NCBI RefSeq assembly: GCF_020076305.1
Contig: NZ_JAIQXE010000003.1
Coordinates: forward strand, 434,001-498,000
Reading direction: 5' to 3'
From: Flavihumibacter profundi
Lineage (GTDB): Bacteria; Bacteroidota; Bacteroidia; Chitinophagales; Chitinophagaceae
Length of the DNA: 64,000 nt
The translations under genes were made by a program, and so were the position numbers. The notes beneath the pieces are model-generated. The model did no database searches, was not told the origin of the DNA, and saw only the letters and a program-made list of their open reading frames with translations. Shown here piece after piece: positions 1 to 64,000 of this stretch. Each line of letters opens with the position of its first letter. Positions within the stretch are counted from its first letter, which is position 1.

Positions 1-271
1 AAGTGCGCACCTGTTCCAGGTAAACATCATTGAGTCCTGTCCGCTCTTTCAAAATCCTGTAGGAAGCTGTTTCGATATCTTCATCGGGCTTAACCAGGTC
101 GCCGAGTAATGACCATTTTCCTTTGTACTCATTTAAATTGCATTTAATCACCAGAACTTTCAATTCATTGTCTTCAAATCCGAAAATCACACAATCCACC
201 GACAGGGCTATCCTGAAATAATCCTTATCACCCAATTCTCCAAAATGACTGAAACGGGAAATCTTTTTCAT
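1..271 (-). CDS. Nudix-family transcriptional regulator (NrtR/AraR-like), C-terminus outside window
   Basis: The minus-strand reading frame opens with ATG at 271 and runs without a stop off the left edge, giving about 90 N-terminal residues. Residues about 12-90 form the beginning of a Nudix fold. The Nudix box is degenerate: it reads GDLVKPDED...RILKERTGL, so the second glycine and two metal-binding glutamates of the canonical REUxEExGU signature are replaced. In Bacteroidota, proteins of this kind carry a C-terminal winged helix and act as sugar- or nucleotide-responsive repressors, not hydrolases. The winged helix is not visible here, so the regulator call is inferred from family resemblance and motif loss. 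A 12-bp palindrome lies just upstream of the start. Its targets are unknown. Confidence 0.72.
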   Translation of the reverse strand, partial: MKKISRFSHFGELGDKDYFRIALSVDCVIFGFEDNELKVLVIKCNLNEYKGKWSLLGDLVKPDEDIETASYRILKERTGLNDVYLEQVRT

Positions 272-277
272 AGTGCT

Positions 278-289
278 AACCTTAAGGTT
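278..289. promoter_or_regulatory. 12-bp perfect palindrome upstream of the Nudix regulator
   Basis: AACCTTAAGGTT is a perfect palindrome ending 6 bp before the regulator's ATG at 271. A symmetric site here fits autoregulatory binding by the adjacent dimeric regulator. This is inferred from position and symmetry only. Confidence 0.35.
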
Positions 290-416
290 GTTCAAGTTTT
301 TCAAAAAGACACCAAAAAACTTTGTACAATACTACATTTTTACCGCCTGTTTTAGTATACATTTTTGCCATTTCCCGGAATACCACGAGCTTATACATTA
401 CGCTGGCAAGAAATTA

Positions 417-424
417 TATATTTG
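417..424 (+). promoter_or_regulatory. Candidate Bacteroidota -7 element for ligA
   Basis: TATATTTG matches the Bacteroidota -7 consensus TAnnTTTG exactly and lies 20 bp before the ligA ATG at 445. No clear -33 TTG box was found at the usual distance. It supports the ATG at 445 over the earlier in-frame start at 322, which lies upstream of the element. Confidence 0.45.
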
Positions 425-444
425 GGGCAATTGGCAATAAGAAT

Positions 445-2535
445 ATGTACACCCAGAAACAAACACATGAATGGCAGGCGAAGACCGTGCAACTCCTCCA
501 ACAGCTACCAGATATCCCGGTGGCTGAGGTTGAGATCCTTCGGGAGGTGCTGCGGTTCCATGAATACAGGTATTATCTGCTGGACTCGCCCTTAGTGTCA
601 GATTTCGAATATGACCAGTTGTACAAGGCCCTGGAAAGGATAGAAGAAAAACATCCCAAACTGGTCCGGCCGGATTCGCCAACCCAGCGTGTTGCAAATG
701 GTTTAACTCCATCCTTCCCCACTGTTTCGCACCTTGTACCAATGTTGTCACTGGATAATTCATACAATGCAGAAGACCTGGCAGATTGGGACCGGCGGGT
801 TCGTGAGGGATCCGGGGAGGCACATATTGAATACTGCGTTGAACCAAAATTTGACGGGGCTAGTATTTCCCTCATTTATGAAAACGACCTGCTGGTTCGT
901 GGTGCAACCCGGGGTGATGGGGTTCAGGGCGATGAAATCACCACTAATATCCGGCAGATCAGGTCAGTACCGCTTTCCGCAAAATTTTCAGATTATGGCA
1001 TCCAACAGATTGAGATTCGTGGGGAGGTTTTGCTGACAAAAAAACATTTCAAGGCATTCAACGAAAAACTGGCTGAACAGAACCTGCCGCCACTTGCGAA
1101 TCCAAGGAATGCCGCATCAGGTTCTTTGCGCATCAAAGACCCTAAGGAAGTAAAGCGGCGTAACCTTGAAGCTTTTTTGTACCACATCAGCTACCATGTT
1201 GATACCGGAGGGATGCCAGCCGCTTTGAGAACCCATTCCGGAAGCCTTGAATTGCTTTGGGAATTGGGTTTCAGGAGCCCTAATAAAGAAAAAAAAGTAT
1301 TTAAAGGAATAAAAGATGTAATCGCTTATTGCAAGGAATTTGAAGAGGGCCGGGATGAATTACCCTACGAAATTGATGGTATGGTGATTAAGGTAAACCG
1401 GCTTGACCTGCAGGACCGCCTGGGAATGACAACGCACCATCCGCGTTGGGCGATAGCCTATAAGTTTAAAGCGAGGCAGGCAACAAGCCGCCTGAAGGAT
1501 GTTGAATTCCAGGTAGGCCGGACAGGGGCCATTACGCCGGTAGCGAAAATAGACCCCGTACCCATCGGGGGCGTAACGGTTGCTTCCATCAGCCTTTTTA
1601 ATGAGGACGTTATCCGTGAAAAAGACCTGATGATTGGGGATATGGTATTGGTAGAGCGTGCTGGGGATGTGATTCCCTATATTGTAAAGTCATTGCCCGA
1701 AGTCCGTAACGGAAAGGAACAACCGATTGAATTCCCGGTTAAATGTCCCGAATGCAAATCAAGATTATTTAAGGAAGAAGGTGAGGCGGTATGGCGTTGT
1801 ATCAATATTGATTGCCCGGCACAGGTTGTGGAGCGCATCATCCATTTTGTTTCTAAAGACGCCATGGACATCCGCAGTTTTGGGGAAGCCAATGTGCGTA
1901 AATTTTACGAGTTGGGCTACCTGAAAGATATCCCCTCAATTTACCGGTTGCCCTTTGAGAAAATCGGCGGCATGGAAGGATTTGGGGAAAAGTCGATTAG
2001 TAACCTTTCGGAGGCCATCAGTAAATCCAAGCACCAACCCCTGCACCGCCTGATTTTTGCCCTTGGTATTCGCTACGTTGGTGAAACCACCGCCAAAACA
2101 CTGGCCCAGGCCGTAAGTAACCTGATGGAACTGAGCAAAATGAGCCTTGAAGAATTGCAGGAAGTGGAAGATGTAGGTGTAAAAGTGGCTGCCAGTATAC
2201 ACCAGTTCTTTCATAATCCAGCCAACCTGAAGATGCTGGAAGAGCTAAAAGAGCTGGGACTAAACATGAAGAGCGAAAAGAAGAAAACACTGTCTGGAGG
2301 CGGGCTTGAAGGCCAGACCTTCCTGTTCACAGGTACCCTTAACCGCATGAAACGGTCTGATGCTGAAACCATGGTGGAAGAACGGGGTGGGAAATTGCTA
2401 AGCGGGGTAAGCAGTAAGCTGAATTACCTGGTGGTAGGTGAAGATGCCGGCTCAAAACTGGAAAAGGCGAAAAAAATACCCCAGATCCATATTATTACCG
2501 AGGAAGATTTTTTAAAAATGATCGGGAATGTATAA
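445..2535 (+). CDS. ligA: NAD-dependent DNA ligase LigA
   Basis: This enzyme seals nicks in duplex DNA using NAD+ during replication and repair. The frame is open from 322, but the first 41 residues look non-coding and a -7 element lies inside them, so the ATG at 445 is chosen, giving 696 residues, normal for LigA. Numbering from that start, the adenylation motif KFDG places the AMP-accepting lysine at about 135. The OB-fold follows, then a four-cysteine zinc finger (C434, C437, C452, C457), helix-hairpin-helix repeats, and a C-terminal BRCT domain from about residue 622. All expected domains are present in the usual order. It is a single-copy essential gene in most bacteria and tells little about the neighbourhood. 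Confidence 0.97.
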   Translation: MYTQKQTHEWQAKTVQLLQQLPDIPVAEVEILREVLRFHEYRYYLLDSPLVSDFEYDQLYKALERIEEKHPKLVRPDSPTQRVANGLTPSFPTVSHLVPMLSLDNSYNAEDLADWDRRVREGSGEAHIEYCVEPKFDGASISLIYENDLLVRGATRGDGVQGDEITTNIRQIRSVPLSAKFSDYGIQQIEIRGEVLLTKKHFKAFNEKLAEQNLPPLANPRNAASGSLRIKDPKEVKRRNLEAFLYHISYHVDTGGMPAALRTHSGSLELLWELGFRSPNKEKKVFKGIKDVIAYCKEFEEGRDELPYEIDGMVIKVNRLDLQDRLGMTTHHPRWAIAYKFKARQATSRLKDVEFQVGRTGAITPVAKIDPVPIGGVTVASISLFNEDVIREKDLMIGDMVLVERAGDVIPYIVKSLPEVRNGKEQPIEFPVKCPECKSRLFKEEGEAVWRCINIDCPAQVVERIIHFVSKDAMDIRSFGEANVRKFYELGYLKDIPSIYRLPFEKIGGMEGFGEKSISNLSEAISKSKHQPLHRLIFALGIRYVGETTAKTLAQAVSNLMELSKMSLEELQEVEDVGVKVAASIHQFFHNPANLKMLEELKELGLNMKSEKKKTLSGGGLEGQTFLFTGTLNRMKRSDAETMVEERGGKLLSGVSSKLNYLVVGEDAGSKLEKAKKIPQIHIITEEDFLKMIGNV

Positions 2536-2579
2536 ACGCATAAAAGTTTTGTGGCATATCTTTTCGTAACTTTAAAAAA

Positions 2580-3152
2580 ATGGGAACGATGGTCAAATCA
2601 TTAACAGGCGAAATCTGGAAGCCACTCCAGTTTCCGGGATGGAAACACCTTCGCAAACAATACGCATTATCATCCAGTGGCCGCGTAGCAAGTTATACCG
2701 ATTCGGTACTGGAGGATGGTAAATTATTGAACGGGTCGCTGACAACCGGTTATAAAACACTGAATCTTCACCGTCCGGGTAATAATGGTACGTTGTATAT
2801 ACACCGTGAAATTGCCCGTCTCTTTTTGAAGAAGCCTTCTCCAAAGCACCGGTATGTGATTCATGTTAATCATAACAAAACAGACAATTCATTAAAGAAC
2901 CTGAAATGGGCTACGTTGGATGAAATGATCGAACATCAGCAAAGCAGTCCTGCAAAGGTTGCTTATAAGAAAATCCAGGCCAACCGTGCGACCGGGTTAA
3001 AGCTCAATGCAACGCAGGTTAAATCAATTAAAAAGACACTCAGTAGCAAAAGCAGGACACTTACCATTCGCCAGCTAGCTGAAAAGTATGGCGTAAGTGA
3101 AATGACTATGTACCGCATCAAAAGCGGCGAAAACTGGGGTAAAGTGAAATAA
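2580..3152 (+). CDS. NUMOD4/HNH endonuclease-like protein with C-terminal helix-turn-helix
   Basis: The 190-residue protein has an N-terminal NUMOD4-like segment (about residues 8-50, including the E-x-W-K and L-S-S-x-G-R-V features). An HNH core follows at about 75-120, with IHREIA, a central H-V-N-H and N-K-T-D-N-S-L-x-N-L-x-W. The C-terminal 45 residues form a helix-turn-helix (LTIRQLAEKYGVSEMTMYRI). This arrangement is seen in homing-type endonucleases and in free-standing phage or genomic copies. No intron, intein or repeat surrounds it and ligA next door is intact, so activity and mobility are unproven. An alternative in-frame ATG lies at 2589. It may be a domesticated DNA-binding protein. 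Confidence 0.75.
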   Translation: MGTMVKSLTGEIWKPLQFPGWKHLRKQYALSSSGRVASYTDSVLEDGKLLNGSLTTGYKTLNLHRPGNNGTLYIHREIARLFLKKPSPKHRYVIHVNHNKTDNSLKNLKWATLDEMIEHQQSSPAKVAYKKIQANRATGLKLNATQVKSIKKTLSSKSRTLTIRQLAEKYGVSEMTMYRIKSGENWGKVK

Positions 3153-3196
3153 TTCCTGCCTGGTGCTTTTAAGGTACCAGGTACCTTCCTTTTCAG

Positions 3197-3224
3197 AACC
3201 GGCTCAATTGATCCGGTTTTTTTT
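3197..3224 (+). terminator. Intrinsic terminator-like hairpin after the HNH gene
   Basis: AACCGG and CCGGTT form a 6-bp stem around a 10-nt loop, followed by a run of eight T (3217-3224). It lies between the HNH gene and the DUF2461 start at 3244 and supports separate transcription. It is why the DUF2461 start is placed at 3244 and not at the earlier in-frame 3163. Confidence 0.6.
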
Positions 3225-3243
3225 GCAGCAACAAAAAAAAGCA

Positions 3244-3909
3244 ATGTTGGTGAAATCAACAATCGGGTTCCTGAAAGACCTGAAGAAAAACAATAACAAA
3301 ACCTGGTTCGATGAAAACCGGAAAACCTACGAAGCGGCAAAGGAGGATATGGAAAAATTTGTTCAGGCCGTTATTGATACCCATGCTAAAAATGACCCAT
3401 CAATTTCTGCCCTAAAGGCAAAAGAATGTTTGTTCCGCATTAACCGTGATGTCCGATTCTCGAAAGACAAATCGCCTTATAAAACCAATTTCGGGGCAAG
3501 TATTAACGCGGGAGGCAAAAAGTCGATGCGGGCAGGATATTACATACATATCGAACCCGGGCAAAGCTTCACTGGAGGTGGATTGTATATGCCAATGCCG
3601 CCGGATTTAAAAAAAGTACGGCAGGAAATTGATTATAACCTGGAAGAGTTTAGAAGTATTGTTGAAGGGAAAAAATTCAAATCAGTTTTCGGCAAACTTT
3701 CCGAAAGTGCTGATTTGAAATTAACCCGCGTTCCCCAGGGATTTGAAAAAGACTCCCCTGCGGCCGAATACCTTGTTTTTAAAAGTTTCGTCGCCATTAA
3801 ACAAATTCCTGATAGCGATTTACAAGACAAAACTATGGTGAAGAAAGTAACCGAAGCTTTTACAACATTGCAGCCCCTGTTAAATTTCCTCAACCGTAGT
3901 TTTGACTAA
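3244..3909 (+). CDS. DUF2461 domain protein (TIGR02453 family)
   Basis: A 221-residue cytosolic protein of the DUF2461 family, common in Bacteroidota and of unknown biochemical function. Family features visible are the N-terminal FLKDLKKNNNKTWFDENRK segment, RINRDVRFSKDKSPYKTNFGA in the centre, and G-YYIHIEPG-SF-GGGLYMP following. The frame is open from 3163, but that region holds a terminator-like hairpin and has no similarity to the family, so the ATG at 3244 is preferred. It ends 7 bp before the convergent asd stop codon. No signal peptide or membrane segment is seen. Confidence 0.88.
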   Translation: MLVKSTIGFLKDLKKNNNKTWFDENRKTYEAAKEDMEKFVQAVIDTHAKNDPSISALKAKECLFRINRDVRFSKDKSPYKTNFGASINAGGKKSMRAGYYIHIEPGQSFTGGGLYMPMPPDLKKVRQEIDYNLEEFRSIVEGKKFKSVFGKLSESADLKLTRVPQGFEKDSPAAEYLVFKSFVAIKQIPDSDLQDKTMVKKVTEAFTTLQPLLNFLNRSFD

Positions 3910-3916
3910 TCATTCT

Positions 3917-4909
3917 TTATCCTAACAACCCTTTCTGAAGCAGGTATTCTGCAATCTGTACAGCATTGGTTGCCGCACCTTTTCGGAGGTTATCACTTAC
4001 GATCCACATATTCAGGGTATTTGGCTGAGACTCATCCCTTCTCAAGCGGCCGACAAAAACTTCATCTTTTTCGTGTGCGTCCTTCGGCATCGGATATTTT
4101 GCGTTGGCGGGATCATCCACCAATACTACTCCGGGTGCCGCTGCCAATAAGGATTTTACTTCGTTTATGTCAAACTCATTGTCGAACTCCACATTTACGC
4201 TTTCACTATGTCCGCCCATCACCGGAATACGGACTGTTGTAGCCGTAACACGAATACTATCGTCTCGCATGATCTTTTTGGTCTCGTTCACCATTTTCAT
4301 TTCTTCCTTCGTATATCCATTATCGAGGAATACATCAATTTGCGGAATTGCATTCATATCAATCTGGTATTTATATGCCATTTCGCCTTCAATACCCTGA
4401 CGCTCATTCATTAACTGGGTAACCGCCTTTACGCCGGTTCCGGTAACACTCTGGTAAGTAGACACCACAAGTCTTTTGATATGGTATTTCTTATGCAAAG
4501 GATTCAGAGCAACCACCATTTGTATAGTGGAGCAGTTCGGATTAGCGATGATTTTATCGTTTACAGTTAATGCATCTGCATTAATTTCAGGAACGACCAG
4601 TTTTTTCGTGGGGTCCATTCTCCAGGCAGATGAATTATCGATGACCGTAATGCCAGCTTCAGCAAATTTTGGCGCCCATTCAAGTGAGGTGCTGCCCCCT
4701 GCTGAAAACAAAGCCACGGCTGGTTTTGCTGCAATGGCATCAGTCATGCTTACTACTTTGTATTTTTTACCCTTGTATTCTACTTCCTTTCCCACTGATT
4801 TTTCAGAGGCTACGGGGATCAGCTCGGTAACAGGGAAATTGCGTTCTGCCAGAACCTGTAACATTTTGGTGCCTACTAGTCCGGTGGCACCCACAACTGC
4901 GACTTTCAT
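3917..4909 (-). CDS. asd: Aspartate-semialdehyde dehydrogenase
   Basis: Asd reduces L-aspartyl phosphate to aspartate semialdehyde with NADPH, the branch point to lysine/diaminopimelate, threonine, methionine and isoleucine. From the ATG at 4909 the protein has 330 residues, standard length. The NADP-binding GATGLVG loop is at residues 7-13, the catalytic cysteine is C126 in NPNCST, and the base H234 lies in GGHSESV. An upstream in-frame GTG at 4984 would read through a terminator hairpin and is rejected. The mRNA leader contains a short ORF and an intrinsic terminator, described separately, so expression is probably controlled by attenuation. It is transcribed alone and converges with the DUF2461 gene. 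Confidence 0.96.
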   Translation of the reverse strand: MKVAVVGATGLVGTKMLQVLAERNFPVTELIPVASEKSVGKEVEYKGKKYKVVSMTDAIAAKPAVALFSAGGSTSLEWAPKFAEAGITVIDNSSAWRMDPTKKLVVPEINADALTVNDKIIANPNCSTIQMVVALNPLHKKYHIKRLVVSTYQSVTGTGVKAVTQLMNERQGIEGEMAYKYQIDMNAIPQIDVFLDNGYTKEEMKMVNETKKIMRDDSIRVTATTVRIPVMGGHSESVNVEFDNEFDINEVKSLLAAAPGVVLVDDPANAKYPMPKDAHEKDEVFVGRLRRDESQPNTLNMWIVSDNLRKGAATNAVQIAEYLLQKGLLG

Positions 4910-4931
4910 TTTATTTTTCTTGCTTTTAATT

Positions 4932-4961
4932 AAAAAAAAGCCTTCCCGTTTGGGAAGGCTT
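4932..4961 (-). terminator. Intrinsic terminator in the asd leader (attenuator)
   Basis: On the minus strand, AAGCCTTCCC and GGGAAGGCTT form a 10-bp stem with an AAAC loop, running directly into a T tract at 4939-4932. It lies 22 bp upstream of the asd start. The next gene upstream is divergent, so no minus-strand gene exists for it to terminate except asd's own transcript. This makes a regulatory role likely. Confidence 0.8.
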
Positions 4962-4989
4962 GAGTCTATTTTTTGAACATACACTACAA

Positions 4990-5052
4990 TTATACACCTT
5001 CCTGGTTGGGGAGCTGTTTCTTAATCTTAGTTGTATGTTTCATCATTGTCAT
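4990..5052 (-). CDS. Putative attenuator leader peptide for asd
   Basis: A 20-codon ORF, ATG at 5052 and TAA ending at 4990, reads M-T-M-M-K-H-T-T-K-I-K-K followed by Q-L-P-N-Q-E-G-V. Eleven of 20 residues are Met, Thr, Lys or Ile, the end products downstream of Asd. Codons for Q-E-G contain GGAAGGT (5002-4996), which can pair over 7 bp with GCCTTCC in the 5' arm of the terminator (4959-4953). A ribosome stalled on the Thr/Lys/Ile codons would leave that segment free to form an antiterminator. A ribosome reaching the stop codon would cover it and let the terminator fold. Translation is not demonstrated. Starts at 5046 or 5043 are alternatives. Confidence 0.5.
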   Translation of the reverse strand: MTMMKHTTKIKKQLPNQEGV

Positions 5053-5058
5053 GGATCA

Positions 5059-5090
5059 CGAAATTAAGCACCCGGGTTTTTTCACCCAAA
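5059..5090 (-). promoter_or_regulatory. Candidate promoter for the asd leader
   Basis: On the minus strand TTTG (5090-5087) is followed after 20 bp by TAATTTCG (5066-5059), a 7-of-8 match to TAnnTTTG at the normal Bacteroidota spacing. Transcription would begin within a few bases of the leader-peptide ATG at 5052. Confidence 0.45.
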
Positions 5091-5138
5091 TAATATTTTG
5101 CTATTGCAAATAAAACGGGGGTTGAGTAGTTTCATTCC

Positions 5139-6827
5139 ATGCTCCGGAATTACCTGTTTCTGATATTTTTGATATCTGCTGGAACGCATTCTGCACAAGC
5201 GTTTCAGGTAGTTATAACTGAATTGCTGCCAGACCCTGTTCCGGCCATTTCATTACCACCAGAAGAATTTATTGAACTAACAAATGTTAGTGGCAAAATT
5301 ATTGATATTTCCGGCTGGCTGCTCTCCAACGGCCGGACAACCGCAGTTTTCCCGGACAGCACTTTTTTACCACCGGACAGCATATTGATCGTTTGCAGTA
5401 CCCGCGCATTCAGCCAATACCTCAGTTATGGCAGAACAATCGCGCTAACAAAATATCCGGTACTTTCAAATGACGGAGATACAATCCTGCTTTTCGACAG
5501 GAACCAAAACCTCATTCATGCAGTTGCTTATTCCATAAAATCCTATGGGGGAGTTAATACAAATGGCCGAAGCCTGGAGATGATCGATTTGAAAAAGGCC
5601 TGCAGCATTAAAGGAAATTGGCAGGCCAGTGAGTCTGAGGCTGGTGGCAGCCCCGGTAAACCCAGCCTGGCCGGCATTTCACGAGATAAAGAAACAGGTT
5701 TCAATTTACTTTACGGGTTCACCAAAGGGAATGATAAACTGGTATTAGTTTTTGATGATGTTATCGATGCCGCGTCTGTCGCCAATATAAAGGCAATTGA
5801 ATCGGAGCCATGGCTTGATTTTACCGGGCTAACCATTGATGGCCCATTACACAACCAACTGGTATGCCAGCTTGCAGGTCCGCTTCTACCCCACAAGGTA
5901 TATGCCCTGCAGGCCAACAGTATCAGGTCATGCCAACTTTACCCGCCGGGTAATACCCGGCGGGTAAAGTTGGGTTTAGCCGACTCGATAGCAACTGGTA
6001 TGGTTATCAATGAGTTGCTTTTTGATCCACCCCCAACCGGCTGCGATTACGTTGAATTATACAATACAGGTCAGCAGATAATCGATTTGCAACAACTAAA
6101 ACTAGCTAACCGGAATAACCGGGGTGAAATCAGTTCATCAAAATCAATCAGCACCAGTCCGAGATACTTCTGTCCAGGAGAATACATTGTATGCACTGAA
6201 AATAAAGGCTGGCTCAGCAAACAATACCTGGTAAAAGACCCCATTACTATATTAGAATTGGAAAAACTTCCCTCCTGGCCTAACGAAACTGGTTCGGTAG
6301 TGCTATTAGATGGTAACAACAAAATCCTGGATGAATTAAATTACCAGTCTGGCTGGCAGTTTGAACTACTGGGAAATAAGGAAGGCATAGCCCTGGAAAG
6401 GAGAAATCCAACAGGCAAAACACAGGACAGGGACAATTGGTTTTCTGCAGCTATGAATGTGGGTTATGGTACGCCGGGTTATGCAAATTCACAGTTTACG
6501 GGAAATACATTTAATGGAATTAAAATTTGGCCAGAACCAGCTCTTTTTTCACCGGACGGCGATGGCAAAGATGACTTTTGCCATATCCGCTATAGTTTTA
6601 ATGAACCCGGTTATGTTCTCACCACACTTATTTATAACCGAAATGGAATCCTGGTGCGAAGCCTCGCCAGGAATGGTCTTTGTGGTATTCAGGGCCAGTT
6701 TTCCTGGGACGGTAAAGACGATAAAAAAAATCAGTTACCACCAGGTATATACATAGCGGTAACTGATATTTTTTCGGTAAATGGCAAAACCCGGCGATGG
6801 CGGCATGCTATTACCCTTGTGTATTAA
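5139..6827 (+). CDS. Secreted lamin-tail-domain protein with FlgD-like C-terminus
   Basis: A 562-residue exported protein with a signal peptide (about residues 1-21, cleavage near AQAF). Two lamin-tail-like domains are visible: one from about 24 to 125 (VVITELLPDP, EFIELTNVSG, GWLLSNG) and a second from about 284 to 440 (MVINELLFDPP, DYVELYNTG). The last 100 residues resemble a FlgD/gliding-associated immunoglobulin-like unit (FSPDGDGKDD, FSWDGKDD, PPGIYIAVTDI). Such proteins are typical surface or extracellular proteins of Bacteroidota; the exact role is unknown. The linker between the two lamin-tail domains contains a perfect long palindrome, listed separately. It is divergent from asd and its stop overlaps the convergent kinase stop by 4 nt. 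Confidence 0.82.
   Translation: MLRNYLFLIFLISAGTHSAQAFQVVITELLPDPVPAISLPPEEFIELTNVSGKIIDISGWLLSNGRTTAVFPDSTFLPPDSILIVCSTRAFSQYLSYGRTIALTKYPVLSNDGDTILLFDRNQNLIHAVAYSIKSYGGVNTNGRSLEMIDLKKACSIKGNWQASESEAGGSPGKPSLAGISRDKETGFNLLYGFTKGNDKLVLVFDDVIDAASVANIKAIESEPWLDFTGLTIDGPLHNQLVCQLAGPLLPHKVYALQANSIRSCQLYPPGNTRRVKLGLADSIATGMVINELLFDPPPTGCDYVELYNTGQQIIDLQQLKLANRNNRGEISSSKSISTSPRYFCPGEYIVCTENKGWLSKQYLVKDPITILELEKLPSWPNETGSVVLLDGNNKILDELNYQSGWQFELLGNKEGIALERRNPTGKTQDRDNWFSAAMNVGYGTPGYANSQFTGNTFNGIKIWPEPALFSPDGDGKDDFCHIRYSFNEPGYVLTTLIYNRNGILVRSLARNGLCGIQGQFSWDGKDDKKNQLPPGIYIAVTDIFSVNGKTRRWRHAITLVY
5933..5973. repeat. Perfect 18-bp inverted repeat inside the lamin-tail gene
   Basis: Left arm 5933-5950 and right arm 5956-5973 are exact reverse complements separated by TAATA; the outer T and A of the spacer extend the symmetry to 19 bp per arm. 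The element is GC-rich compared with the gene around it and is translated in frame in the linker between the two lamin-tail domains. The function is unknown. Confidence 0.9.
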
Positions 6828-7750
6828 TTTGTAAGGTTGATATCAAAATTAACCAGGTCAACAAATTGCTGCACCCTGTCATTAATATCTGCATGGCTTA
6901 TTTCCCGCATTCTTGTTGCTCCAAATTTTTCAACGCAGAAAGAGGCAAGGGCTGATCCTTTAATTACTGCATTTTTCATGTTTTCAAAAGAGATGTCTTT
7001 GGTTGCGGCTATATGACCAATAAATCCACCTGCAAAAGTATCACCTGCACCGGTTGGGTCGAAAACATCCTCCAGTGGAAGGGCTGGCGCGAAAAATACT
7101 TTTTCATCATGGAACAGTAAAGCGCCATGCTCGCCTTTTTTAATTACCAGAAATTTCGGGCCCATTTTCCTGATTTCCTTCGCGGCTTTAACCAGTGAAA
7201 ATTGCCCGCTTAACTGTCGGGCTTCACTATCGTTCACCATCAGCACGTCCACCTCTTTCAGTACTTCTTCCAGGTCGGCCATGGCCGTATCCATCCAGAA
7301 ATTCATTGTATCCAGGACTATAAGCTTTGGCCTGTTCTTTAGTTGCCTGATTACGCTGAGCTGAAGTTTAGGCATAAGGTTTCCCAGCATAAGGAATTCA
7401 GAATCCTGGTAGCTTGCCGGTACAACAGGATCAAAATTGGCCAATACGTTCAGTTGTGTATCCAGAGTATCACGGGTATTCATGTCGAGGTGATACTTGC
7501 CCGCCCAGAAAAATGATTTCTCGTCCTTTTTTACCTGCACGCCTTCCATGTCTACGCCACGGGCAATAAGGGCATCCAGCTCTTCCTTTGGAAAATCATA
7601 CCCGATAACAGACATCTGGTTTACCTCATGCACAAAATTAGAAGCACTCCAGGCCAGGTAGGTGGCTGATCCGCCAACGATTTGACCGCTTTTTCCAAAT
7701 GGCGTTTCAATAGCATCAAAAGCCATTGTACCAACAACAATTAAGGACAT
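6824..7750 (-). CDS. PfkB-family carbohydrate/nucleoside kinase
   Basis: A 308-residue ribokinase-fold kinase. The ATG at 7750 is used because the family start (MSLIVVGTMAFD) begins there and the preceding 30 in-frame residues look non-coding. The N-terminal GGSATYLAWSASNF matches the substrate/glycine-rich motif, and the C-terminal DPTGAGDTFAGGF is the PfkB signature with the catalytic aspartate in the anion hole. The substrate cannot be fixed from sequence; adenosine/ribokinase-like or sugar kinase roles are possible. It is transcribed alone, convergent with the lamin-tail gene and divergent from tetR. Confidence 0.88.
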   Translation of the reverse strand: MSLIVVGTMAFDAIETPFGKSGQIVGGSATYLAWSASNFVHEVNQMSVIGYDFPKEELDALIARGVDMEGVQVKKDEKSFFWAGKYHLDMNTRDTLDTQLNVLANFDPVVPASYQDSEFLMLGNLMPKLQLSVIRQLKNRPKLIVLDTMNFWMDTAMADLEEVLKEVDVLMVNDSEARQLSGQFSLVKAAKEIRKMGPKFLVIKKGEHGALLFHDEKVFFAPALPLEDVFDPTGAGDTFAGGFIGHIAATKDISFENMKNAVIKGSALASFCVEKFGATRMREISHADINDRVQQFVDLVNFDINLTN

Positions 7751-7869
7751 ATAATTAGTATAATTTATAGGTGGTTTTATTAAATAGCCTTCAGCAGGGC
7801 GTGCAGGCAATTCGCCGCGAAAGTAGCCGAATTTTTCCAAATAAATGAGCCATAACAGGCCTTTCGCGC

Positions 7870-7897
7870 AACTAACGGCCGTTCGTTTGTATATTTG
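7870..7897 (+). promoter_or_regulatory. tetR promoter with overlapping inverted-repeat operator
   Basis: TATATTTG at 7890-7897 is an exact -7 match, ending 6 bp before the tetR ATG at 7904. Immediately upstream, AACTAACGGCCGTTCGTT (7870-7887) is an 18-bp palindrome with one mismatched pair. Its core CTAAC-N4-GTTCG resembles the site at the paaA promoter. An operator at this place would let the TetR protein repress its own transcription. Confidence 0.55.
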
Positions 7898-7903
7898 GTT
7901 GTT

Positions 7904-8494
7904 ATGGCCAAGATCAAAAACAAAAATAACGGCACCAAGAAAGAAGTGATCGTTGAAGCGGCTACCCGGCTATTCCGGGAAAAAGGTTTTAAAGCAGCAT
8001 CGATGCGCGACCTGGCAGAAGCTGTTGGTGTAGAAGCGGCTAGTTTGTATAACCACATTCAGTCAAAAGAAGAATTGTTGCAGGAAATCTGCTTTAAGGT
8101 TGCCAATGAATTCACCCAGAAAGTTGATGAAATTGAAAACAGCGACCTCACCAGTATCCAGAAAGTGGAAGCAATGCTGCGGTTCCATATCAGGCAAATG
8201 TTTCACCACTATGAAATGGTGATCGTTGCAGACCGCGATTGGAAACACCTTTCCGATCCTTATCTTTCTAATTTTCACAGCCAGCGCAGGGTTTACCGGA
8301 AGCGGCTGGCCGGCATCATTGAAAAAGGCATCGCACAAAAAGAAATAAAACCTGTTGATGCACCAACCGTTGTACTAATAATGCTTCACGCTGTTAACGG
8401 TATTGAAAGCTGGCACCGGAGTAAAGAAAAAATCAGTCCTAAACAGCTCGAAGAGAATATGGTGCTGATCATGATTGAAGGACTAAAAGCATAA
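7904..8494 (+). CDS. TetR/AcrR-family regulator, probable repressor of the phenylacetate genes
   Basis: A 196-residue TetR-type repressor. The N-terminal helix-turn-helix spans about residues 10-55 (AATRLFREKGFKAASMRDLAEAVGV, then SLYNHIQSKEELL), and the rest is a helical ligand-binding domain. The in-frame TTG at 7895 lies within the -7 element, so the ATG at 7904 is taken as the start. The stop is 2 bp before paaE, so the two genes are co-transcribed. Phenylacetate clusters in other phyla are often controlled by TetR-family PaaR sensing phenylacetyl-CoA. By position this protein is a likely functional counterpart, which is inference. Confidence 0.88.
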   Translation: MAKIKNKNNGTKKEVIVEAATRLFREKGFKAASMRDLAEAVGVEAASLYNHIQSKEELLQEICFKVANEFTQKVDEIENSDLTSIQKVEAMLRFHIRQMFHHYEMVIVADRDWKHLSDPYLSNFHSQRRVYRKRLAGIIEKGIAQKEIKPVDAPTVVLIMLHAVNGIESWHRSKEKISPKQLEENMVLIMIEGLKA

Positions 8495-8496
8495 TT

Positions 8497-9579
8497 ATGT
8501 CCATCCATTTCCATTCCCTTCTCATTAGTGATATCAGGCGGGAAACCAACGATTGCATATCGGTTGCGTTTGATATTCCTGATGTATTAAAAGATACTTT
8601 TTCCTTTAGGGAAGGTCAGAACATTACGCTACGAATCACAATAAATGGGGAAGAACTGAGGCGATCCTATTCTATATGCAGCTCGCCAGTGGAAAATGAA
8701 TTAAGGGTGGCAATTAAAGCAGTTATGGATGGCCGTTTCTCTGTGTATGCAAATCAAACACTTAAAAAAGGTGACCGAATTGATGCGCTTCCGCCTACCG
8801 GAAAATTCCATATCCATTTAGATTCGTTACACAAAAAACAATATGTCGCCTTTGCCGCAGGCAGTGGAATAACTCCCATAATTTCGATCATTAAAACAGT
8901 ATTGGCCACTGAGCCCCTTAGCGAATTCACCCTGGTATATGGTAACCGCAACAGGACTTCCATCATTTTCAGGGAAGATCTTGAAGCGCTTAAAAACAAA
9001 TACATGAACCGCTTCAGGGTCATCCATATTTTAAGCCGGGAAATCACCGATGCGCCAATCAATTATGGCCGTATTACCGCCGATAAATGTGAGCAACTGG
9101 GTACCGCTTTGATCAACTGGAATAATACTGATCATTTCTTTTTATGTGGCCCCGAGGAAATGATTTTTACTGTGCGCGATTTCCTCTTGTTGCATGGTGT
9201 GGAAAGTACAAATATTCATTTTGAATTGTTTACCACTCCCGGGCAAAAAGTAAGTGAACGCGAAAAATCAATCAACGCTACAAAAGAACTGGGGCCTGTT
9301 GCCTCTGTAACAGTGAAGCTAGATGGCATCGCTTTCCAATTTGACCTTCCCTACCACGGCAGCAGCATATTGGATGCAGCTTTAAAGCAGGGTGCAGATC
9401 TCCCCTATGCCTGCAAAGGCGGGGTTTGCTCTACCTGTAAGGCAAAGCTGGTGCTTGGCAAAGTGGATATGGACCAGAACTATGCCCTTGAACCCGATGA
9501 AATTGCAGCAGGGTATATACTCACCTGCCAGTCGCACCCGAGAAACCCTGAATTAGTGGTGGATTATGACATGAGATAA
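8497..9579 (+). CDS. paaE: Phenylacetyl-CoA epoxidase reductase subunit PaaE
   Basis: PaaE passes electrons from NADPH to the di-iron oxygenase PaaA. The 360-residue protein has an FAD-binding ferredoxin-reductase domain (about 8-100, with RRSYSICSSP), an NAD(P)-binding domain (about 110-235, AAGSGITPIISI, and the CGPEEM motif), and a C-terminal plant-type 2Fe-2S ferredoxin. The cluster ligands are C306, C311, C314 and C344. It is separated from paaABCD by 86 bp that hold a promoter, so here the reductase is in an operon with the regulator and not with the oxygenase. Confidence 0.94.
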   Translation: MSIHFHSLLISDIRRETNDCISVAFDIPDVLKDTFSFREGQNITLRITINGEELRRSYSICSSPVENELRVAIKAVMDGRFSVYANQTLKKGDRIDALPPTGKFHIHLDSLHKKQYVAFAAGSGITPIISIIKTVLATEPLSEFTLVYGNRNRTSIIFREDLEALKNKYMNRFRVIHILSREITDAPINYGRITADKCEQLGTALINWNNTDHFFLCGPEEMIFTVRDFLLLHGVESTNIHFELFTTPGQKVSEREKSINATKELGPVASVTVKLDGIAFQFDLPYHGSSILDAALKQGADLPYACKGGVCSTCKAKLVLGKVDMDQNYALEPDEIAAGYILTCQSHPRNPELVVDYDMR

Positions 9580-9619
9580 TACCAAAACAAGGACTGTAGC
9601 GACTTGGCGTCCTAAAATA

Positions 9620-9661
9620 CTAACATTTGTTAGCTAAATATTGGTGTATTAATTACATTTG
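9620..9661 (+). promoter_or_regulatory. paaA promoter with operator-like inverted repeat
   Basis: CTAACATTTGTTAG (9620-9633) is a perfect CTAAC-N4-GTTAG inverted repeat. TACATTTG at 9654-9661 is an exact -7 match ending 4 bp before the paaA ATG. The repeat covers the expected -33 region. The same half-site occurs in the tetR promoter, which suggests that the TetR protein controls both. Confidence 0.55.
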
Positions 9662-9665
9662 AAAG

Positions 9666-10625
9666 ATGAATACCAAGTTGAATGATTTGAACCCGGAATT
9701 ACAATTCCAGGAAAAAATTGACAAGGAAATCAGGGTTGAACCGAAGGACTGGATGCCGGAAAGGTATCGCCAGGCCCTGGTCCGGCAGATTTCACAACAC
9801 GCTCACAGCGAAATAGTAGGGATGTTGCCGGAAGGTAATTGGATCACAAGAGCACCTTCTTTAAAACGAAAAGCTACCCTTATAGCGAAAGTGCAGGATG
9901 AAGCCGGGCATGGCCTCTATTTGTACAGTGCCGCAGAAACCCTTGGCATCAGTCGCGATGAAATGATCAACCAGCTTCATTCTGGTAAAGCCAAATATTC
10001 TTCCATTTTTAATTACCCAACACTAAGCTGGGCAGATATCGGCGCAATTGGATGGCTTGTTGATGGCGCTGCAATTATGAACCAGGTGCCTTTATGCAGG
10101 GCATCTTATGGTCCCTATGCCAGGGCAATGGTGCGCATATGCAAAGAAGAAAGTTTTCACCAACGGCAGGGCTATGAAATATTGTTAACCTTAAGCATTG
10201 GAACCGAAGCACAACGGCGAATGTGCCAGGATGCCATCAACCGCTGGTGGTGGCCAAGTATCATGATGTTCGGACCGGCTGATGAAGCCTCACCACATAC
10301 TGCACAAAGCATGCAATGGAAGATTAAACGGTTTACCAATGATGAATTGCGGCAGAAATTTGTGGATGTCTGCGCAGGGCAGGTAAAATTTTTAGGAATG
10401 ACCCTACCGGACAAAGATTTAAAATGGGATGAAGTTTCCGGGCATTACAAATTCGGGGCAATCAATTGGGAAGAATTCTGGAATGTAATCAATGGAAACG
10501 GGCCCTGCAATAAAGAAAGACTGGACGCCCGGGTTAATGCCCACAATGAAGGTGCCTGGGTGCGGGAAGCTGCATTAGCTTTCGCGGATAAACAAAAAAA
10601 GAGGCATGAAAAAGCAATTGCATAA
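9666..10625 (+). CDS. paaA: Phenylacetyl-CoA 1,2-epoxidase catalytic subunit PaaA
   Basis: PaaA is the di-iron oxygenase subunit that inserts oxygen into the aromatic ring of phenylacetyl-CoA. The 319-residue length matches the family. Ferritin-like iron ligands are visible in [10 protein letters not shown] (E49), QDEAGHG (E79, H82) and EESFHQRQ (E161 or E162, H165). The start lies 4 bp after an exact -7 element, so the mRNA would be nearly leaderless. It is the first gene of a tight paaA-paaB-paaC-paaD run. Confidence 0.97.
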
Positions 10626-10653
10626 TTTTTTTAATTGATCATTCAGTATTAGT

Positions 10654-11022
10654 ATGAAAAATTATTTACAACATTATAAATATGGCGATTACGGTGATAG
10701 TGAAAGGTCCAAATCGGCAGAAACGGATACTGCAACAAAAAATACAGATTGGCCCCTCTGGGAAGTTTTCATCCGGAGTAAACAGGGCATGGACCATAAA
10801 CATGTTGGCAGTCTTCATGCCGCTGATGCACAAATGGCTATTGAAAATGCCCGTGATGTATACACACGCAGGCAGGAAGGCGTAAGCATTTGGGTTGTTG
10901 AGAGCAAATATATGCATGCGTCGAACCCCGATGAAGCTGCGAGCCTTTATGACCCTGCAAATGATAAGGTCTACCGCCATCCCACGTTCTATGATTTGCC
11001 CGACGAATTGAAACATATGTAA
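10654..11022 (+). CDS. paaB: Phenylacetyl-CoA epoxidase subunit PaaB
   Basis: A 122-residue small subunit of the PaaABCE complex, thought to bridge PaaA-PaaC assemblies. Recognisable family segments are W-P-L-W-E-V-F-I-R-S-K-Q-G, HKHVGSLHAADAQMAIENARDVYTRR and EGVSIWVVESK. It starts 28 bp after paaA, and its stop codon is immediately followed by the paaC ATG, consistent with translational coupling. It has a slightly extended N-terminus compared with enterobacterial PaaB. Confidence 0.95.
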   Translation: MKNYLQHYKYGDYGDSERSKSAETDTATKNTDWPLWEVFIRSKQGMDHKHVGSLHAADAQMAIENARDVYTRRQEGVSIWVVESKYMHASNPDEAASLYDPANDKVYRHPTFYDLPDELKHM

Positions 11023-11832
11023 ATGAACTCCTCTTTATTTTTATATACATTGCACCTGGCAGACAATGCTTTGATAACAGGTCACCGCAACAGCGAATGG
11101 ACCGGTCACGGACCTGTGCTGGAGCAGGATATCGCGATTTCAAATATTGCACTGGACCTTATTGGGCAAGCCAGGAATTTATACCAGTATTCAGCCAGAA
11201 TCTTCAATGATAATATATCTGACTGTAAGCGCCTGATAAGCTCACCTGCATTTTTAGCCGTTATTGGCGATATCGATGAAGACGACCTTGCCTACCTGCG
11301 TGATACTAATGAATATTATAACCTGCTGTTGGCAGAGCAAACCAATGGCGACTGGGCAAAGACAATCCTTAGGCAATTTTTCTTCAGCGTTTACCAGCAA
11401 CTGTTATATGGCAATCTTTTAAAAAGCAAAGACGCGCATTTATCTGCCATCGCAGAAAAAGCATTGAAGGAAGTTAATTACCACGTGCGGTGGAGTGGTG
11501 AATGGGTGATCAGGCTGGGTGATGGAACTGCTGAAAGTAACCGCAGAATGGTGGAAGCATTGGATAACCTGTGGATGTATTCAGGCGAATTGTTTTTGAG
11601 CAGCCCATATGAAAATGAATTAGCTACCGAAGGCATTGCTGCCGATCTGGAAACTCTGAAAGACACCTGGTTAAATAAAATCCAGGAAACGTTTGATAAG
11701 GCAAACCTTCAAATACCTCCCCCTGGCTGGATGCAGCAGGGCGGGAAAACGGGGAAACACACTGAACACCTGGGTTTTTTATTAGCTGAAATGCAATTTT
11801 TACAAAGAGCCTATCCGAATAGCGAATGGTAA
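11023..11832 (+). CDS. paaC: Phenylacetyl-CoA epoxidase structural subunit PaaC
   Basis: PaaC is the ferritin-like structural partner of PaaA. The 269-residue protein shows the family's DNALITGHRNSEWTGHGP, DIAISNIALDLIGQAR and KEVNYHVRWSGEWVIRLGDGTAES segments. It abuts paaB with no gap and its end overlaps the paaD start by 7 nt, so the four genes form one translationally coupled operon. Confidence 0.96.
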   Translation: MNSSLFLYTLHLADNALITGHRNSEWTGHGPVLEQDIAISNIALDLIGQARNLYQYSARIFNDNISDCKRLISSPAFLAVIGDIDEDDLAYLRDTNEYYNLLLAEQTNGDWAKTILRQFFFSVYQQLLYGNLLKSKDAHLSAIAEKALKEVNYHVRWSGEWVIRLGDGTAESNRRMVEALDNLWMYSGELFLSSPYENELATEGIAADLETLKDTWLNKIQETFDKANLQIPPPGWMQQGGKTGKHTEHLGFLLAEMQFLQRAYPNSEW

Positions 11833-12347
11833 ACTACAATTTAAATAATACAAATATACCGGATGAGGAAGCAAAAGTATGGCAGCTACTGGATGAGGTT
11901 TCAGACCCTGAAGTGCCCATTTTATCAGTCATCGACCTGGGCATCGTAAGAGAGATAAATATTCAGGATAAGGCAGTTGAAGTGGTAATAACACCAACCT
12001 ATTCCGGCTGCCCGGCAATGGATGTAATTACAATGCAAATCAAAATGCAATTACTTGGTCATGGATATGGTCCGGTAACCACCAGGACTATTTTATCTCC
12101 GGCCTGGACAACTGAATGGATGACGCAGGCGGGTAAAGATAAACTCAAGGCATATGGCATTGCGCCCCCGAACCCGAAGCAACAGGTATGTACCCCGGAA
12201 TATTTTCAAAGAGAGGAATCGGTTCAATGCCCGCACTGCCACTCTTATCATACAACAATGATCAGTGAATTTGGGTCAACTGCCTGTAAATCGCTATACC
12301 GTTGCCTTGACTGCCAGGAACCTTTTGATTATTTTAAATGTCATTGA
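11826..12347 (+). CDS. paaD: Phenylacetate epoxidase accessory protein PaaD (MIP18/DUF59 family)
   Basis: A 173-residue protein with an N-terminal MIP18/SufT-type domain (about 15-110; DPEVPILSVIDLGIVR, TPTYSGCPAMDVI) and a C-terminal zinc-ribbon (CPHCHS ... C-x-D-C). PaaD is needed for maturation of the epoxidase metal centre. The ATG overlaps the end of paaC. Its last 7 nt overlap the stop region of a convergent membrane-protein gene, which probably marks the end of the operon. Confidence 0.94.
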   Translation: MVNYNLNNTNIPDEEAKVWQLLDEVSDPEVPILSVIDLGIVREINIQDKAVEVVITPTYSGCPAMDVITMQIKMQLLGHGYGPVTTRTILSPAWTTEWMTQAGKDKLKAYGIAPPNPKQQVCTPEYFQREESVQCPHCHSYHTTMISEFGSTACKSLYRCLDCQEPFDYFKCH

Positions 12348-13792
12348 ACATTACCTAAGCGCATTAATATACAATTAGTGACAGGCAATTTTTCCTGAAC
12401 CGTAAATTGATAACCGCTATTCCTGATACCAGAAGTATCCACTGGAGGAAAGAACGCGGCATACTCACACCCTTTCATTTTTTCAATCACCAATGGCAGT
12501 AAATGCCTGCTTTCAAGCTGGCTAATGGTTGATATTTCAAAACTGAACAACTGTGGATATGCATGGGAGTAATAATTCCTGTATATATTCATATACACAG
12601 GATCCATATATACTTTCTTTGCTTTCTTCCGGTGAAAATATTCATATACTTCTTTTACCTCGGCATTGAATTTCCAATCATAATGATAATGTAGTTCAGA
12701 CTTTGTAGATGCCATTAACAGAAATCCGGAAATAAGAAGAATAGAAAAGGCATTACCCAATAAATTCAACCCCGGCCTTTGTGCCAGGAGTTCATCCCAT
12801 TGAAATAATAAAGTCAGCACCATCATCGGATAAATAATAAGCGCAGTCCGCTCAGATAAATAAGGAGTATTCAATAAAAGGTGGAAAACAATATTAAGCA
12901 ATAGAAAAATGGCAATTAAACATGTAAAAAGATCATTGGCAATTATCTTTCTCAGTTTTACCAAATTAACAATTACCTGAATGGCACCCGCCGAAATAAA
13001 TAAAACAAGCCCGTAACTAATTAAACGTATGGTTTCCAGGCTTGCAGATCCATATAAGCTTGCGTTTACAACCGAACCAATAATTGATTCAATCAAGTTC
13101 GATTGATGTCCAAATTCAAGATCTCCTGAATAGAATTTAATAAAAAGCAAACTACTAATTGTAAATGCAACTGTTCCGGCACAAAAAAATACCCAGCGTT
13201 TGAAAGGTATATTAAAAACCGGCCGGATATTTCCATTAATAGCATGTTGAAGGAGAAATAACAATCCAAGTGCCAGGAAATTATAAAAGCTACTGAAATT
13301 TGCCAGCAATGCGAAGCTGGCCCAAAGGAAGGGCAATTGCCAATTCCCGATACTCCAATTTTGCTCTTTTACCAGGCAATAGGCATGATACAATGACATC
13401 ATAGAAAATGCGATCATCATTCCATATCCACGTGCAACAGAAAAAAAATCAAGCAAATAGGGGTTCAGTACCAGGGCTGATAGAAGAGCCAATCCTGCCA
13501 ATTTATTATTCAGTTTGTTACTTAATTTAAAAGCGGCATAACCATAAACCGGCCAGGCTAAAACTGAAAACAGCCTCAATTTCCAGGGATCATCGCCGAG
13601 TAGTAACCCAAACCATATACCCAGGGAATTTAGCCAATGGGTATTGGCTGTTCCAGGCATTGCCCGAAAATAATGTGTCTTAATAAGGAAGTAAGAATAG
13701 CCTTCATCATTAGTGAATTGAAGATAGTATGACTTCATTATTATAAACACCCAGGCTACAAGGATTAGTACAATTTTCAGGGCCCTAAGCAT
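12341..13792 (-). CDS. Polytopic membrane protein, GT-C glycosyltransferase-like
   Basis: A 483-residue integral membrane protein with roughly ten hydrophobic segments from the N-terminus to about residue 365 and a soluble C-terminal domain of about 115 residues. The first extracytoplasmic loop contains FTNDEGYSY, which resembles the acidic catalytic loop of GT-C (ArnT/PMT/GT39-like) enzymes that use lipid-linked sugars. Family placement is tentative. It sits on the opposite strand between paaD and paaG, splitting the phenylacetate genes, and has no visible functional link to them. It may be a later insertion into the cluster. Confidence 0.6.
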   Translation of the reverse strand: MLRALKIVLILVAWVFIIMKSYYLQFTNDEGYSYFLIKTHYFRAMPGTANTHWLNSLGIWFGLLLGDDPWKLRLFSVLAWPVYGYAAFKLSNKLNNKLAGLALLSALVLNPYLLDFFSVARGYGMMIAFSMMSLYHAYCLVKEQNWSIGNWQLPFLWASFALLANFSSFYNFLALGLLFLLQHAINGNIRPVFNIPFKRWVFFCAGTVAFTISSLLFIKFYSGDLEFGHQSNLIESIIGSVVNASLYGSASLETIRLISYGLVLFISAGAIQVIVNLVKLRKIIANDLFTCLIAIFLLLNIVFHLLLNTPYLSERTALIIYPMMVLTLLFQWDELLAQRPGLNLLGNAFSILLISGFLLMASTKSELHYHYDWKFNAEVKEVYEYFHRKKAKKVYMDPVYMNIYRNYYSHAYPQLFSFEISTISQLESRHLLPLVIEKMKGCEYAAFFPPVDTSGIRNSGYQFTVQEKLPVTNCILMRLGNVQ

Positions 13793-13842
13793 AAGATGGA
13801 AATAATCAATAGGTTTGTGAATATAATCACATTTCTACTACA

Positions 13843-14619
13843 ATGGAACCCTCTATTCGGCTGTCAATTGAGCATTCTATAGCTGTCATTTTGCTCAACA
13901 GGCCCGACAAACTCAACTCTTTCAACCGTGAAATGGCGCTTTTATTGCAGGATACGCTTCGCCAATGCAAATCAGATGAAGTTCGGTGTGTTTTGATAAC
14001 AGGTGCTGGCAAAGGATTCTGTGCCGGGCAGGACCTTTCAGAAATTGTTGACCCGGATGGCCCGGGTATGGCCCGGATCCTGGCTGAACACTATAACCCG
14101 ATTGTTGTGGCTATCCGCGATTTAAAAAAACCGGTTGTAGCTGCGGTAAATGGCGTAGCTGCCGGCGCAGGTGCAAACCTGGCACTTTGCTGCGATATAG
14201 TGCTGGCAACTAAATCTGCATCGTTTATACAAGCCTTTTCTAAAATCGGATTGATTCCGGACAGTGGCGGAACATTTTTTTTGCCACGCCTAATTGGTTC
14301 ACAAAAAGCCAGTGCACTTATGATGCTTGGAGATAAGATTTCGGCTGAAGATGCTGAACGGATGGGAATGATCTATAAATATTTTGAAGATAGTGTGTTC
14401 CGGGATGAAGTTGAAAAAATAACAAAAACCCTGTCTAATTTGCCAACTACCGGACTGGCATATACGAAAAAAGCACTACAGTTATCCGAGTCTAATACGC
14501 TTTTGGAGCAACTCGGCAATGAAGACAAATTGCAGCAAAAAGCAGCATCAACGGAGGACTTCAGAGAGGGTGTGCAGGCTTTCCTGGAAAAAAGGCCCCC
14601 CGCATTTAAAGGAAAATAA
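13843..14619 (+). CDS. paaG: Enoyl-CoA hydratase/isomerase PaaG (ring-1,2-epoxyphenylacetyl-CoA isomerase)
   Basis: A 258-residue crotonase-fold protein. PaaG converts the ring epoxide to the oxepin form. Oxyanion-hole segments are GKGFCAGQDLSE (about 57-68) and VNGVAAGAGANLAL. AFSKIGLIPDSGGTFFLPRL contains the acidic residue D140 in the position used by PaaG isomerases, where typical hydratases carry glutamate. The C-terminal TEDFREGVQAFLEKR is standard. It begins a second plus-strand run (paaG-paaI-paaY), 3 bp before paaI. A paaF-type hydratase is not seen. Confidence 0.9.
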   Translation: MEPSIRLSIEHSIAVILLNRPDKLNSFNREMALLLQDTLRQCKSDEVRCVLITGAGKGFCAGQDLSEIVDPDGPGMARILAEHYNPIVVAIRDLKKPVVAAVNGVAAGAGANLALCCDIVLATKSASFIQAFSKIGLIPDSGGTFFLPRLIGSQKASALMMLGDKISAEDAERMGMIYKYFEDSVFRDEVEKITKTLSNLPTTGLAYTKKALQLSESNTLLEQLGNEDKLQQKAASTEDFREGVQAFLEKRPPAFKGK

Positions 14620-14622
14620 AAT

Positions 14623-15054
14623 ATGCAAAATAATAAATCGCAGCTCAACCAGCAGGTAGTTGATCATATGATACAACAAGACGCTTTTAGCCAATGGCTG
14701 GGAGTAGAAGTACTGGAAGTACGCGAAGGATACAGCAGGATTAAGATGCAGGTCCGCGAAGAAATGGTGAATGGTTTTGGAATTGCGCATGGTGGTATTT
14801 CATTTTCACTGGCTGATAGTGCATTTGCGTTCGCCTGTAATAATCGTAACAACTTATCAGTTGCATTAGATGTTGCCATCTCTTTCATCAAAGCCGTCCA
14901 TTCAGGTGACACACTTTGGGCTGAAGCAAAAGAAATACACAATGGAAGAAGCACCGGTGTTTACCTTATAACTGTCATAAATCAACTTAACGAAGAAGTG
15001 GCCCTGTTCAAAGGAACCTGCTTCAGGACCGGAAAGAACCTAATTAATAAATGA
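14623..15054 (+). CDS. paaI: Hotdog-fold thioesterase PaaI
   Basis: A 143-residue hotdog thioesterase of the PaaI family, which hydrolyses hydroxylated phenylacetyl-CoA that would otherwise trap CoA. The active-site region reads NGFGIAHGGISFSLADSAFAFACN, with N50, H56 and D65 as likely catalytic residues. It begins 3 bp after the paaG stop and is surely co-transcribed with it. Confidence 0.92.
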   Translation: MQNNKSQLNQQVVDHMIQQDAFSQWLGVEVLEVREGYSRIKMQVREEMVNGFGIAHGGISFSLADSAFAFACNNRNNLSVALDVAISFIKAVHSGDTLWAEAKEIHNGRSTGVYLITVINQLNEEVALFKGTCFRTGKNLINK

Positions 15055-15107
15055 CCGGGCGCGAATTGTTATTGAATCAACGTTAGATTAAGTTAAAAGT
15101 TTATACT

Positions 15108-15713
15108 ATGATATATTCTTTCAAAGGATTTATTCCTGTAATTCATCCCGGATCATTTGTACATCCTCAAGCCTGTATTACAGGAAATGTAATCATTGGA
15201 AAGAATTGTTATGTTGGTCCGGGTGCCGCACTACGTGGCGACTGGGGCGGAATCGTATTGGAGGATGGTTGTAATGTTCAGGAAAATTGTACCATACATA
15301 TGTTTCCCGGCATAACAGTAACCTTGCAGGCCGGGGCACATATCGGACATGGCGCAATCATTCATGGGGCGCAGATCGGTCGAAATTGCCTTGTCGGGAT
15401 GAATAGTGTGATTATGGATCACGTTGAAATTGGTGAAGAATGTATTGTTGGTGCCCTGAGCTTAATAAAAGAGGGAGAAAAATTTCCGCGACGAAGCCTG
15501 GTATTGGGCAACCCGGCCAGGGTAGTGAAATCGGTTAGTGATGAAATGATGGACTGGAAATCGCGGGGAACCGCATTATACCAGGCCCTCCCTGCCGAAA
15601 TGCACGAATTCTGTGTAGCCTGCGAACCACTTTCTGAATTACCCCAAAGCAGGCCATCACAGGAGGTTTTATACGAAACCTGGAACAAGGTCAACCGAAC
15701 AAAGCCAGCCTAA
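15108..15713 (+). CDS. paaY: Hexapeptide-repeat protein PaaY (gamma-carbonic-anhydrase-like thioesterase)
   Basis: A 201-residue left-handed beta-helix protein built from hexapeptide repeats between about residues 12 and 125. Zinc-ligand histidines are expected in TIHMFPG and AHIGHGAIIHGA. In phenylacetate clusters PaaY acts with PaaI as a thioesterase that removes inhibitory ring-opened CoA adducts. It lies 53 bp after paaI. The C-terminal 45 residues extend past the helix as in other PaaY proteins. A general carbonic-anhydrase-like role cannot be excluded. Confidence 0.88.
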   Translation: MIYSFKGFIPVIHPGSFVHPQACITGNVIIGKNCYVGPGAALRGDWGGIVLEDGCNVQENCTIHMFPGITVTLQAGAHIGHGAIIHGAQIGRNCLVGMNSVIMDHVEIGEECIVGALSLIKEGEKFPRRSLVLGNPARVVKSVSDEMMDWKSRGTALYQALPAEMHEFCVACEPLSELPQSRPSQEVLYETWNKVNRTKPA

Positions 15714-15755
15714 TTAGCAAATTGGGTTACCTTCGCCACTTAATTGTGTTCAATA

Positions 15756-16760
15756 GTGTCAGAGAAATCGAATTTTGTAGACCAGATCAAGATATTTTGC
15801 CGTAGCGGCCATGGCGGAGCAGGTTGCAAGCATTTTATGCGTACCAAGTTCAATGCCAAAGCAGGCCCGGATGGAGGTGATGGTGGCCGGGGCGCACATA
15901 TTATCCTTCGCGGTAATAAGAACCTTTGGACCCTACTGCACTTGCGTTACCATAAAAATATTCTGGCAGAAAATGGCGAAAGTGGCAGTGGCAATAACAG
16001 TTCAGGCAGAAGCGGTAAAGATATTTATATTGACGTACCACTTGGCACCATTGCCTATGATGAAGCAACCGGGAACAAAGAAGCTGAGATTCTTGAAGAT
16101 GGTCAGGAAATAATATTTATGCAGGGCGGTCGCGGCGGATTGGGAAACGCCCGTTTTGCTACACCAACCAACCAGGCCCCGGAACATTCGCAACCTGGCG
16201 AACCCGGAGTTGAAGGCTTTAAAATACTGGAACTGAAAGTACTTGCGGATGTTGGTTTGGTGGGATTTCCCAATGCCGGCAAATCAACCCTGCTGAGTGT
16301 GCTCACTGCAGCAAAACCAAAGATCGCAGACTATGCTTTTACAACCATAAACCCACAATTGGGCATGGTGGAATACCGCAATGGCAAGTCTTTTTGTATT
16401 GCAGATTTACCCGGCATCATAGAAGGTGCTGCTGAAGGTAAAGGGCTGGGCCATCGATTTCTTCGTCATATTGAAAGAAATTCCATTTTGTTATTCCTTA
16501 TACCGGCTGATAGCAAAGATCACCGGAAAGAATTTGAGATCCTGAAAAATGAACTTCAGGAATACAATCCCGAAATGTTGCAGAAAGACTTTGTGATTGC
16601 TATCAGCAAAAGTGATATGCTGGATAATGAACTAAAGGAAGCCATTGAAAAGGAATTGCCCTCAAACATTCCACACATTTTTATTTCTTCAGTTACCCAA
16701 AAGGGATTGCCGGAATTGAAAGACCTTCTTTGGAAAGTACTGAACCAAACTTCCGAATAA
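15756..16760 (+). CDS. obgE: GTPase Obg/CgtA
   Basis: An Obg-type GTPase acting in late 50S ribosome assembly and stress signalling. The N-terminal Obg fold spans about residues 5-160 with the glycine-rich segments [26 protein letters not shown] and [12 protein letters not shown]. The G domain follows with G1 [10 protein letters not shown]3 DLPGIIEGA and G4 SKSD. The frame is open from a TTG at 15744, but the GTG at 15756 gives the expected N-terminus ([13 protein letters not shown]) and 334 residues. There is no long C-terminal extension. Confidence 0.95.
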
Positions 16761-16926
16761 AGCACCGCTTATGGTAACCGGTCAATTTTTTTAAGTGACC
16801 CACTTCGGAAATAACCATTGATCCAGATTTTCGCTAAACTGCTTCAGTGCTTCTGGTCCTCCATCCCAGGTTACAAGAGCTATTAGAGCAAGGCACTGCT
16901 CTACGGGAGGAAAAATCGGTTGGGGA

Positions 16927-17526
16927 TCAGACAGCTAAATCCTTCCATTTCCACAAATGCAGGCAGGCATAGGTACGGTAAGGAGACCATTTTGCAGCAA
17001 TGCGAAGCATTTTTTCCTTGAATTCCTTTTTATTGAAGTTGTCCAGTTTGTATAATTTGATCATCGCCTGCTGTATACCAAGGTCATCCACTGCAAAAAC
17101 ATCTTCACGTCCCAGGGCAAACATCAGCAACATTTCAATTGTCCAGCGACCAACGCCTTTGATCTGTATCAGGTGATCAATTACCTCATCGTCACTCATT
17201 TTTTTCAGCTGCTTCCATTCCATACCATGTTCGAGGGCAAAACGCGCAACATTTTGAATATACTGCACTTTAGCATTAGAAAGCCCAATTCCGCGCAGGG
17301 TATCGTTGGGCGTCGCCAGGATTTGCTCTGGTGTCGGGCTCCGGTCTTCATAAAGACCAAGGAATCGCTTCCAGATTACTGCAGCAACTTTCGTCGACAA
17401 TTGCTGGCTCATTATAGAGCCACAAAGATGGAGGTAAACTTTTTTCTCCTGCTTAAGCTTGAAAGGGGCATTGGATAAGGTTAATGCCAGTTTTTTATCT
17501 TTCGCAAGGTGGTCAGTATAGCTCAT
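16927..17526 (-). CDS. DNA-3-methyladenine glycosylase, AlkA/HhH-GPD family
   Basis: A 199-residue monofunctional base-excision glycosylase removing alkylated purines. It lacks the N-terminal domain of E. coli AlkA and consists only of the HhH-GPD core. The helix-hairpin-helix is at about 111-128 (LIQIKGVGRWTIEMLLMFALGR), followed by the catalytic D138 in VFAVDDLG. No iron-sulphur cysteine set follows, consistent with AlkA and not endonuclease III. It is divergent from mnmD with 28 bp between the start codons. Confidence 0.92.
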   Translation of the reverse strand: MSYTDHLAKDKKLALTLSNAPFKLKQEKKVYLHLCGSIMSQQLSTKVAAVIWKRFLGLYEDRSPTPEQILATPNDTLRGIGLSNAKVQYIQNVARFALEHGMEWKQLKKMSDDEVIDHLIQIKGVGRWTIEMLLMFALGREDVFAVDDLGIQQAMIKLYKLDNFNKKEFKEKMLRIAAKWSPYRTYACLHLWKWKDLAV

Positions 17527-17542
17527 AGCTGAAAGTTAATAA

Positions 17543-17550
17543 TAACTTTG
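17543..17550 (+). promoter_or_regulatory. Candidate -7 element for mnmD
   Basis: TAACTTTG matches TAnnTTTG exactly and ends 4 bp before the mnmD ATG at 17555, the same geometry as at paaA. No clear -33 element was recognised. Confidence 0.45.
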
Positions 17551-17554
17551 AATC

Positions 17555-18226
17555 ATGGAAAGACTCCTTCAAATAACTTCAGATGGCTCACATACTATCT
17601 CGATTCCATCCTTGCAGGTAACTTATCATTCCAAACACGGAGCCATACAGGAATCCATGCACGTATTTATTGAAGCGGGCTTAAGATTCATATCACCGCA
17701 AAGCGGCAGGCCTGTTGAAATCCTGGAAATGGGTTTAGGTACAGGTCTCAATGCATTATTGACCCTTATAGCATCAGAAAATATGGCTGTCCGCTATGAA
17801 TCCCTGGAAGCTTATCCCATTGATACGGACATAATAGACCAGCTCAATTACTGCGGGCAACTAAATCGAAATGACTTGTCAGAAATATTCCAGTCCATGC
17901 ACAAGAGTGATTGGGAAATACCTTTATCAATTTCAACAAATTTTACCTTAACCAAAAGAAAAATAAAACTGGGGGATTACAATTCCTGCCGCAAATTTCA
18001 CCTGGTTTACTTTGATGCTTTTGCGCCTGGCACACAACCAGAACTCTGGACAACTGAAATTTTCACAAAACTATATAACCTGATGGAGGAAAATGGGGTT
18101 TTGGTTACCTACTGCAGTAAAAGCGATGTACGAAGGTCGTTACTGGCATCAGGATTTAATGTAGAAAAAATTCCCGGGCCACCCGGAAAAAGAGAAATGC
18201 TGAGGGCAATCCGAAAGAATTCTTAG
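17555..18226 (+). CDS. mnmD: tRNA mnm5s2U34 methyltransferase MnmD-like (DUF752)
   Basis: A 223-residue SAM-dependent methyltransferase of the DUF752 family that completes the mnm5s2U modification of tRNA wobble uridine. The SAM loop is EMGLGTGLNALLTLI. The catalytic region is VYFDAFAPGTQPELWT, followed by GVLVTYCSKSDVRRSL and the C-terminal PPGKREMLRA typical of MnmD. The oxidase domain of bifunctional MnmC is absent, so this is the stand-alone form. The GH29 gene follows after 8 bp and may share its transcript. Confidence 0.9.
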   Translation: MERLLQITSDGSHTISIPSLQVTYHSKHGAIQESMHVFIEAGLRFISPQSGRPVEILEMGLGTGLNALLTLIASENMAVRYESLEAYPIDTDIIDQLNYCGQLNRNDLSEIFQSMHKSDWEIPLSISTNFTLTKRKIKLGDYNSCRKFHLVYFDAFAPGTQPELWTTEIFTKLYNLMEENGVLVTYCSKSDVRRSLLASGFNVEKIPGPPGKREMLRAIRKNS

Positions 18227-18234
18227 TTTTCAGT

Positions 18235-19575
18235 ATGATTAGATTCTCAACAATAGCAGTAATCAGCATACTGTTGCTACACAACAGCTTCGCGCAAAAA
18301 AAAGCGCAACATAACCCAAAGCCAAGTCCCCAGCAACTGGCCTGGCATGACATGGAATTTTATTGGTTCATCCATTTTGGCCCAAATACATTTACCGGGA
18401 ATGAATGGGGACATGGCGATGAAGCCACTTCAGTATTCCAACCCAGCGGACTCGATTGTGACCAATGGGTAAGGATCGCCAAACAATCCGGGGCGAAGGG
18501 AATTATTATTACTGCAAAACACCATGATGGATTTTGCCTTTGGCCAAGCAAGCTCTCCACCCATACCATACGGGAAAGCTCCTGGAATAATGGCCAGGGC
18601 GATATCCTGAAATCTTTGTCAGAAGCCTGCAAAAAAGGCGGCATTAAATTTGGCGTATATATATCTCCGTGGGACAGGAACCATCCGGCCTATGGTACCG
18701 ATGGATATAATGATGTTTATATTGGCCAGATGAAAGAAATATTTGCTGCATACGGCCCGATATGGGAATTATGGTGGGATGGTGCAAATGGTGAAGGACC
18801 CAATGGGAAAAAGCAGGTTTACGATTTCAGGAAATTCGAAAAAACAATTCGCAGTATTTCTCCCAAGACTGTAATATTCAGCGATATCGGCCCGGATATC
18901 AGGTGGGTTGGTAATGAAAACGGCATTGCCGGCAAAACCAACTGGAACCTGCTCGATACAGCAGGATTCAAGCGAGGTGCAGGCAGCCCACCAACAGATA
19001 CACTAAACCAGGGCAATTTTAATGGTGCCAACTGGATTCCAGCAGAATGCGATGTAAGCATCAGGCCAGGATGGTTTTTTCATGCATCAGAAGATCCGAA
19101 GGTTAAAACAGCCCGGGACCTTTTCAGGTTATACCTGCAATCCGTTGGAAGGGGCTCAAATTTCCTTTTAAATGTTCCACCTGATACCCGTGGATTGATC
19201 CACGAGAATGATTCTGCATCGTTAGTAGGTTTCAGGAAATTACTCAACCAGTCATTCAGCCATCCGCTGGGAACTTATTCGGCAGAGTCAATGGCCCTCA
19301 AGCTCACAGCACCAACTTCCATGAATTGTATCGCCTTGCAGGAAGACCTTAAAAATGGCCAGATGGTCAGTGAATTCACACTTGAAATCGTTAACGTTAA
19401 AGGGGAATTAAAAATGATCAAAGGAACTACAATAGGCCATAAAAGAATTTTATGTTTCCCGACTGATACAGTGAAAAAAATCACCCTCAAAATTATCGGG
19501 GCAAAAGGGAAACCCGTAATTAAACAGTTTCACGGGTATAAGCTTGCGGAAGAATTATTAGAAATTGAACCTTAA
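18235..19575 (+). CDS. Alpha-L-fucosidase, GH29 (first of three)
   Basis: A 446-residue exported glycoside hydrolase with a signal peptide (cleavage near residue 20, SFAQ). It removes terminal alpha-L-fucose from glycans. The TIM barrel runs from about 30 to 340 with FIHFGPNTF, ITAKHHDGFCLWPS and the nucleophile motif LWWDGANGEG (D182). About 100 residues of beta-sandwich follow, with no extra carbohydrate-binding module. The compact form and the WWDGANGEG motif suggest the 1,3/1,4-fucosidase branch (GH29-B), which is inference. It lies 8 bp after mnmD, away from the other glycan genes. Confidence 0.92.
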   Translation: MIRFSTIAVISILLLHNSFAQKKAQHNPKPSPQQLAWHDMEFYWFIHFGPNTFTGNEWGHGDEATSVFQPSGLDCDQWVRIAKQSGAKGIIITAKHHDGFCLWPSKLSTHTIRESSWNNGQGDILKSLSEACKKGGIKFGVYISPWDRNHPAYGTDGYNDVYIGQMKEIFAAYGPIWELWWDGANGEGPNGKKQVYDFRKFEKTIRSISPKTVIFSDIGPDIRWVGNENGIAGKTNWNLLDTAGFKRGAGSPPTDTLNQGNFNGANWIPAECDVSIRPGWFFHASEDPKVKTARDLFRLYLQSVGRGSNFLLNVPPDTRGLIHENDSASLVGFRKLLNQSFSHPLGTYSAESMALKLTAPTSMNCIALQEDLKNGQMVSEFTLEIVNVKGELKMIKGTTIGHKRILCFPTDTVKKITLKIIGAKGKPVIKQFHGYKLAEELLEIEP

Positions 19576-19597
19576 TAAATTAAAACTAAAATTAATT

Positions 19598-20359
19598 TTA
19601 TTGTTCCGCCCACTCTTTAAACGCGGTAACCCGTTCCCTGCTTACAACTAATTCATCAAGACCGCTTCCCACTTTTACAACCAGTTTAAGCCGGCTATTA
19701 ATATATGGTTTGATTTGATCAATTGCCGAAACCCGGACAATAGTGCTTCGGTTTGCCCTGAAAAAAAACTGCGGATCGAGTAACTGCTCCAGGATTTCCA
19801 GCTTGTGCTCGGTAATATACCGGCAACCATCAAGCGCAACAAGGTAAACGATTTTGTTATCTGCCTGGAAATAAGCGATTTCATCAGTCTTTACAAAAAA
19901 ACTCCTGTGTCCAACTTTAACCAGGAACCGGGACTTATATTGTTGCCTCACATTTTGAATTGCTGATAAAATTTCCTGGTAATCAACTCCCGGATTGTTT
20001 CCTGATTTTAACTTGCGCATTTTTTGAATGGCTTTCCCAAGGCTGTCGGCACTGATAGGCTTTAGCAGGTAATCAATACTCATCAATTGAAAAGCCTCAA
20101 TAGCATATTGGTCATAGGCTGTAGTAAATATGACTGGAACATCAATATCCACCTGCCTGAAAATTTCAAAAGCAGACCCATCAGACAAATGAATATCCAT
20201 CAATACAAAATCCGGAAGGGGTTTTTCCTGAAACCAGGTTATTGAATCTGCCACACTATCCAGGCATGCTTCAACTTTAACATCAGGACATACCTGCCTC
20301 AGCAGGATCTGTAATCGCTCTATTGCAAGTGGTTCATCCTCTATTATTAAAGTACGCAT
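19598..20359 (-). CDS. LytTR-family response regulator
   Basis: A 253-residue response regulator. The receiver domain spans about 1-118 with acidic residues near the start (IIEDEP), the phosphorylated D55 in FVLMDIHLSD and K100 in YLLKPI. The C-terminal LytTR DNA-binding domain spans about 150-250 (KSRFLVKVGHRSFFVKTDEIAYFQADNKIVYL; FFRANRSTIV). It starts 8 bp after the stop of the cognate kinase. Targets are unknown; the adjacent fasciclin lipoprotein gene is one candidate. Confidence 0.93.
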   Translation of the reverse strand: MRTLIIEDEPLAIERLQILLRQVCPDVKVEACLDSVADSITWFQEKPLPDFVLMDIHLSDGSAFEIFRQVDIDVPVIFTTAYDQYAIEAFQLMSIDYLLKPISADSLGKAIQKMRKLKSGNNPGVDYQEILSAIQNVRQQYKSRFLVKVGHRSFFVKTDEIAYFQADNKIVYLVALDGCRYITEHKLEILEQLLDPQFFFRANRSTIVRVSAIDQIKPYINSRLKLVVKVGSGLDELVVSRERVTAFKEWAEQ

Positions 20360-20367
20360 AAATAAGC

Positions 20368-21384
20368 CTATATTAATGGTAACTGCACACTAAAAATACC
20401 GCTAACTGAGGTTATTGATATACTTTGACCGGTGCTTAAGAAATACCTGTCCTGGATATTCTTCAGGCCAATCTGGGTAGATGATTCAACAACCTCTTTC
20501 TTTTGCAGATTATTAGTAACAACCAATTTGTTCATTCCGTTCACTGAAATATCAATTAATAGCGGATGTTTTTTCCCAACCACATTATGCTTTATGGCAT
20601 TTTCAATTAAAAGTTGAAGAGCACCGGGTACAATCTGGTATTTTAAGAAGTTATCTGAGACCTGGATGGAAATGGAGAGGCTTTCGGGAAATCGCTTAAG
20701 CAATAGAAAAATATACGGCTGAATATAATCTAGCTCTGTTCCCAAAGTAACTAGTTCATCATGTTGCGTGTGTAATATATGCCGGTAAACTTTAGCGAAA
20801 GCTTCAACAAATTCATTAGCCTCCGGGTTATCCTTAATTACAAGGCTTGATAATATATTCAGGTTATTGAATAAAAAATGTGGGTTAACCTGGTTGCGGA
20901 TGGCCTGCAGCTGCGCCTGCACAGTAATTCTATGCAAAGCCTCTGCTTCCAGTTCTTTTTGCTTGTAGGCGGATACAAAAACAAAAATTGCATTAATCGC
21001 ATGAAGGAAAAGATTGATACGGGTCGAATACAGAATTGCCAGCTTCAATGGAAGCCGAAGTTCAGCATAAGAAAATCCAGACAAATAATACCCTATAACG
21101 GAAGTAATTAATATTGCCGATACAAAAGCCAAAATGGTTCCGATTCCAAAAGATATCGCCAGCTTTTTCCAGGTCCCCTTTAACGCCAGGTATTTATTGA
21201 AAAACGGAAGAACCAGCCGGTTCAATTCCCAAACTGCAAGCGTAATCAACAACATGGTGGCCAGGCAGAAATACCAGTGTGCACCTATATTATATAACTC
21301 AAATACCTGGGCAAATACTGCATTAAAGTATGAGTAAATGCCCAGGAATAATATGAGCAGGTATCGGAACCGGTGATTGAACAT
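20368..21384 (-). CDS. LytS/YehU-type sensor histidine kinase
   Basis: A 338-residue membrane kinase of the His_kinase (PF06580) family. About four transmembrane segments occupy residues 8-140, with no extracellular sensor domain. The H-box is QVNPHFLFNNLN with H169 as phospho-acceptor, and the N-box is LLIENAIKHN (N262). The glycine-rich G-box is reduced to IGLKNIQDRY. It pairs with the downstream LytTR regulator, which overlaps in operon layout, and starts 18 bp after the fasciclin gene stop. Confidence 0.93.
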   Translation of the reverse strand: MFNHRFRYLLILFLGIYSYFNAVFAQVFELYNIGAHWYFCLATMLLITLAVWELNRLVLPFFNKYLALKGTWKKLAISFGIGTILAFVSAILITSVIGYYLSGFSYAELRLPLKLAILYSTRINLFLHAINAIFVFVSAYKQKELEAEALHRITVQAQLQAIRNQVNPHFLFNNLNILSSLVIKDNPEANEFVEAFAKVYRHILHTQHDELVTLGTELDYIQPYIFLLLKRFPESLSISIQVSDNFLKYQIVPGALQLLIENAIKHNVVGKKHPLLIDISVNGMNKLVVTNNLQKKEVVESSTQIGLKNIQDRYFLSTGQSISITSVSGIFSVQLPLI

Positions 21385-21402
21385 GAAGGAACTTAGCCAA
21401 TA

Positions 21403-22344
21403 TTACAAAATTACCTTGTCTATTACATGAACTACGCCATTTGTCGCGGTAATATTGTAAGTAGTCCCTGCAGTTGTAGTCACCACATTACTGAAAGGAT
21501 TTGCGCTGCCAGTCAGTTTCACTCCGGCAGGCGATGTATTTATTGTTAAGGTAGCACCATTTTTAAGCGTTGGTGCAGTTGCGCCATTAATAAGGTCGCT
21601 GGCATAAACATTGGTTGCTATTATATGCTGTTGAACAATTCCTGTAACTGTTTCAACCGATGCAGCATCAATTGCAGCCTGGTTTAATCCGGCTGCTTCA
21701 AAAGCAGCATTAGTTGGTGCAAATACAGTGAATTTACCCGGACCGGCTGCAGCCCCGGCTAATCCGGCTTTCACTACAGCAGATAAGAGGATAGAGAATT
21801 CCGGATTGCCTGAAGCAATTTCCGCTATAGATGCCGTGGGTGGATATAATACCCCACTGATTACATGGATTACCCCGTTACTTGCGGCAACATCAGCAGT
21901 CTTAACGCCAATGCCATTTACAAAAACACCATTGGCATTTTTTGAAGCAAAAAGTTTTTGCCCCTGCAATGTTACAACTGCATCACTGGCAGGTACACCA
22001 GCGGCCATTACCTTGCTGCCTAAAACATGGTATTTTAATATGCCTGCCAGGTCAGCCACAGGAATTGTTGCAATAACATCAGCTGTTATTCCTGCATCTG
22101 TAAACGCTTTATTATCTGGTGCAAATACAGTTAAAGTTCCGGGTTGGTTCAGTGCGTCTGCCAATCCGGCCCTGGTGACAGCAGCGGCCAAAATGGAAAA
22201 ATTGGGGTCAGATGTCACTACTCCAGTAATTGTTGGCGTTGTTACCGGTTTTGGATCATCTTTTTTATCACAGGCCGACATAAAAAAAGTTCCAAGTAGC
22301 GCTAGTGCTATTAATAAAGTTGAAGAACGAAATACATTTTTCAT
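21403..22344 (-). CDS. Fasciclin (FAS1) repeat lipoprotein
   Basis: A 313-residue protein with a lipoprotein signal peptide (ATG at 22344; lipid-attached C25 in FMSACDKK) and two tandem FAS1 domains at about 40-175 and 176-312. Each FAS1 unit shows the family's TVFAPDNKAF or TVFAPTNAAF motif and the closing GVIHVI or GVVHVID. FAS1 proteins mediate adhesion or ligand binding at the cell surface. The in-frame ATG at 22377 would disrupt the signal peptide and is rejected. It stands directly upstream of the LytS/LytTR pair on the same strand. Confidence 0.93.
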   Translation of the reverse strand: MKNVFRSSTLLIALALLGTFFMSACDKKDDPKPVTTPTITGVVTSDPNFSILAAAVTRAGLADALNQPGTLTVFAPDNKAFTDAGITADVIATIPVADLAGILKYHVLGSKVMAAGVPASDAVVTLQGQKLFASKNANGVFVNGIGVKTADVAASNGVIHVISGVLYPPTASIAEIASGNPEFSILLSAVVKAGLAGAAAGPGKFTVFAPTNAAFEAAGLNQAAIDAASVETVTGIVQQHIIATNVYASDLINGATAPTLKNGATLTINTSPAGVKLTGSANPFSNVVTTTAGTTYNITATNGVVHVIDKVIL

Positions 22345-22426
22345 ATTTAATGATTTAGGTATACTAACAGCAGCCAAATCAATTGGATTAGTTAATTCTA
22401 CCGGACTGTCGAATTAATGGAGTGAA

Positions 22427-22463
22427 TTGTTTGAATTCGTAGACCGAACTGTATTTCAAACAA
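22427..22463. repeat. Inverted repeat upstream of the MtfA-like gene
   Basis: TTGTTTGAA (22427-22435) and TTCAAACAA (22455-22463) are exact reverse complements with a 19-nt spacer that itself contains TTCG and CGAA as a smaller nested stem. It lies in the divergent intergenic region between the FAS1 and MtfA-like genes and may be an operator or transcript hairpin. Confidence 0.4.
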
Positions 22464-22499
22464 GTTGTTATTTCTATTGAAGCTGGTTATCTTCAATAA

Positions 22500-23264
22500 A
22501 TGTTTGGCGTATTATTCTTCCTTGCTGTTATTACCGGATATGTTTTATGGCGACAGCGCAGCAGGTCGGTATTGCAATCCACCCCAATCCCTGCACAGCT
22601 GGAGGAAATCCTGCTGAGCGAAATTGCCTATTACAGGAATTTAAATCCAGCCGGTCAGCAACGGTTCTTAAGCCTGGTTGTTTCATTTTTGCAACAAACA
22701 AGAATTGAAAATATCGGAACTACGATTGATGATACCGATAGGGTTCTGGTGGCCGCAAGCGCTGTAATCCCAATTTTCGGATTTCCTGAATGGAGGTATA
22801 ACAATCTGTCTGATGTACTAGTCTATGACGATAATTTCAATGAAGAATTTCGGGCAAAAGGGAAAAATCGCTATTTCATGGGAATGGTGGGCAGCGGTTA
22901 CATGAATGGTAAAATGTTGTTGAGCAAAACAGCGCTGCGAGAAGGGTTCAGCAATAAGACCGATAAAAGCAATACGGCTATCCATGAATTTGTGCATTTA
23001 CTCGATATGGCAGACGGAGCTGTAGACGGAATTCCTGAAGCCCTTCTCGAGAAGCAGTATACAATTCCCTGGTTAGACCTTGTACATCAAAAAATTCAGG
23101 ATATTACCGACGAAAAATCTGACATAAATCCATATGGCGCTACCAATAAAAGTGAGTTCTTTGCCGTTGCGGCAGAATATTTTTTTGAACGGCCCGATTT
23201 GTTGAAAAGCAAGCATCCGAATTTATATGGGATGATGGAAAAAATATTCAGGCAAGCACTTTAA
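22500..23264 (+). CDS. MtfA-like zinc peptidase (M90 family)
   Basis: A 254-residue protein with one N-terminal membrane anchor (about residues 2-18) and an M90 zinc-peptidase domain. The metal site reads IHEFVHLLDMADG with H152, E153 and H156. The C-terminal EFFAVAAEYFFERPDLL matches the family's third-ligand region. In E. coli MtfA binds the glucose repressor Mlc and is an aminopeptidase; no Mlc is visible here, so only the peptidase activity is proposed. The next gene follows after 9 bp, so it may be transcribed with the sugar-acid genes. Confidence 0.85.
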   Translation: MFGVLFFLAVITGYVLWRQRSRSVLQSTPIPAQLEEILLSEIAYYRNLNPAGQQRFLSLVVSFLQQTRIENIGTTIDDTDRVLVAASAVIPIFGFPEWRYNNLSDVLVYDDNFNEEFRAKGKNRYFMGMVGSGYMNGKMLLSKTALREGFSNKTDKSNTAIHEFVHLLDMADGAVDGIPEALLEKQYTIPWLDLVHQKIQDITDEKSDINPYGATNKSEFFAVAAEYFFERPDLLKSKHPNLYGMMEKIFRQAL

Positions 23265-23273
23265 TTAAAAACA

Positions 23274-24158
23274 ATGAAAGCATCATTACTTGTAAAAATT
23301 TCATGCGAATTGGGTGAAGGACCTATGTGGCATTCGGACCGCAACAGTTTGTTTTGGGTCGATATTGAAGGGAAAAAAGTATATGAATATCAACCTGAAA
23401 ATAAACGGTTGACTTCCTGGTTTATAGGCCACAGGGTAAGCCTTATCATTGAATCAGATAACAACAACATCCTGATACTTGCGGTCCAGGGCGGCATCGT
23501 TTCCTTTAACCTGATAACAGGTAAATTGTCCTGGCTGGCTGAACTCGAAAAAAACCAGGTAAATATCCGCACCAATGACGGCGCTTGCGACAACCGGGGT
23601 AATATCTGGATCGGCACTATGGCGTTGGACTTTACCGAAAATGCAGGGTCATTATATATTATTGATAAAAATTATTCCATAAGCCGGAAAGTTGACCAAC
23701 TGACTATACCTAATGGACTGGTATTTTCACTGGACCACCGCTATATGTATCATATTGACAGTACAACGCGAAAGGTAGCCGCTTACCAATACGATCCGGT
23801 TTCAGGCAATATCCGCTGGGAAAAAATTGCCATCCAGGTCCCCAAAGAAAATGGCGCACCCGATGGCATGGCTATTGATGAAGAAGGTATGCTATGGATT
23901 GCGCAATGGGGTGGATTTGGTGTTTACTGCTACAATCCCTTAACGGGAGAATTACTGACCAAAATTGACGTGCCGGTGCCTAATGTTTCATCCTGTGTTT
24001 TCGGAGGTAAAAACTTCGATCAGTTGTATATTACCACAGCAAGGGAACATCTCTCTGAAAAAGATTTACTGGAATATCCCGATAGCGGAAGTGTGTATTT
24101 CGCGAGTCCAGGTGTAAAGGGGATGGCCGGCAATAAATGGAATTTGAATAATATCTGA
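23274..24158 (+). CDS. SMP-30/gluconolactonase-type sugar lactonase
   Basis: A 294-residue six-bladed propeller lactonase. Metal and substrate sites are visible in LGEGPMWHSDRNSLFWVDI, IRTNDGACDNRGNIWIGTM, IPNGLVFSLDHR and APDGMAIDEEGMLWIAQWGG. It would hydrolyse an aldonolactone to the sugar acid, providing substrate for the dehydratase that starts 13 bp downstream. No signal peptide is present, so it acts in the cytoplasm. The sugar is unresolved: L-fuconolactone or L-arabinono/xylonolactone are the candidates given the neighbours. Confidence 0.9.
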   Translation: MKASLLVKISCELGEGPMWHSDRNSLFWVDIEGKKVYEYQPENKRLTSWFIGHRVSLIIESDNNNILILAVQGGIVSFNLITGKLSWLAELEKNQVNIRTNDGACDNRGNIWIGTMALDFTENAGSLYIIDKNYSISRKVDQLTIPNGLVFSLDHRYMYHIDSTTRKVAAYQYDPVSGNIRWEKIAIQVPKENGAPDGMAIDEEGMLWIAQWGGFGVYCYNPLTGELLTKIDVPVPNVSSCVFGGKNFDQLYITTAREHLSEKDLLEYPDSGSVYFASPGVKGMAGNKWNLNNI

Positions 24159-24171
24159 AAATCAGCATATC

Positions 24172-25884
24172 ATGTCAAAGAAATTACGGAGCCAGAACTG
24201 GTTTGGGAAAGATGGCAAGGATGGTTTTATCTACCGGGCCTGGATGAAAAACCAAGGCATACCAGATGATGAATTCCGGGGAAAACCAGTAATTGGTATC
24301 TGCAATACCTGGAGTGAATTAACCCCTTGCAATGGCCATTTCAGGGAACTTGCCGAATCCGTCAAAAAAGGCGTCCTGGAAGCTGGTGGATTTCCCTTGG
24401 AATTCCCTGTGATGTCACTGGGCGAAACACTGATCAAACCAACTGCCATGCTGTACCGGAACCTGGCCAGTATGGATGTGGAAGAATCCATTCGAGCCAA
24501 TCCAATTGATGGTGTAGTCCTCTTGTGCGGTTGCGATAAAACAACACCCTCGCTGGTAATGGGTGCATGCAGTGTGGATATTCCAACTCTTGTTGTTTCA
24601 GGTGGGCCAATGCTTACCGGAAAATTCAGGGGAAAAAATATTGGCACCAGTGATATATGGCGGTTTAGCCAGGAACTTTCCACCGGCAAGATCACCCAAC
24701 AGGATTTAAGGATGGCTGAAGCTGCCATGTGTCGTAGTGATGGTCATTGCGCTGTTATGGGTACTGCTTCCACTATGGCCTGCATGGTTGAATCATTAGG
24801 CTTATCACTTCCAGAAAATGCTGCAATACCCGCCGCTGACAGTCGCAGAAAAGTATTTGCACAATTGTCCGGACAGCGTATAGTTGAAATGGTAAAGGAA
24901 GACCTGACATTGACGCATATACTAACCCGTAAGGCATTTGAAAATGCAATAATGGTCAATGCCGCAATTGGAGGGTCAACTAATTTTGTAATCCACCTCC
25001 TGGCAATTGCAGGCAGGATTGGCGTGCCCCTGCACATTGATGATTTTGACCGTCTATCGAACGGCATCCCACTGCTGGCCAACCTGCAACCATCTGGTGA
25101 ATATTTCATGGAAGACCTGTATTATGCCGGCGGATTACAGGCCGTTATGAAGGAACTGGATAGATTCCTCAATAAAGACTGCATTACAGTAAATGGTAAC
25201 ACAATTGGCGAAAATTTAAAAGATTCTTCCTGCTATAACCGTAACGTCATTGAAACAACCCAAACCCCATTCAATAAAACATCAGGGATTATAGTGTTGA
25301 AAGGAAATATATGTGAGGACGGCGCAGTGATCAAACCCTCTGCCGCAACACCGGAATTAATGCAACACACCGGCAAGGCTGTTGTGTTTGAAAATATTGA
25401 AGACTATAAATTGCGGGTCAATGATCCGGACCTTGAAATTGATGAAACCTGTATAATGGTTTTGAAAAATGTGGGGCCAAAAGGTTATCCGGGAATGGCA
25501 GAAGTCGGCAATATGACGCTGCCTAAAAAAATCCTTGATAAAGGCATTACTGATATGGTTAGAATTTCGGACGGCCGTATGAGTGGAACAGGATTCGGAA
25601 CAGTTGTTTTACATGTAACTCCGGAAGCAGCAGTAGGCGGAACATTTGCATTACTGAAAACAGGTGATTCAATTACGCTGGATGTAATCAACCGGACGCT
25701 GACTGTTGCACTAAGCGCTGATGAACTGGCACAGAGAAGGGCTTCATGGAAAGCTCCTGAAGCCGCTGCCAATCGCGGTTTTGTTGGACTTTATGTGCAA
25801 CATGTGCAACAAGCCAATCTTGGAGCGGATCTCGATTTCCTGATCGGCCAGTCGGGTAGCATAGTCACCCGGGATTCACATTAA
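24172..25884 (+). CDS. IlvD/Edd-family sugar-acid dehydratase (L-arabonate dehydratase-like)
   Basis: A 570-residue dehydratase that removes water from an aldonate to give a 2-keto-3-deoxy acid. The N-terminus (KLRSQNWF, FIYRAWMKNQGIPDDEF, GICNTWSELTPCN) resembles L-arabonate/D-xylonate dehydratases more than IlvD proper. Cluster cysteines are expected at C53, C121 (in CDKTTP) and C193 (GHCAVMGTAST), as in 2Fe-2S members. The C-terminal RISDGRMSGTGFGTVVLHVTPEAA is intact. In this setting L-fuconate is also a plausible substrate. An aldolase or hydrolase for the keto-deoxy product is not in the window. Confidence 0.9.
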   Translation: MSKKLRSQNWFGKDGKDGFIYRAWMKNQGIPDDEFRGKPVIGICNTWSELTPCNGHFRELAESVKKGVLEAGGFPLEFPVMSLGETLIKPTAMLYRNLASMDVEESIRANPIDGVVLLCGCDKTTPSLVMGACSVDIPTLVVSGGPMLTGKFRGKNIGTSDIWRFSQELSTGKITQQDLRMAEAAMCRSDGHCAVMGTASTMACMVESLGLSLPENAAIPAADSRRKVFAQLSGQRIVEMVKEDLTLTHILTRKAFENAIMVNAAIGGSTNFVIHLLAIAGRIGVPLHIDDFDRLSNGIPLLANLQPSGEYFMEDLYYAGGLQAVMKELDRFLNKDCITVNGNTIGENLKDSSCYNRNVIETTQTPFNKTSGIIVLKGNICEDGAVIKPSAATPELMQHTGKAVVFENIEDYKLRVNDPDLEIDETCIMVLKNVGPKGYPGMAEVGNMTLPKKILDKGITDMVRISDGRMSGTGFGTVVLHVTPEAAVGGTFALLKTGDSITLDVINRTLTVALSADELAQRRASWKAPEAAANRGFVGLYVQHVQQANLGADLDFLIGQSGSIVTRDSH

Positions 25885-25914
25885 CTTTATCAAATTCAAT
25901 AACCCGATTATTAT

Positions 25915-26682
25915 ATGGTTTCTGAAAAATTACTGACTAACAAGGTTGCGATAGTTACCGGAGCAGGACAAGGTATTGGCTTTCAGATTTGCCGCCAATT
26001 GTGCGATCAGGGCGCAAAAGTTATCCTGAATGACCTAGATGCCGACTTAGCCAGCAATGCCGCAAAAATTATTCGGCAAGAAAACGGCGATTGTATTGCC
26101 GTGCCAGGCGACTCCTCAAATATCCAATGTATTGAACAACTAATTGATACTGCTGTTAATCGGTTTGGAAAATTGGATATCACTATCGTCAATGCAGGCA
26201 TCACCCTTTTTGGGAATTTCCTTGATTACACGGTCGAGGCTTTTAATAAAGTGATGGAAGTGAATTTGACAGGTAGTTTTTTCCTTGTGCAGGCTGCTGC
26301 CAGGCAATATATAAAACAGGGTAATGGTGGAAGCATCCTGTTAACCTCTTCTGTTACTGGTCACCAGGCGCATAAAAACCTGGCTGCCTATGGCATGAGC
26401 AAGGCGGCACTTGAAATGCTCGCCAAAAATTTAGTCATAGAATTATCCCCATACCATATCCGGGTAAATACTATCGCTCCGGGTGCAACCCTTACAGAAA
26501 GGACACAAAGCGATATCGAATATGAAAAAACCTGGTCGAATATTACTCCATTGGGAAGCCCTGCAACCACGACAGATATCGCAAATGCAGCTATTTTCCT
26601 GGTTTCACCGTTGGCTAAACATATTACCGGGCAAAGCTTAATCGTTGATGGAGGATGGACTGCCGTTAGTCCTTCACCATAA
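25915..26682 (+). CDS. Short-chain dehydrogenase/reductase
   Basis: A 255-residue classical SDR. The cofactor loop is TGAGQGIG, with NAG in the VNAG segment, catalytic serine in LTSSVTG and Y-x3-K in AAYGMSKAAL. The C-terminal ITGQSLIVDGGWT is typical. It is the last gene of the lactonase-dehydratase run. It could be the sugar 1-dehydrogenase that starts the pathway or a 2-keto-3-deoxy-aldonate dehydrogenase that continues it, as in L-fucose oxidation to pyruvate and L-lactate. Sequence alone does not decide. It converges with a DUF1080 gene. Confidence 0.9.
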   Translation: MVSEKLLTNKVAIVTGAGQGIGFQICRQLCDQGAKVILNDLDADLASNAAKIIRQENGDCIAVPGDSSNIQCIEQLIDTAVNRFGKLDITIVNAGITLFGNFLDYTVEAFNKVMEVNLTGSFFLVQAAARQYIKQGNGGSILLTSSVTGHQAHKNLAAYGMSKAALEMLAKNLVIELSPYHIRVNTIAPGATLTERTQSDIEYEKTWSNITPLGSPATTTDIANAAIFLVSPLAKHITGQSLIVDGGWTAVSPSP

Positions 26683-26709
26683 GGAAGTAAAAAAAATTTT
26701 AAACTGGGA

Positions 26710-27498
26710 TTATTTTTTCTTCTTGTAATATTTCTCCAGGTCCATGATCTCAACTTTCCTGAATTCAACAGGATGGCTTTCACTTTGGAGGGATATATAT
26801 CCGGAAGATAAAATCATTCCGTCTTTCTTTATTGCAGGATCATAATTACTTACTACCCCGCCACCCATTTGGGGTTTTGAATATTGCAAAACCGTATCCC
26901 CGTTAACGATATGCTTAATGATTGAATCACCAAGAACCAATACTTCCGCCCTAACCCACTGATCACCAACAAAAGTGGGCGAACTTGAATTAGTGCAATG
27001 ATCCGTGAACAGTTTACCGTCCTTTACTACATTAGTTCCTGGTGTGCAAAGGTTACAGGTCGGCCTGGTTTTGCCAGAATCACCGCCTAATAATTGAACT
27101 TCAATAGAAATCGGAAAATCCTGTGCTTTCAACATGGTTGACGGCGGCTGGCAATGAATCATTATGCCACTGTTTTTATATGCCCAGTCTGCTCCCCCCT
27201 TAACCTGGTTGCCAACAAACCGGTACTCAACGGCTAAAAGGTAATAGGAATAAGGCTTCTTATAAAAAATATGTCCATACTGGTCATTAAAGTTGTCATA
27301 CCCATCATAATTTACCTGCAACAACCCATCTTTGACCCTGAAAGTATTTGCGAAGTTATCATTAAGTTCATGGCCTGCAATTTTTACTTCCCAGCCTTTA
27401 AGGTTCTTTCCATTAAACAGCTGCTTCCATTTCCCTTTGGGTTGTGCCATTGCAACCATAGATACAAAGGCAAACAAGAAGGTAAGTTTACTTTTCAT
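26710..27498 (-). CDS. DUF1080 (3-keto-glycoside hydrolase-type) secreted protein
   Basis: A 262-residue exported protein with a signal peptide (cleavage near residue 19, AMAQ) and one DUF1080 concanavalin-like domain. Typical motifs are LFNGKNLKGWEVK, FRVKDGLLQVNYDG, EYRFVGNQVKGGADWAYKNSG and IEVQLLGGDSG. Some family members cleave 3-keto-glycosides in the periplasm. It is the last gene of the long rhamnose-lactate minus-strand run, 9 bp after lutC. A second DUF1080 gene lies at 53123-53806. Confidence 0.88.
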   Translation of the reverse strand: MKSKLTFLFAFVSMVAMAQPKGKWKQLFNGKNLKGWEVKIAGHELNDNFANTFRVKDGLLQVNYDGYDNFNDQYGHIFYKKPYSYYLLAVEYRFVGNQVKGGADWAYKNSGIMIHCQPPSTMLKAQDFPISIEVQLLGGDSGKTRPTCNLCTPGTNVVKDGKLFTDHCTNSSSPTFVGDQWVRAEVLVLGDSIIKHIVNGDTVLQYSKPQMGGGVVSNYDPAIKKDGMILSSGYISLQSESHPVEFRKVEIMDLEKYYKKKK

Positions 27499-27507
27499 GC
27501 AATAAAT

Positions 27508-28086
27508 TTAGTGTAATATTATCACAGAAAGGGCCTTTGGTCCATGCGCCCCGATCACAAGCGACTGCTCAATATCAGCTGTCTTCGAAGGGCCGGCAAT
27601 AAACACCCCAAAACCCTCCTCCTGGACGTTAATCCGGTTATATGCCAAATGCATATTAGCAACCAATTGCTTGCGCCGTAACACCAATACCAGTTGCTGG
27701 CAAATAAAAGGTAAAATCCGTTGCCCCATTGCTGATTCCCAAACCCATATGGCACCATTTTCTGCCACACCAAAAGCTCCTGAAATATACGCCTTGTCAA
27801 CTGCATGCAAAGCAGCCGCATTTTCCGGAACAACATCTGGTTCACCCATATTGGTTACCCTGTTAATAATATTAACACCAGCTGATTTTTCCTGTTGAAT
27901 TAATTGTGAAAGCCCGGATTCATCGTTCATTTCAATGAGCCTTCCGCCCACTACCAGCAATTGTTTTGAAAATGCCTCGAACAAATCAACAGGAGTTTCA
28001 AACTGGCTAAAATCCATTTCTGGCAACGGTATCAGTGCCGGTTTATTTTTTGCAACAGTTTCTATTATTGTATTTCTTGCACTCAT
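27508..28086 (-). CDS. lutC: L-lactate utilisation protein LutC (LUD domain)
   Basis: A 192-residue LUD-domain protein, third subunit of the LutABC L-lactate oxidising complex. Visible LUD features are TNMGEPDVVPENAAALHAVD, GAFGVAENGAIWVWES and FIAGPSKTADIEQSLVIGAHGPKALSVIIL. Its ATG overlaps the lutB stop by 4 nt. The gene order lutA-lutB-lutC is the standard one, and here the operon lies downstream of the rhamnose genes that generate L-lactate. Confidence 0.94.
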   Translation of the reverse strand: MSARNTIIETVAKNKPALIPLPEMDFSQFETPVDLFEAFSKQLLVVGGRLIEMNDESGLSQLIQQEKSAGVNIINRVTNMGEPDVVPENAAALHAVDKAYISGAFGVAENGAIWVWESAMGQRILPFICQQLVLVLRRKQLVANMHLAYNRINVQEEGFGVFIAGPSKTADIEQSLVIGAHGPKALSVIILH

Positions 28087-29453
28087 GATCTTCTATTTTT
28101 TTTGTACCAGTCCCGGAAACTTTCACTGGGTGCTTCGGGCATTTCCCTTTGTTTATACCAGGGATTTAAGGATTTAAATTTTACTAATAATGGCATATGC
28201 CTGAGGACCCACCTGCCTGTTTTACCAATCAGCCGGTATAAGGAAGGCTTCGACAAAATATAGCCCAATACCTGCATGGACATTTTCTTTGACGGGGCCA
28301 CCAGGCCCTCTTCTGCTATTACCTGGCGCCATTTCCAGAGTTGTTCGTGGATATTGATCTTCACAGGACAAACATTGGTACATGACCCGCATAAAGTTGA
28401 TGCAAAGGGCAGGTCCGCATTTGCTTTCATGTCGAGGTTGGGATTCAAAATAGAACCAATTGGACCCGCTACAGCAGTATGGTAACTATGCCCGCCACTA
28501 CGCCGGTAAACCGGGCATGTATTGAAGCATGCCGCACAGCGTATGCACTTCAGGGAATTCCTGAAATCTTCACGGCCCAATTGCCTGGAACGGCCATTGT
28601 TCACAATTACAATATGCATTTCCTGCCCGGGCCGCGGACGATGGAAATGACTGGTATAGGTTGTGATCGCCTGCCCGGTTGCACTGCGAGCCAGCATACG
28701 GGTAAATACGCCCAGGTGTTCTGCCTTTGGAATAATTTTTTCAATACCCATACAGGCAATATGGATTTTAGCCGCATGTGCGCCCATATCTGCATTGCCC
28801 TCATTAGTGCAAACCACAAATCCACCGGTTTCGGCAATGGCGAAATTAACGCCGGTAATGGCTAATTCCGATTGTATAAATTTTTCACGGAGATGGGTAC
28901 GTGCAGATTCTGTCAGGTACTGCGGATCATTATTGCCCTTCTCTGTACCAAGATGCTCATGAAATGTTTCACTGACGTCTTCTTTTTTCAGGTGGATTGC
29001 AGGAAGCACTATATGGCTGGGTGGCTCGCCCCTGAATTGGACAATCCTTTCCCCAAGGTCAGTATCTATTACTTCAATTCCCGATTGATGCAGGTATTCA
29101 TTCAAATGACATTCCTCCGTGAGCATGCTCTTGCTCTTCACGATTTTGGATATGGAATGCTCTTTGATAATTTTTAAAATGATCTCATTGTGGGCAGTGG
29201 CATCATTTGCCCAATGCACTTTTATCCCGTTAGAAATTGCTTCCCGCTCAAAAATGGCCAGGTATTCATCAAGCTTTGATAAAGTATGTTCCTTGATGGC
29301 TGAAGCCCATTGCCGCAGTATTTCCCATTCAGGAATTTGCTGTACAGCTTTGTCGCGTTTCTGCCTTACCCACCAAAGTGTTTCATCATGCCAGTCTGTC
29401 CGATTTTCATCGGCTGTAAATTCTGCCGCAAGCGCAGCATGTGACTTACTCAT
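28083..29453 (-). CDS. lutB: L-lactate utilisation iron-sulphur protein LutB
   Basis: A 456-residue protein with an N-terminal LUD domain (about 70-295, TESGGFV-type segment AETGGFVVCTNEGNAD) and two 4Fe-4S motifs, CIRCAACFNTCP (about 308-319) and CGSCTNVCP (about 360), followed by a short C-terminal helical domain. It transfers electrons from L-lactate oxidation. It overlaps both neighbours by 4 nt, so lutA, lutB and lutC are translationally coupled. Confidence 0.95.
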   Translation of the reverse strand: MSKSHAALAAEFTADENRTDWHDETLWWVRQKRDKAVQQIPEWEILRQWASAIKEHTLSKLDEYLAIFEREAISNGIKVHWANDATAHNEIILKIIKEHSISKIVKSKSMLTEECHLNEYLHQSGIEVIDTDLGERIVQFRGEPPSHIVLPAIHLKKEDVSETFHEHLGTEKGNNDPQYLTESARTHLREKFIQSELAITGVNFAIAETGGFVVCTNEGNADMGAHAAKIHIACMGIEKIIPKAEHLGVFTRMLARSATGQAITTYTSHFHRPRPGQEMHIVIVNNGRSRQLGREDFRNSLKCIRCAACFNTCPVYRRSGGHSYHTAVAGPIGSILNPNLDMKANADLPFASTLCGSCTNVCPVKINIHEQLWKWRQVIAEEGLVAPSKKMSMQVLGYILSKPSLYRLIGKTGRWVLRHMPLLVKFKSLNPWYKQREMPEAPSESFRDWYKKNRRS

Positions 29454-30187
29454 TTTTGACTATTCAAAATTTCTGCGATATGCATTACCCTAACTTTACT
29501 GCCCTTCCGTTTTAATATGCCCTCAAGGTGCATCAGGCAACTGACATCTCCCCCGGCTATTACTTCTACCTCATTTTCTTCATGATCTTTAATTCTGTCC
29601 TTACCCATTTTTACACTGACCGCTTCCTCAAATACACAAAAAGTTCCGCCAAAACCACAACACTCATCGATCCTGGACGGAAGATGCAATTGCAGGCCGT
29701 TAACCATATTTAAAAGGCTAATTGGTTTTGAAAAATGCGGTGCCACCAGTTCAGACATTGAAGATAGATGGAGCCCGCGTTGGCCATGGCAGCTATTGTG
29801 CCAACCCACTGAAAAAGGAAAATGCGCATCAAGTTTTTCAACTTTCAATACATCAGTCAGGAATTCCGTGAGCTCAAATATATGTGTGCGAATAAATTCA
29901 GCGGCTTCAGGGTTTTGGGCATCAGCTAAATGTTCCTTTACATGCAATACGCAACTTCCTGAGGGTGCAACTATAAAATCAACATCTGAAAAATTAGCAA
30001 CAAAATTCCGGTCACAGCCCTTTGATAAAGTATTAAAACCACTATTAGCCATTGGTTGGCCACAACAGGTTTGTTCTAATGGAAATACTATTTCACAACC
30101 CATTTTTTCCAGCAATTGCATTGTGGCAATAGCAACCATTGGATAAAACTGGTCTATATAACATGGTATGAATAATCCTACTTTCAT
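29450..30187 (-). CDS. lutA: L-lactate utilisation protein LutA (CCG domains)
   Basis: A 245-residue protein with two cysteine-rich CCG domains, TCCGQPMANSG and ECCGFGGTF, typical of LutA/GlcF/HdrB-like electron carriers. The start is placed at the ATG at 30187 (MKVGLFIPCY), since family members begin there; the frame is open to 30226. It is the first lut gene, 119 bp after the GH29 stop. That gap could hold an internal promoter but no clear -7 element was recognised. Confidence 0.94.
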   Translation of the reverse strand: MKVGLFIPCYIDQFYPMVAIATMQLLEKMGCEIVFPLEQTCCGQPMANSGFNTLSKGCDRNFVANFSDVDFIVAPSGSCVLHVKEHLADAQNPEAAEFIRTHIFELTEFLTDVLKVEKLDAHFPFSVGWHNSCHGQRGLHLSSMSELVAPHFSKPISLLNMVNGLQLHLPSRIDECCGFGGTFCVFEEAVSVKMGKDRIKDHEENEVEVIAGGDVSCLMHLEGILKRKGSKVRVMHIAEILNSQK

Positions 30188-30306
30188 GATGGATTGATAT
30201 CTGTTGTGGAAAGCTCGGGGTTCCAATAATAAAATTCGTCATTGGAAATGGCGAGACCAGATTCATTTTTACCAGTTGCTATCCAAAAATTAACTATACA
30301 CATAAT

Positions 30307-31737
30307 TTATTTTGTTTCAATACGGATTGCCCATGCATAAAAAGAAGGTAATTCATTAATGCTGCATTCAGGAAGTGTAATTACAAGTTCGTCTTTATTA
30401 TAGGACCATTTTACCTGTTTATCAACTCCAACCAGGCTAACCTTGGAAATGGTTCCAATATCCTTAAGGTTCATTGTCATAGCAGTGTTTGGCCATTGTG
30501 CGAAAATGGCATATATAATTTTCCCCTTTTGTGTGAAATATAATTTTTGTCCATAGGATTCCTGGGCAGGGACAACTGATTTCCTGGTTCCATATATAGC
30601 TTCGCCATTTACTTTAAGCCACTTCCCAATATCACTTAACCTTTCCTGCATTATAACAGGTATCGTACCATCAGCAGCCGGACCAACATTCAATAAAAGG
30701 TTACCACCACGACTTACGATATCTATTAATTCAATAATCAGGTGTTTGGAAGTACTATAATTTTCCAGGTTTTCAGCCCTGTTAAACCCATATGATCCGC
30801 CAATACCCCGGCTCTCTTCCCAGGGATGGTACTTTGTGATTTTTGCATCGCTGTATTCACTTGAGTAATAATCGCCATGATTGCCGGGCATCCCTTTGGC
30901 AAACCGGTCGTTAACGACTACCTCAGATTTTATGGGCGATTCAGAATATAACCACGATAAGAATTCCTTTGTCTTCAGGTATTCTTCCGAACCATCCCAT
31001 TCTCCACCATCTGAAAATAGCAGGGAAGGCTTATAATTATTCACCAACTCTTTCAGCTGGGGCAATAAATGCTTGTCTACGTATTCGCTTTCCGGAATTT
31101 TGTATTTCTCCACCATCCTAAGGGGCACATAGTAGCCGGTTTCTGAACGATGTGTTTTTGAGCTTTCCCACTCAATAATTGAATAATAAAGACCCATTTT
31201 CAATCCCTGGCCACGGACAGCAGTAGTCAGCTCACCAACAAGGTCCCGCTTTGGACCAATATCCATCGCATTCCAGTTTTTTTTGTACGGGCTTTTTGTT
31301 GGCCATAGACAAAATCCGTCATGGTGTTTTGAAGTTAGTACAACATACTGTGCACCTGCATCCTTAAACATTTTCGCCCAGGCATCCGGCTGCCATAATT
31401 CTGCCTTAAATAAAGGGGCAAAATCCCGGTATTCAAAATCCTTCCCGTAGTTTTTTTTATGAAATGCTTTACCACCGTTCTTTTCATTGTCCAGCACTTT
31501 AGCATAATACCATTCTGAATAAGAAGCATACAAACCATTTTCCAAAGGCCTGTAGGCGGGAACTGAATAAACACCCCAGTGTATGAAAATCCCAAATTTC
31601 GCATCTTCGAACCAACCCGGAATAGGTCTTGAATCTAATGAACTCCAGGTAGGTTGGTACACCTGTGCTGTTAACGAAGTGCTGTCCATTACCAGGAACA
31701 AAAATGCGATTAAATATTTCATTATGGCTTTCATCAT
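30307..31737 (-). CDS. Alpha-L-fucosidase, GH29 (second)
   Basis: A 476-residue exported fucosidase with a signal peptide (cleavage near residue 25, LTAQ). Barrel motifs are FGIFIHWGVYSVP, LTSKHHDGFCLWPT and LLFSDGGEWDGS with the nucleophile D243. A C-terminal beta-sandwich of about 90 residues completes the usual architecture. This form resembles the broad-specificity GH29-A branch. It lies inside the rhamnose operon between rhaB and lutA, so fucose release and rhamnose use are probably co-expressed. An alternative ATG lies at residue 6. Confidence 0.93.
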   Translation of the reverse strand: MMKAIMKYLIAFLFLVMDSTSLTAQVYQPTWSSLDSRPIPGWFEDAKFGIFIHWGVYSVPAYRPLENGLYASYSEWYYAKVLDNEKNGGKAFHKKNYGKDFEYRDFAPLFKAELWQPDAWAKMFKDAGAQYVVLTSKHHDGFCLWPTKSPYKKNWNAMDIGPKRDLVGELTTAVRGQGLKMGLYYSIIEWESSKTHRSETGYYVPLRMVEKYKIPESEYVDKHLLPQLKELVNNYKPSLLFSDGGEWDGSEEYLKTKEFLSWLYSESPIKSEVVVNDRFAKGMPGNHGDYYSSEYSDAKITKYHPWEESRGIGGSYGFNRAENLENYSTSKHLIIELIDIVSRGGNLLLNVGPAADGTIPVIMQERLSDIGKWLKVNGEAIYGTRKSVVPAQESYGQKLYFTQKGKIIYAIFAQWPNTAMTMNLKDIGTISKVSLVGVDKQVKWSYNKDELVITLPECSINELPSFYAWAIRIETK

Positions 31738-31794
31738 TAAGACAACATTAATTCATTCTGCCTGGTAAACAGCAAATTGATATTAACCCGAATA

Positions 31795-33189
31795 TCAGGC
31801 AGTGCGGCCCTGGCCTTTAGGGAAATATTGTAATTGAACCAGGTTTGCAGGTACCGCATGGGCGTTCCAGTCTTTGTGTATGGCCATTGCTGCACCTAAT
31901 GCAGTTGCCTGTGACAAGGAAGCAGCGAATAATTTTACTTCCGGCATGGCATTGGCCAATAGTTTCATAAAAATATCATTCTGGCTGAAACCGCCATCAA
32001 CAAACAGCTTCCTTACAGAGGTATCCTGTATTACCAGTTCAGCTGATTTAACCTGTAATTCCACCAGGTCAATCATCAATTGGTGATAAGCTTCGGTATA
32101 GGTAGTAAATTTTCCCAAATCGCGTAAAGAAAAAACTGAGGTCTTTAGCGATACCTTGCTATCCTTTTGTATAACCTTAAAATCCTGTCGCGATTTAAGG
32201 GATGCTTCAACCAAAGGATCATATTTCATCGCAGAAACCAGGGCAGGGTCAACTAAAAATTTTTCCGCTATCCTGCCTAGCTGTATTTCATGTTCATTTC
32301 CGGCAAATAACCGGGATGCCTTTACTGGCTTTCCACTATAACTCATATAACAAAGGCAGTCTGCTTTAAGTTCTTCAAGGGTAAGGGCGTGCTCATTAAA
32401 TGGATTGAGTGTTATGCACCAGGTTCCGGTAGACAATAAGGCAAAGGGCTCACTGAAATTAACAAGGTAAGGTATTAAGGCGGCGGAACTATCATGCAGG
32501 CCAATACCTACTTTTAATTTCCGGCCGGCACGGGTAATATCAAATGCGGTATCAGCAGGCACTACAGGCGCCAGCTTATCACCGATATGTTCAGTGTTGA
32601 GCCAGTAATGGTACTGCCCTTTTGAAAAATCCCAAAGATTGGTATGACAACCAATACTCGTAATATCAGAAACCGGCCTTTCGGTAACCAGGAAACTTAA
32701 ATATTGTGGCAGGTGTAAAGCATACTTCATTGCTCCGAATACAGCCTCTTTTTCATATTTCATCCTGAACAATTGCATGCCTGAATTGAGGCTGCCCAAT
32801 ACCGGTGAAGCAGTTGTCATTGAAAAGAATTCCTCCCCGCCATACTTTCTATAAAAGGCAGATTGAAGCGCTTCGGGATATGGTTTCAGGTAATTGTACA
32901 ATGGAGTGAGTGGACTACCCTTTTCATCAATATAAACTAAGCTCGCACCATAAGCAGAGAAATTAACTGCTTTCAGGTCGTATTGATCCATTTTCAAAAT
33001 CTCATCGACAGAATCAATAACAAACCGTTCAATACCCTTCAGTTCATCACAGGGGAATCCGTCTTCATCAGTTATCTCCTTGAATTTTTTGGATTGTTCA
33101 TGCACGACCTGGTAGTATTCATCGAACAGGAAAAACTTCTTATTGGTTTTCCCGATATCAAAAATGGCTATGACAGGTTTTTTATGCAT
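31795..33189 (-). CDS. rhaB: Rhamnulokinase (FGGY family)
   Basis: A 464-residue FGGY-type kinase that phosphorylates L-rhamnulose to L-rhamnulose-1-phosphate. The N-terminal phosphate motif is IAIFDIGKTNKKFFLFD, the sugar site includes IGCHTNLWDF and VGIGLHDSSAAL, the ATP site STGTWCI, and the C-terminal FVDGGFSQNDIFMKLLANAM. The Bacteroidota form is shorter than enterobacterial RhaB. It starts 15 bp after rhaI. Substrate is inferred from the flanking rhamnose genes; a related fuculokinase role is less likely. Confidence 0.9.
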   Translation of the reverse strand: MHKKPVIAIFDIGKTNKKFFLFDEYYQVVHEQSKKFKEITDEDGFPCDELKGIERFVIDSVDEILKMDQYDLKAVNFSAYGASLVYIDEKGSPLTPLYNYLKPYPEALQSAFYRKYGGEEFFSMTTASPVLGSLNSGMQLFRMKYEKEAVFGAMKYALHLPQYLSFLVTERPVSDITSIGCHTNLWDFSKGQYHYWLNTEHIGDKLAPVVPADTAFDITRAGRKLKVGIGLHDSSAALIPYLVNFSEPFALLSTGTWCITLNPFNEHALTLEELKADCLCYMSYSGKPVKASRLFAGNEHEIQLGRIAEKFLVDPALVSAMKYDPLVEASLKSRQDFKVIQKDSKVSLKTSVFSLRDLGKFTTYTEAYHQLMIDLVELQVKSAELVIQDTSVRKLFVDGGFSQNDIFMKLLANAMPEVKLFAASLSQATALGAAMAIHKDWNAHAVPANLVQLQYFPKGQGRTA

Positions 33190-33204
33190 GTGTCTTCTAT
33201 TTTA

Positions 33205-34479
33205 TTATAAGCCAGTGGCAACAGTTTTTTCTCCCCTTTCCCTGATCAGGTGCTTCCTGACTTTTGCCTCCCGGTAAACCTGCAAAGGCTGTAACGCTCC
33301 ACCAGAGCGAAGGCTTGCCTCCGCAACCAAAGTACGCACGTCAGTCCGGTATGCATTTTGTAAAATTTCCTGGCACTGTACAACGTCATTCATTTCCTGT
33401 GCCGCATTCAAAGCATCAGCATCTACCAGTAATGCCTGTGCGTAAGCAATCTTGATGGCTTCCACTGATTGCAGGAGATCTTCTAAAGGATCTTTCACGT
33501 TGTGGGATGCATCAATCATCCAACCCAAATCTCTGGCGTGGTTCATGCCTCTTGCATTCATGCCTTCCACAAGTTCATTAAAGATCAGGAAGAGCTGGTA
33601 AGGATTGATGCTTCCAACCGTAAGGTCATCATCACCATATTTCGAATCATTGAAATGGAAACCGCCCAATTTCCCTTCCATCAGCAATAAGGAAACAATC
33701 TGTTCGATATTGGCATTAGGCAGGTGGTGCCCAAGGTCAACCAATGTAAATGCCTTTGGACCGAGCTTTTGTGCATACAATAATGACTGTCCCCAGTCAC
33801 CAACGGTCATAGAATAAAAATTGGGCTCGAATGCTTTGTATTCAACAAACATTTTCCAATCGGCCGGCAACGCTGCATATATTTCCTGCAGTCCCTCCAG
33901 GGTACGTTGAAAAGCTTTCCTGAAATTTAACTGCCCGGGGAAACAGGAGCCATCAGACAACCAAACGGTGAGGGATTCAGAACCTAGTTCCACGCCATGT
34001 TTTATTACTTCTATGTTATGTTCAATTGCCTGTTGGCGAACCGCTTTGTCAACATGCTGTAAAGAACCAAATTTGTAGCTCAGTTTCTGTCCGGGCTGGT
34101 CCTGGAAAGTGTTGGAATTGACGGCATCAAAACGTAATCCATATTGTTCCGCAAGGGTCCTGACTTTTTCTGGATTTCCGGGAATATCCCAGGGAATATG
34201 CAATGATATTGCGCCACTGGAACGGTTCAATTGATGCAGTAATGCTACATCAGCCATCTTTTCTTCCAGGTCCCGGGGTTCTCCGCCCCCTGAAAACCGA
34301 CCAAATCTAGTTCCACCCGTACCTAAAGCCCAGCTGGGTATCGCCACCTGGAAGTCAGACAAAAGCCCGATGACCTTTTCTGCATTTTCCAATTCAGCCT
34401 TATTCGCTGCAAGTTTCAATTGATGGGTGGCTAAAAGGGATTCATTGTGTTGTTGAAGTAAAGACGCATTGACTAACAT
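33205..34479 (-). CDS. rhaI: L-rhamnose isomerase (RhaI type)
   Basis: A 424-residue TIM-barrel isomerase converting L-rhamnose to L-rhamnulose. It belongs to the Gram-positive/Bacteroidota-type RhaI family, not E. coli RhaA. Metal-binding and active-site segments are FVEYKAFEPNF (Glu), TLVDLGHHLPNANIEQIV (Asp, His) and GGFHFNDSKYGDDDLTVGS (His, Asp). It lies between rhaM and rhaB in a head-to-tail operon. Confidence 0.94.
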   Translation of the reverse strand: MLVNASLLQQHNESLLATHQLKLAANKAELENAEKVIGLLSDFQVAIPSWALGTGGTRFGRFSGGGEPRDLEEKMADVALLHQLNRSSGAISLHIPWDIPGNPEKVRTLAEQYGLRFDAVNSNTFQDQPGQKLSYKFGSLQHVDKAVRQQAIEHNIEVIKHGVELGSESLTVWLSDGSCFPGQLNFRKAFQRTLEGLQEIYAALPADWKMFVEYKAFEPNFYSMTVGDWGQSLLYAQKLGPKAFTLVDLGHHLPNANIEQIVSLLLMEGKLGGFHFNDSKYGDDDLTVGSINPYQLFLIFNELVEGMNARGMNHARDLGWMIDASHNVKDPLEDLLQSVEAIKIAYAQALLVDADALNAAQEMNDVVQCQEILQNAYRTDVRTLVAEASLRSGGALQPLQVYREAKVRKHLIRERGEKTVATGL

Positions 34480-34507
34480 GAACCTTTTATTTTATCGTTA
34501 TATATTT

Positions 34508-34822
34508 TCAGGGCAGGTAAAAGACTTCCTTCAATGGTATGCTAACTGGACTGTTGTCTACATTTGTGTCCATAATATCTTTCATATAGGCCCACCATTT
34601 TTTCATAACGGGCTGATCCGGCAGTTTATCCAGGGCTTGCCCATCCGGCACAGTCAATACGCCAAACAGGTCTAGTGTTGATTCATCCAGGAAGATAGAA
34701 TATCCAGTTATTCCGGTGTCCTTCAGCAACAACTGTAATTCAGGCCATAAAACGGCATGTCTTTTCCTGTATTCCTCTTCATAGCCTTTGTGCAATTTCA
34801 TTTTGAAAGCCAGCCTGACCAT
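34508..34822 (-). CDS. rhaM: L-rhamnose mutarotase
   Basis: A 104-residue mutarotase that interconverts alpha- and beta-L-rhamnopyranose so that the isomerase gets its preferred anomer. The family signature YRKRHAVLWPEL contains the catalytic histidine, followed by GITGYSIFLDESTLDLFGVL and PVMKKWWAYMKDIM. It starts 17 bp after the fused aldolase gene and precedes rhaI by 28 bp. Confidence 0.95.
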   Translation of the reverse strand: MVRLAFKMKLHKGYEEEYRKRHAVLWPELQLLLKDTGITGYSIFLDESTLDLFGVLTVPDGQALDKLPDQPVMKKWWAYMKDIMDTNVDNSPVSIPLKEVFYLP

Positions 34823-34839
34823 ATATACCCGGTTAAGTT

Positions 34840-36960
34840 TTACCTCATGAATGCCATTGCAACACCGCCATCGACATTTAATGCATTTCCAGTTGACTTA
34901 TTGAGCAGTCCGCTTACGTATGCATAACAGGCATTGGCGATATCTTCCGGCAATATGATTTCATTCAACAAAGTTCTTTTAGCATAATAGGCCGGTAATT
35001 CTTCCACCTTAACGCCATATGCTTTGGCTCTTCCTTCAGCCCAGCCACCTGCCCAAATATTGCTGTCTGCAATTACGGCATCAGGATTAACAGCATTAAC
35101 CCTTATCTTATCTGCGCCAAGTTCAGCAGCCAACAGCCTGCTAAGGTGCGCCTGTGCCGCTTTTGCCGATCCATAACCCGGATTATTAGGCCCGGCTACT
35201 ACTGCATTCTTCGAAACGATATTTATAATATCACCACCAAATCCCTGCTTGCGCATAATTTCAACACCGGCTTTCGATATAATGAATTGTCCTTTTACGA
35301 GTATATCATATAATTTATCCCACTCTTCCAGGCTATGTTCAGCAATAGACTTTGATATACTGATGCCGGCATTGTTAACTAATATATCCACACCGCCAAA
35401 TGCGAGCGCAGCTTTTTCAAATGCTTCAACGGCAGATGCCGCATCGGTAACATTTAAAATCGTAGCGGCGGCTGTATCTTTTCCGAATAATTTCCTGAAT
35501 TCTTCCAAGGCTCCATCCAGCCTTTCTGTGTTAATATCATTTAATATTACGCAGGCACCTTCTTCTGCAAATTTTTTCGCGATGGCCTTTCCAATTCCCC
35601 CGGCGCTTCCGGTGATCAGCGCTACCCTGCCTGTCAATGATTTCGGCTTTGGCATCCGCTGCAGCTTAGCCTCTTCCAGTAACCAGTATTCAATATTGAA
35701 TGCTTCCTGTCTTGGTAAAGCTGTATACTCACTAACGGCTTCGGCGCCACGCATTACATTGATGGCATTGATATAAAATTCCGCTGCTACGCGGGCCGTT
35801 TGTTTTTCCTTGGCAAATGTGAACATCCCTACACCAGGATATAAAATCACTACCGGGTTGGCATCACGCATGGCGGGACTATCAGGATGCTTACACGCTT
35901 CATAATAATCAGCGTACATTTTCCTGTAGGCCTCGAAAGCAGGTTGCAACCGGCCTTTCAGCGCATTAAGGTCAGACAGGTCGGCATTCGGCTGCAGGTC
36001 AAGTACTAGCGGACTTATTTTTGTTCGGAGAAAATGATCCGGACAACTGGTACCCAGTGGTGCAAGCCGGCCCAGGTCATTTGAGTTAATGAATTGCAAT
36101 ACCCTTTCATCGTCGGTAAAATGGCCAATCATCCTTACCTGGCTGCTGCAAAACCCGCGCAACACAGGAGCCAGTGCTGCGGCCTGTTTCAGCCGGTCAG
36201 CAGGTGGCAATGAAGTTATTTTTTCACCGCCGAAAACCGGCCTTCCCTTTCCTATATTTTCATCAAGGTATTCTGCACACCGTTCCACAACCTCAAGGGT
36301 ATTTATATAGCTCTCATAAGCTGTATCGCCCCAAGTAAATAAGCCATGTGAACCAAGCATGATTCCCCGGATACCAGGATTTTCATCAAGGCATTGCTTC
36401 AATTTTAAACCCAGGTCAAATCCGGGTTTCTGCCATTCTACCCAACCAATGGTACCACCAAATAATTCATGCGTTATGCGTTTGCCATCCTTTGCTGCAG
36501 CAATAGCAATGGCGGCATCGGGATGCAGGTGATCAATATGCTTAAAAGGCAAAAACCCGTGCAATGGGGTATCAATAGAGGGTGCTTTACTAGCCAGGTC
36601 ATATATGCAATGATTGAAAAGTTCAACCATTTCATCTTCGTGTGTAATTCCCCGGTAGATCTTTTGCAGGCTATGAAGGCGGTCAACATATAATGCAGCC
36701 AGTCCGCTTTTCTTAAGCGTACCGATATCACCGCCGGACCCTTTAACCCACATGATTTCTGTCTCCTTCCCTGTCAGCGGATCTTTGGCCATCGCCTTAC
36801 AGGAAGTGTTACCACCGCCGTAATTGGTTAACCGAAGGTCTGCACCCAACAGATTGGACCGGTATATTAACAATGCTACTTCATCGCCTGCCAGCTCAGC
36901 AGCTTTTACTTCATCCCACAGGTAACTGACATGTTTGAATTGTTCTTTTTTGATTGACAT
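34840..36960 (-). CDS. rhaD: Bifunctional rhamnulose-1-phosphate aldolase/L-lactaldehyde dehydrogenase
   Basis: A 706-residue fusion. Residues about 1-410 are a class II (zinc) aldolase with zinc-binding HGFLPFKHIDHLHPDA and GSHGLFTWG, cleaving L-rhamnulose-1-phosphate into DHAP and L-lactaldehyde. Residues about 430-706 are an SDR with cofactor loop TGSAGGIG, NNAG, and catalytic YGSAK, which oxidises L-lactaldehyde to L-lactate. The fusion is known from Bacillus and Bacteroidota rhamnose operons. Its product L-lactate is the substrate for LutABC encoded in the same gene run. Confidence 0.95.
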   Translation of the reverse strand: MSIKKEQFKHVSYLWDEVKAAELAGDEVALLIYRSNLLGADLRLTNYGGGNTSCKAMAKDPLTGKETEIMWVKGSGGDIGTLKKSGLAALYVDRLHSLQKIYRGITHEDEMVELFNHCIYDLASKAPSIDTPLHGFLPFKHIDHLHPDAAIAIAAAKDGKRITHELFGGTIGWVEWQKPGFDLGLKLKQCLDENPGIRGIMLGSHGLFTWGDTAYESYINTLEVVERCAEYLDENIGKGRPVFGGEKITSLPPADRLKQAAALAPVLRGFCSSQVRMIGHFTDDERVLQFINSNDLGRLAPLGTSCPDHFLRTKISPLVLDLQPNADLSDLNALKGRLQPAFEAYRKMYADYYEACKHPDSPAMRDANPVVILYPGVGMFTFAKEKQTARVAAEFYINAINVMRGAEAVSEYTALPRQEAFNIEYWLLEEAKLQRMPKPKSLTGRVALITGSAGGIGKAIAKKFAEEGACVILNDINTERLDGALEEFRKLFGKDTAAATILNVTDAASAVEAFEKAALAFGGVDILVNNAGISISKSIAEHSLEEWDKLYDILVKGQFIISKAGVEIMRKQGFGGDIINIVSKNAVVAGPNNPGYGSAKAAQAHLSRLLAAELGADKIRVNAVNPDAVIADSNIWAGGWAEGRAKAYGVKVEELPAYYAKRTLLNEIILPEDIANACYAYVSGLLNKSTGNALNVDGGVAMAFMR

Positions 36961-36987
36961 ATAAGATAAGTTTTCGCTTTCAAAATT

Positions 36988-38067
36988 TTATGGCCTGATT
37001 GAGTTACCATAACCAACAACCAGGACTGCAATTATTATAGTGATGATCCCAAATACCACCGTACTAATAGTTTTCCTGCTAACACCTTTCCATTCTTTCA
37101 AAGCAAGTCCCCACGCATTGGCAACAAGGATAATGAATGCCATATGAAGTATCCAGGAGCTGGCCCCGTTTCCTAATTTACTTTCACCCATACCATAAAA
37201 GAAGAATTGCAGGAACCAGGTTGTGCCGGCCAGTGCACAAAAAATAAGGTTATTTAACCTGGGAGCTTGTGCATTTGTATAATCCTTAAAAGTTTCATTC
37301 CGGGCATTCAGTAACAGGCACCAGATAAGATTTGTAGTTAGTCCACCCCATAAGACCACCACATAAATAACATTATTCCTGTAAAGGAATTCCCCTTCGC
37401 CCGGGTGTGCTGCTTTCCAAACTTCGTTGGCCACAATGGCCATGGGTTTACCGGCCTCGAGCCCGAAATTAAAACAGGCACTCAACACACCGGAAATTAT
37501 GGATACAAGTAGTCCGATACCAAACTTATATTCCGTATTATTTGATATTTCGCCAGTTGCCGCCAATTCCTTCTCCTTACGGGTGCCCGCTTTACCACAG
37601 AGAATAATTCCCGCAATACAAATAGCCAGACCGGCAAGGATGGTCATTCCCCATTGAGTGCCGGTCAGAAGACTGATAGTATCTTTCCCCTCTGCAGGAT
37701 TAAGCTGGTAATATATAGATGGGATTAGTGCACCGAAAACCATACAAAGGCCAAGAATGATACTGCTGCCCAATGAAACGCCAAGGTATCTAACACCAAG
37801 ACCATAGGTTAGTCCACCAATTCCCCATAATACCCCGAAGAAATAGGTCAGCCATAATGTACCAGAATGAGTATCGGAAATAATATTTGAAAACCCTGGA
37901 ATTGTAAGCCAGGCTGCCAGCGGTGGTACAATCAGCCATGAAAAAAGGCCACCAATTAACCAATAGGTTTCCCATGACCAGCCCTTGACCTTTTTATAGG
38001 GGATATAAAAACTTCCGGAGGCAAAACCACCAATAAAATGAAAAATAACTCCAAAAATGGCCTGCAT
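36988..38067 (-). CDS. rhaT: L-rhamnose/proton symporter RhaT
   Basis: A 359-residue inner-membrane transporter with about ten hydrophobic segments, of the drug/metabolite transporter superfamily RhaT branch. Characteristic segments are GGFASGSFYIPYKKVKGWSWETYW and GVRYLGVSLGSSIILGL. It is the first gene of the rhamnose run. The 100 bp upstream contain inverted repeats, described separately. Confidence 0.94.
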   Translation of the reverse strand: MQAIFGVIFHFIGGFASGSFYIPYKKVKGWSWETYWLIGGLFSWLIVPPLAAWLTIPGFSNIISDTHSGTLWLTYFFGVLWGIGGLTYGLGVRYLGVSLGSSIILGLCMVFGALIPSIYYQLNPAEGKDTISLLTGTQWGMTILAGLAICIAGIILCGKAGTRKEKELAATGEISNNTEYKFGIGLLVSIISGVLSACFNFGLEAGKPMAIVANEVWKAAHPGEGEFLYRNNVIYVVVLWGGLTTNLIWCLLLNARNETFKDYTNAQAPRLNNLIFCALAGTTWFLQFFFYGMGESKLGNGASSWILHMAFIILVANAWGLALKEWKGVSRKTISTVVFGIITIIIAVLVVGYGNSIRP

Positions 38068-38136
38068 TTAACTGGTTTTCTATATGGCAAAATGAAATCT
38101 CCAACTAAAGTAGGCACGAATACCTGTCCAACTGTC

Positions 38137-38154
38137 CTGAACTGTTGGGTTCAG
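38137..38154. promoter_or_regulatory. Inverted repeat in the region upstream of rhaT
   Basis: CTGAAC (38137-38142) and GTTCAG (38149-38154) are exact reverse complements separated by TGTTGG. An overlapping CCAAC/GTTGG pair (38128-38132 and 38144-38148) adds symmetry. It lies 70 bp upstream of the rhaT start and is a candidate sugar-responsive operator. No regulator gene is adjacent. Confidence 0.35.
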
Positions 38155-38167
38155 TATACTTTGCCGG

Positions 38168-39484
38168 CTATTCGGCAAGGGTTTTCCAGGTATACACCCT
38201 TTTCAGGTTAGGCATTTGCTTTAATTTTTCCGTACAAGCCCTGGTTATTTTTGTTTCATTTAGGTTCACCGCTTCAAGGTGCTGTAATCCGACGATCTGA
38301 CTGCTGATACCATCAGCAACAGGGTTTTTCTCCAACCTTAATTTCTCAAGATTTGTCATGAGTGGCAAAAAATCGAGATCATTTTCAGTTAATTTGTTAT
38401 TGGAAAGATTAAGCCAGATTACATTTTTTGCTACGGCCCTCAGGTTGCTTTTTATTATGCCTAATTTGTCACCTGAACCAGCGGGCATTGTAATATCCAG
38501 CATAACCGGGTTGTGTGACATCAGCCGTACATGTACACCCTTATTTCTCAGGCTGTCCAATAGGTTTTGATTGAAACTTTTAGGGATGTCCGGATTGACG
38601 GCAATTCCGGAATTGTCAGCTATTTCACCTCCGTCCCCAAGCCCTAAAAAGACCGCTACCCTGGGCTTTATTTCATCCCCATTTTTTAAATCGGCAATCT
38701 TTACGCCACTCATGGCCATTCCCTTTTCAATCCACCATTTAATGATTGCAGTTTCTTCTTTTGTTAAGGGTGTTTTACCATCAGCAGGCATGTATTTTTT
38801 ATTGGAGGGATCAAGTGTTATTCTTTCATAGAGTTCACTTTCATGAAGTTTTCCCCCTACCACAGCAGGCCTGCTTTTACCGCCTTTTAATAAACCCTGC
38901 AATGTTTGAACGGAGAGCTCCCCCTTCATTTTCCCTTCATTATGACATTGACTGCATCGCTTTGCCAATAAAGGCTGCACAACATCTTCAAATAACAGGG
39001 CTTCATCCACACTTGAGGGCTTTTTAAGCTCCCGTTGCCGGAGGGTTTTAAGTGAAAGGTAATCACTGCCATGGGTTAGGTTCCCGCCCTGGTGACCAGT
39101 ATAGGTCATTAGAAAAAAAAGCCCGATAAAAAAAGATGAAAACAACCAACGTGAAATTGAAATTTTGTTTCTGAATGCAGTGGTCGTACATAAAAATAGC
39201 AGCCCCGATACAACAGCCACTGCTATTCCAGTAATCTTATGATTTGCCAGGTTCAGCAAATCATAATCACCGGATAACGAAAGCATATAACCGAATATGC
39301 AGGCAAAGACTGCAGAAATAAAGCCAAGTAATAAAGCAAATGAAACAGCAGGTTTCAGGTACTCATATCTTTTTACATAAGACAATAATTCAAACAGCAC
39401 AGCCAATAAAAGAAATCCAATTGGCAGGTGTACAATCAGTGGATGTAAATGCCCTAAATAAGTAGTGATATCAAGCAAAATCAT
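38168..39484 (-). CDS. Membrane-bound c-type cytochrome with DUF2231-like and leucine-rich repeat domains
   Basis: A 438-residue protein. Four membrane segments lie at about 12-34, 46-70, 85-103 and 112-130 (DUF2231-like; HLHPLIVHLPIGF). A planctomycete-type cytochrome c domain follows with heme motif C177-S-Q-C180-H181 and a likely axial Met in KKYMPADG. The C-terminal 100 residues contain short leucine-rich repeats (LNLSNNKLTENDLDFL; LEKLRLEKNPV; LEAVNLNETKI). The biochemical role is unknown. It is the last of four adjacent exported genes (DUF1553, DUF1501, NHL, this one), 100 bp before rhaT. Confidence 0.82.
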   Translation of the reverse strand: MILLDITTYLGHLHPLIVHLPIGFLLLAVLFELLSYVKRYEYLKPAVSFALLLGFISAVFACIFGYMLSLSGDYDLLNLANHKITGIAVAVVSGLLFLCTTTAFRNKISISRWLFSSFFIGLFFLMTYTGHQGGNLTHGSDYLSLKTLRQRELKKPSSVDEALLFEDVVQPLLAKRCSQCHNEGKMKGELSVQTLQGLLKGGKSRPAVVGGKLHESELYERITLDPSNKKYMPADGKTPLTKEETAIIKWWIEKGMAMSGVKIADLKNGDEIKPRVAVFLGLGDGGEIADNSGIAVNPDIPKSFNQNLLDSLRNKGVHVRLMSHNPVMLDITMPAGSGDKLGIIKSNLRAVAKNVIWLNLSNNKLTENDLDFLPLMTNLEKLRLEKNPVADGISSQIVGLQHLEAVNLNETKITRACTEKLKQMPNLKRVYTWKTLAE

Positions 39485-40591
39485 TTAAACGCGTGTTAGT
39501 TTGATGGGTGCTGAATGATTTGCATTCCACTGGCAGATATAAAGGTTCTTGTCTTCATCAACACAGACATCATGACAGTGGTGAAAGAACTTATCCGGAG
39601 CCTGAAGCGTTGGTAACAATAAATTGTTCTTATAAGCAGGGGCATTGCCACCTGGATTTGAAACTACTTTGTTATTACCATCAAGGATCGTTACAAATCC
39701 AGTGCTGTCATTTTTTTGTCCCGCTGCATCTTTTGACCAGCAAACACCGGCATACATATTCTCGCCATCGGGTACTGCGCGGCAAACATACATACCAGGC
39801 ATATCTATACGATGCAGGAATTTGCCATCCAGTGTAAATACCTTAAAACAATTTTCTTCCCTTGAAGTACAGATTAGCGTGGGCTTGTTCTTGTCCCTGT
39901 AGTCGATCGCGACACCATGGGCATTGACCAGGTTGTGGTCTGGATTGGCATTGTTATGCCCGCCAAAGTGCCTGATATATTGACCCTTACTATTGTATTG
40001 GATGATGTAATCAGACCCATATCCATCTGCTACATAAATATCACCATTAGGGCCAACCGCTGTTTCGGTAGGCTGGAAGGGTTCATTGTCTTTATAAATA
40101 CCAATGGTTCGCGGATGACCAATAGTAAACAGGATCCGACCGTTCAGATCTGTTTTAATTACCTGACCGGACTGGCTTTTCCAATCACCATTCCTGTCCT
40201 GGTAATAACCACAGTCAACACACCACAAAAAATCTTCGCCACCTTCCTTTGAAATAGATAAGCCATGACCGCCGGGCCAGGCTGTTCCCCAGTAATCCAG
40301 CAGCTTGCCTGATTTGTCAAATATCAGGATATTGTTATGCGTATTATCACCCAGCATGATAAGCCTGCCTTTACTGTCCTGAACCATTTCATGGCAGTTG
40401 AACAATGGATTACTGTTCACGCTGATTTTTGCCCAGCCCCTATCTGCTTTGTATTTGTAACCACCATGGCCAAGCAGGGTTTCTTCAGGCTTGATGTTTT
40501 TGTGCAAAATAGAAAATGCAAAACCTGTTTGAGCCACTGTCAGGGCAGAAGCCAGGGTTGAGTTTCTTAGAAAATTCCTTCTTGTAATCAT
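39485..40591 (-). CDS. NHL-repeat six-bladed beta-propeller protein with Tat-type signal
   Basis: A 368-residue exported protein. The N-terminus MITRRNFLRNSTLASAL has the twin-arginine pattern R-R-N-F-L. The remainder is an NHL-type propeller with repeated G-x-I/L-Y-V-A-D-like strands, for example NGDIYVADGYGSDYIIQYN and DEDKNLYICQWN. Similar proteins accompany DUF1553/DUF1501 genes in Planctomycetes and Bacteroidota. Function is unknown. Its stop is directly followed by the cytochrome-LRR gene start region with no gap. Confidence 0.82.
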   Translation of the reverse strand: MITRRNFLRNSTLASALTVAQTGFAFSILHKNIKPEETLLGHGGYKYKADRGWAKISVNSNPLFNCHEMVQDSKGRLIMLGDNTHNNILIFDKSGKLLDYWGTAWPGGHGLSISKEGGEDFLWCVDCGYYQDRNGDWKSQSGQVIKTDLNGRILFTIGHPRTIGIYKDNEPFQPTETAVGPNGDIYVADGYGSDYIIQYNSKGQYIRHFGGHNNANPDHNLVNAHGVAIDYRDKNKPTLICTSREENCFKVFTLDGKFLHRIDMPGMYVCRAVPDGENMYAGVCWSKDAAGQKNDSTGFVTILDGNNKVVSNPGGNAPAYKNNLLLPTLQAPDKFFHHCHDVCVDEDKNLYICQWNANHSAPIKLTRV

Positions 40592-40616
40592 ATGATTAAT
40601 TTTATTGTTAGTGTTT

Positions 40617-42137
40617 TTAGGATAAAATATTTTTCACCACTGTACCATGCACATCGGTTAACCGGAAACGCCTTCCCTGGTATTTATAAGTAAACCTTTC
40701 ATGATCTATTCCCATAAGGTGCATTAAGGTAGCCTGGAAATCGTGCACATGTACAGGGTCCTTTACAATATTATAACTGAAATCATCGGTTTCGCCATAA
40801 CTGATTCCTGGTTTTACCCCGGCTCCTGCCATCCACATCGTGAAACAACGGGGGTGGTGGTCACGGCCATAATTATTTGGGAAAAGCTTTCCCTGTGAAT
40901 ACACTGTTCTACCAAATTCCCCGCCCCAGATCACCAGTGTATCTTCCAGCAGGCCACGCCTTTTCAGGTCTTTGATTAGGGCAGCAGTCGGCTGGTCTGT
41001 GGCCTTGCATTGTCCGGTAATTCCGGCGGGAAGTCCGCCATGATGGTCCCAGCCCTGGTGGTAGAGTTGCACAAACTTTACGTCTTTCTCCAGTAATTTC
41101 CGGGCAAGGATGCAATTGGCCGCATAAGTACCGGGGTCCCTGCTATCTGGTCCATAAAGCTCAAATACTTCATCGGGTTCTTCAGAAATATTCATTACTT
41201 CAGGAACAGAGGTCTGCATACGATAAGCCATTTCATATTGGGCAATGCGAGCCTCAACTTCAGGGTCTTTATTCACCTCATTCTGGTACTTATTTAACGC
41301 TGATAAATAATCGAGCATTTCCCTTCGGTCTGCACCATCATAACCTTCAGGATTATCTAAAAAAAGCACCGGGTCCTTGCCTGCCCTGAATTGCACACCC
41401 TGGTACTCTGAAGGAAGGAAACCATTTCCCCATAACCGGGCATATAAAGGTTGGTCTTTGACTGCATTTTTTGAAACAAGCACAATAAATGAAGGCAGGT
41501 TTTCATTATCCGTTCCCAACCCATAACTCACCCATGATCCTATTGATGGCCGCCCTGGCAATTGGTTACCCGTTTGGAAAAATGTAATAGCCGGATCATG
41601 ATTGATTGCTTCGGAATGGATGGATTTGATAAGGCAAAGCTCATCAATAACTTCTGCTGTATGGGGCAATAATTCACTCACCCATGTCTGTGATTGTCCA
41701 CGCTGGTTGAACTTGCAGAACGATGGCACTACCGGCAATATGCTTTGGTTGGAACTCATGCTGGTTAATCGCTGGCCCTGCCTTACTGAATCAGGAAGTG
41801 GCTGGCCAAACATATTAACCAGCTTTGGTTTATAGTCAAAGGTTTCAAATTGCGAAGGCCCGCCGCTCATGAACAGGTAAACCACACGCTTTGCTTTTGG
41901 CGCGAAATGTGGCAAGGCCCTCAATATCTCTGCTTCAAGGTCTTCAGAAGGTTTGGGCGACGATAACTGCCCCAGGGTATTACCAAACAGTGATTTCCCT
42001 AACAGCGTGCCCAGTGCAATGGAACCAAGGCCCATTGCAGTTCTGGTAAGGAAATTCCGACGGTCCAACCCCTTTTGTAATTGATCAAGGTCCGGCAGGT
42101 GCGGCTTGAAGGGTTCATTATGGTGGTTGTCACACAT
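40617..42137 (-). CDS. DUF1501 protein (sulfatase-fold, Tat-exported)
   Basis: A 506-residue protein of the DUF1501 family with an alkaline-phosphatase/sulfatase-like fold. A Tat signal is present (DRRNFLTRTAMGLGSIALGTLLG), set after about 24 residues. Family landmarks are VVYLFMSGGPSQFETFDYKP, QLPGRPSIGSWVSYGLG, LYHQGWDHHGG, VIWGGEFGRT and NYGRDHHPRCFTMWMAG. DUF1501 genes are nearly always paired with DUF1549/DUF1553 cytochrome genes, as here, 3 bp downstream of one. The reaction is not known. Confidence 0.9.
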   Translation of the reverse strand: MCDNHHNEPFKPHLPDLDQLQKGLDRRNFLTRTAMGLGSIALGTLLGKSLFGNTLGQLSSPKPSEDLEAEILRALPHFAPKAKRVVYLFMSGGPSQFETFDYKPKLVNMFGQPLPDSVRQGQRLTSMSSNQSILPVVPSFCKFNQRGQSQTWVSELLPHTAEVIDELCLIKSIHSEAINHDPAITFFQTGNQLPGRPSIGSWVSYGLGTDNENLPSFIVLVSKNAVKDQPLYARLWGNGFLPSEYQGVQFRAGKDPVLFLDNPEGYDGADRREMLDYLSALNKYQNEVNKDPEVEARIAQYEMAYRMQTSVPEVMNISEEPDEVFELYGPDSRDPGTYAANCILARKLLEKDVKFVQLYHQGWDHHGGLPAGITGQCKATDQPTAALIKDLKRRGLLEDTLVIWGGEFGRTVYSQGKLFPNNYGRDHHPRCFTMWMAGAGVKPGISYGETDDFSYNIVKDPVHVHDFQATLMHLMGIDHERFTYKYQGRRFRLTDVHGTVVKNILS

Positions 42138-42140
42138 AGC

Positions 42141-45100
42141 TTATCTTTTTGTTAATGCAGCATCAGAATTTAGGATAACACTGGCCACTACAGCATTGGC
42201 TGCTACCAGTGCCGGATCCAATAATTTGTCTATTTTATACTGTCCTGCTGATAACCAGCCTTTGGCTTTATTTGGGGCTGCCCTGAATTTGCTGAGTTCC
42301 TTTCCCTGCAAATCCGTGAGCAACTCCAATTCTTTCCTGTCAGGCGTTCTCGCAGTTAGTTTCCTGTACATACGGATGAAAGCATCCTGCGGATTTTTTT
42401 CTTTTGCCGACTGCTCGCCCATCACTTTTGCTGCCTCAAGGAATGTAGGATCATTCAGGGTAACGAGTGCCTGTAACGGTGTATTAGTTTTTTGCCGGCG
42501 TACCACACAATAACTACGCGATGCAGCATCAAATGTAGCGAGGGTCGGATTCGGTACCGATCTTTTAATCAATATATATAAACTGCGCCTGTATACCGCA
42601 TCACCGGAATCTGCCTGGTAACTTGTGTTATTGATCTCCCATAAACCTCCCGGCTGGTATGGTTTGATACTTTTACCACCTATAGTAGTATTAAGAAGCC
42701 CACTTGCCATCAAAGCATTGTCCCGGATCATTTCCGCTGTTAACCGTAGCGCTGGACCATGGGCCAATAACCTGTTCTCCGGATCCTTGCCAATGTCTTT
42801 TGCTGGAACGGTAGCATCCTGCCTGTAAGTGGCAGACATCGCAATCAGCTTCATGAGTTTCTTTACATCCCATCCGGATTCCCGGAAGGTCACGGCCAAC
42901 CAGTCAAGCAGTTCTGGATGGCTGGGCATTTCGCCCTGGTTGCCAAAATCCTCTGTAGTTTTTACAAGGCCGGTGCCAAAGAAATTTTGCCAGTACCGGT
43001 TTACGGCAACCCTGGCCGTAAGCGGATGTTTCACATCAGTCAGCCATTGGGCAAACCCTAAACGGTTCCGGGGTAAATTTTTATCGAAGGGCAATATTGC
43101 CGCAGGTGTATTGGGGAAAACCTTCTCACCGATTGCATCATAATTACCCCGCATTAAAATATACGATTGCCGGGGTGTCGGCATTTCCTGCATCACCATT
43201 ACTTCAGGAATATTTTCAGTGGAATCAGCCAATTCATTCCGAAGCTTTTGCAGTTTTTTCCGGGCTTCAACAACACCAGGGTTCACTGCTGAAAAATAAT
43301 AGTTTTTTAATGCACTTAATTCCTGGGCTGTCAATTGTTCCGGTGATTTACCTGTTAAGGATGACCAGCTGGATTGCCCGGTAATTATTTTTATTTCAAA
43401 ATCAGTGAGCAACCGGTTATACACCAGGATATCATCTACTTTCCCGCCTTTAAATCCTAAACCCCTGTCCCACGCACCTACCTGAAGTCCAGGCTGTTGG
43501 GACGAGTTGAGCAGGATATCCTTTGCCAACTGGTCCATAGTTGTCTCCAATGCCATTTCATTTCCATCCTGGTATAATTTCAATCCACTTGCCTTTGAAG
43601 AACCGTCATAGGTCATCGTCACCTGCACCCATTTTTCCCTGGGAAGGTCTTGCTTCGTTACCCTCGTAATTGCATTTGATGGCGCTGCATGCGACAAATT
43701 CAACTCCAGTTTATTGTCTTTGAAATACAGGTGATACCCCCGGTAATTATATAGTCTTTCGGCTACGCATTTATGAAAAATAACGCCTTCCTTAAAATCT
43801 TTAGGAATGAAAATACTTAGGTGTATAGTGAACGGATCCCCCTTCCTGAAAATGCCAACTGGCTTAAGGTCCAGCCATTCATCGCCACCGAGTACCAAGG
43901 CTTTTCCATGGTCCACTTTTTCAAGCACCGGCTTCTCGCCCACACTGGCATCCAAACCTCTTCGCATCACTCCCGCCTGTTTGTTGCCTGCACCATTTTT
44001 TAAGGTGCCGTCATCAAAATTGCAATATGCCTGTAGTGCATCCTGCGGCAATTTTTGCCGGCCCAGGTACTGGTAGTTTTTTGCCTGGATCCATTTTTCA
44101 AAATCAGCTGCTGAACTTGCAGTAGTGGTGGCTGTCTTTTTTTCCTGATCTGCAATGGTATTGTTAAAGAGCTGCAGGATCTTTTCCTTTTCTGCTGAAG
44201 GTAGCTGAACAGTTGGTGAAGGCATAGTGCCATCAAAGGTGATCTGCCCGGCTTCTTTCACATTATTGAAGAAACTGAACATCTCGTAATAGTTCTTCTG
44301 GGAAACCGGATCAAATTTATGGTCATGGCAGCGGGCACAGCCAACTGTCAATCCCATCATTGCAACACCGGTGGTGTTGACCCTGTCCACTACATATTCG
44401 GCTTTGAATTCATCTTCAATAATACCGCCTTCAAGATTCTGCTGGTGGTTGCGGTTAAAGCCAGTAGCTACCAGCATGTCTTTTGTTGGATGAGGCATGA
44501 GGTCGCCAGCTAATTGCCACTGGATGAATTTATCGTAAGGGAAATTTGAATTGAACGCATTGATCACCCAATCACGATAGGGCGACATGTCCCGCAGGCC
44601 ATCTACCGTATAGCCATGTGAATCGGCAAAGCGTGCAAGATCCAACCAGTCTACCGCCATCTTTTCTCCGTAATGCGGCGACTGCAGTAAACGGTCCACC
44701 TGCTTTTCGTAGGCATTTGGTGAATTATCTTTTATGAAAGCATCAAGTTCTTCAATGGTGGGTGGCAGCCCTGTCAGGTCCAATGAAACCCTTCTCAATA
44801 ACAATTCCTTTGCTGCTTCTTTTGATGGTTGTAATTTTTCCTGTTCCAGTTTTTGCCCTATAAAATGATCAATTGGATTGATGGCCCATTTATCATTCTT
44901 CAACTCCGGGACTGCCGGTTTTTCAGGCGCTACAAATGCCCAGTGTGGTTTATATTTTGCACCCTGTTCGATCCATTTTATAAGGATAGCTTTTTCTTTT
45001 GGCGAAAGGTTAAGGTGTGATTCTTTGGAAGGCATCCTGTATTCCGGGTCATCGGATACAATCCGGTGATACAATTCACTGCCATTTAGGTCACCCGGGT

Positions 45101-45377
45101 CAATTGCAACTTTACCCGGACTTTCAGGCAATCCTGCATATGCAGCGGAATCTATATCCAGCCGCAGGCTGGCTTCCCTTTTTGCTTTATCGGGGCCATG
45201 GCAGGAAAAACATTTATCCGACAAGACTGGCTTTACATGCAGGTTATAATCCATCTTGTCTGGAAGTTCTTTATAAGCATCCGCTATATCCCTTGGAAGG
45301 TCGGGCGAGCAGGACGTTACATAAAGTCCGGCCAGCAAAATGAAAAAAAAGCCTGGCTGTTTTCTATAGCAATACAT
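42141..45377 (-). CDS. DUF1549/DUF1553 planctomycete-type cytochrome protein with LamG insert
   Basis: A lipoprotein of about 1,078 residues from the ATG at 45377 (the frame opens at a TTG six codons earlier). The lipobox is LYVTSCS. An N-terminal PSCyt1 domain has the heme motif [19 protein letters not shown]. DUF1549 follows (about 145-360, [44 protein letters not shown]), then a LamG/concanavalin-like domain (about 460-660) and DUF1553 (about 790-1045, [31 protein letters not shown]). Size and order match the planctomycete family; the function is unknown but recurs near glycan genes. It starts a run of four exported genes. Confidence 0.9.
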   Translation of the reverse strand: [1078 protein letters not shown]

Positions 45378-45512
45378 TACCCTAAGATAACCCAATGCTT
45401 TGTCATATCCTGTGAGGGAAGGCTTTCATGTTATTTTTATGGCGGAAATAAGCAATATTGAGGTCGTTAACAGCATGGCCTTTTTGTTAATTTTCGCTTT
45501 CACCCAGCAATT

Positions 45513-47198
45513 ATGAGAAATAAACTGATACTATTCGCTTGCTTGCTGATAGGTTTTAGAAAAGCCTACGCCCAGGAATTTCCTTTAGCCAAGCCCAGTG
45601 CTGTTCAATATAAATGGCAGGAACAGGAACGGATCATGTTTATTCATTTCGGTGTGGCCACCTGGCTTGGACTGGAATATGATGAAACCGGCAATTTCGA
45701 TTTGTCAAGGATGAATCCCACACAAATAAACACTGACGAGTGGTGCAAAACAGCGCTTTCATGGGGTGCTAAACAAATCATCTTTGTCGCCAAGCATGTG
45801 GGTGGGTTTTGCTGGTGGCAAACCAATACAACAGAATACAGTGTGCGCAATATTCCCTGGAAAAATGGCAAAGGTGATGTGTTGGGTGACCTGGCAAAGT
45901 CTTGCAGGAAATACGGTTTAAACCTTGGAGTGTACATCTACCCGGGTGATCTTCACTATGGTGCCGGTATTGGCAGTGGCGGAAAGACCCAGGACCCCGC
46001 CTTACAGGAAACTTATAATAAAGTATTCCGGCAACAGCTGACTGAAGTACTTAAAAACTATGGCAATATGCTGGAAGTCTGGTTCGATGGCAGTTGCGTG
46101 ATCGATGTTTCTGACATCCTCGAAAAGTATGCCCGTAATGCTGTGATCTTTCAAAGTACACATGCTACTATCCGCTGGCCAGGTACCGAATCTGGCAAAC
46201 TGGCTTACCCGGCATGGAACTCACTCAAATCTTCTGTCCTTAAAACTGGCATAGCCACACAATATGACGATGACCCGGATGGCGATGCCTGGGCACCTTT
46301 GGAAGCTGATGTAACCCTGTATAACCACAACTGGTTTTGGAATCCGACAAATGGACAAAAAAGAAGACCTGTTGCAGAGTTAATGGACATCTATTATAAA
46401 TCAGCGGGGTATGGTGGTATACTATTACTTAATTCCACACCAGATACAACGGGTAGAATTCCCATTGCTGACAGGGAAAGATATAAAGCATTTGGGGATG
46501 AAATCAACCGGCGCTTTGGTCACCCACTCACCGCCTCAAAAACAGTAGAGACAAATGAAACTATTCTGAAGTTTACAAAACCAACCTCAGTTAACCATAC
46601 CATTTTAGAAGAAGATTACAGGGAAGGGCATCGGATCAGGGACTATATTATAGAAGGCAAAGTGGGTACAAAATGGCAATTGCTGGCGCAAGGCTCATCG
46701 GTGGGCAGAAAAAAAATCGATGCATTCCCTACTATAACTTTGAGTGAAATAAAACTGACCATTAAAAGATCCGTTAACCCACCACTGGTCCGTTCTTTTT
46801 CTGCTTACGGCGTTAAAAATTATACACACCATTATGAACCCACGGAAACAAAAGAATGGGCTGTTTGTGGCGGATGGAATACCAATACATTTAAAAACGG
46901 CCGTGATACCATTGACCTGGACCTTAGCAGGTTCATTGATAAACCCGGACAGTACGAATTTAAATTCATTGCTGATGTTGCCGTAACTGGTGCATCAATC
47001 GATTCTGCAGTTATCAATTTTGAGCGCCAGAACACAATGCAGGAATACCTTATCCGGAAAGACGAAAATACTTTTTATATCAATCATACTTCACAGGTAA
47101 CACCAAACAGTGCTTCCATACTTACCTTGTTTATGCAATCCGATAACAAGGTATTCCAGAACAGGGGTGTATTTAAAATCAGGAAAAGAGGAAATTAA
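45513..47198 (+). CDS. GH29 fucosidase-like protein with altered active-site motif (third)
   Basis: A 561-residue exported protein with a signal peptide (cleavage near residue 20, AYAQ). The GH29 barrel is recognisable from MFIHFGVATWLGLEYDE and the nucleophile motif LEVWFDGSCVID (D192). The usual KHHDGFCLW motif reads KHVGGFCWW, so two normally conserved substrate-pocket residues are changed. A C-terminal region of about 180 residues forms beta-sandwich domains, longer than in the other two copies. It is divergent from the DUF1553 gene and overlaps a small minus-strand ORF by 4 nt. Substrate may differ from ordinary alpha-fucosides. Confidence 0.85.
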   Translation: MRNKLILFACLLIGFRKAYAQEFPLAKPSAVQYKWQEQERIMFIHFGVATWLGLEYDETGNFDLSRMNPTQINTDEWCKTALSWGAKQIIFVAKHVGGFCWWQTNTTEYSVRNIPWKNGKGDVLGDLAKSCRKYGLNLGVYIYPGDLHYGAGIGSGGKTQDPALQETYNKVFRQQLTEVLKNYGNMLEVWFDGSCVIDVSDILEKYARNAVIFQSTHATIRWPGTESGKLAYPAWNSLKSSVLKTGIATQYDDDPDGDAWAPLEADVTLYNHNWFWNPTNGQKRRPVAELMDIYYKSAGYGGILLLNSTPDTTGRIPIADRERYKAFGDEINRRFGHPLTASKTVETNETILKFTKPTSVNHTILEEDYREGHRIRDYIIEGKVGTKWQLLAQGSSVGRKKIDAFPTITLSEIKLTIKRSVNPPLVRSFSAYGVKNYTHHYEPTETKEWAVCGGWNTNTFKNGRDTIDLDLSRFIDKPGQYEFKFIADVAVTGASIDSAVINFERQNTMQEYLIRKDENTFYINHTSQVTPNSASILTLFMQSDNKVFQNRGVFKIRKRGN

Positions 47199-47341
47199 AA
47201 TATATTGCCTGCTATCTTTAACCCATATGCGAATTTACAGGGCTGGCTAGCGGACAATGTAATTTCAAGTCCGGCGGTTGCCTGTGAAAACAGTTCAGCA
47301 AAACCCAACAAAGTGAAGAGAAATATAACTATCATTTTCAT
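47195..47341 (-). CDS. Small secreted-protein ORF, 48 residues
   Basis: A short frame starting ATG AAA ATG at 47341 and stopping at 47195. The first 20 residues (MKMIVIFLFTLLGFAELFSQ) look like a signal peptide with a cleavage site after Gln, and the remaining 28 have no recognised domain. It starts 9 bp after the stop of the 1,063-residue fusion gene on the same strand and ends inside the GH29 3' end by 3-4 nt. It may be a real small exported protein or the 5' remnant of a truncated gene. No homologue is recognised. Confidence 0.35.
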   Translation of the reverse strand: MKMIVIFLFTLLGFAELFSQATAGLEITLSASQPCKFAYGLKIAGNIF

Positions 47342-47350
47342 GAACCCTTT

Positions 47351-50300
47351 TTAATTAGCCAGGGAATTTTCCAGGATAAATTGCACGATCGCTGTCGGGT
47401 CCTGTAAACTATGCGGATGATGATCAACGCCGGGTTTGGCAATCACCTTCATTTTGCCGCCCATTTTTTTATACCGCTGTTCTGCAAGGGATGTGTTTTC
47501 TGCCATCGGTACTATGGTATCAGCATCACCACAAACACTGATGATCGGTATCCTGGCTTTGGCTAATGGCTTTAGGTTATCTACCGGATTCAATTTGTAA
47601 GCCATAGCTTCCTTCTCTGTAAATCCAAACACCTGCAACAATTGTTTCCAATCATCCGGTGAGCCCTTGCCGGTATATTTCCCACCAGGCCAGCTTTTAA
47701 AATCCAACACCGGCGCATCCGCATAAATACAAGCCACCTGGTTTGGGTTTCGAGCTGCCCAATTAAATGCAAACAGCCCACCCCTGCTGAATCCTTCCAG
47801 TACAACTTTTTTGTGCAATTTTTTCTCAGTTGTCAGATAGGTATAGAACTTATCCATCAGGTCCATTGCAACTGGCGCACCATACATGTTTTGTACGTCC
47901 ATGTATACGACATGGTATCCATTGGCCAACAACATGCTATCGCCCTGTGGTTCATGACCGAAAAACTCTGTTCGCCAGATCCAGGGATTATTTTTCGCAG
48001 CTTTCTTCGGTGCCACCAATAAACAATTTCTTCCCGCTACTTCAAAATCAATCCGGTCAAAGCCCATCCAAATGGAAAGAACACCAACAGAAACTATAGC
48101 AGCCAGGGAACCTGTGATGGTTAATAGTCGCACCCGCGACTGATTCCTCACCAAATCAATGTTATGCTGTTGCTGCTGACCCGATTTTTTATCAATATAA
48201 TCTTTCAGGTCCTGTACATTCTTTATCGCAAACCCATTGATACCCTGGATCAGGTCGCCATTTTTAAAACCCATCTTCGCTGCCCTGGAATTTTCCGGGA
48301 CAACAGGTAAGGCTACACCACCTGCATCGAAACTTACTCCATAGGCCGACATTTCTGCACCTGCAGGTTCCCTTAAAATGACATCCATCCAACTGTATGC
48401 AGGCTTCACAGGCTCTTCTTTTTTATCATCAATGGAAAGTTGAAGGACGGGCATCTCCGGTGTTTTTGACTTTGCTTTTAAGGCCGGCTTCCTAACCCCA
48501 AAATCATCCATCGGGAAATTTGTAAACCCGGTATTAAATACTGGTGATCCGGGGCTAACCATGAAATTACCTTTCATCGGATCTTCAAAATATGGATCAC
48601 CATTCAAGGAATGCAGGTCACAATTATTTCTTGCAAAGGCCGTCACCTGGTCTTTACCAGAAACATAGAAATTATGGTCCAACTCCTTGCCCCATTGGCC
48701 ATCAGGTGCAATTACATTATCCATTATGGCTGGCTGGTAAGCTTTAAAAACAATATTTTTAGTGAATACATCACCACTATGCGCATACCATACATGCGGA
48801 TGCAATCCGTTATTGATAATGACATTATTGGTGGCCAAGCGATTATATCCCTCACGCATTTTTAATCCGCCATTCAGTAACAGGTTATTGTATATCTGGT
48901 AATTTGAAGACCCGTCGTCGAGATCAATATCCCATCCATGGTCACAACGCCAGCGGCTGTTGCGGATGATATTAGGCTCCAGCATATCCCAGGTGGGCAT
49001 ATCAGGGTTCATGTCTACAACTGCAGAGGTCTCATTTACATCCGGCGTCCAATACCGGTCGCGGCCCCAGGAATTAAAACTGCCATGGTCACCGGTTTCC
49101 AAGACGGTATTAAATACATCGCAGTTTTCTATGATATGCCCACCAAATGTGCCCTCATTGATATTGATACCTGCACGTGGTACATCGTAAATAGAACAAT
49201 GACTCACGCGGATCTTATGCGACATTGATATTTGTACGGGTGCTGTTTGCTTTTCATCCCTTCCCGTCATGGTTATCAGGCAATCTTCCACTACACAATC
49301 TTGGGGGTAATTATCTCCCTTTGGACCCGGCGTTCGATCTATATGCTGGTAATCTTGTTTGCCATATTGAAACAGCGGACTCCTGACTGTTGCCGGATCA
49401 CCCACGAATGCGATCCCATTGGCACCGCTATGATGAATATAGCATCCCCTGATGCTGGCCCTGCGATTGTAGTTGTTGATGAAAATTGCATTCCCGCCAA
49501 CCTGGTCAAATTCACAATCACTTATGCTGCAATCTGTGGTTCCATTCAATACTACAGCACCACCCCGGTAAACCGTCCAGTCTGATCGCAGCAGGGGTTC
49601 CTTATTGTCCATAAAGGAACGGGCAGCATGGCGAAATACGAATCCCTGCAACTGTACATTGCTAACCGGTTGTGCTTTGGAACCCTTGAATTCAACCAGG
49701 TGCCGCAATCTGACAATTTCCACTTTTGCTTTTGCCAGATCCGTGCCAACCGGGGGCATATAAAATAACTTACGCTGCCTTGCATCATAAAACCATTCAC
49801 CTGGCGCATCAAGTTCTTCAAAAATATTTTCCACCATCCGGTAAAGCGGATGCATATTAGATGGGCGATTATTCTGCCAGCCACCTTCGTACCTGAGTGA
49901 TCCATCAGCATTTTTTCCTTTGATCGCCCAGTGCATATCGCCCCAAAGGTATTGGTGCATGGCATGTATGAATCCACCCTGCGGATTTTTCCACCGTGCA
50001 ATTCTTCCAGGTGATAATGGGTCCATTGTTGAATCTGCTTTTGCTTCATGATCCAGGGACCAGGTGTCAAAAACATTTTTACCGGCTACTGCATTCGGAA
50101 ACCTGGCCATACGTTGCCGCTCACCATTGATGTAAAGTTGGTCGATGGCTATATCCGCAGGAAGTATTGCTGTGTATATACCATAGCTGGCCGGCTTCCA
50201 GTTGAGCGCAAGGCGTTTGCCGCCACTCAATATTGCCCGGCCTTCTTCCGCTGCTTTATACGTTACTGTAGCGTCGGCAGACTTGCTATCGGCGGCAGTA

Positions 50301-50542
50301 AACAGAACGGTTTGCGGCAGGTAATAAATACCATTTGCAAAAACTACTTCCACGGAACTATTTGAAGGGTATCGCCTGGCCAGCAACTGCGCTTTTGCAA
50401 AACTGGCAACCGGTTTCTCTTTTGTACCGGGATACTGGTCTTTACCCGAGGGCGAAACATAAATGGTTTGTCCTGCTAAGCGTGAAAACAAACCTATTGT
50501 CATGAAAACCAGTAAAATATGTTGTAAACCTGCCTTTGGCAT
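47351..50542 (-). CDS. Fusion: right-handed beta-helix (GH141-like) + PDZ + alpha/beta hydrolase
   Basis: A 1,063-residue exported protein with a signal peptide (cleavage near residue 24, LAGQ). Residues 25 to about 690 form a pectate-lyase-type parallel beta-helix starting TIYVSPSGKDQYPGT; the layout resembles GH141 fucosidase/xylanase proteins, which is tentative. A PDZ-like domain spans about 708-803 (AAKMGFKNGDLIQGINGFAI). A hydrophobic stretch at 805-827 follows, then an alpha/beta hydrolase (828-1063) with nucleophile S919 in EGFSRGG, an aspartate in CGDADTIVP and a histidine in VDHHPHS. The gene is 65 bp after GH95 on the same strand. The combination suggests backbone cleavage or debranching coupled to deacylation. 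Confidence 0.8.
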   Translation of the reverse strand: MPKAGLQHILLVFMTIGLFSRLAGQTIYVSPSGKDQYPGTKEKPVASFAKAQLLARRYPSNSSVEVVFANGIYYLPQTVLFTAADSKSADATVTYKAAEEGRAILSGGKRLALNWKPASYGIYTAILPADIAIDQLYINGERQRMARFPNAVAGKNVFDTWSLDHEAKADSTMDPLSPGRIARWKNPQGGFIHAMHQYLWGDMHWAIKGKNADGSLRYEGGWQNNRPSNMHPLYRMVENIFEELDAPGEWFYDARQRKLFYMPPVGTDLAKAKVEIVRLRHLVEFKGSKAQPVSNVQLQGFVFRHAARSFMDNKEPLLRSDWTVYRGGAVVLNGTTDCSISDCEFDQVGGNAIFINNYNRRASIRGCYIHHSGANGIAFVGDPATVRSPLFQYGKQDYQHIDRTPGPKGDNYPQDCVVEDCLITMTGRDEKQTAPVQISMSHKIRVSHCSIYDVPRAGININEGTFGGHIIENCDVFNTVLETGDHGSFNSWGRDRYWTPDVNETSAVVDMNPDMPTWDMLEPNIIRNSRWRCDHGWDIDLDDGSSNYQIYNNLLLNGGLKMREGYNRLATNNVIINNGLHPHVWYAHSGDVFTKNIVFKAYQPAIMDNVIAPDGQWGKELDHNFYVSGKDQVTAFARNNCDLHSLNGDPYFEDPMKGNFMVSPGSPVFNTGFTNFPMDDFGVRKPALKAKSKTPEMPVLQLSIDDKKEEPVKPAYSWMDVILREPAGAEMSAYGVSFDAGGVALPVVPENSRAAKMGFKNGDLIQGINGFAIKNVQDLKDYIDKKSGQQQQHNIDLVRNQSRVRLLTITGSLAAIVSVGVLSIWMGFDRIDFEVAGRNCLLVAPKKAAKNNPWIWRTEFFGHEPQGDSMLLANGYHVVYMDVQNMYGAPVAMDLMDKFYTYLTTEKKLHKKVVLEGFSRGGLFAFNWAARNPNQVACIYADAPVLDFKSWPGGKYTGKGSPDDWKQLLQVFGFTEKEAMAYKLNPVDNLKPLAKARIPIISVCGDADTIVPMAENTSLAEQRYKKMGGKMKVIAKPGVDHHPHSLQDPTAIVQFILENSLAN

Positions 50543-50607
50543 ATGGTATAGTTATGATTTGTACTGAAATGGGGCCAGCCTGAAGCAACAAAGAAGCAAC
50601 AAACATG

Positions 50608-53082
50608 TTATTGTCTTGCCATAACTACATAACGCGCACCCTTTTGTGCTGAAAAAATTGCCGTATAACCCCTGGCATCCTTCACAACCTTAACCTTTTT
50701 GCCTTCAATGGTAAATGGCTGCGCTGCCCGTATAACACAATTCCCACCCTGCAATGATGTGATCACGGCCTTGGAGAGCCGGTGATCCTTCCAGGCAATA
50801 TCCACGCCAAATCCGCCCCTGGCCCTTAATCCTTTAACTGAACCTTCTTTCCAGGCCGATGGTATAGCCGGCAATAAGGCGATCTCATCCAAATGACTCT
50901 GCAACAACATTTCTGCCATACCTGCGGTTCCACCAAAGTTGCCATCTATTTGGAATGGCGGGTGCGCATCAAAGAAGTTTGGGTAGGTACCGCCACCAGA
51001 AGACATATTATAGCCCCCTTCACCGGTCAGGTGTAACAAGTCCCTTATTAACAGGTATGCATGGTCGCCATCAAGCAACCGCGCCCAGAAATTGATCTTC
51101 CAGGCCTTACTCCAACCTGTTCCTTCATCACCACGCAACTCCAGTGTTTTCTTCGCCGCCGCGAAATACTCTGGTGTCTTTGCAGAGATCTGCCTGCCAG
51201 GATGTAGCCCGAATAAATGAGAAGTATGACGGTGGTGCGGATCAGCTTCCTCGAAATCCTTGTACCATTCCTGCAACTGGCCCTTATTGCCAATATGCAA
51301 CGGATATAATTTATTGCGTTTTGCAATGAGCTCATTCCGGAAGGTGTTATCAATACCCAATACAGTTGATGCTTCTATTAAATTGGTAAATAGATCCCAA
51401 ATAATTGACATATCCATAGTGCTGGCGACAGCTACTGAAAAGTTCTCGCCATTCCTGCTTTTAAAGGTATTCTCCGGTGAAGTTGACGGTGCAGTTACCA
51501 GCCAGCCGTCTTTATCTTCTACAAGCCAATCCAGGGTGAATAAAGCTGCACCTTTCATTAACGGGTAAGCTTTTTCAGCCAGGAATTTTTTATCGCCGGT
51601 AAAAGCATAATGCTCCCAAAGATGCTGGCAGAGCCAGTTTCCCCCCATGTACCAGTTTGCCCAAACCGGGTCGCCTTTGCCTGTATCACCAACCGGATTT
51701 GAGGTTGCCCATATCTCTGAGTTATGATGCGCTACCCAGCCCTTTAATCCATAAAATTCTTTGGCAGTATTGGACCCGGTGACAGAAAGACCTTTTATGA
51801 AGTCCATCAATGGTTCATGCAGCTCCGACAAATTCGTCACCTCTGCCGGCCAGTAATTCATTTCAGTATTTATATTGATAGTGTAATTGGAACTCCAGGG
51901 TGCCCTGAGTTCCTTATTCCATATACCCTGGAGGTTTGCTGCCGGTCCCCCGGGCCTTGAAGATGAAATCAGCAAATAGCGGCCAAATTGAAAATACAGT
52001 GTTTCAAGGGCAGGATCATATCCGCCTTTGGAATATTCCCTTAAACGCTCATCTGAAGGAAGCTGTGCATTGCTGTTAGTGGCCATCGTATCTTTTAGCT
52101 GGAAGCCTACCCGGTTAAAATAATGCTGGTAATCCGCTATATGCTCTTCCAGGAGCCGGGCATAGGTTTTTTGAATTGCATTTTGCAGGTATCCGGCGGA
52201 TAATTGTTTTTCATCTTTACCCTGGGTATCCGGACAATGGTCAAAACCATTGAAGCTGGTAGCCGCTGACAGGAAAACGATTACTTCACTTGCATTAATG
52301 ATATGAATGCCCGAAGTATCAGTTTGAATTTTACCGTCTTTGGAGATAGCTTTTATGCGATATTGAAACCGCATACTATTGCAACCCGCACCAACAGTAT
52401 AATTAACATGTTCCTCACCAGGCGGGTTGAAATAACTGGGATCCACATGCGCCGGCGCTTTTCCACTAACCACTAGTTGATTGCCGCCTTCGGCAGCTAT
52501 CGAGTAACGCAATTGGCTGCGCGCAGACAAATCCAGCGTCAAACTGCCTTTGCGATTTGAACTGATTCTCACTACCAATACATTTGCGGGTGCATTTATA
52601 AAAACTTCGCGCCGGAAATCTACACCATTCACCGTAAACTTTGTGGTAGCAATGGCATTATTAAGGTTTAGGTCACGGTAGTATTTCGTTGGTTTCATGC
52701 CACCAAAATTTTGCCTGATCACTAGGTCTCCCATTGGAAGGTATGATTCTGTGAATAAACCTTGCAACTTTCGGGTAAGGCTATCTGCTGCCTGCAGGTT
52801 ATTATCTTCCAATAAAGCTTTCCTCACCATCGGCAAATAAGCCGCAGCACTCGGATTGATATTTTTTTTAACCGGCCCGCCACTATATAACGTACTTTCA
52901 TTTAGCTGTATAAGTTCCTCGGAAGTGCCGCCATAGACCATTCCTCCAATCCGTCCGTTTCCTACTGCAAGTGCTTCAACCCATTGACTGGCTGGTTTTT
53001 TGTACCATAATTTCAAATCTGCCTGTGCATTTGCCCATTTGGCTATGGAAAGCAGGATTAGAATTATGAATGATTTTTTCAT
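50608..53082 (-). CDS. Alpha-L-fucosidase, GH95
   Basis: An 824-residue exported inverting fucosidase, usually specific for alpha-1,2-linked fucose. The signal peptide ends near residue 20 (ANAQ). The N-terminal beta domain begins [21 protein letters not shown]. The (alpha/alpha)6 barrel contains the catalytic-site segments [14 protein letters not shown] (N403, N405), [10 protein letters not shown] (E537) and [12 protein letters not shown] (D713). Length and order match characterised GH95 enzymes. It is divergent from the DUF1080 gene with 40 bp between starts and is followed by the beta-helix fusion. Confidence 0.96.
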
Positions 53083-53122
53083 TTTTTCTTATTTGATACA
53101 TTTACTCATTAAATATAATACA

Positions 53123-53806
53123 ATGAAGCAACTACTGATCTTTATCAGCACTGCCATATTATGTGCCAATTGTCATAAAGCACCAGGGAGCAATCAAAGG
53201 ATCGTTGAACTTTTCAACGGAAAGGACCTTACCGGTTGGCATCCAGATGTTCCTGATATGGACAAAGACAAAAGCCTGAAAAGCCCATTCCTGGTTCGGA
53301 ATGGCGAACTTATCAGTATGGGGAATCCCCAGGGACATCTTATTACCGATGCTATCTATCATGATTACACACTGGATGTGGAATACCGTTTTGTAAATAC
53401 ACCTGGAAACTGCGGTGTATTGGTCCATGCTTCAACTCCACGTGTGTTATATAAAATGTTTCCTAAATCCATTGAGTGCCAGATGATGCACGAAAATGCC
53501 GGTGACTTCTGGTGCATCGGGGAAGATATAACCGTTCCCGATATGGAAAAAAGAAGGGGACCCAAACAAGATTGGGGAGTGACTGAAGGGAAAGGCAGAA
53601 GGATCATCAATTTAACTGATGGATCAGAAAAACCTTTGGGCGAATGGAACCACATGAAAATAGAATGCAAGGGCAATTCAATAACGGTATGGGTGAATGA
53701 TACGCTGGTTAATGCCGGAACTAATTGTACGGCTTCACAGGGACAGATAGCCCTTCAGGCCGAAGGCGCTGAAGTGGCGTTCCGTAAAGTGACTTTAACC
53801 CAATAG
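53123..53806 (+). CDS. DUF1080 (3-keto-glycoside hydrolase-type) exported protein
   Basis: A 227-residue exported protein. The ATG at 53123 gives a signal peptide (MKQLLIFISTAILCANC), possibly a lipoprotein with C17; the frame is open upstream but antisense to GH95. The DUF1080 domain shows LFNGKDLTGWHPD, LVRNGELISMGNPQG, EYRFVNTPGNCGVLVH and SIECQMMHENAGDFWC. The pair with a TIM-barrel epimerase 9 bp away (convergent) recalls loci that process 3-keto-sugars in Bacteroidota. It is a paralogue of the gene at 26710-27498. Confidence 0.88.
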   Translation: MKQLLIFISTAILCANCHKAPGSNQRIVELFNGKDLTGWHPDVPDMDKDKSLKSPFLVRNGELISMGNPQGHLITDAIYHDYTLDVEYRFVNTPGNCGVLVHASTPRVLYKMFPKSIECQMMHENAGDFWCIGEDITVPDMEKRRGPKQDWGVTEGKGRRIINLTDGSEKPLGEWNHMKIECKGNSITVWVNDTLVNAGTNCTASQGQIALQAEGAEVAFRKVTLTQ

Positions 53807-53815
53807 GCTAAATAA

Positions 53816-54691
53816 TTATTTTAATTTACCCACCTGTTCATTATAGTAGGTAATAGTTTCCTTTAATGAAGGCAGGTTGCTTGGCTTGCCTTCATAATCA
53901 CGCTCAACATTAATATTTCCTTTAAATCCCTGGCGTTTGAGCTCTTCAAAGACAGCCGGGAAATTTACAACGCCGGTGCCTACCCGAACATCAAGCAATT
54001 TGGAGTCATTAAATGCAGCAATATCTTTCAGGTGGATGGCCATGATATGGCCGGCTAATTTCTTCACACCTTCAACCGGATCTACACCACTTTTTGGCCA
54101 ATGGCCAAGATCGGCACATGCGCCAAAATTAGGATGGCCTTTAATCGCTGCCAATACAGAATCCGGATGCCAGTAGGCACTCACACCTTTCCAATGTTCA
54201 TGTATTGCCAGCTTCAAGCCATAAAGGCCTGCAAGGCTGTCTATGCTATCCCATAAATATACCGGAGGTTCCCCAACTACGAATTTTACACCGAACTGTT
54301 TGGCAATATCAAATTGTTTTTTCCAGGATGCCACCGTAGTATCCCCTGCAATATAAATTGACTCCATGGCCAGCCCCTTCGACTGCAACAAAAGTTTCAG
54401 TTTCTCAATTCCATCGGGGGAAAGCTGGCCAACAACAGTATCCTTTAATTCAATACCGGCCTTTTGAAACATATTGGCTTCAACGTATTTAATTCCTGAA
54501 CTATCCACTTTATCCAATGCATCGGGAAAGGAAAAAGTATGGAAAGTCCACAAAGCCACACCCAATTTCCACTCATTCGGGCCATCGCCTGAAGCAGTTG
54601 TATTTTCCTGTTTTTTTGGCTGCCCACCACAGGCAACAAGGAGGAGCGCAAACAACAGGAACTTACAACTGCTTAAATTAACATGTTTCAT
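53816..54691 (-). CDS. Sugar phosphate isomerase/epimerase-like TIM-barrel lipoprotein
   Basis: A 291-residue AP-endonuclease-2-type TIM barrel with a lipoprotein signal (LLLVACGGQ), so it acts outside the cytoplasm. Metal-site segments are KYVEANMFQ, VVGEPP, LAIHEHWKG, GACADLGHWPKSG, IHLKDI and NINVERDYEG. Such exported barrels accompany DUF1080 and ThuA proteins in glycan loci and may work on 3-keto or related sugars. It is the last gene of the run starting with GH78, 24 bp after the TonB receptor. Confidence 0.88.
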   Translation of the reverse strand: MKHVNLSSCKFLLFALLLVACGGQPKKQENTTASGDGPNEWKLGVALWTFHTFSFPDALDKVDSSGIKYVEANMFQKAGIELKDTVVGQLSPDGIEKLKLLLQSKGLAMESIYIAGDTTVASWKKQFDIAKQFGVKFVVGEPPVYLWDSIDSLAGLYGLKLAIHEHWKGVSAYWHPDSVLAAIKGHPNFGACADLGHWPKSGVDPVEGVKKLAGHIMAIHLKDIAAFNDSKLLDVRVGTGVVNFPAVFEELKRQGFKGNINVERDYEGKPSNLPSLKETITYYNEQVGKLK

Positions 54692-54715
54692 AATGCGGTT
54701 TCAGGCCTTAATTAA

Positions 54716-57085
54716 TTAAAAGCGAAATGTGCCGGTTAAACCAACTGTAGAAGGATCACCCAAATGCACCGCCCCAAAATCATAGGCATATGCGATATAT
54801 TTTTTACCCGTCAGGTTCCTACCCCAGAAAAATAACCCAAATGCCCTGGCATTAACGCCTATCCTCGCATTGAGGACCTGGTAGGGTGATTGCCTGATAG
54901 TATTGGCAAGATCAAAATACTGCTGCCCTAAATACATCCATTCGCCCCTTGCAACCAGCGTTACCTGGTTCTTTACAGAAACCGGGTAGCTGTATTGCAG
55001 CGCAAGCATTGAAGTCATATCAGGTGTAAAAATCTGCTTCTTACCATCCAGGTCAACTTCTTCACCATTCTGTGACAATTTCAATGAACTGTATTTCGCG
55101 TTTGTATAACCTAAATTATAATCCACTTCAAATCCTTTAAATGGCCTGGCGGAAATCTCCAGCTCTACACCCATGCTATTTAGTTTACCGGTATTCCTGG
55201 TAACCGTAATGGCTTCCGGTAAAACCAGCGTGGGTACCTGTGCATCAGTTACGGTGGTATAGAAAGCAGTAACGTTAATGCGCAAGCGGTTATTCAGTAC
55301 CGAATTCTTCCAGCCAACTTCTATGTTATTACTATATTCCGGCTTATACGGATATAGGGGGGGCTGTGAAGGATCGGCAGATAATTGGGTAAGTCCACCC
55401 GTGCGGAAGCCCCTGCTGTAATTGGCGAAAAGGTTACTGTTTCCTGAAACCTGGTAGGCGACACCCAGCTTAGGTGAAAGTGCACTGAAATTCACTGTGG
55501 TAGCCGTATCCGGTTGCGTTGTAATTGCATCCTGCCCATCTTTCTGGTACTCTCCTTTTACATTCATGTACCTGGATTCATAGTCATAACGGAGCCCGCC
55601 AATTAACTGGACTTTCTTTGTTAGCGCATATCCCAGCTGACCAAAGAAGGCTACACCCTTATTCTTTGCAGTACTACTATTGATTGTTGAAAAATTAACA
55701 TCTGGTACGCCCATCATTCCGGCATCTTCTCCAAAGTGAGTGGCTTGTTTCGATGGATTATGCTGACTGAAAAAATAAGTACCTGCAACCCAGTTAAAAC
55801 GTTCAGATTTTTGTGGCGTTGAATTAAACCTGAATTCCTGTGTGAACACTTTCACTTTATTCCAGTCATTCCCGTAATCATTTATTATAGTAACGCCATC
55901 GATAGGTGAGAAATCACCATCAATGGGCGACTTATAAATCCGGCGATTTGTTTGCCAGGCTGTTTGTGAACTGAACTGAAATCCTTTGCCCTCATGTAGC
56001 AGTGTAAGGGAACTGTTCAGGGTATTATCCACCATTTCCCCAATGGCATTCTGGTTCAGCTTATACGGATTTGCAAAAGCCTCCTCAACACCAAAAACCA
56101 TGGGGTAGGCTCCGAAATTCCTGTTGTTCTGGTGCTTTACATTTGCGGTTATTGTCCACTTATCGCTAATGAGGTATTTCAGGTAATAATTGCCGGTGAG
56201 CGCTTTTTGATTATCAAAAGGCTGATGATTGAATTCATTCGTATAATAGCCATCCCTTTGCTGATATACGCCAGAAGCACCAAAGAATAGCTTACCCTTA
56301 ACCAGCGGCGTACGAACACCGGCTGCGTAACGCTGCAAACCATAATCCCCCATGCTTACCTCGGCAAATCCAGTGGTTGTATTAGCTGGTTGTTTGGTAA
56401 TGATATTGATTACACCACCCATGGCATTCCGGCCATACAATGTACCCTGTGGTCCACGCAGCACTTCTATACGCTCAATGTCGGCAAGTTGCGGTATATA
56501 GGTGTCGAGGCTAAACTGGTTTACACCATCAACATAAACAGCAACGGCGGGGTCATAAGAAGTGGTTGTGATGCCCCTTATGGAAGTAACATTCCTGTCG
56601 TCACCTGAATTTCCGGAATACAGGTTTGGAACAATAGCCGTTAGCTCCTTGCTATTCCATAAACGGTATTGCTCCACCTGTCGGCTACTCAATGCTGTAA
56701 TACTAAGTGGCGTTTTTTGTAACTGCTGCTCGCTTTTATTAGCTGTTACCACAATATCATCCAATTGCGTAGCCTGGTCCTGCAATACAAAAACAAGCTG
56801 AGCCGATTCTTGCTGTCCAACAACTATAGCCTGGCTCTGAGCAGCATATCCAATACATGTCAGCTCAATTTCATAATTGCCCGGTGCTAAACCGGGAAAG
56901 TTAAACTTGCCATTCATATCACTCACCACGGCCTTCAGGGTATTCAGTAAATGAATTGAAACATTCGGTAATGGATGGGCATTCTTATCTGATACAGTGC
57001 CCTGTAAGGAAAACAATTGCTGACTATAACTTACTGCACTGATAAAAACTACGATTGCTATTAATAAGATTCTTTTGCCCAACAT
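54716..57085 (-). CDS. TonB-dependent receptor with carboxypeptidase-like N-terminal domain
   Basis: A 789-residue outer-membrane receptor. A signal peptide (about 1-21) is followed by a carboxypeptidase-D-regulatory-like domain (about 24-105), plug (about 115-230, TPLSITALSSRQVEQYR, VLRGPQGTLYGRNAMGGVINIITKQP) and a 22-strand barrel ending in the terminal phenylalanine (TGTFRF). It is much shorter than SusC proteins and has no SusD gene beside it. The plug resembles catecholate-siderophore/vitamin or oligosaccharide receptors of the FecA/CirA type. Its operon position suggests uptake of an oligosaccharide released by neighbouring enzymes. Confidence 0.93.
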   Translation of the reverse strand: MLGKRILLIAIVVFISAVSYSQQLFSLQGTVSDKNAHPLPNVSIHLLNTLKAVVSDMNGKFNFPGLAPGNYEIELTCIGYAAQSQAIVVGQQESAQLVFVLQDQATQLDDIVVTANKSEQQLQKTPLSITALSSRQVEQYRLWNSKELTAIVPNLYSGNSGDDRNVTSIRGITTTSYDPAVAVYVDGVNQFSLDTYIPQLADIERIEVLRGPQGTLYGRNAMGGVINIITKQPANTTTGFAEVSMGDYGLQRYAAGVRTPLVKGKLFFGASGVYQQRDGYYTNEFNHQPFDNQKALTGNYYLKYLISDKWTITANVKHQNNRNFGAYPMVFGVEEAFANPYKLNQNAIGEMVDNTLNSSLTLLHEGKGFQFSSQTAWQTNRRIYKSPIDGDFSPIDGVTIINDYGNDWNKVKVFTQEFRFNSTPQKSERFNWVAGTYFFSQHNPSKQATHFGEDAGMMGVPDVNFSTINSSTAKNKGVAFFGQLGYALTKKVQLIGGLRYDYESRYMNVKGEYQKDGQDAITTQPDTATTVNFSALSPKLGVAYQVSGNSNLFANYSRGFRTGGLTQLSADPSQPPLYPYKPEYSNNIEVGWKNSVLNNRLRINVTAFYTTVTDAQVPTLVLPEAITVTRNTGKLNSMGVELEISARPFKGFEVDYNLGYTNAKYSSLKLSQNGEEVDLDGKKQIFTPDMTSMLALQYSYPVSVKNQVTLVARGEWMYLGQQYFDLANTIRQSPYQVLNARIGVNARAFGLFFWGRNLTGKKYIAYAYDFGAVHLGDPSTVGLTGTFRF

Positions 57086-57117
57086 TTTACTTTGCTCTAC
57101 TTATTAAAAAATTAAAA

Positions 57118-60100
57118 CTATTTAGAAATTAACTGAATGGCTTGCAATGCTGCCTGGTCAGATCCACCTGGATCCTTAGGATTGCTAATTATATACAGGC
57201 TATGTCTTTTGCCATCTGTAACAGGTTCCAGTTTTACAGACAACATGGTTCCTCCAAATTTACCACCAGGTCCTTTATCGGCAAGGCCGCCCGGCAATAC
57301 TACCTCACCCAGCTTTTTCCCGTCGGGGGCATCAAGCCTTACTTCAAAAGTAAAACCACTTTTGGGAGCTACCTGCCAGCCAGCTGCAAAGTCAGCTGCA
57401 TTGATACCGGAAAGATCAAGGTTTTCAAAACTAAATGAGCCGGTTGACTTTGGAATGACCATCAGGGTCATGTCATTATAATCCACCACCGAAAATTCCT
57501 TTAGGTTAGTGGCTGATTCAAAATTTAATTTTGTACTGATCAATGCAGCTGAAGAACTGCCAGACAGGGGTTTAATATTGTTACCACCCTTATCTGTATA
57601 ACTGGCAGAGATAACAAGTACACCATTATTAATCGGTTTTTTATTTAGTGTAGGAGCTACTGTTCCTGATGCCGGAAGGGATTTTACCGCCTTTGCACTA
57701 CCGGCCAATGACTGGATATATGATATAATTTGCCGCATATCTTCCGGTTTCAAGGAAGGATGCGCAGGCATTGCCACTTCACCCCAAACTCCAGAACCAC
57801 CTTTTGTGATCTTATTGGACAGATAGGCCGCTGCATCCGCTTGCTTCTCGTACTTTTTAGCCACATCAATAAATGCTGGCCCGATTGATTTTTCATTTGC
57901 CTTATGACAAGATTTACAATCGAGGGTTTGAATCATGCTTTTGCCCATAATGATGTCGGAAACAACCTGGTGCCCCATTGAAGCACCGGCTTTATCGGTT
58001 CCCTCAACGTAATCGGCAGAAACATATAAGCCAGACATATCAGTTGCTGCAGTGGGATCATTCTTGTCCTGAACACTTACTGAATATGATACCGGTTTGC
58101 CTGGAAAATAAAATGACTGGTTCCCATTTATATGAACAGTCACTTCAGGCGCATCATTTCCTGCATATACATTTATTGAAGGACTGTTCGAGGATTTATT
58201 TTTATCATCGCTCACAACAACAGAAATGGCATAATCTCCCGGCTTTTCATAAGTATAGGAAATTGCAGGTTCAGTTGTTTCCTTCTTCACACCATTGCCC
58301 AAATTCCAGGTATAGGTCAGCTTATCTTTTTCAGGGTCTTTTGCTTCAACTTTCGCTACAACCTTATATGGCAATGCGCCAGAGGTCTTATCAACACTGA
58401 TACCAGTAATTTTCGGTGCACGGTTTCCGGCATTATAGTCAATCCTCGCCAGGCCGGCGTCTGGATTTTTTGAAAACCAGCCACTTCCATATTCAAGCAG
58501 GTAAATCCTACCGTCAGGGCCCACTTCAATATCTATCGCAGAATTCAATTTAGTATTTTCTATGAAAGGCTCCATCTTGTCAAAGTCGCCATTTTCACGC
58601 ATAGTAACTACCTTTATCCAGCCACGGATCCAATCTGATATGAATAATTTCTTATTATAATAATCAGGATATCTTGTTTCTTTAGGAAACATGTCGGTAT
58701 AATAAACCGGGCCTGCTATTGCGTTCCTGCCACCTGTTTTTACTTGCGGAAAATCTTTTGAAGGGCCATAGGGATACCAGATAAATGCCGGCTGAGCTGG
58801 CGGCAACTCCTTAATTCCGGTATTGTTACGCGATGTATTTATCGGTTTGGCAGGATCAAAAACTGGTCCGGTTTTCCCTGTCGCATAATCATATTCATGG
58901 TAGGGGTAATTATTGCCAACAAATAGTGGCCATCCGAAGAAACCTGCTTTACGCGCCTGGTTAATTTCATCATAACCCATTGGCCCTCTCACATCAAAAC
59001 TATCACTATTCGCATCCGGACCTACTTCACCCCAATAGAGAAATCCGTTTTTCTGGTCTACCGAAATACGGTAAGGATTCCTGTTTCCCTGTACATATAT
59101 TTCAGGCCGGGTACCTGGTGTTCCTTTCGGATACAGGTTGCCTTCAGGTATCTCATAACTGCCATCAGGCTTTACACGTATACGCAATATTTTACCCCGA
59201 AGGTCATTGGCATTGCCCGATGAACGCCTGGCGTCATATTGTTCGTGACCCGGCCGGTCGTCCAATGGTGCATAACCATTATTAACATAGGGCATATTTT
59301 TCTCATTAAATGGCGTTGAATTATCACCCGTTGATACAAAAAGCAACCCATCTTTATCAAATGCTACAGATCCGCCCGTATGGCAGCAGATCTCCCGCTG
59401 GGAATAAAACTGTAACACTACTTTTTCATTAATAAGCGAATCATTTTCAAAAGTGAAGCGGGAAAGCCTGTTTACGGAAGTATCAGCCGGACTATAAAAA
59501 ATATATACATACTTATTCTTTGCAAAATCAGGATCAGCTTTTATACCAAGCACGCCTTCTTCCGCATTAGCGCCGGCGGTTTTCGTTTTAAAATAAGCAT
59601 CCAGAAACAAAACCTGCTTCAAGGTTGAATCGCTATTTCTATACCTTAATACTTCACCCCTTCGCTGTGTAATCAGGATATCCAGATTAGGCAGGATAGT
59701 CATCTCTGTGGGCTCATACAACTGGCCGGTAATCAGTACAGTTTTGGTGAACCGGTCTTCAGAAGGCACGTTTTGCGTGGTCGCTTTGGAATAATCCAGT
59801 TTCCTGTTTTCACCAATTGCATATTTAATTCCACCAAGCAAATGCTTTAAATATGGCTCCTCTGAATATGATTCTGCAGTATGACCAAGTTCTGTATAGA
59901 ATGCCCTTCCTCCATCAAAGTCATGGTACCAGGCCATAGGATGGTCATCACCGTTATGACCGCCATGATAACTTTTCTCATCGATGGTCATCAGCACTTT
60001 TACATCTTTATTCAGTTTTTTAAAGCTGTAAAACTCATCCGTTCTTTTCCATTGCTCAGGAAGGTGCTTTGTTGAAATATTATCTTTATCCACCACATGC

Positions 60101-60564
60101 AATATGCCTTCCTGGACATTCGGAAAAGTATCTTTCATACCGGGGTGATCAAGGAAATAGGCGCCCACCAGCCGGCCATACCAGCCCCAGTCATATTCAG
60201 TGTCAGTTGCAGAATGCACGCCAACATATCCGCCACCGGCCTGGATGTAACGCTCAAAAGCTGCCTCCTGGTAATTGTTCAGCACATCACCGGTAGTGCC
60301 TAAAAAGATGACAGCAGCGTATTTTTGCAGACTGTCATCTGTAAATAATTCCGGGTTAACCGTTGTGTCAACCTCAAACTCATTCTCCTTTCCCAGTTTT
60401 TGAATTGCAGCAATTCCAATCGGGATTGATTCATGGTGAAAGCCGGCAGTTTTACTGAATATCAGTACGTGCGCCTTACCTGAACGACTGGAACATGATA
60501 CTGTTCCTAAAATAATAAAAGCAATCATAACCAGGATGATTGCCGAGACGGATGATCTCATCAT
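57118..60564 (-). CDS. ThuA + PQQ-type sugar dehydrogenase + PKD + cytochrome c multidomain lipoprotein
   Basis: A 1,148-residue lipoprotein (lipobox LGTVSCSS). Domains in order: ThuA-like (about 30-250, HHESIPIGIAAI, GGGYVGVHSATDTEYDWGW), a soluble glucose/sorbosone dehydrogenase propeller (about 260-700, HTGGSVAFDKDGLLFVSTGDN, GNRNPYRISVD), a PKD domain (about 715-800), a cytochrome c (C883-K-S-C886-H887, likely axial Met in GEVAMPAHPSL) and a C-terminal carbohydrate-binding-like domain. The build suggests periplasmic sugar oxidation with electrons passed to its own heme. It starts 12 bp after the double esterase. Confidence 0.9.
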   Translation of the reverse strand: MMRSSVSAIILVMIAFIILGTVSCSSRSGKAHVLIFSKTAGFHHESIPIGIAAIQKLGKENEFEVDTTVNPELFTDDSLQKYAAVIFLGTTGDVLNNYQEAAFERYIQAGGGYVGVHSATDTEYDWGWYGRLVGAYFLDHPGMKDTFPNVQEGILHVVDKDNISTKHLPEQWKRTDEFYSFKKLNKDVKVLMTIDEKSYHGGHNGDDHPMAWYHDFDGGRAFYTELGHTAESYSEEPYLKHLLGGIKYAIGENRKLDYSKATTQNVPSEDRFTKTVLITGQLYEPTEMTILPNLDILITQRRGEVLRYRNSDSTLKQVLFLDAYFKTKTAGANAEEGVLGIKADPDFAKNKYVYIFYSPADTSVNRLSRFTFENDSLINEKVVLQFYSQREICCHTGGSVAFDKDGLLFVSTGDNSTPFNEKNMPYVNNGYAPLDDRPGHEQYDARRSSGNANDLRGKILRIRVKPDGSYEIPEGNLYPKGTPGTRPEIYVQGNRNPYRISVDQKNGFLYWGEVGPDANSDSFDVRGPMGYDEINQARKAGFFGWPLFVGNNYPYHEYDYATGKTGPVFDPAKPINTSRNNTGIKELPPAQPAFIWYPYGPSKDFPQVKTGGRNAIAGPVYYTDMFPKETRYPDYYNKKLFISDWIRGWIKVVTMRENGDFDKMEPFIENTKLNSAIDIEVGPDGRIYLLEYGSGWFSKNPDAGLARIDYNAGNRAPKITGISVDKTSGALPYKVVAKVEAKDPEKDKLTYTWNLGNGVKKETTEPAISYTYEKPGDYAISVVVSDDKNKSSNSPSINVYAGNDAPEVTVHINGNQSFYFPGKPVSYSVSVQDKNDPTAATDMSGLYVSADYVEGTDKAGASMGHQVVSDIIMGKSMIQTLDCKSCHKANEKSIGPAFIDVAKKYEKQADAAAYLSNKITKGGSGVWGEVAMPAHPSLKPEDMRQIISYIQSLAGSAKAVKSLPASGTVAPTLNKKPINNGVLVISASYTDKGGNNIKPLSGSSSAALISTKLNFESATNLKEFSVVDYNDMTLMVIPKSTGSFSFENLDLSGINAADFAAGWQVAPKSGFTFEVRLDAPDGKKLGEVVLPGGLADKGPGGKFGGTMLSVKLEPVTDGKRHSLYIISNPKDPGGSDQAALQAIQLISK

Positions 60565-60576
60565 TGCATTGCTATT

Positions 60577-62163
60577 TTAATCTTTAAGTGCTTTTGCGAT
60601 TTCTTTTTCAACCAGGGGTTCCATTATTTTATATCCTGCCAGGTTAGGATGGATGCCATCTCCTGCAAGGGATACGGGCAAACCATTTCTGCCATCAGCC
60701 ATTGCAGAGAAGTAATCAACATAACCGCATCCGTTCTTAGCAGCATATTCTTTCAACATTTTATTTAATGCGATCACTTTAGGTGCAGGTTCCATTCCCG
60801 GACGCCAGGGGAAATCATAGGCAGGTAATACTGAAGAAATGATAACTTTTATTTTATTGGCTTTTGCAAGTGTAGCCATAGATACAATATTGCCAAAAGT
60901 TTCCTCAAGGGTCATTGGACCTGTATTACCGGCAATATCATTAATACCTGCCAAAATCACCACCACTTTAGGTTTCAGGTCTATTACATCTGGCCTGAAC
61001 CTGAGCACCATTTGAGGGGTTGTTTGCCCGCTGATACCCCTGTTGATATATTGACGGCCGGCAAAAAAAGCACTGTCTGTACTTTTCCATCCTTCCGTAA
61101 TTGAATTGCCCATGAAAACCACCCTGTTTTTTGCCAGGGGCATTTTTGCCACAGCCTTATTTTCATCTGCAAACCTTGCCAGGTTTGCCCAGTCATTATG
61201 GAATCTTTTTTCTCCTTCCACTTCCCATTTTTTTGATTGCTGATAATTAGTAGTGGCCATCCAGCCCATTGGATTCACAGGCCATAATAATCCTTTCTCA
61301 CCCAGCCAATCGCCAAACCTTTCGATCCACGAATCTGTGGGAATATCCTGCACGCGCATACCAAATCCATGTCCGCCTTTTTCATACATATGCAATTCAG
61401 CCGGCTGACCTGCTGCCAGCCATTTATTGTAAATATCAACACTTGATGGCGCTAAACCGAATTGATCATTTGATGCTGCCACGATAAACGCCGGGGTCTT
61501 TGCAGTGGGCACTTTATTTCCAATAGCTGCAGCGGTATACGCATAAACCGGTGCTATAAAATCAGGGCGGTTATTATCATTTGCATTAAAGACCACAGAC
61601 ATGGTGACTGTTCCACCAGCTGAAAATCCCATGAACCCGATCCTGTGCGGATCAACTCCATAGTTCGCAGCATTCTTCCTGACATAATCAACTGCCTGAA
61701 GTCCATCGTTCAGGGCCATGGCAATAACCGGTGCATTTTCTTCTTCAAATTTTTTGCCTTCGCGTATACCATCCATCATTTCCTGTGGTGGGTTACTGGT
61801 CTTGGCATGTACGAGCCTGTACTTTAATACAAAAGCAGTAACGCCTTTCTTACTTAACCAATTGGCTACATCCATTCCTTCGCTATTAATGGACAGAACA
61901 CGAAAACCGCCTCCGGGTGCGATAATCACGGCTGTGCCGGTATTGGTCCCGGCAGGTTTAACAACCGTAAGCGTAGGTTCAACAACATCATACACGACTG
62001 GTGTATTAAACATATTTACATCCATCCGTTTTTCTTCCCAGTTCCAGCTCTCAGAGCCTGGTGCTTTACCCTGATACAGTTTAATCACCTCCGGCTGAGA
62101 CCAGCCATGGAAACAAAGTAGCGTGAATGTTACTATAAATATTTTTCTCATATGACAAACCAT
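60577..62163 (-). CDS. Bimodular esterase: alpha/beta hydrolase + SGNH/GDSL hydrolase
   Basis: A 528-residue exported fusion with a signal peptide (cleavage near WSQ). The first half (about 45-280) is an alpha/beta hydrolase of the acetylxylan-esterase-like type: oxyanion APGGGF, nucleophile GFSAGG, and a histidine in KGGHGFG. The second half (about 330-528) is an SGNH hydrolase with GNSITEG, GINDIAG and the GDGIHPN catalytic dyad. Both modules fit removal of O-acetyl groups from polysaccharide. A second ATG at 62151 gives an equally good signal peptide. It follows the GH78 gene. Confidence 0.92.
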   Translation of the reverse strand: MVCHMRKIFIVTFTLLCFHGWSQPEVIKLYQGKAPGSESWNWEEKRMDVNMFNTPVVYDVVEPTLTVVKPAGTNTGTAVIIAPGGGFRVLSINSEGMDVANWLSKKGVTAFVLKYRLVHAKTSNPPQEMMDGIREGKKFEEENAPVIAMALNDGLQAVDYVRKNAANYGVDPHRIGFMGFSAGGTVTMSVVFNANDNNRPDFIAPVYAYTAAAIGNKVPTAKTPAFIVAASNDQFGLAPSSVDIYNKWLAAGQPAELHMYEKGGHGFGMRVQDIPTDSWIERFGDWLGEKGLLWPVNPMGWMATTNYQQSKKWEVEGEKRFHNDWANLARFADENKAVAKMPLAKNRVVFMGNSITEGWKSTDSAFFAGRQYINRGISGQTTPQMVLRFRPDVIDLKPKVVVILAGINDIAGNTGPMTLEETFGNIVSMATLAKANKIKVIISSVLPAYDFPWRPGMEPAPKVIALNKMLKEYAAKNGCGYVDYFSAMADGRNGLPVSLAGDGIHPNLAGYKIMEPLVEKEIAKALKD

Positions 62164-62260
62164 TTCAGAACCATAAATATACCCCCTTTAACCTGACTAT
62201 TAATTTGCTCATCTTTTCATTTTATAGAACTATGTTAATAAAACCAGGCTCATTCCATGT

Positions 62261-64000
62261 CTATCGTTCACCATCAAATACCAAACCCTGCATCTCCATT
62301 CTCACTTTTACTACCTTTCCTGAACTGTTACGCGTAAACATTACGATTGCGCCATTATCGCCTTTAAAATGGTCAGAGTTAGGCCCTTCAGGGAACAATT
62401 CAGTTTCATGCCCCCAGGCAGAAATAAAAAGGCTGCCATTTTCTGCACTTACCTCCACTTCCCGAGTCATGCCTTCCTTAACCTGGTATGTACCCTCATA
62501 ATCAGTTGCATTCTTTATACTGGCAAATTGATGCGAATCAATGGCTGTTGAAAAATGATACAGGCCCGATCCCGCTGTTACAACAGCATAACCGGCTTCC
62601 TCCCTGATGTATTGAATTTCTTTTTTTGCAAGAAGTGGTTTTCCACTTTCAGTGATTTCGGCCTTTGGTAAAACTGGAATATAGATGGTTGCGCTTGTAT
62701 TTGCCGGAATCTCAATATCCATCTTTAACTGGTCACCTTCAATCGTCCAGCTGCTGGAAGCGATACCATAATATGTTTTCAGGCTGGCTGCAACATGGGA
62801 GAACTTCCCACCAACATGTGGCCTGATCCTGATCTTCCTGTATCCCGGACCGTCTTCCTCAGTATCCAGTCCGGCCATTACCCTGTACATCCAATCGCCA
62901 ATGGCGCCATAAGCGTAATGGTTAAACGAATTCATACCCGGTGTCTGGAAGCTGCTGTCAGGTTTAATGCCATCCCATCTTTCCCAGATGGTGGTTGCAC
63001 CCATTTTTACCGGGTAAAGCCATGAAGGATATGTTTCCTGTAATAATAATTTATACGCCATATTGGTATAACCAAATCGGGTTAGTACATGACAAATACG
63101 TGATGATCCCAGGAATCCTGTCGTTATATGCTGATCATAACTCTTGATATTCTCCACCAGTCTTTCTGCCGCCTGTTTACGCAATTGCTCCGGCAGCATA
63201 TCAAATTCCAAAGCGAGTACATATGCAGTTTGCGTGCCTGAAACCAACCGGCCATTGGCGGTAACATATTCCCTTTGATATGCTTCCTTGATGCGGGTCA
63301 GCAGGGATTCATAATTGGCAGCATCTTCTGTCTTACCCAATACCCTGGCCGCGTTGATTAAGAGTTGTGTCGAATTTGCATAAAAGCATTGAGCCAGCAT
63401 GTATTTATCAGTTACGGCTGCCCGTCCGTCATTGTCATCATCCGGACGGTAAAATAACCAGTCCCCAAAATGGAATCCTGTATTCCAAAGATCATTTTTC
63501 GCCGAACGCCGGATACTTTCCACATAACTTTTCATACTGTAATACTGGTTCTCCAGCATCCTTTTATCGCCATAAGCCAGGTACATATTCCAGGGAACAA
63601 TGGTGGCCGCATCTGCCCAGCCTGCACTGCTGATGGGATTCCCCAACACATTCGGGACAACAAAAGGTACCGTGCCATTTACCTGTTCAGCTTCCAGGTC
63701 CTTTAACCATTTGGCAAAGAAATTATTGACCTGCATATTGAAAGATGCCGTACGGGAAAACGCCTGCGCATCGCCAGTCCAGCCAAGTCTTTCATCACGT
63801 TGCGGACAATCAGTCGGTACATCCAGGAAATTACCCCGCTGGCCCAACTGAATATTATGCTGCAACTGATTTATCAATTCATTGGAACTGGTAAAAGTTC
63901 CTGTTGGCGGCATATCCGAATAAAGGGAAACAGCTTCAAAATTATTGGCATTCAGTTCACCCGGGTAGCCTTCAATTTTAGCATACCTGAATCCCTGCCA
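62261..64000 (-). CDS. Alpha-L-rhamnosidase, GH78 (N-terminus outside window)
   Basis: The frame runs from the window end to the stop at 62261, giving 579 residues of the C-terminal part. The first visible residues, WQGFRYAKIEG, are typical of the region before the catalytic barrel. The (alpha/alpha)6 barrel shows DVPTDCPQRDERLGWTGDAQAF, GWADAATIVPW, TIWERWDG and MNSFNHYAYGAIGDWMYR, which are GH78 hallmarks. The C-terminal beta-sandwich follows, with an added tail. It releases terminal alpha-L-rhamnose, which matches the rhamnose catabolism genes at 31-38 kb. It heads the downstream run of esterase, dehydrogenase, TonB receptor and epimerase. Confidence 0.95.
   Translation of the reverse strand, partial: WQGFRYAKIEGYPGELNANNFEAVSLYSDMPPTGTFTSSNELINQLQHNIQLGQRGNFLDVPTDCPQRDERLGWTGDAQAFSRTASFNMQVNNFFAKWLKDLEAEQVNGTVPFVVPNVLGNPISSAGWADAATIVPWNMYLAYGDKRMLENQYYSMKSYVESIRRSAKNDLWNTGFHFGDWLFYRPDDDNDGRAAVTDKYMLAQCFYANSTQLLINAARVLGKTEDAANYESLLTRIKEAYQREYVTANGRLVSGTQTAYVLALEFDMLPEQLRKQAAERLVENIKSYDQHITTGFLGSSRICHVLTRFGYTNMAYKLLLQETYPSWLYPVKMGATTIWERWDGIKPDSSFQTPGMNSFNHYAYGAIGDWMYRVMAGLDTEEDGPGYRKIRIRPHVGGKFSHVAASLKTYYGIASSSWTIEGDQLKMDIEIPANTSATIYIPVLPKAEITESGKPLLAKKEIQYIREEAGYAVVTAGSGLYHFSTAIDSHQFASIKNATDYEGTYQVKEGMTREVEVSAENGSLFISAWGHETELFPEGPNSDHFKGDNGAIVMFTRNSSGKVVKVRMEMQGLVFDGER

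Follow-up and report, generated by a model that had tools for sequence, protein, structure and literature searches.

The asd gene of Flavihumibacter profundi is preceded by what is very probably (about nine chances in ten, as judged from comparative sequence analysis) a ribosome-mediated transcription attenuator that senses a shortage of lysine (and threonine). The gene is common to the synthesis of lysine, threonine, methionine and isoleucine. A sequence-only reading of the window (the whole stretch of 64,000 nucleotides that was analysed) had proposed an attenuator at this position and had named, as the way to check it, a search for the leader ORF and its pairing strands in related genomes. 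That comparison was carried out, and relatives have both the leader ORF and matching strands (61 genera), which supports the attenuator reading. A third helix, an anti-antiterminator formed by 5042-5022 with 4992-4974, was absent from the earlier description; with this helix the element constitutes a full three-state attenuator.

Anatomy of the asd leader

The features of the element are listed in Table 1. All coordinates from the sequence-only reading that were checked, for the leader ORF, the terminator and the spacing to the asd ATG, agree with those given here, as does the position of the Lys codons at 5022-5017. The downstream gene had been taken to be asd, and its product scores 431.4 bits against TIGR01296, above the cut-off. 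The leader ORF begins with an ATG at 5052 (- strand), 6 nt past the -7 box, and ends with a stop codon at 4992-4990; 11 of its 20 codons specify Met, Thr, Lys or Ile. From the end of the T tract to the ATG of asd (4909) there are 22 nt. The predicted transcript folds into helix 1:2 plus the terminator (z = -5.2). Pairing of GGAAGGT (5002-4996) with GCCTTCC (4959-4953), which had been proposed from the letters, is borne out, since the segment 5004-4952 alone folds at -14.2 kcal/mol (z = -4.1).

Table 1. Features of the asd leader of F. profundi, in window positions
Feature	Position	Strand	Basis
TTTG, -33 element of a Bacteroidota sigma-A promoter	5087..5090	-	sequence
-7 element TAATTTCG (consensus TAnnTTTG), 20-nt spacer to TTTG	5059..5066	-	sequence
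Predicted transcription start, 2 nt ahead of the leader ATG	5054	-	box position -12 to -5
Leader ORF, 20 codons, MTMMKHTTKIKKQLPNQEGV, predicted leaderless	4990..5052	-	20 codons in 14/14 genus genomes, synonymous changes
Predicted sensing codons K-H-T-T-K-I-K-K	5017..5040	-	ribosome stalled here leaves 5002-4996 free in the ribosome model
Region 1, 5' strand of anti-antiterminator helix 1:2	5022..5042	-	fold and swap tests
Region 2 (3' part), 3' strand of helix 1:2	4974..4992	-	fold
GGAAGGT, 5' strand of antiterminator 2:3, within the Q-E-G codons	4996..5002	-	fold and swap tests
GCCTTCC, 3' strand of the antiterminator and part of the terminator 5' arm (region 3)	4953..4959	-	
Intrinsic terminator: 10-bp stem 4961-4938, loop of 4, T tract to 4932	4932..4961	-	
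asd, aspartate-semialdehyde dehydrogenase, downstream gene	3917..4909	-	NCBIfam TIGR01296 and NF011456 over cut-off

The whole architecture (TTTG, 19-21 nt, TAnnTT(T/C)G, 4-10 nt, ATG, an ORF of 8-40 codons and a terminator) was used as a search pattern on both strands of the window. This pattern, which was fixed after the element had been seen, has one match, the asd leader, and none in 50 first-order random windows.

The sequence-only reading had also named a candidate promoter. A promoter is present, but the sigma-70 model is wrong for this phylum and the Bacteroidota box fits better. The only sigma-70 candidate near the element is weak (9 of 12 positions) and falls within the leader ORF (5052-5024), and the Bacteroidota box is preferred to it.

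A palindrome, GGGTGAAAAAACCC (5087-5074, - strand), shares sequence with the -33 element and takes up part of the promoter spacer. Of the genus genomes, 14/14 have TTTGGGTGAAAA and 12/14 the inverted repeat GGGT-ACCC. As a 14-nt pattern with one free base, the palindrome has one other match in the genome; it is possibly an operator.

Conservation in the genus and family

All 14 asd genes of the genus with upstream sequence have the 20-codon leader, the GGAAGG strand and the terminator; one further genus genome (L004), which is without upstream sequence at this gene, was left out. In these 14 genomes leader codons 1, 5, 6, 12, 18 and 19 are invariant, codons 7, 8, 11, 15 and 20 show mostly synonymous change, and codon 10 is Thr (eight genomes) or Ile (six). 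The leader ORF appears from this pattern to have end-product codons under coding constraint.

In the family Chitinophagaceae the element was found ahead of asd at 91 of the 121 loci examined, comprising 70 in the training alignment and 21 recovered by a covariance model (R1) built from those 70 sequences. R1 was run on the 51 remaining loci, and the 21 matches score at least 53.7 bits; six of them come from close congeners of training sequences. Where R1 gave no match (30 loci), 21 loci have an Asd that is 66-73% identical to that of the window and nine have one with 75-83% identity, and the element was found at none of the examined loci with an Asd identical at 73% or less. Automatic criteria accepted 84 of the 121 loci. 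Seven loci that fit R1 and failed these criteria (L062, L064, L067, L075, L076, L077 and L085) were counted and entered no other test, the leader starts of L023, L044 and L097 were assigned by hand, and, of 138 family genomes that lie outside the genus and have an Asd match, 31 did not enter the locus set.

Among the best 80 named asd loci of a larger set, 24 match R1 at 48 bits or more, at least three of which (L128, L133 and L181) duplicate genomes of the family set. The titles of these 24 name Chitinophagaceae genera or the family, Chitinophagales, unclassified Bacteroidota, and Sphingobacteriia or Sphingobacteriales. Niastella yeongjuensis and Sediminibacterium roseum are among the species with the element. 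Six named loci lacked an R1 match although their titles suggest the family: L172 (84 nt of upstream sequence only), L176, L207, and L178, L180 and L187, which are MAGs titled Chitinophaga pinensis. Loci of Pedobacter, Mucilaginibacter, Sphingobacterium, Dyadobacter, Hymenobacter, Algoriphagus, Flavobacterium and Polaribacter among the best 80 gave no R1 match, Cytophagales and Flavobacteriaceae being likewise negative. When R1 was run on 198 genomes of the order (family included), all matches of 57 bits or more lay within Chitinophagaceae, and the best match outside the family was weak (45.5 bits). In one Chitinophagales MAG a second weak match (L170:4216-4339, 26.4 bits) lies about 2.3 kb downstream of the asd element and may be due to chance.

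That the asd leader element is real and conserved is beyond reasonable doubt. A terminator standing so closely ahead of a gene could serve an antisense or upstream transcript, as an ordinary terminator or insulator to which the leader ORF is incidental. This is extremely improbable here: the long ORF to the right (5139-6827) is on the opposite strand and points away, no long ORF of the minus strand ends nearer than 6824, and promoter, ORF, antiterminator and terminator together accompany asd across the family and recur as a unit with dapA.

Matching of helix strands within species

For 61 elements, one from each genus, the pairing energy of strands belonging to the same element was set against that of strands swapped from genus to genus, a test for which no alignment columns are needed. 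The swap tests, and the ribosome model and codon-placement count described below, used 61 of the 84 elements, ten second genus members and 13 genus loci being left out. The cleanest test is that of helix 1:2, as this helix was not used in selecting elements; its own strands pair at -14.4 and swapped strands at -11.5 (z = -9.3). The corresponding values are -13.8 and -12.3 (z = -7.1) for helix 2:3, mildly favoured by the requirement that elements reach -7 kcal/mol, and -17.2 and -13.8 (z = -15.9) for helix 3:4, a test biased in favour because terminators were chosen as stable hairpins. For each of the three helices none of 5,000 permutations reached the observed value, and two control combinations gave z values of 0.1 and 0.2.

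Strands were also exchanged with the nearest relative (mean identity 0.68). Own strands were again better matched for helices 1:2 (p = 9e-6), 2:3 (p = 0.007) and 3:4 (p = 8e-6), the controls giving 0.87 and 0.94. Helix 2:3 was the weakest in this comparison, with 32 elements better, 24 worse and five ties. RNAalifold on the plain alignment recovered only seven terminator pairs and not helix 1:2, a miss that we attribute to misregistered columns and a sliding register. The leaders have a mutually exclusive antiterminator and anti-antiterminator, with strands matched within species.

Ribosome position and the placement of codons

In the ribosome model RNA is hidden as far as 12 nt beyond the first base of the codon in the A site, RNA behind the ribosome is omitted, and the RNA ends ahead of the 3' arm of the terminator. 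For the window the model expects 6.9-7.0 pairs in helix 2:3 while the ribosome stands on codons 3-13, and 0 either in its absence or when it stands anywhere between codon 16 and the stop; the Lys and Thr codons from 5 to 12 all fall in ribosome positions that give about seven pairs. Across the 61 elements a ribosome on the best Lys/Thr codon gives a mean of 7.34 pairs and one on the stop codon 0.00, a zero that arises because the model hides that strand, the point being that the stop is positioned so that the strand is hidden. Without a ribosome the mean is 3.69 pairs, many relatives being predicted to form the antiterminator in this state. The model predicts an OFF state without translation for the window and for some of the relatives only, and an OFF state everywhere would not be required.

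Relative to the start of the antiterminator strand, the stop codon lies at -2 to +6 nt in 24 of the 84 elements and at +10 to +19 nt in the other 60; at 7-9 nt past that start it is found in none of the 84, under a filter that allowed -15 to +40. Such placement is as expected if only the position of the ribosome counts. It bears on the idea that the leader peptide or its translation acts otherwise, as a small protein in trans or through reinitiation at asd, with attenuation secondary. A peptide acting in trans has a precedent in Sinorhizobium meliloti (PMC7298713). Given the stop-codon placement, and a C-terminal half that varies in both length and sequence, a role of this kind at the asd leader is very unlikely.

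Lys and Thr codons together account for 361 of the 689 codons of the open stretch and for 32 of the 344 that come after it (p = 2e-46, 61 elements). Lys codons could arise by chance in an A-rich leader; their drop after the open stretch argues against this but is also compatible with RNA constraints. The His 6 codon and the Arg codons of relatives do not specify pathway products. The sequence-only reading had the leader respond to lysine, threonine, methionine and isoleucine. The codons best support lysine and threonine, the case for isoleucine and methionine being weaker, and lysine would be the dominant amino acid, with threonine second.

A variant compatible with the main reading is that the leader senses lysine alone, its Thr, Ile and Met codons serving the RNA helix (CATACA) or being due to chance. 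At 239 of 689 codons, Lys is more frequent in the open stretch than any other residue, the codons for H6 to I10 in the window's leader fall in a strand of helix 1:2, and the leaders of dapA, a gene of the lysine branch, keep their Lys codons with half the Thr of asd leaders. Against it, Thr is confined to the open stretch as sharply as Lys (122 of 689 codons, as against 5 of 344 after it), and T7 and T8 are kept as Thr through synonymous changes in 13/14 and 12/14 genus genomes, respectively. Sensing of lysine alone is a possibility to be taken seriously, although a tentative one; joint sensing of lysine and threonine is preferred here.

On this preferred reading, RNA polymerase would start about 2 nt ahead of the leader ATG and a ribosome would initiate at the 5'-terminal AUG. 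When Lys-tRNA (and Thr-tRNA) is plentiful, the ribosome would reach the stop codon and cover GGAAGGT, so that the terminator forms and transcription ends ahead of asd. When lysine or threonine is short, it would stall at codons 5-12 (5040-5017) and break helix 1:2; the free GGAAGGT would then pair with the 5' arm of the terminator, allowing read-through into asd. Without translation, helix 1:2 would form and the terminator would be expected to win in F. profundi.

Related elements at other amino-acid genes

R1 matches were also found ahead of seven dapA genes (TIGR00674) in relatives (L296-L300, L302 and L303), at 60-92 bits. Their leaders have 4.3 Lys and 1.1 Thr codons each, compared with 4.3 and 2.2 in asd leaders (seven versus 84 leaders). 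The best 20 non-asd matches comprise these seven dapA genes, five hisG, one lysA, one aminotransferase, two contig ends with no gene beyond (L301 and L304) and four others (L306, L309, L311 and L313). The last four, at 43-48 bits, look like chance, so that R1 matches below about 48 bits prove little alone; two of the four were scanned for protein families and none was found. With chance-like matches in this range, the lysA, hisG and aminotransferase cases rest on their leaders and not on their scores. Lysine-containing leaders accompany the weaker matches at lysA (L305; TIGR01048; 48.7 bits; leader MSLITSIKTIKTKKPYLYG) and at the aminotransferase, whose substrate is uncertain (L312; 44.5 bits; leader MTRKLHKSKKHLPNR). 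The five hisG genes (TIGR00070) have weaker matches of 42-46 bits.

Within the genus the leaders are His-rich at hisG (14/14), contain WWW at trpE (15/15) and are FYFYFYFF-like at pheA (14/14). Codon identity tracks the gene (His, Trp, Phe/Tyr or Lys/Thr) on one plan, within one genome. Across the class, a short ORF with HH or at least three His codons lies within 450 nt at 13 of 16 hisG loci, by a loose criterion with no chance control and with some ATGs not close to a -7 box.

In the genome from which the window comes, hisG has an attenuator of the same plan (L248, 2260-2040, - strand) with the leader MKQIAQNHYHHFLPSR, whose stop codon TAG lies within GGTAGGC, a strand able to pair with the 5' arm of the terminator. 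The trpE leader MNKNNQNMQWWWHTNSSGVL and the pheA leader MIQPNSFGRFYFYFYFFTGRRPAMLCVGSTK of this genome (L266 and L277) each have an ORF and a terminator on the asd plan, and trpE and pheA leader ORFs and terminators of the same plan are also present at L252-L265 and L267-L280.

Other genes were negative. A strict promoter scan of 900 nt upstream of aspartokinase at 30 loci gave no match, a weak negative, as the same scan missed all 15 trpE leaders seen by a looser look. Upstream of ilvB no terminator was found within 500 nt at the 14 loci over the family cut-off, and an ilvB-like locus below it (L295) has a weak terminator and an unremarkable ORF.

Amino-acid genes are often controlled by riboswitches, T-boxes or protein-bound leaders, and a control of this type at asd, whether by a ligand-binding riboswitch, a T-box or a protein-bound leader, would make the ORF a bystander. 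The Rfam family Phe_leader (RF01859) matches 4932-5044 (- strand) below its cut-off (32.2 versus 55 bits). Phe_leader is itself a leader-peptide family, and the match perhaps reflects shared general geometry. An Rfam scan of the window gave no match at the gathering score to a T-box, a lysine riboswitch or any other family. In addition, the leader has about 120 nt, of which half are ORF, and the identity of its codons follows the downstream gene, all of which makes the riboswitch or T-box explanation highly improbable.

Promoter geometry and predicted leaderless initiation

Bacteroidota sigma-A promoters have TTTG near -33 and TAnnTTTG at -7 (PMC7366714), and in Flavobacterium psychrophilum the -7 box occupies -12 to -5 (PMC9723704). 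A box so placed puts the start of the asd transcript near 5054, two nucleotides ahead of the leader ATG, and from this geometry the asd leader is predicted to be leaderless. In the 84 elements the best box at most 15 nt from the leader ATG matches at least five of the six fixed bases in 81, an exact TTTG lies 19-21 nt from the chosen -7 box in 72, and the leader ATG is 4-10 nt past the box in 78. The last count is somewhat favoured by the treatment of ORFs with several in-frame ATGs, for which the ATG with the best box within 15 nt was taken. The sequence-only reading had described the leader as nearly leaderless and thought this unusual; the geometry is as described, but, being common to these 78 of 84 family elements, it is not unusual. 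At hisG the leader ATG lies 6-8 nt past the -7 box in 13 genus cases, and trpE and pheA are similar by eye.

Leaderless mRNAs make up 5.5% of mRNAs in F. psychrophilum (PMC9723704), and about 3.7% of 5' UTRs in Bacteroides thetaiotaomicron are under 10 nt (PMC7366714). If attenuator leaders are leaderless as a rule, they would form a marked exception in a phylum with few leaderless mRNAs.

It is an evenly balanced proposition that Chitinophagaceae, and perhaps Bacteroidia, have a system of leaderless attenuators (asd, dapA, hisG, trpE, pheA and perhaps lysA), in which an ORF at the 5' end would let the pioneer ribosome load at promoter clearance despite little use of Shine-Dalgarno sequences. 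The asd, dapA and possibly hisG elements would then be paralogous modules, with sensing codons exchanged on one RNA scaffold.

Comparison with known attenuators

Much is known of leader-peptide attenuation in Proteobacteria and Actinobacteria. In the trp, his and thr attenuators of Escherichia coli, product codons lie in a leader ORF, three helices exclude one another and an intrinsic terminator precedes the biosynthetic gene. The asd leader shares the product-codon ORF, the three exclusive helices and the terminator, and is a variant of leader-peptide attenuation, a mechanism itself already known. It differs from the E. coli attenuators (with which its sequence was compared through Rfam only) in its predicted 5' UTR of about 2 nt, in its Bacteroidota sigma-A promoter and in governing a common-trunk gene with mixed Lys/Thr codons. 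A lysine riboswitch is present at lysC of E. coli, where ArgP stimulates asd (PMC12925634).

If the attenuator reading is true, the gene common to lysine, threonine, methionine and isoleucine synthesis is under a mixed Lys/Thr codon sensor, and Bacteroidota use attenuation widely, with leaderless leader ORFs. The asd leader would offer a defined system in which to study the coupling of ribosome and transcription without Shine-Dalgarno initiation, and the covariance model R1 finds further such elements.

A paper from 2010 states that leader-peptide systems beyond ermC were unshown outside Proteobacteria and Actinobacteria, to which it added Firmicutes, and its main text contains neither 'Bacteroid' nor 'asd' (PMC2965389). 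Among the matches listed in the open-licence literature, no paper on an asd attenuator was found, and for Bacteroidota there were general clues only. 'Strong clues' of leader-peptide attenuation upstream of amino-acid operons are reported for F. psychrophilum, a member of the same phylum, in which pheA and hisG have conserved 5' elements that match no Rfam family; the promoter and attenuation sections of that account make no mention of asd, dapA or leaderless leader ORFs (PMC9723704).

Two systems from other phyla resemble the asd leader in its predicted 5' end. The trpL leader ORF of S. meliloti begins at the 5' end of the transcript, as is predicted for asd; it belongs to the Alphaproteobacteria and responds to Trp, and its attenuated RNA and peptide also act in trans (PMC7298713). 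The ilvBNC attenuator of Corynebacterium glutamicum differs from the asd leader in being actinobacterial, in its branched-chain codons, in the gene that it governs and in being backed by mutations; it is like the asd leader as predicted here in that transcription starts 1 nt from the leader ATG, translation is leaderless and a three-hairpin model describes its folding (PMC11857589).
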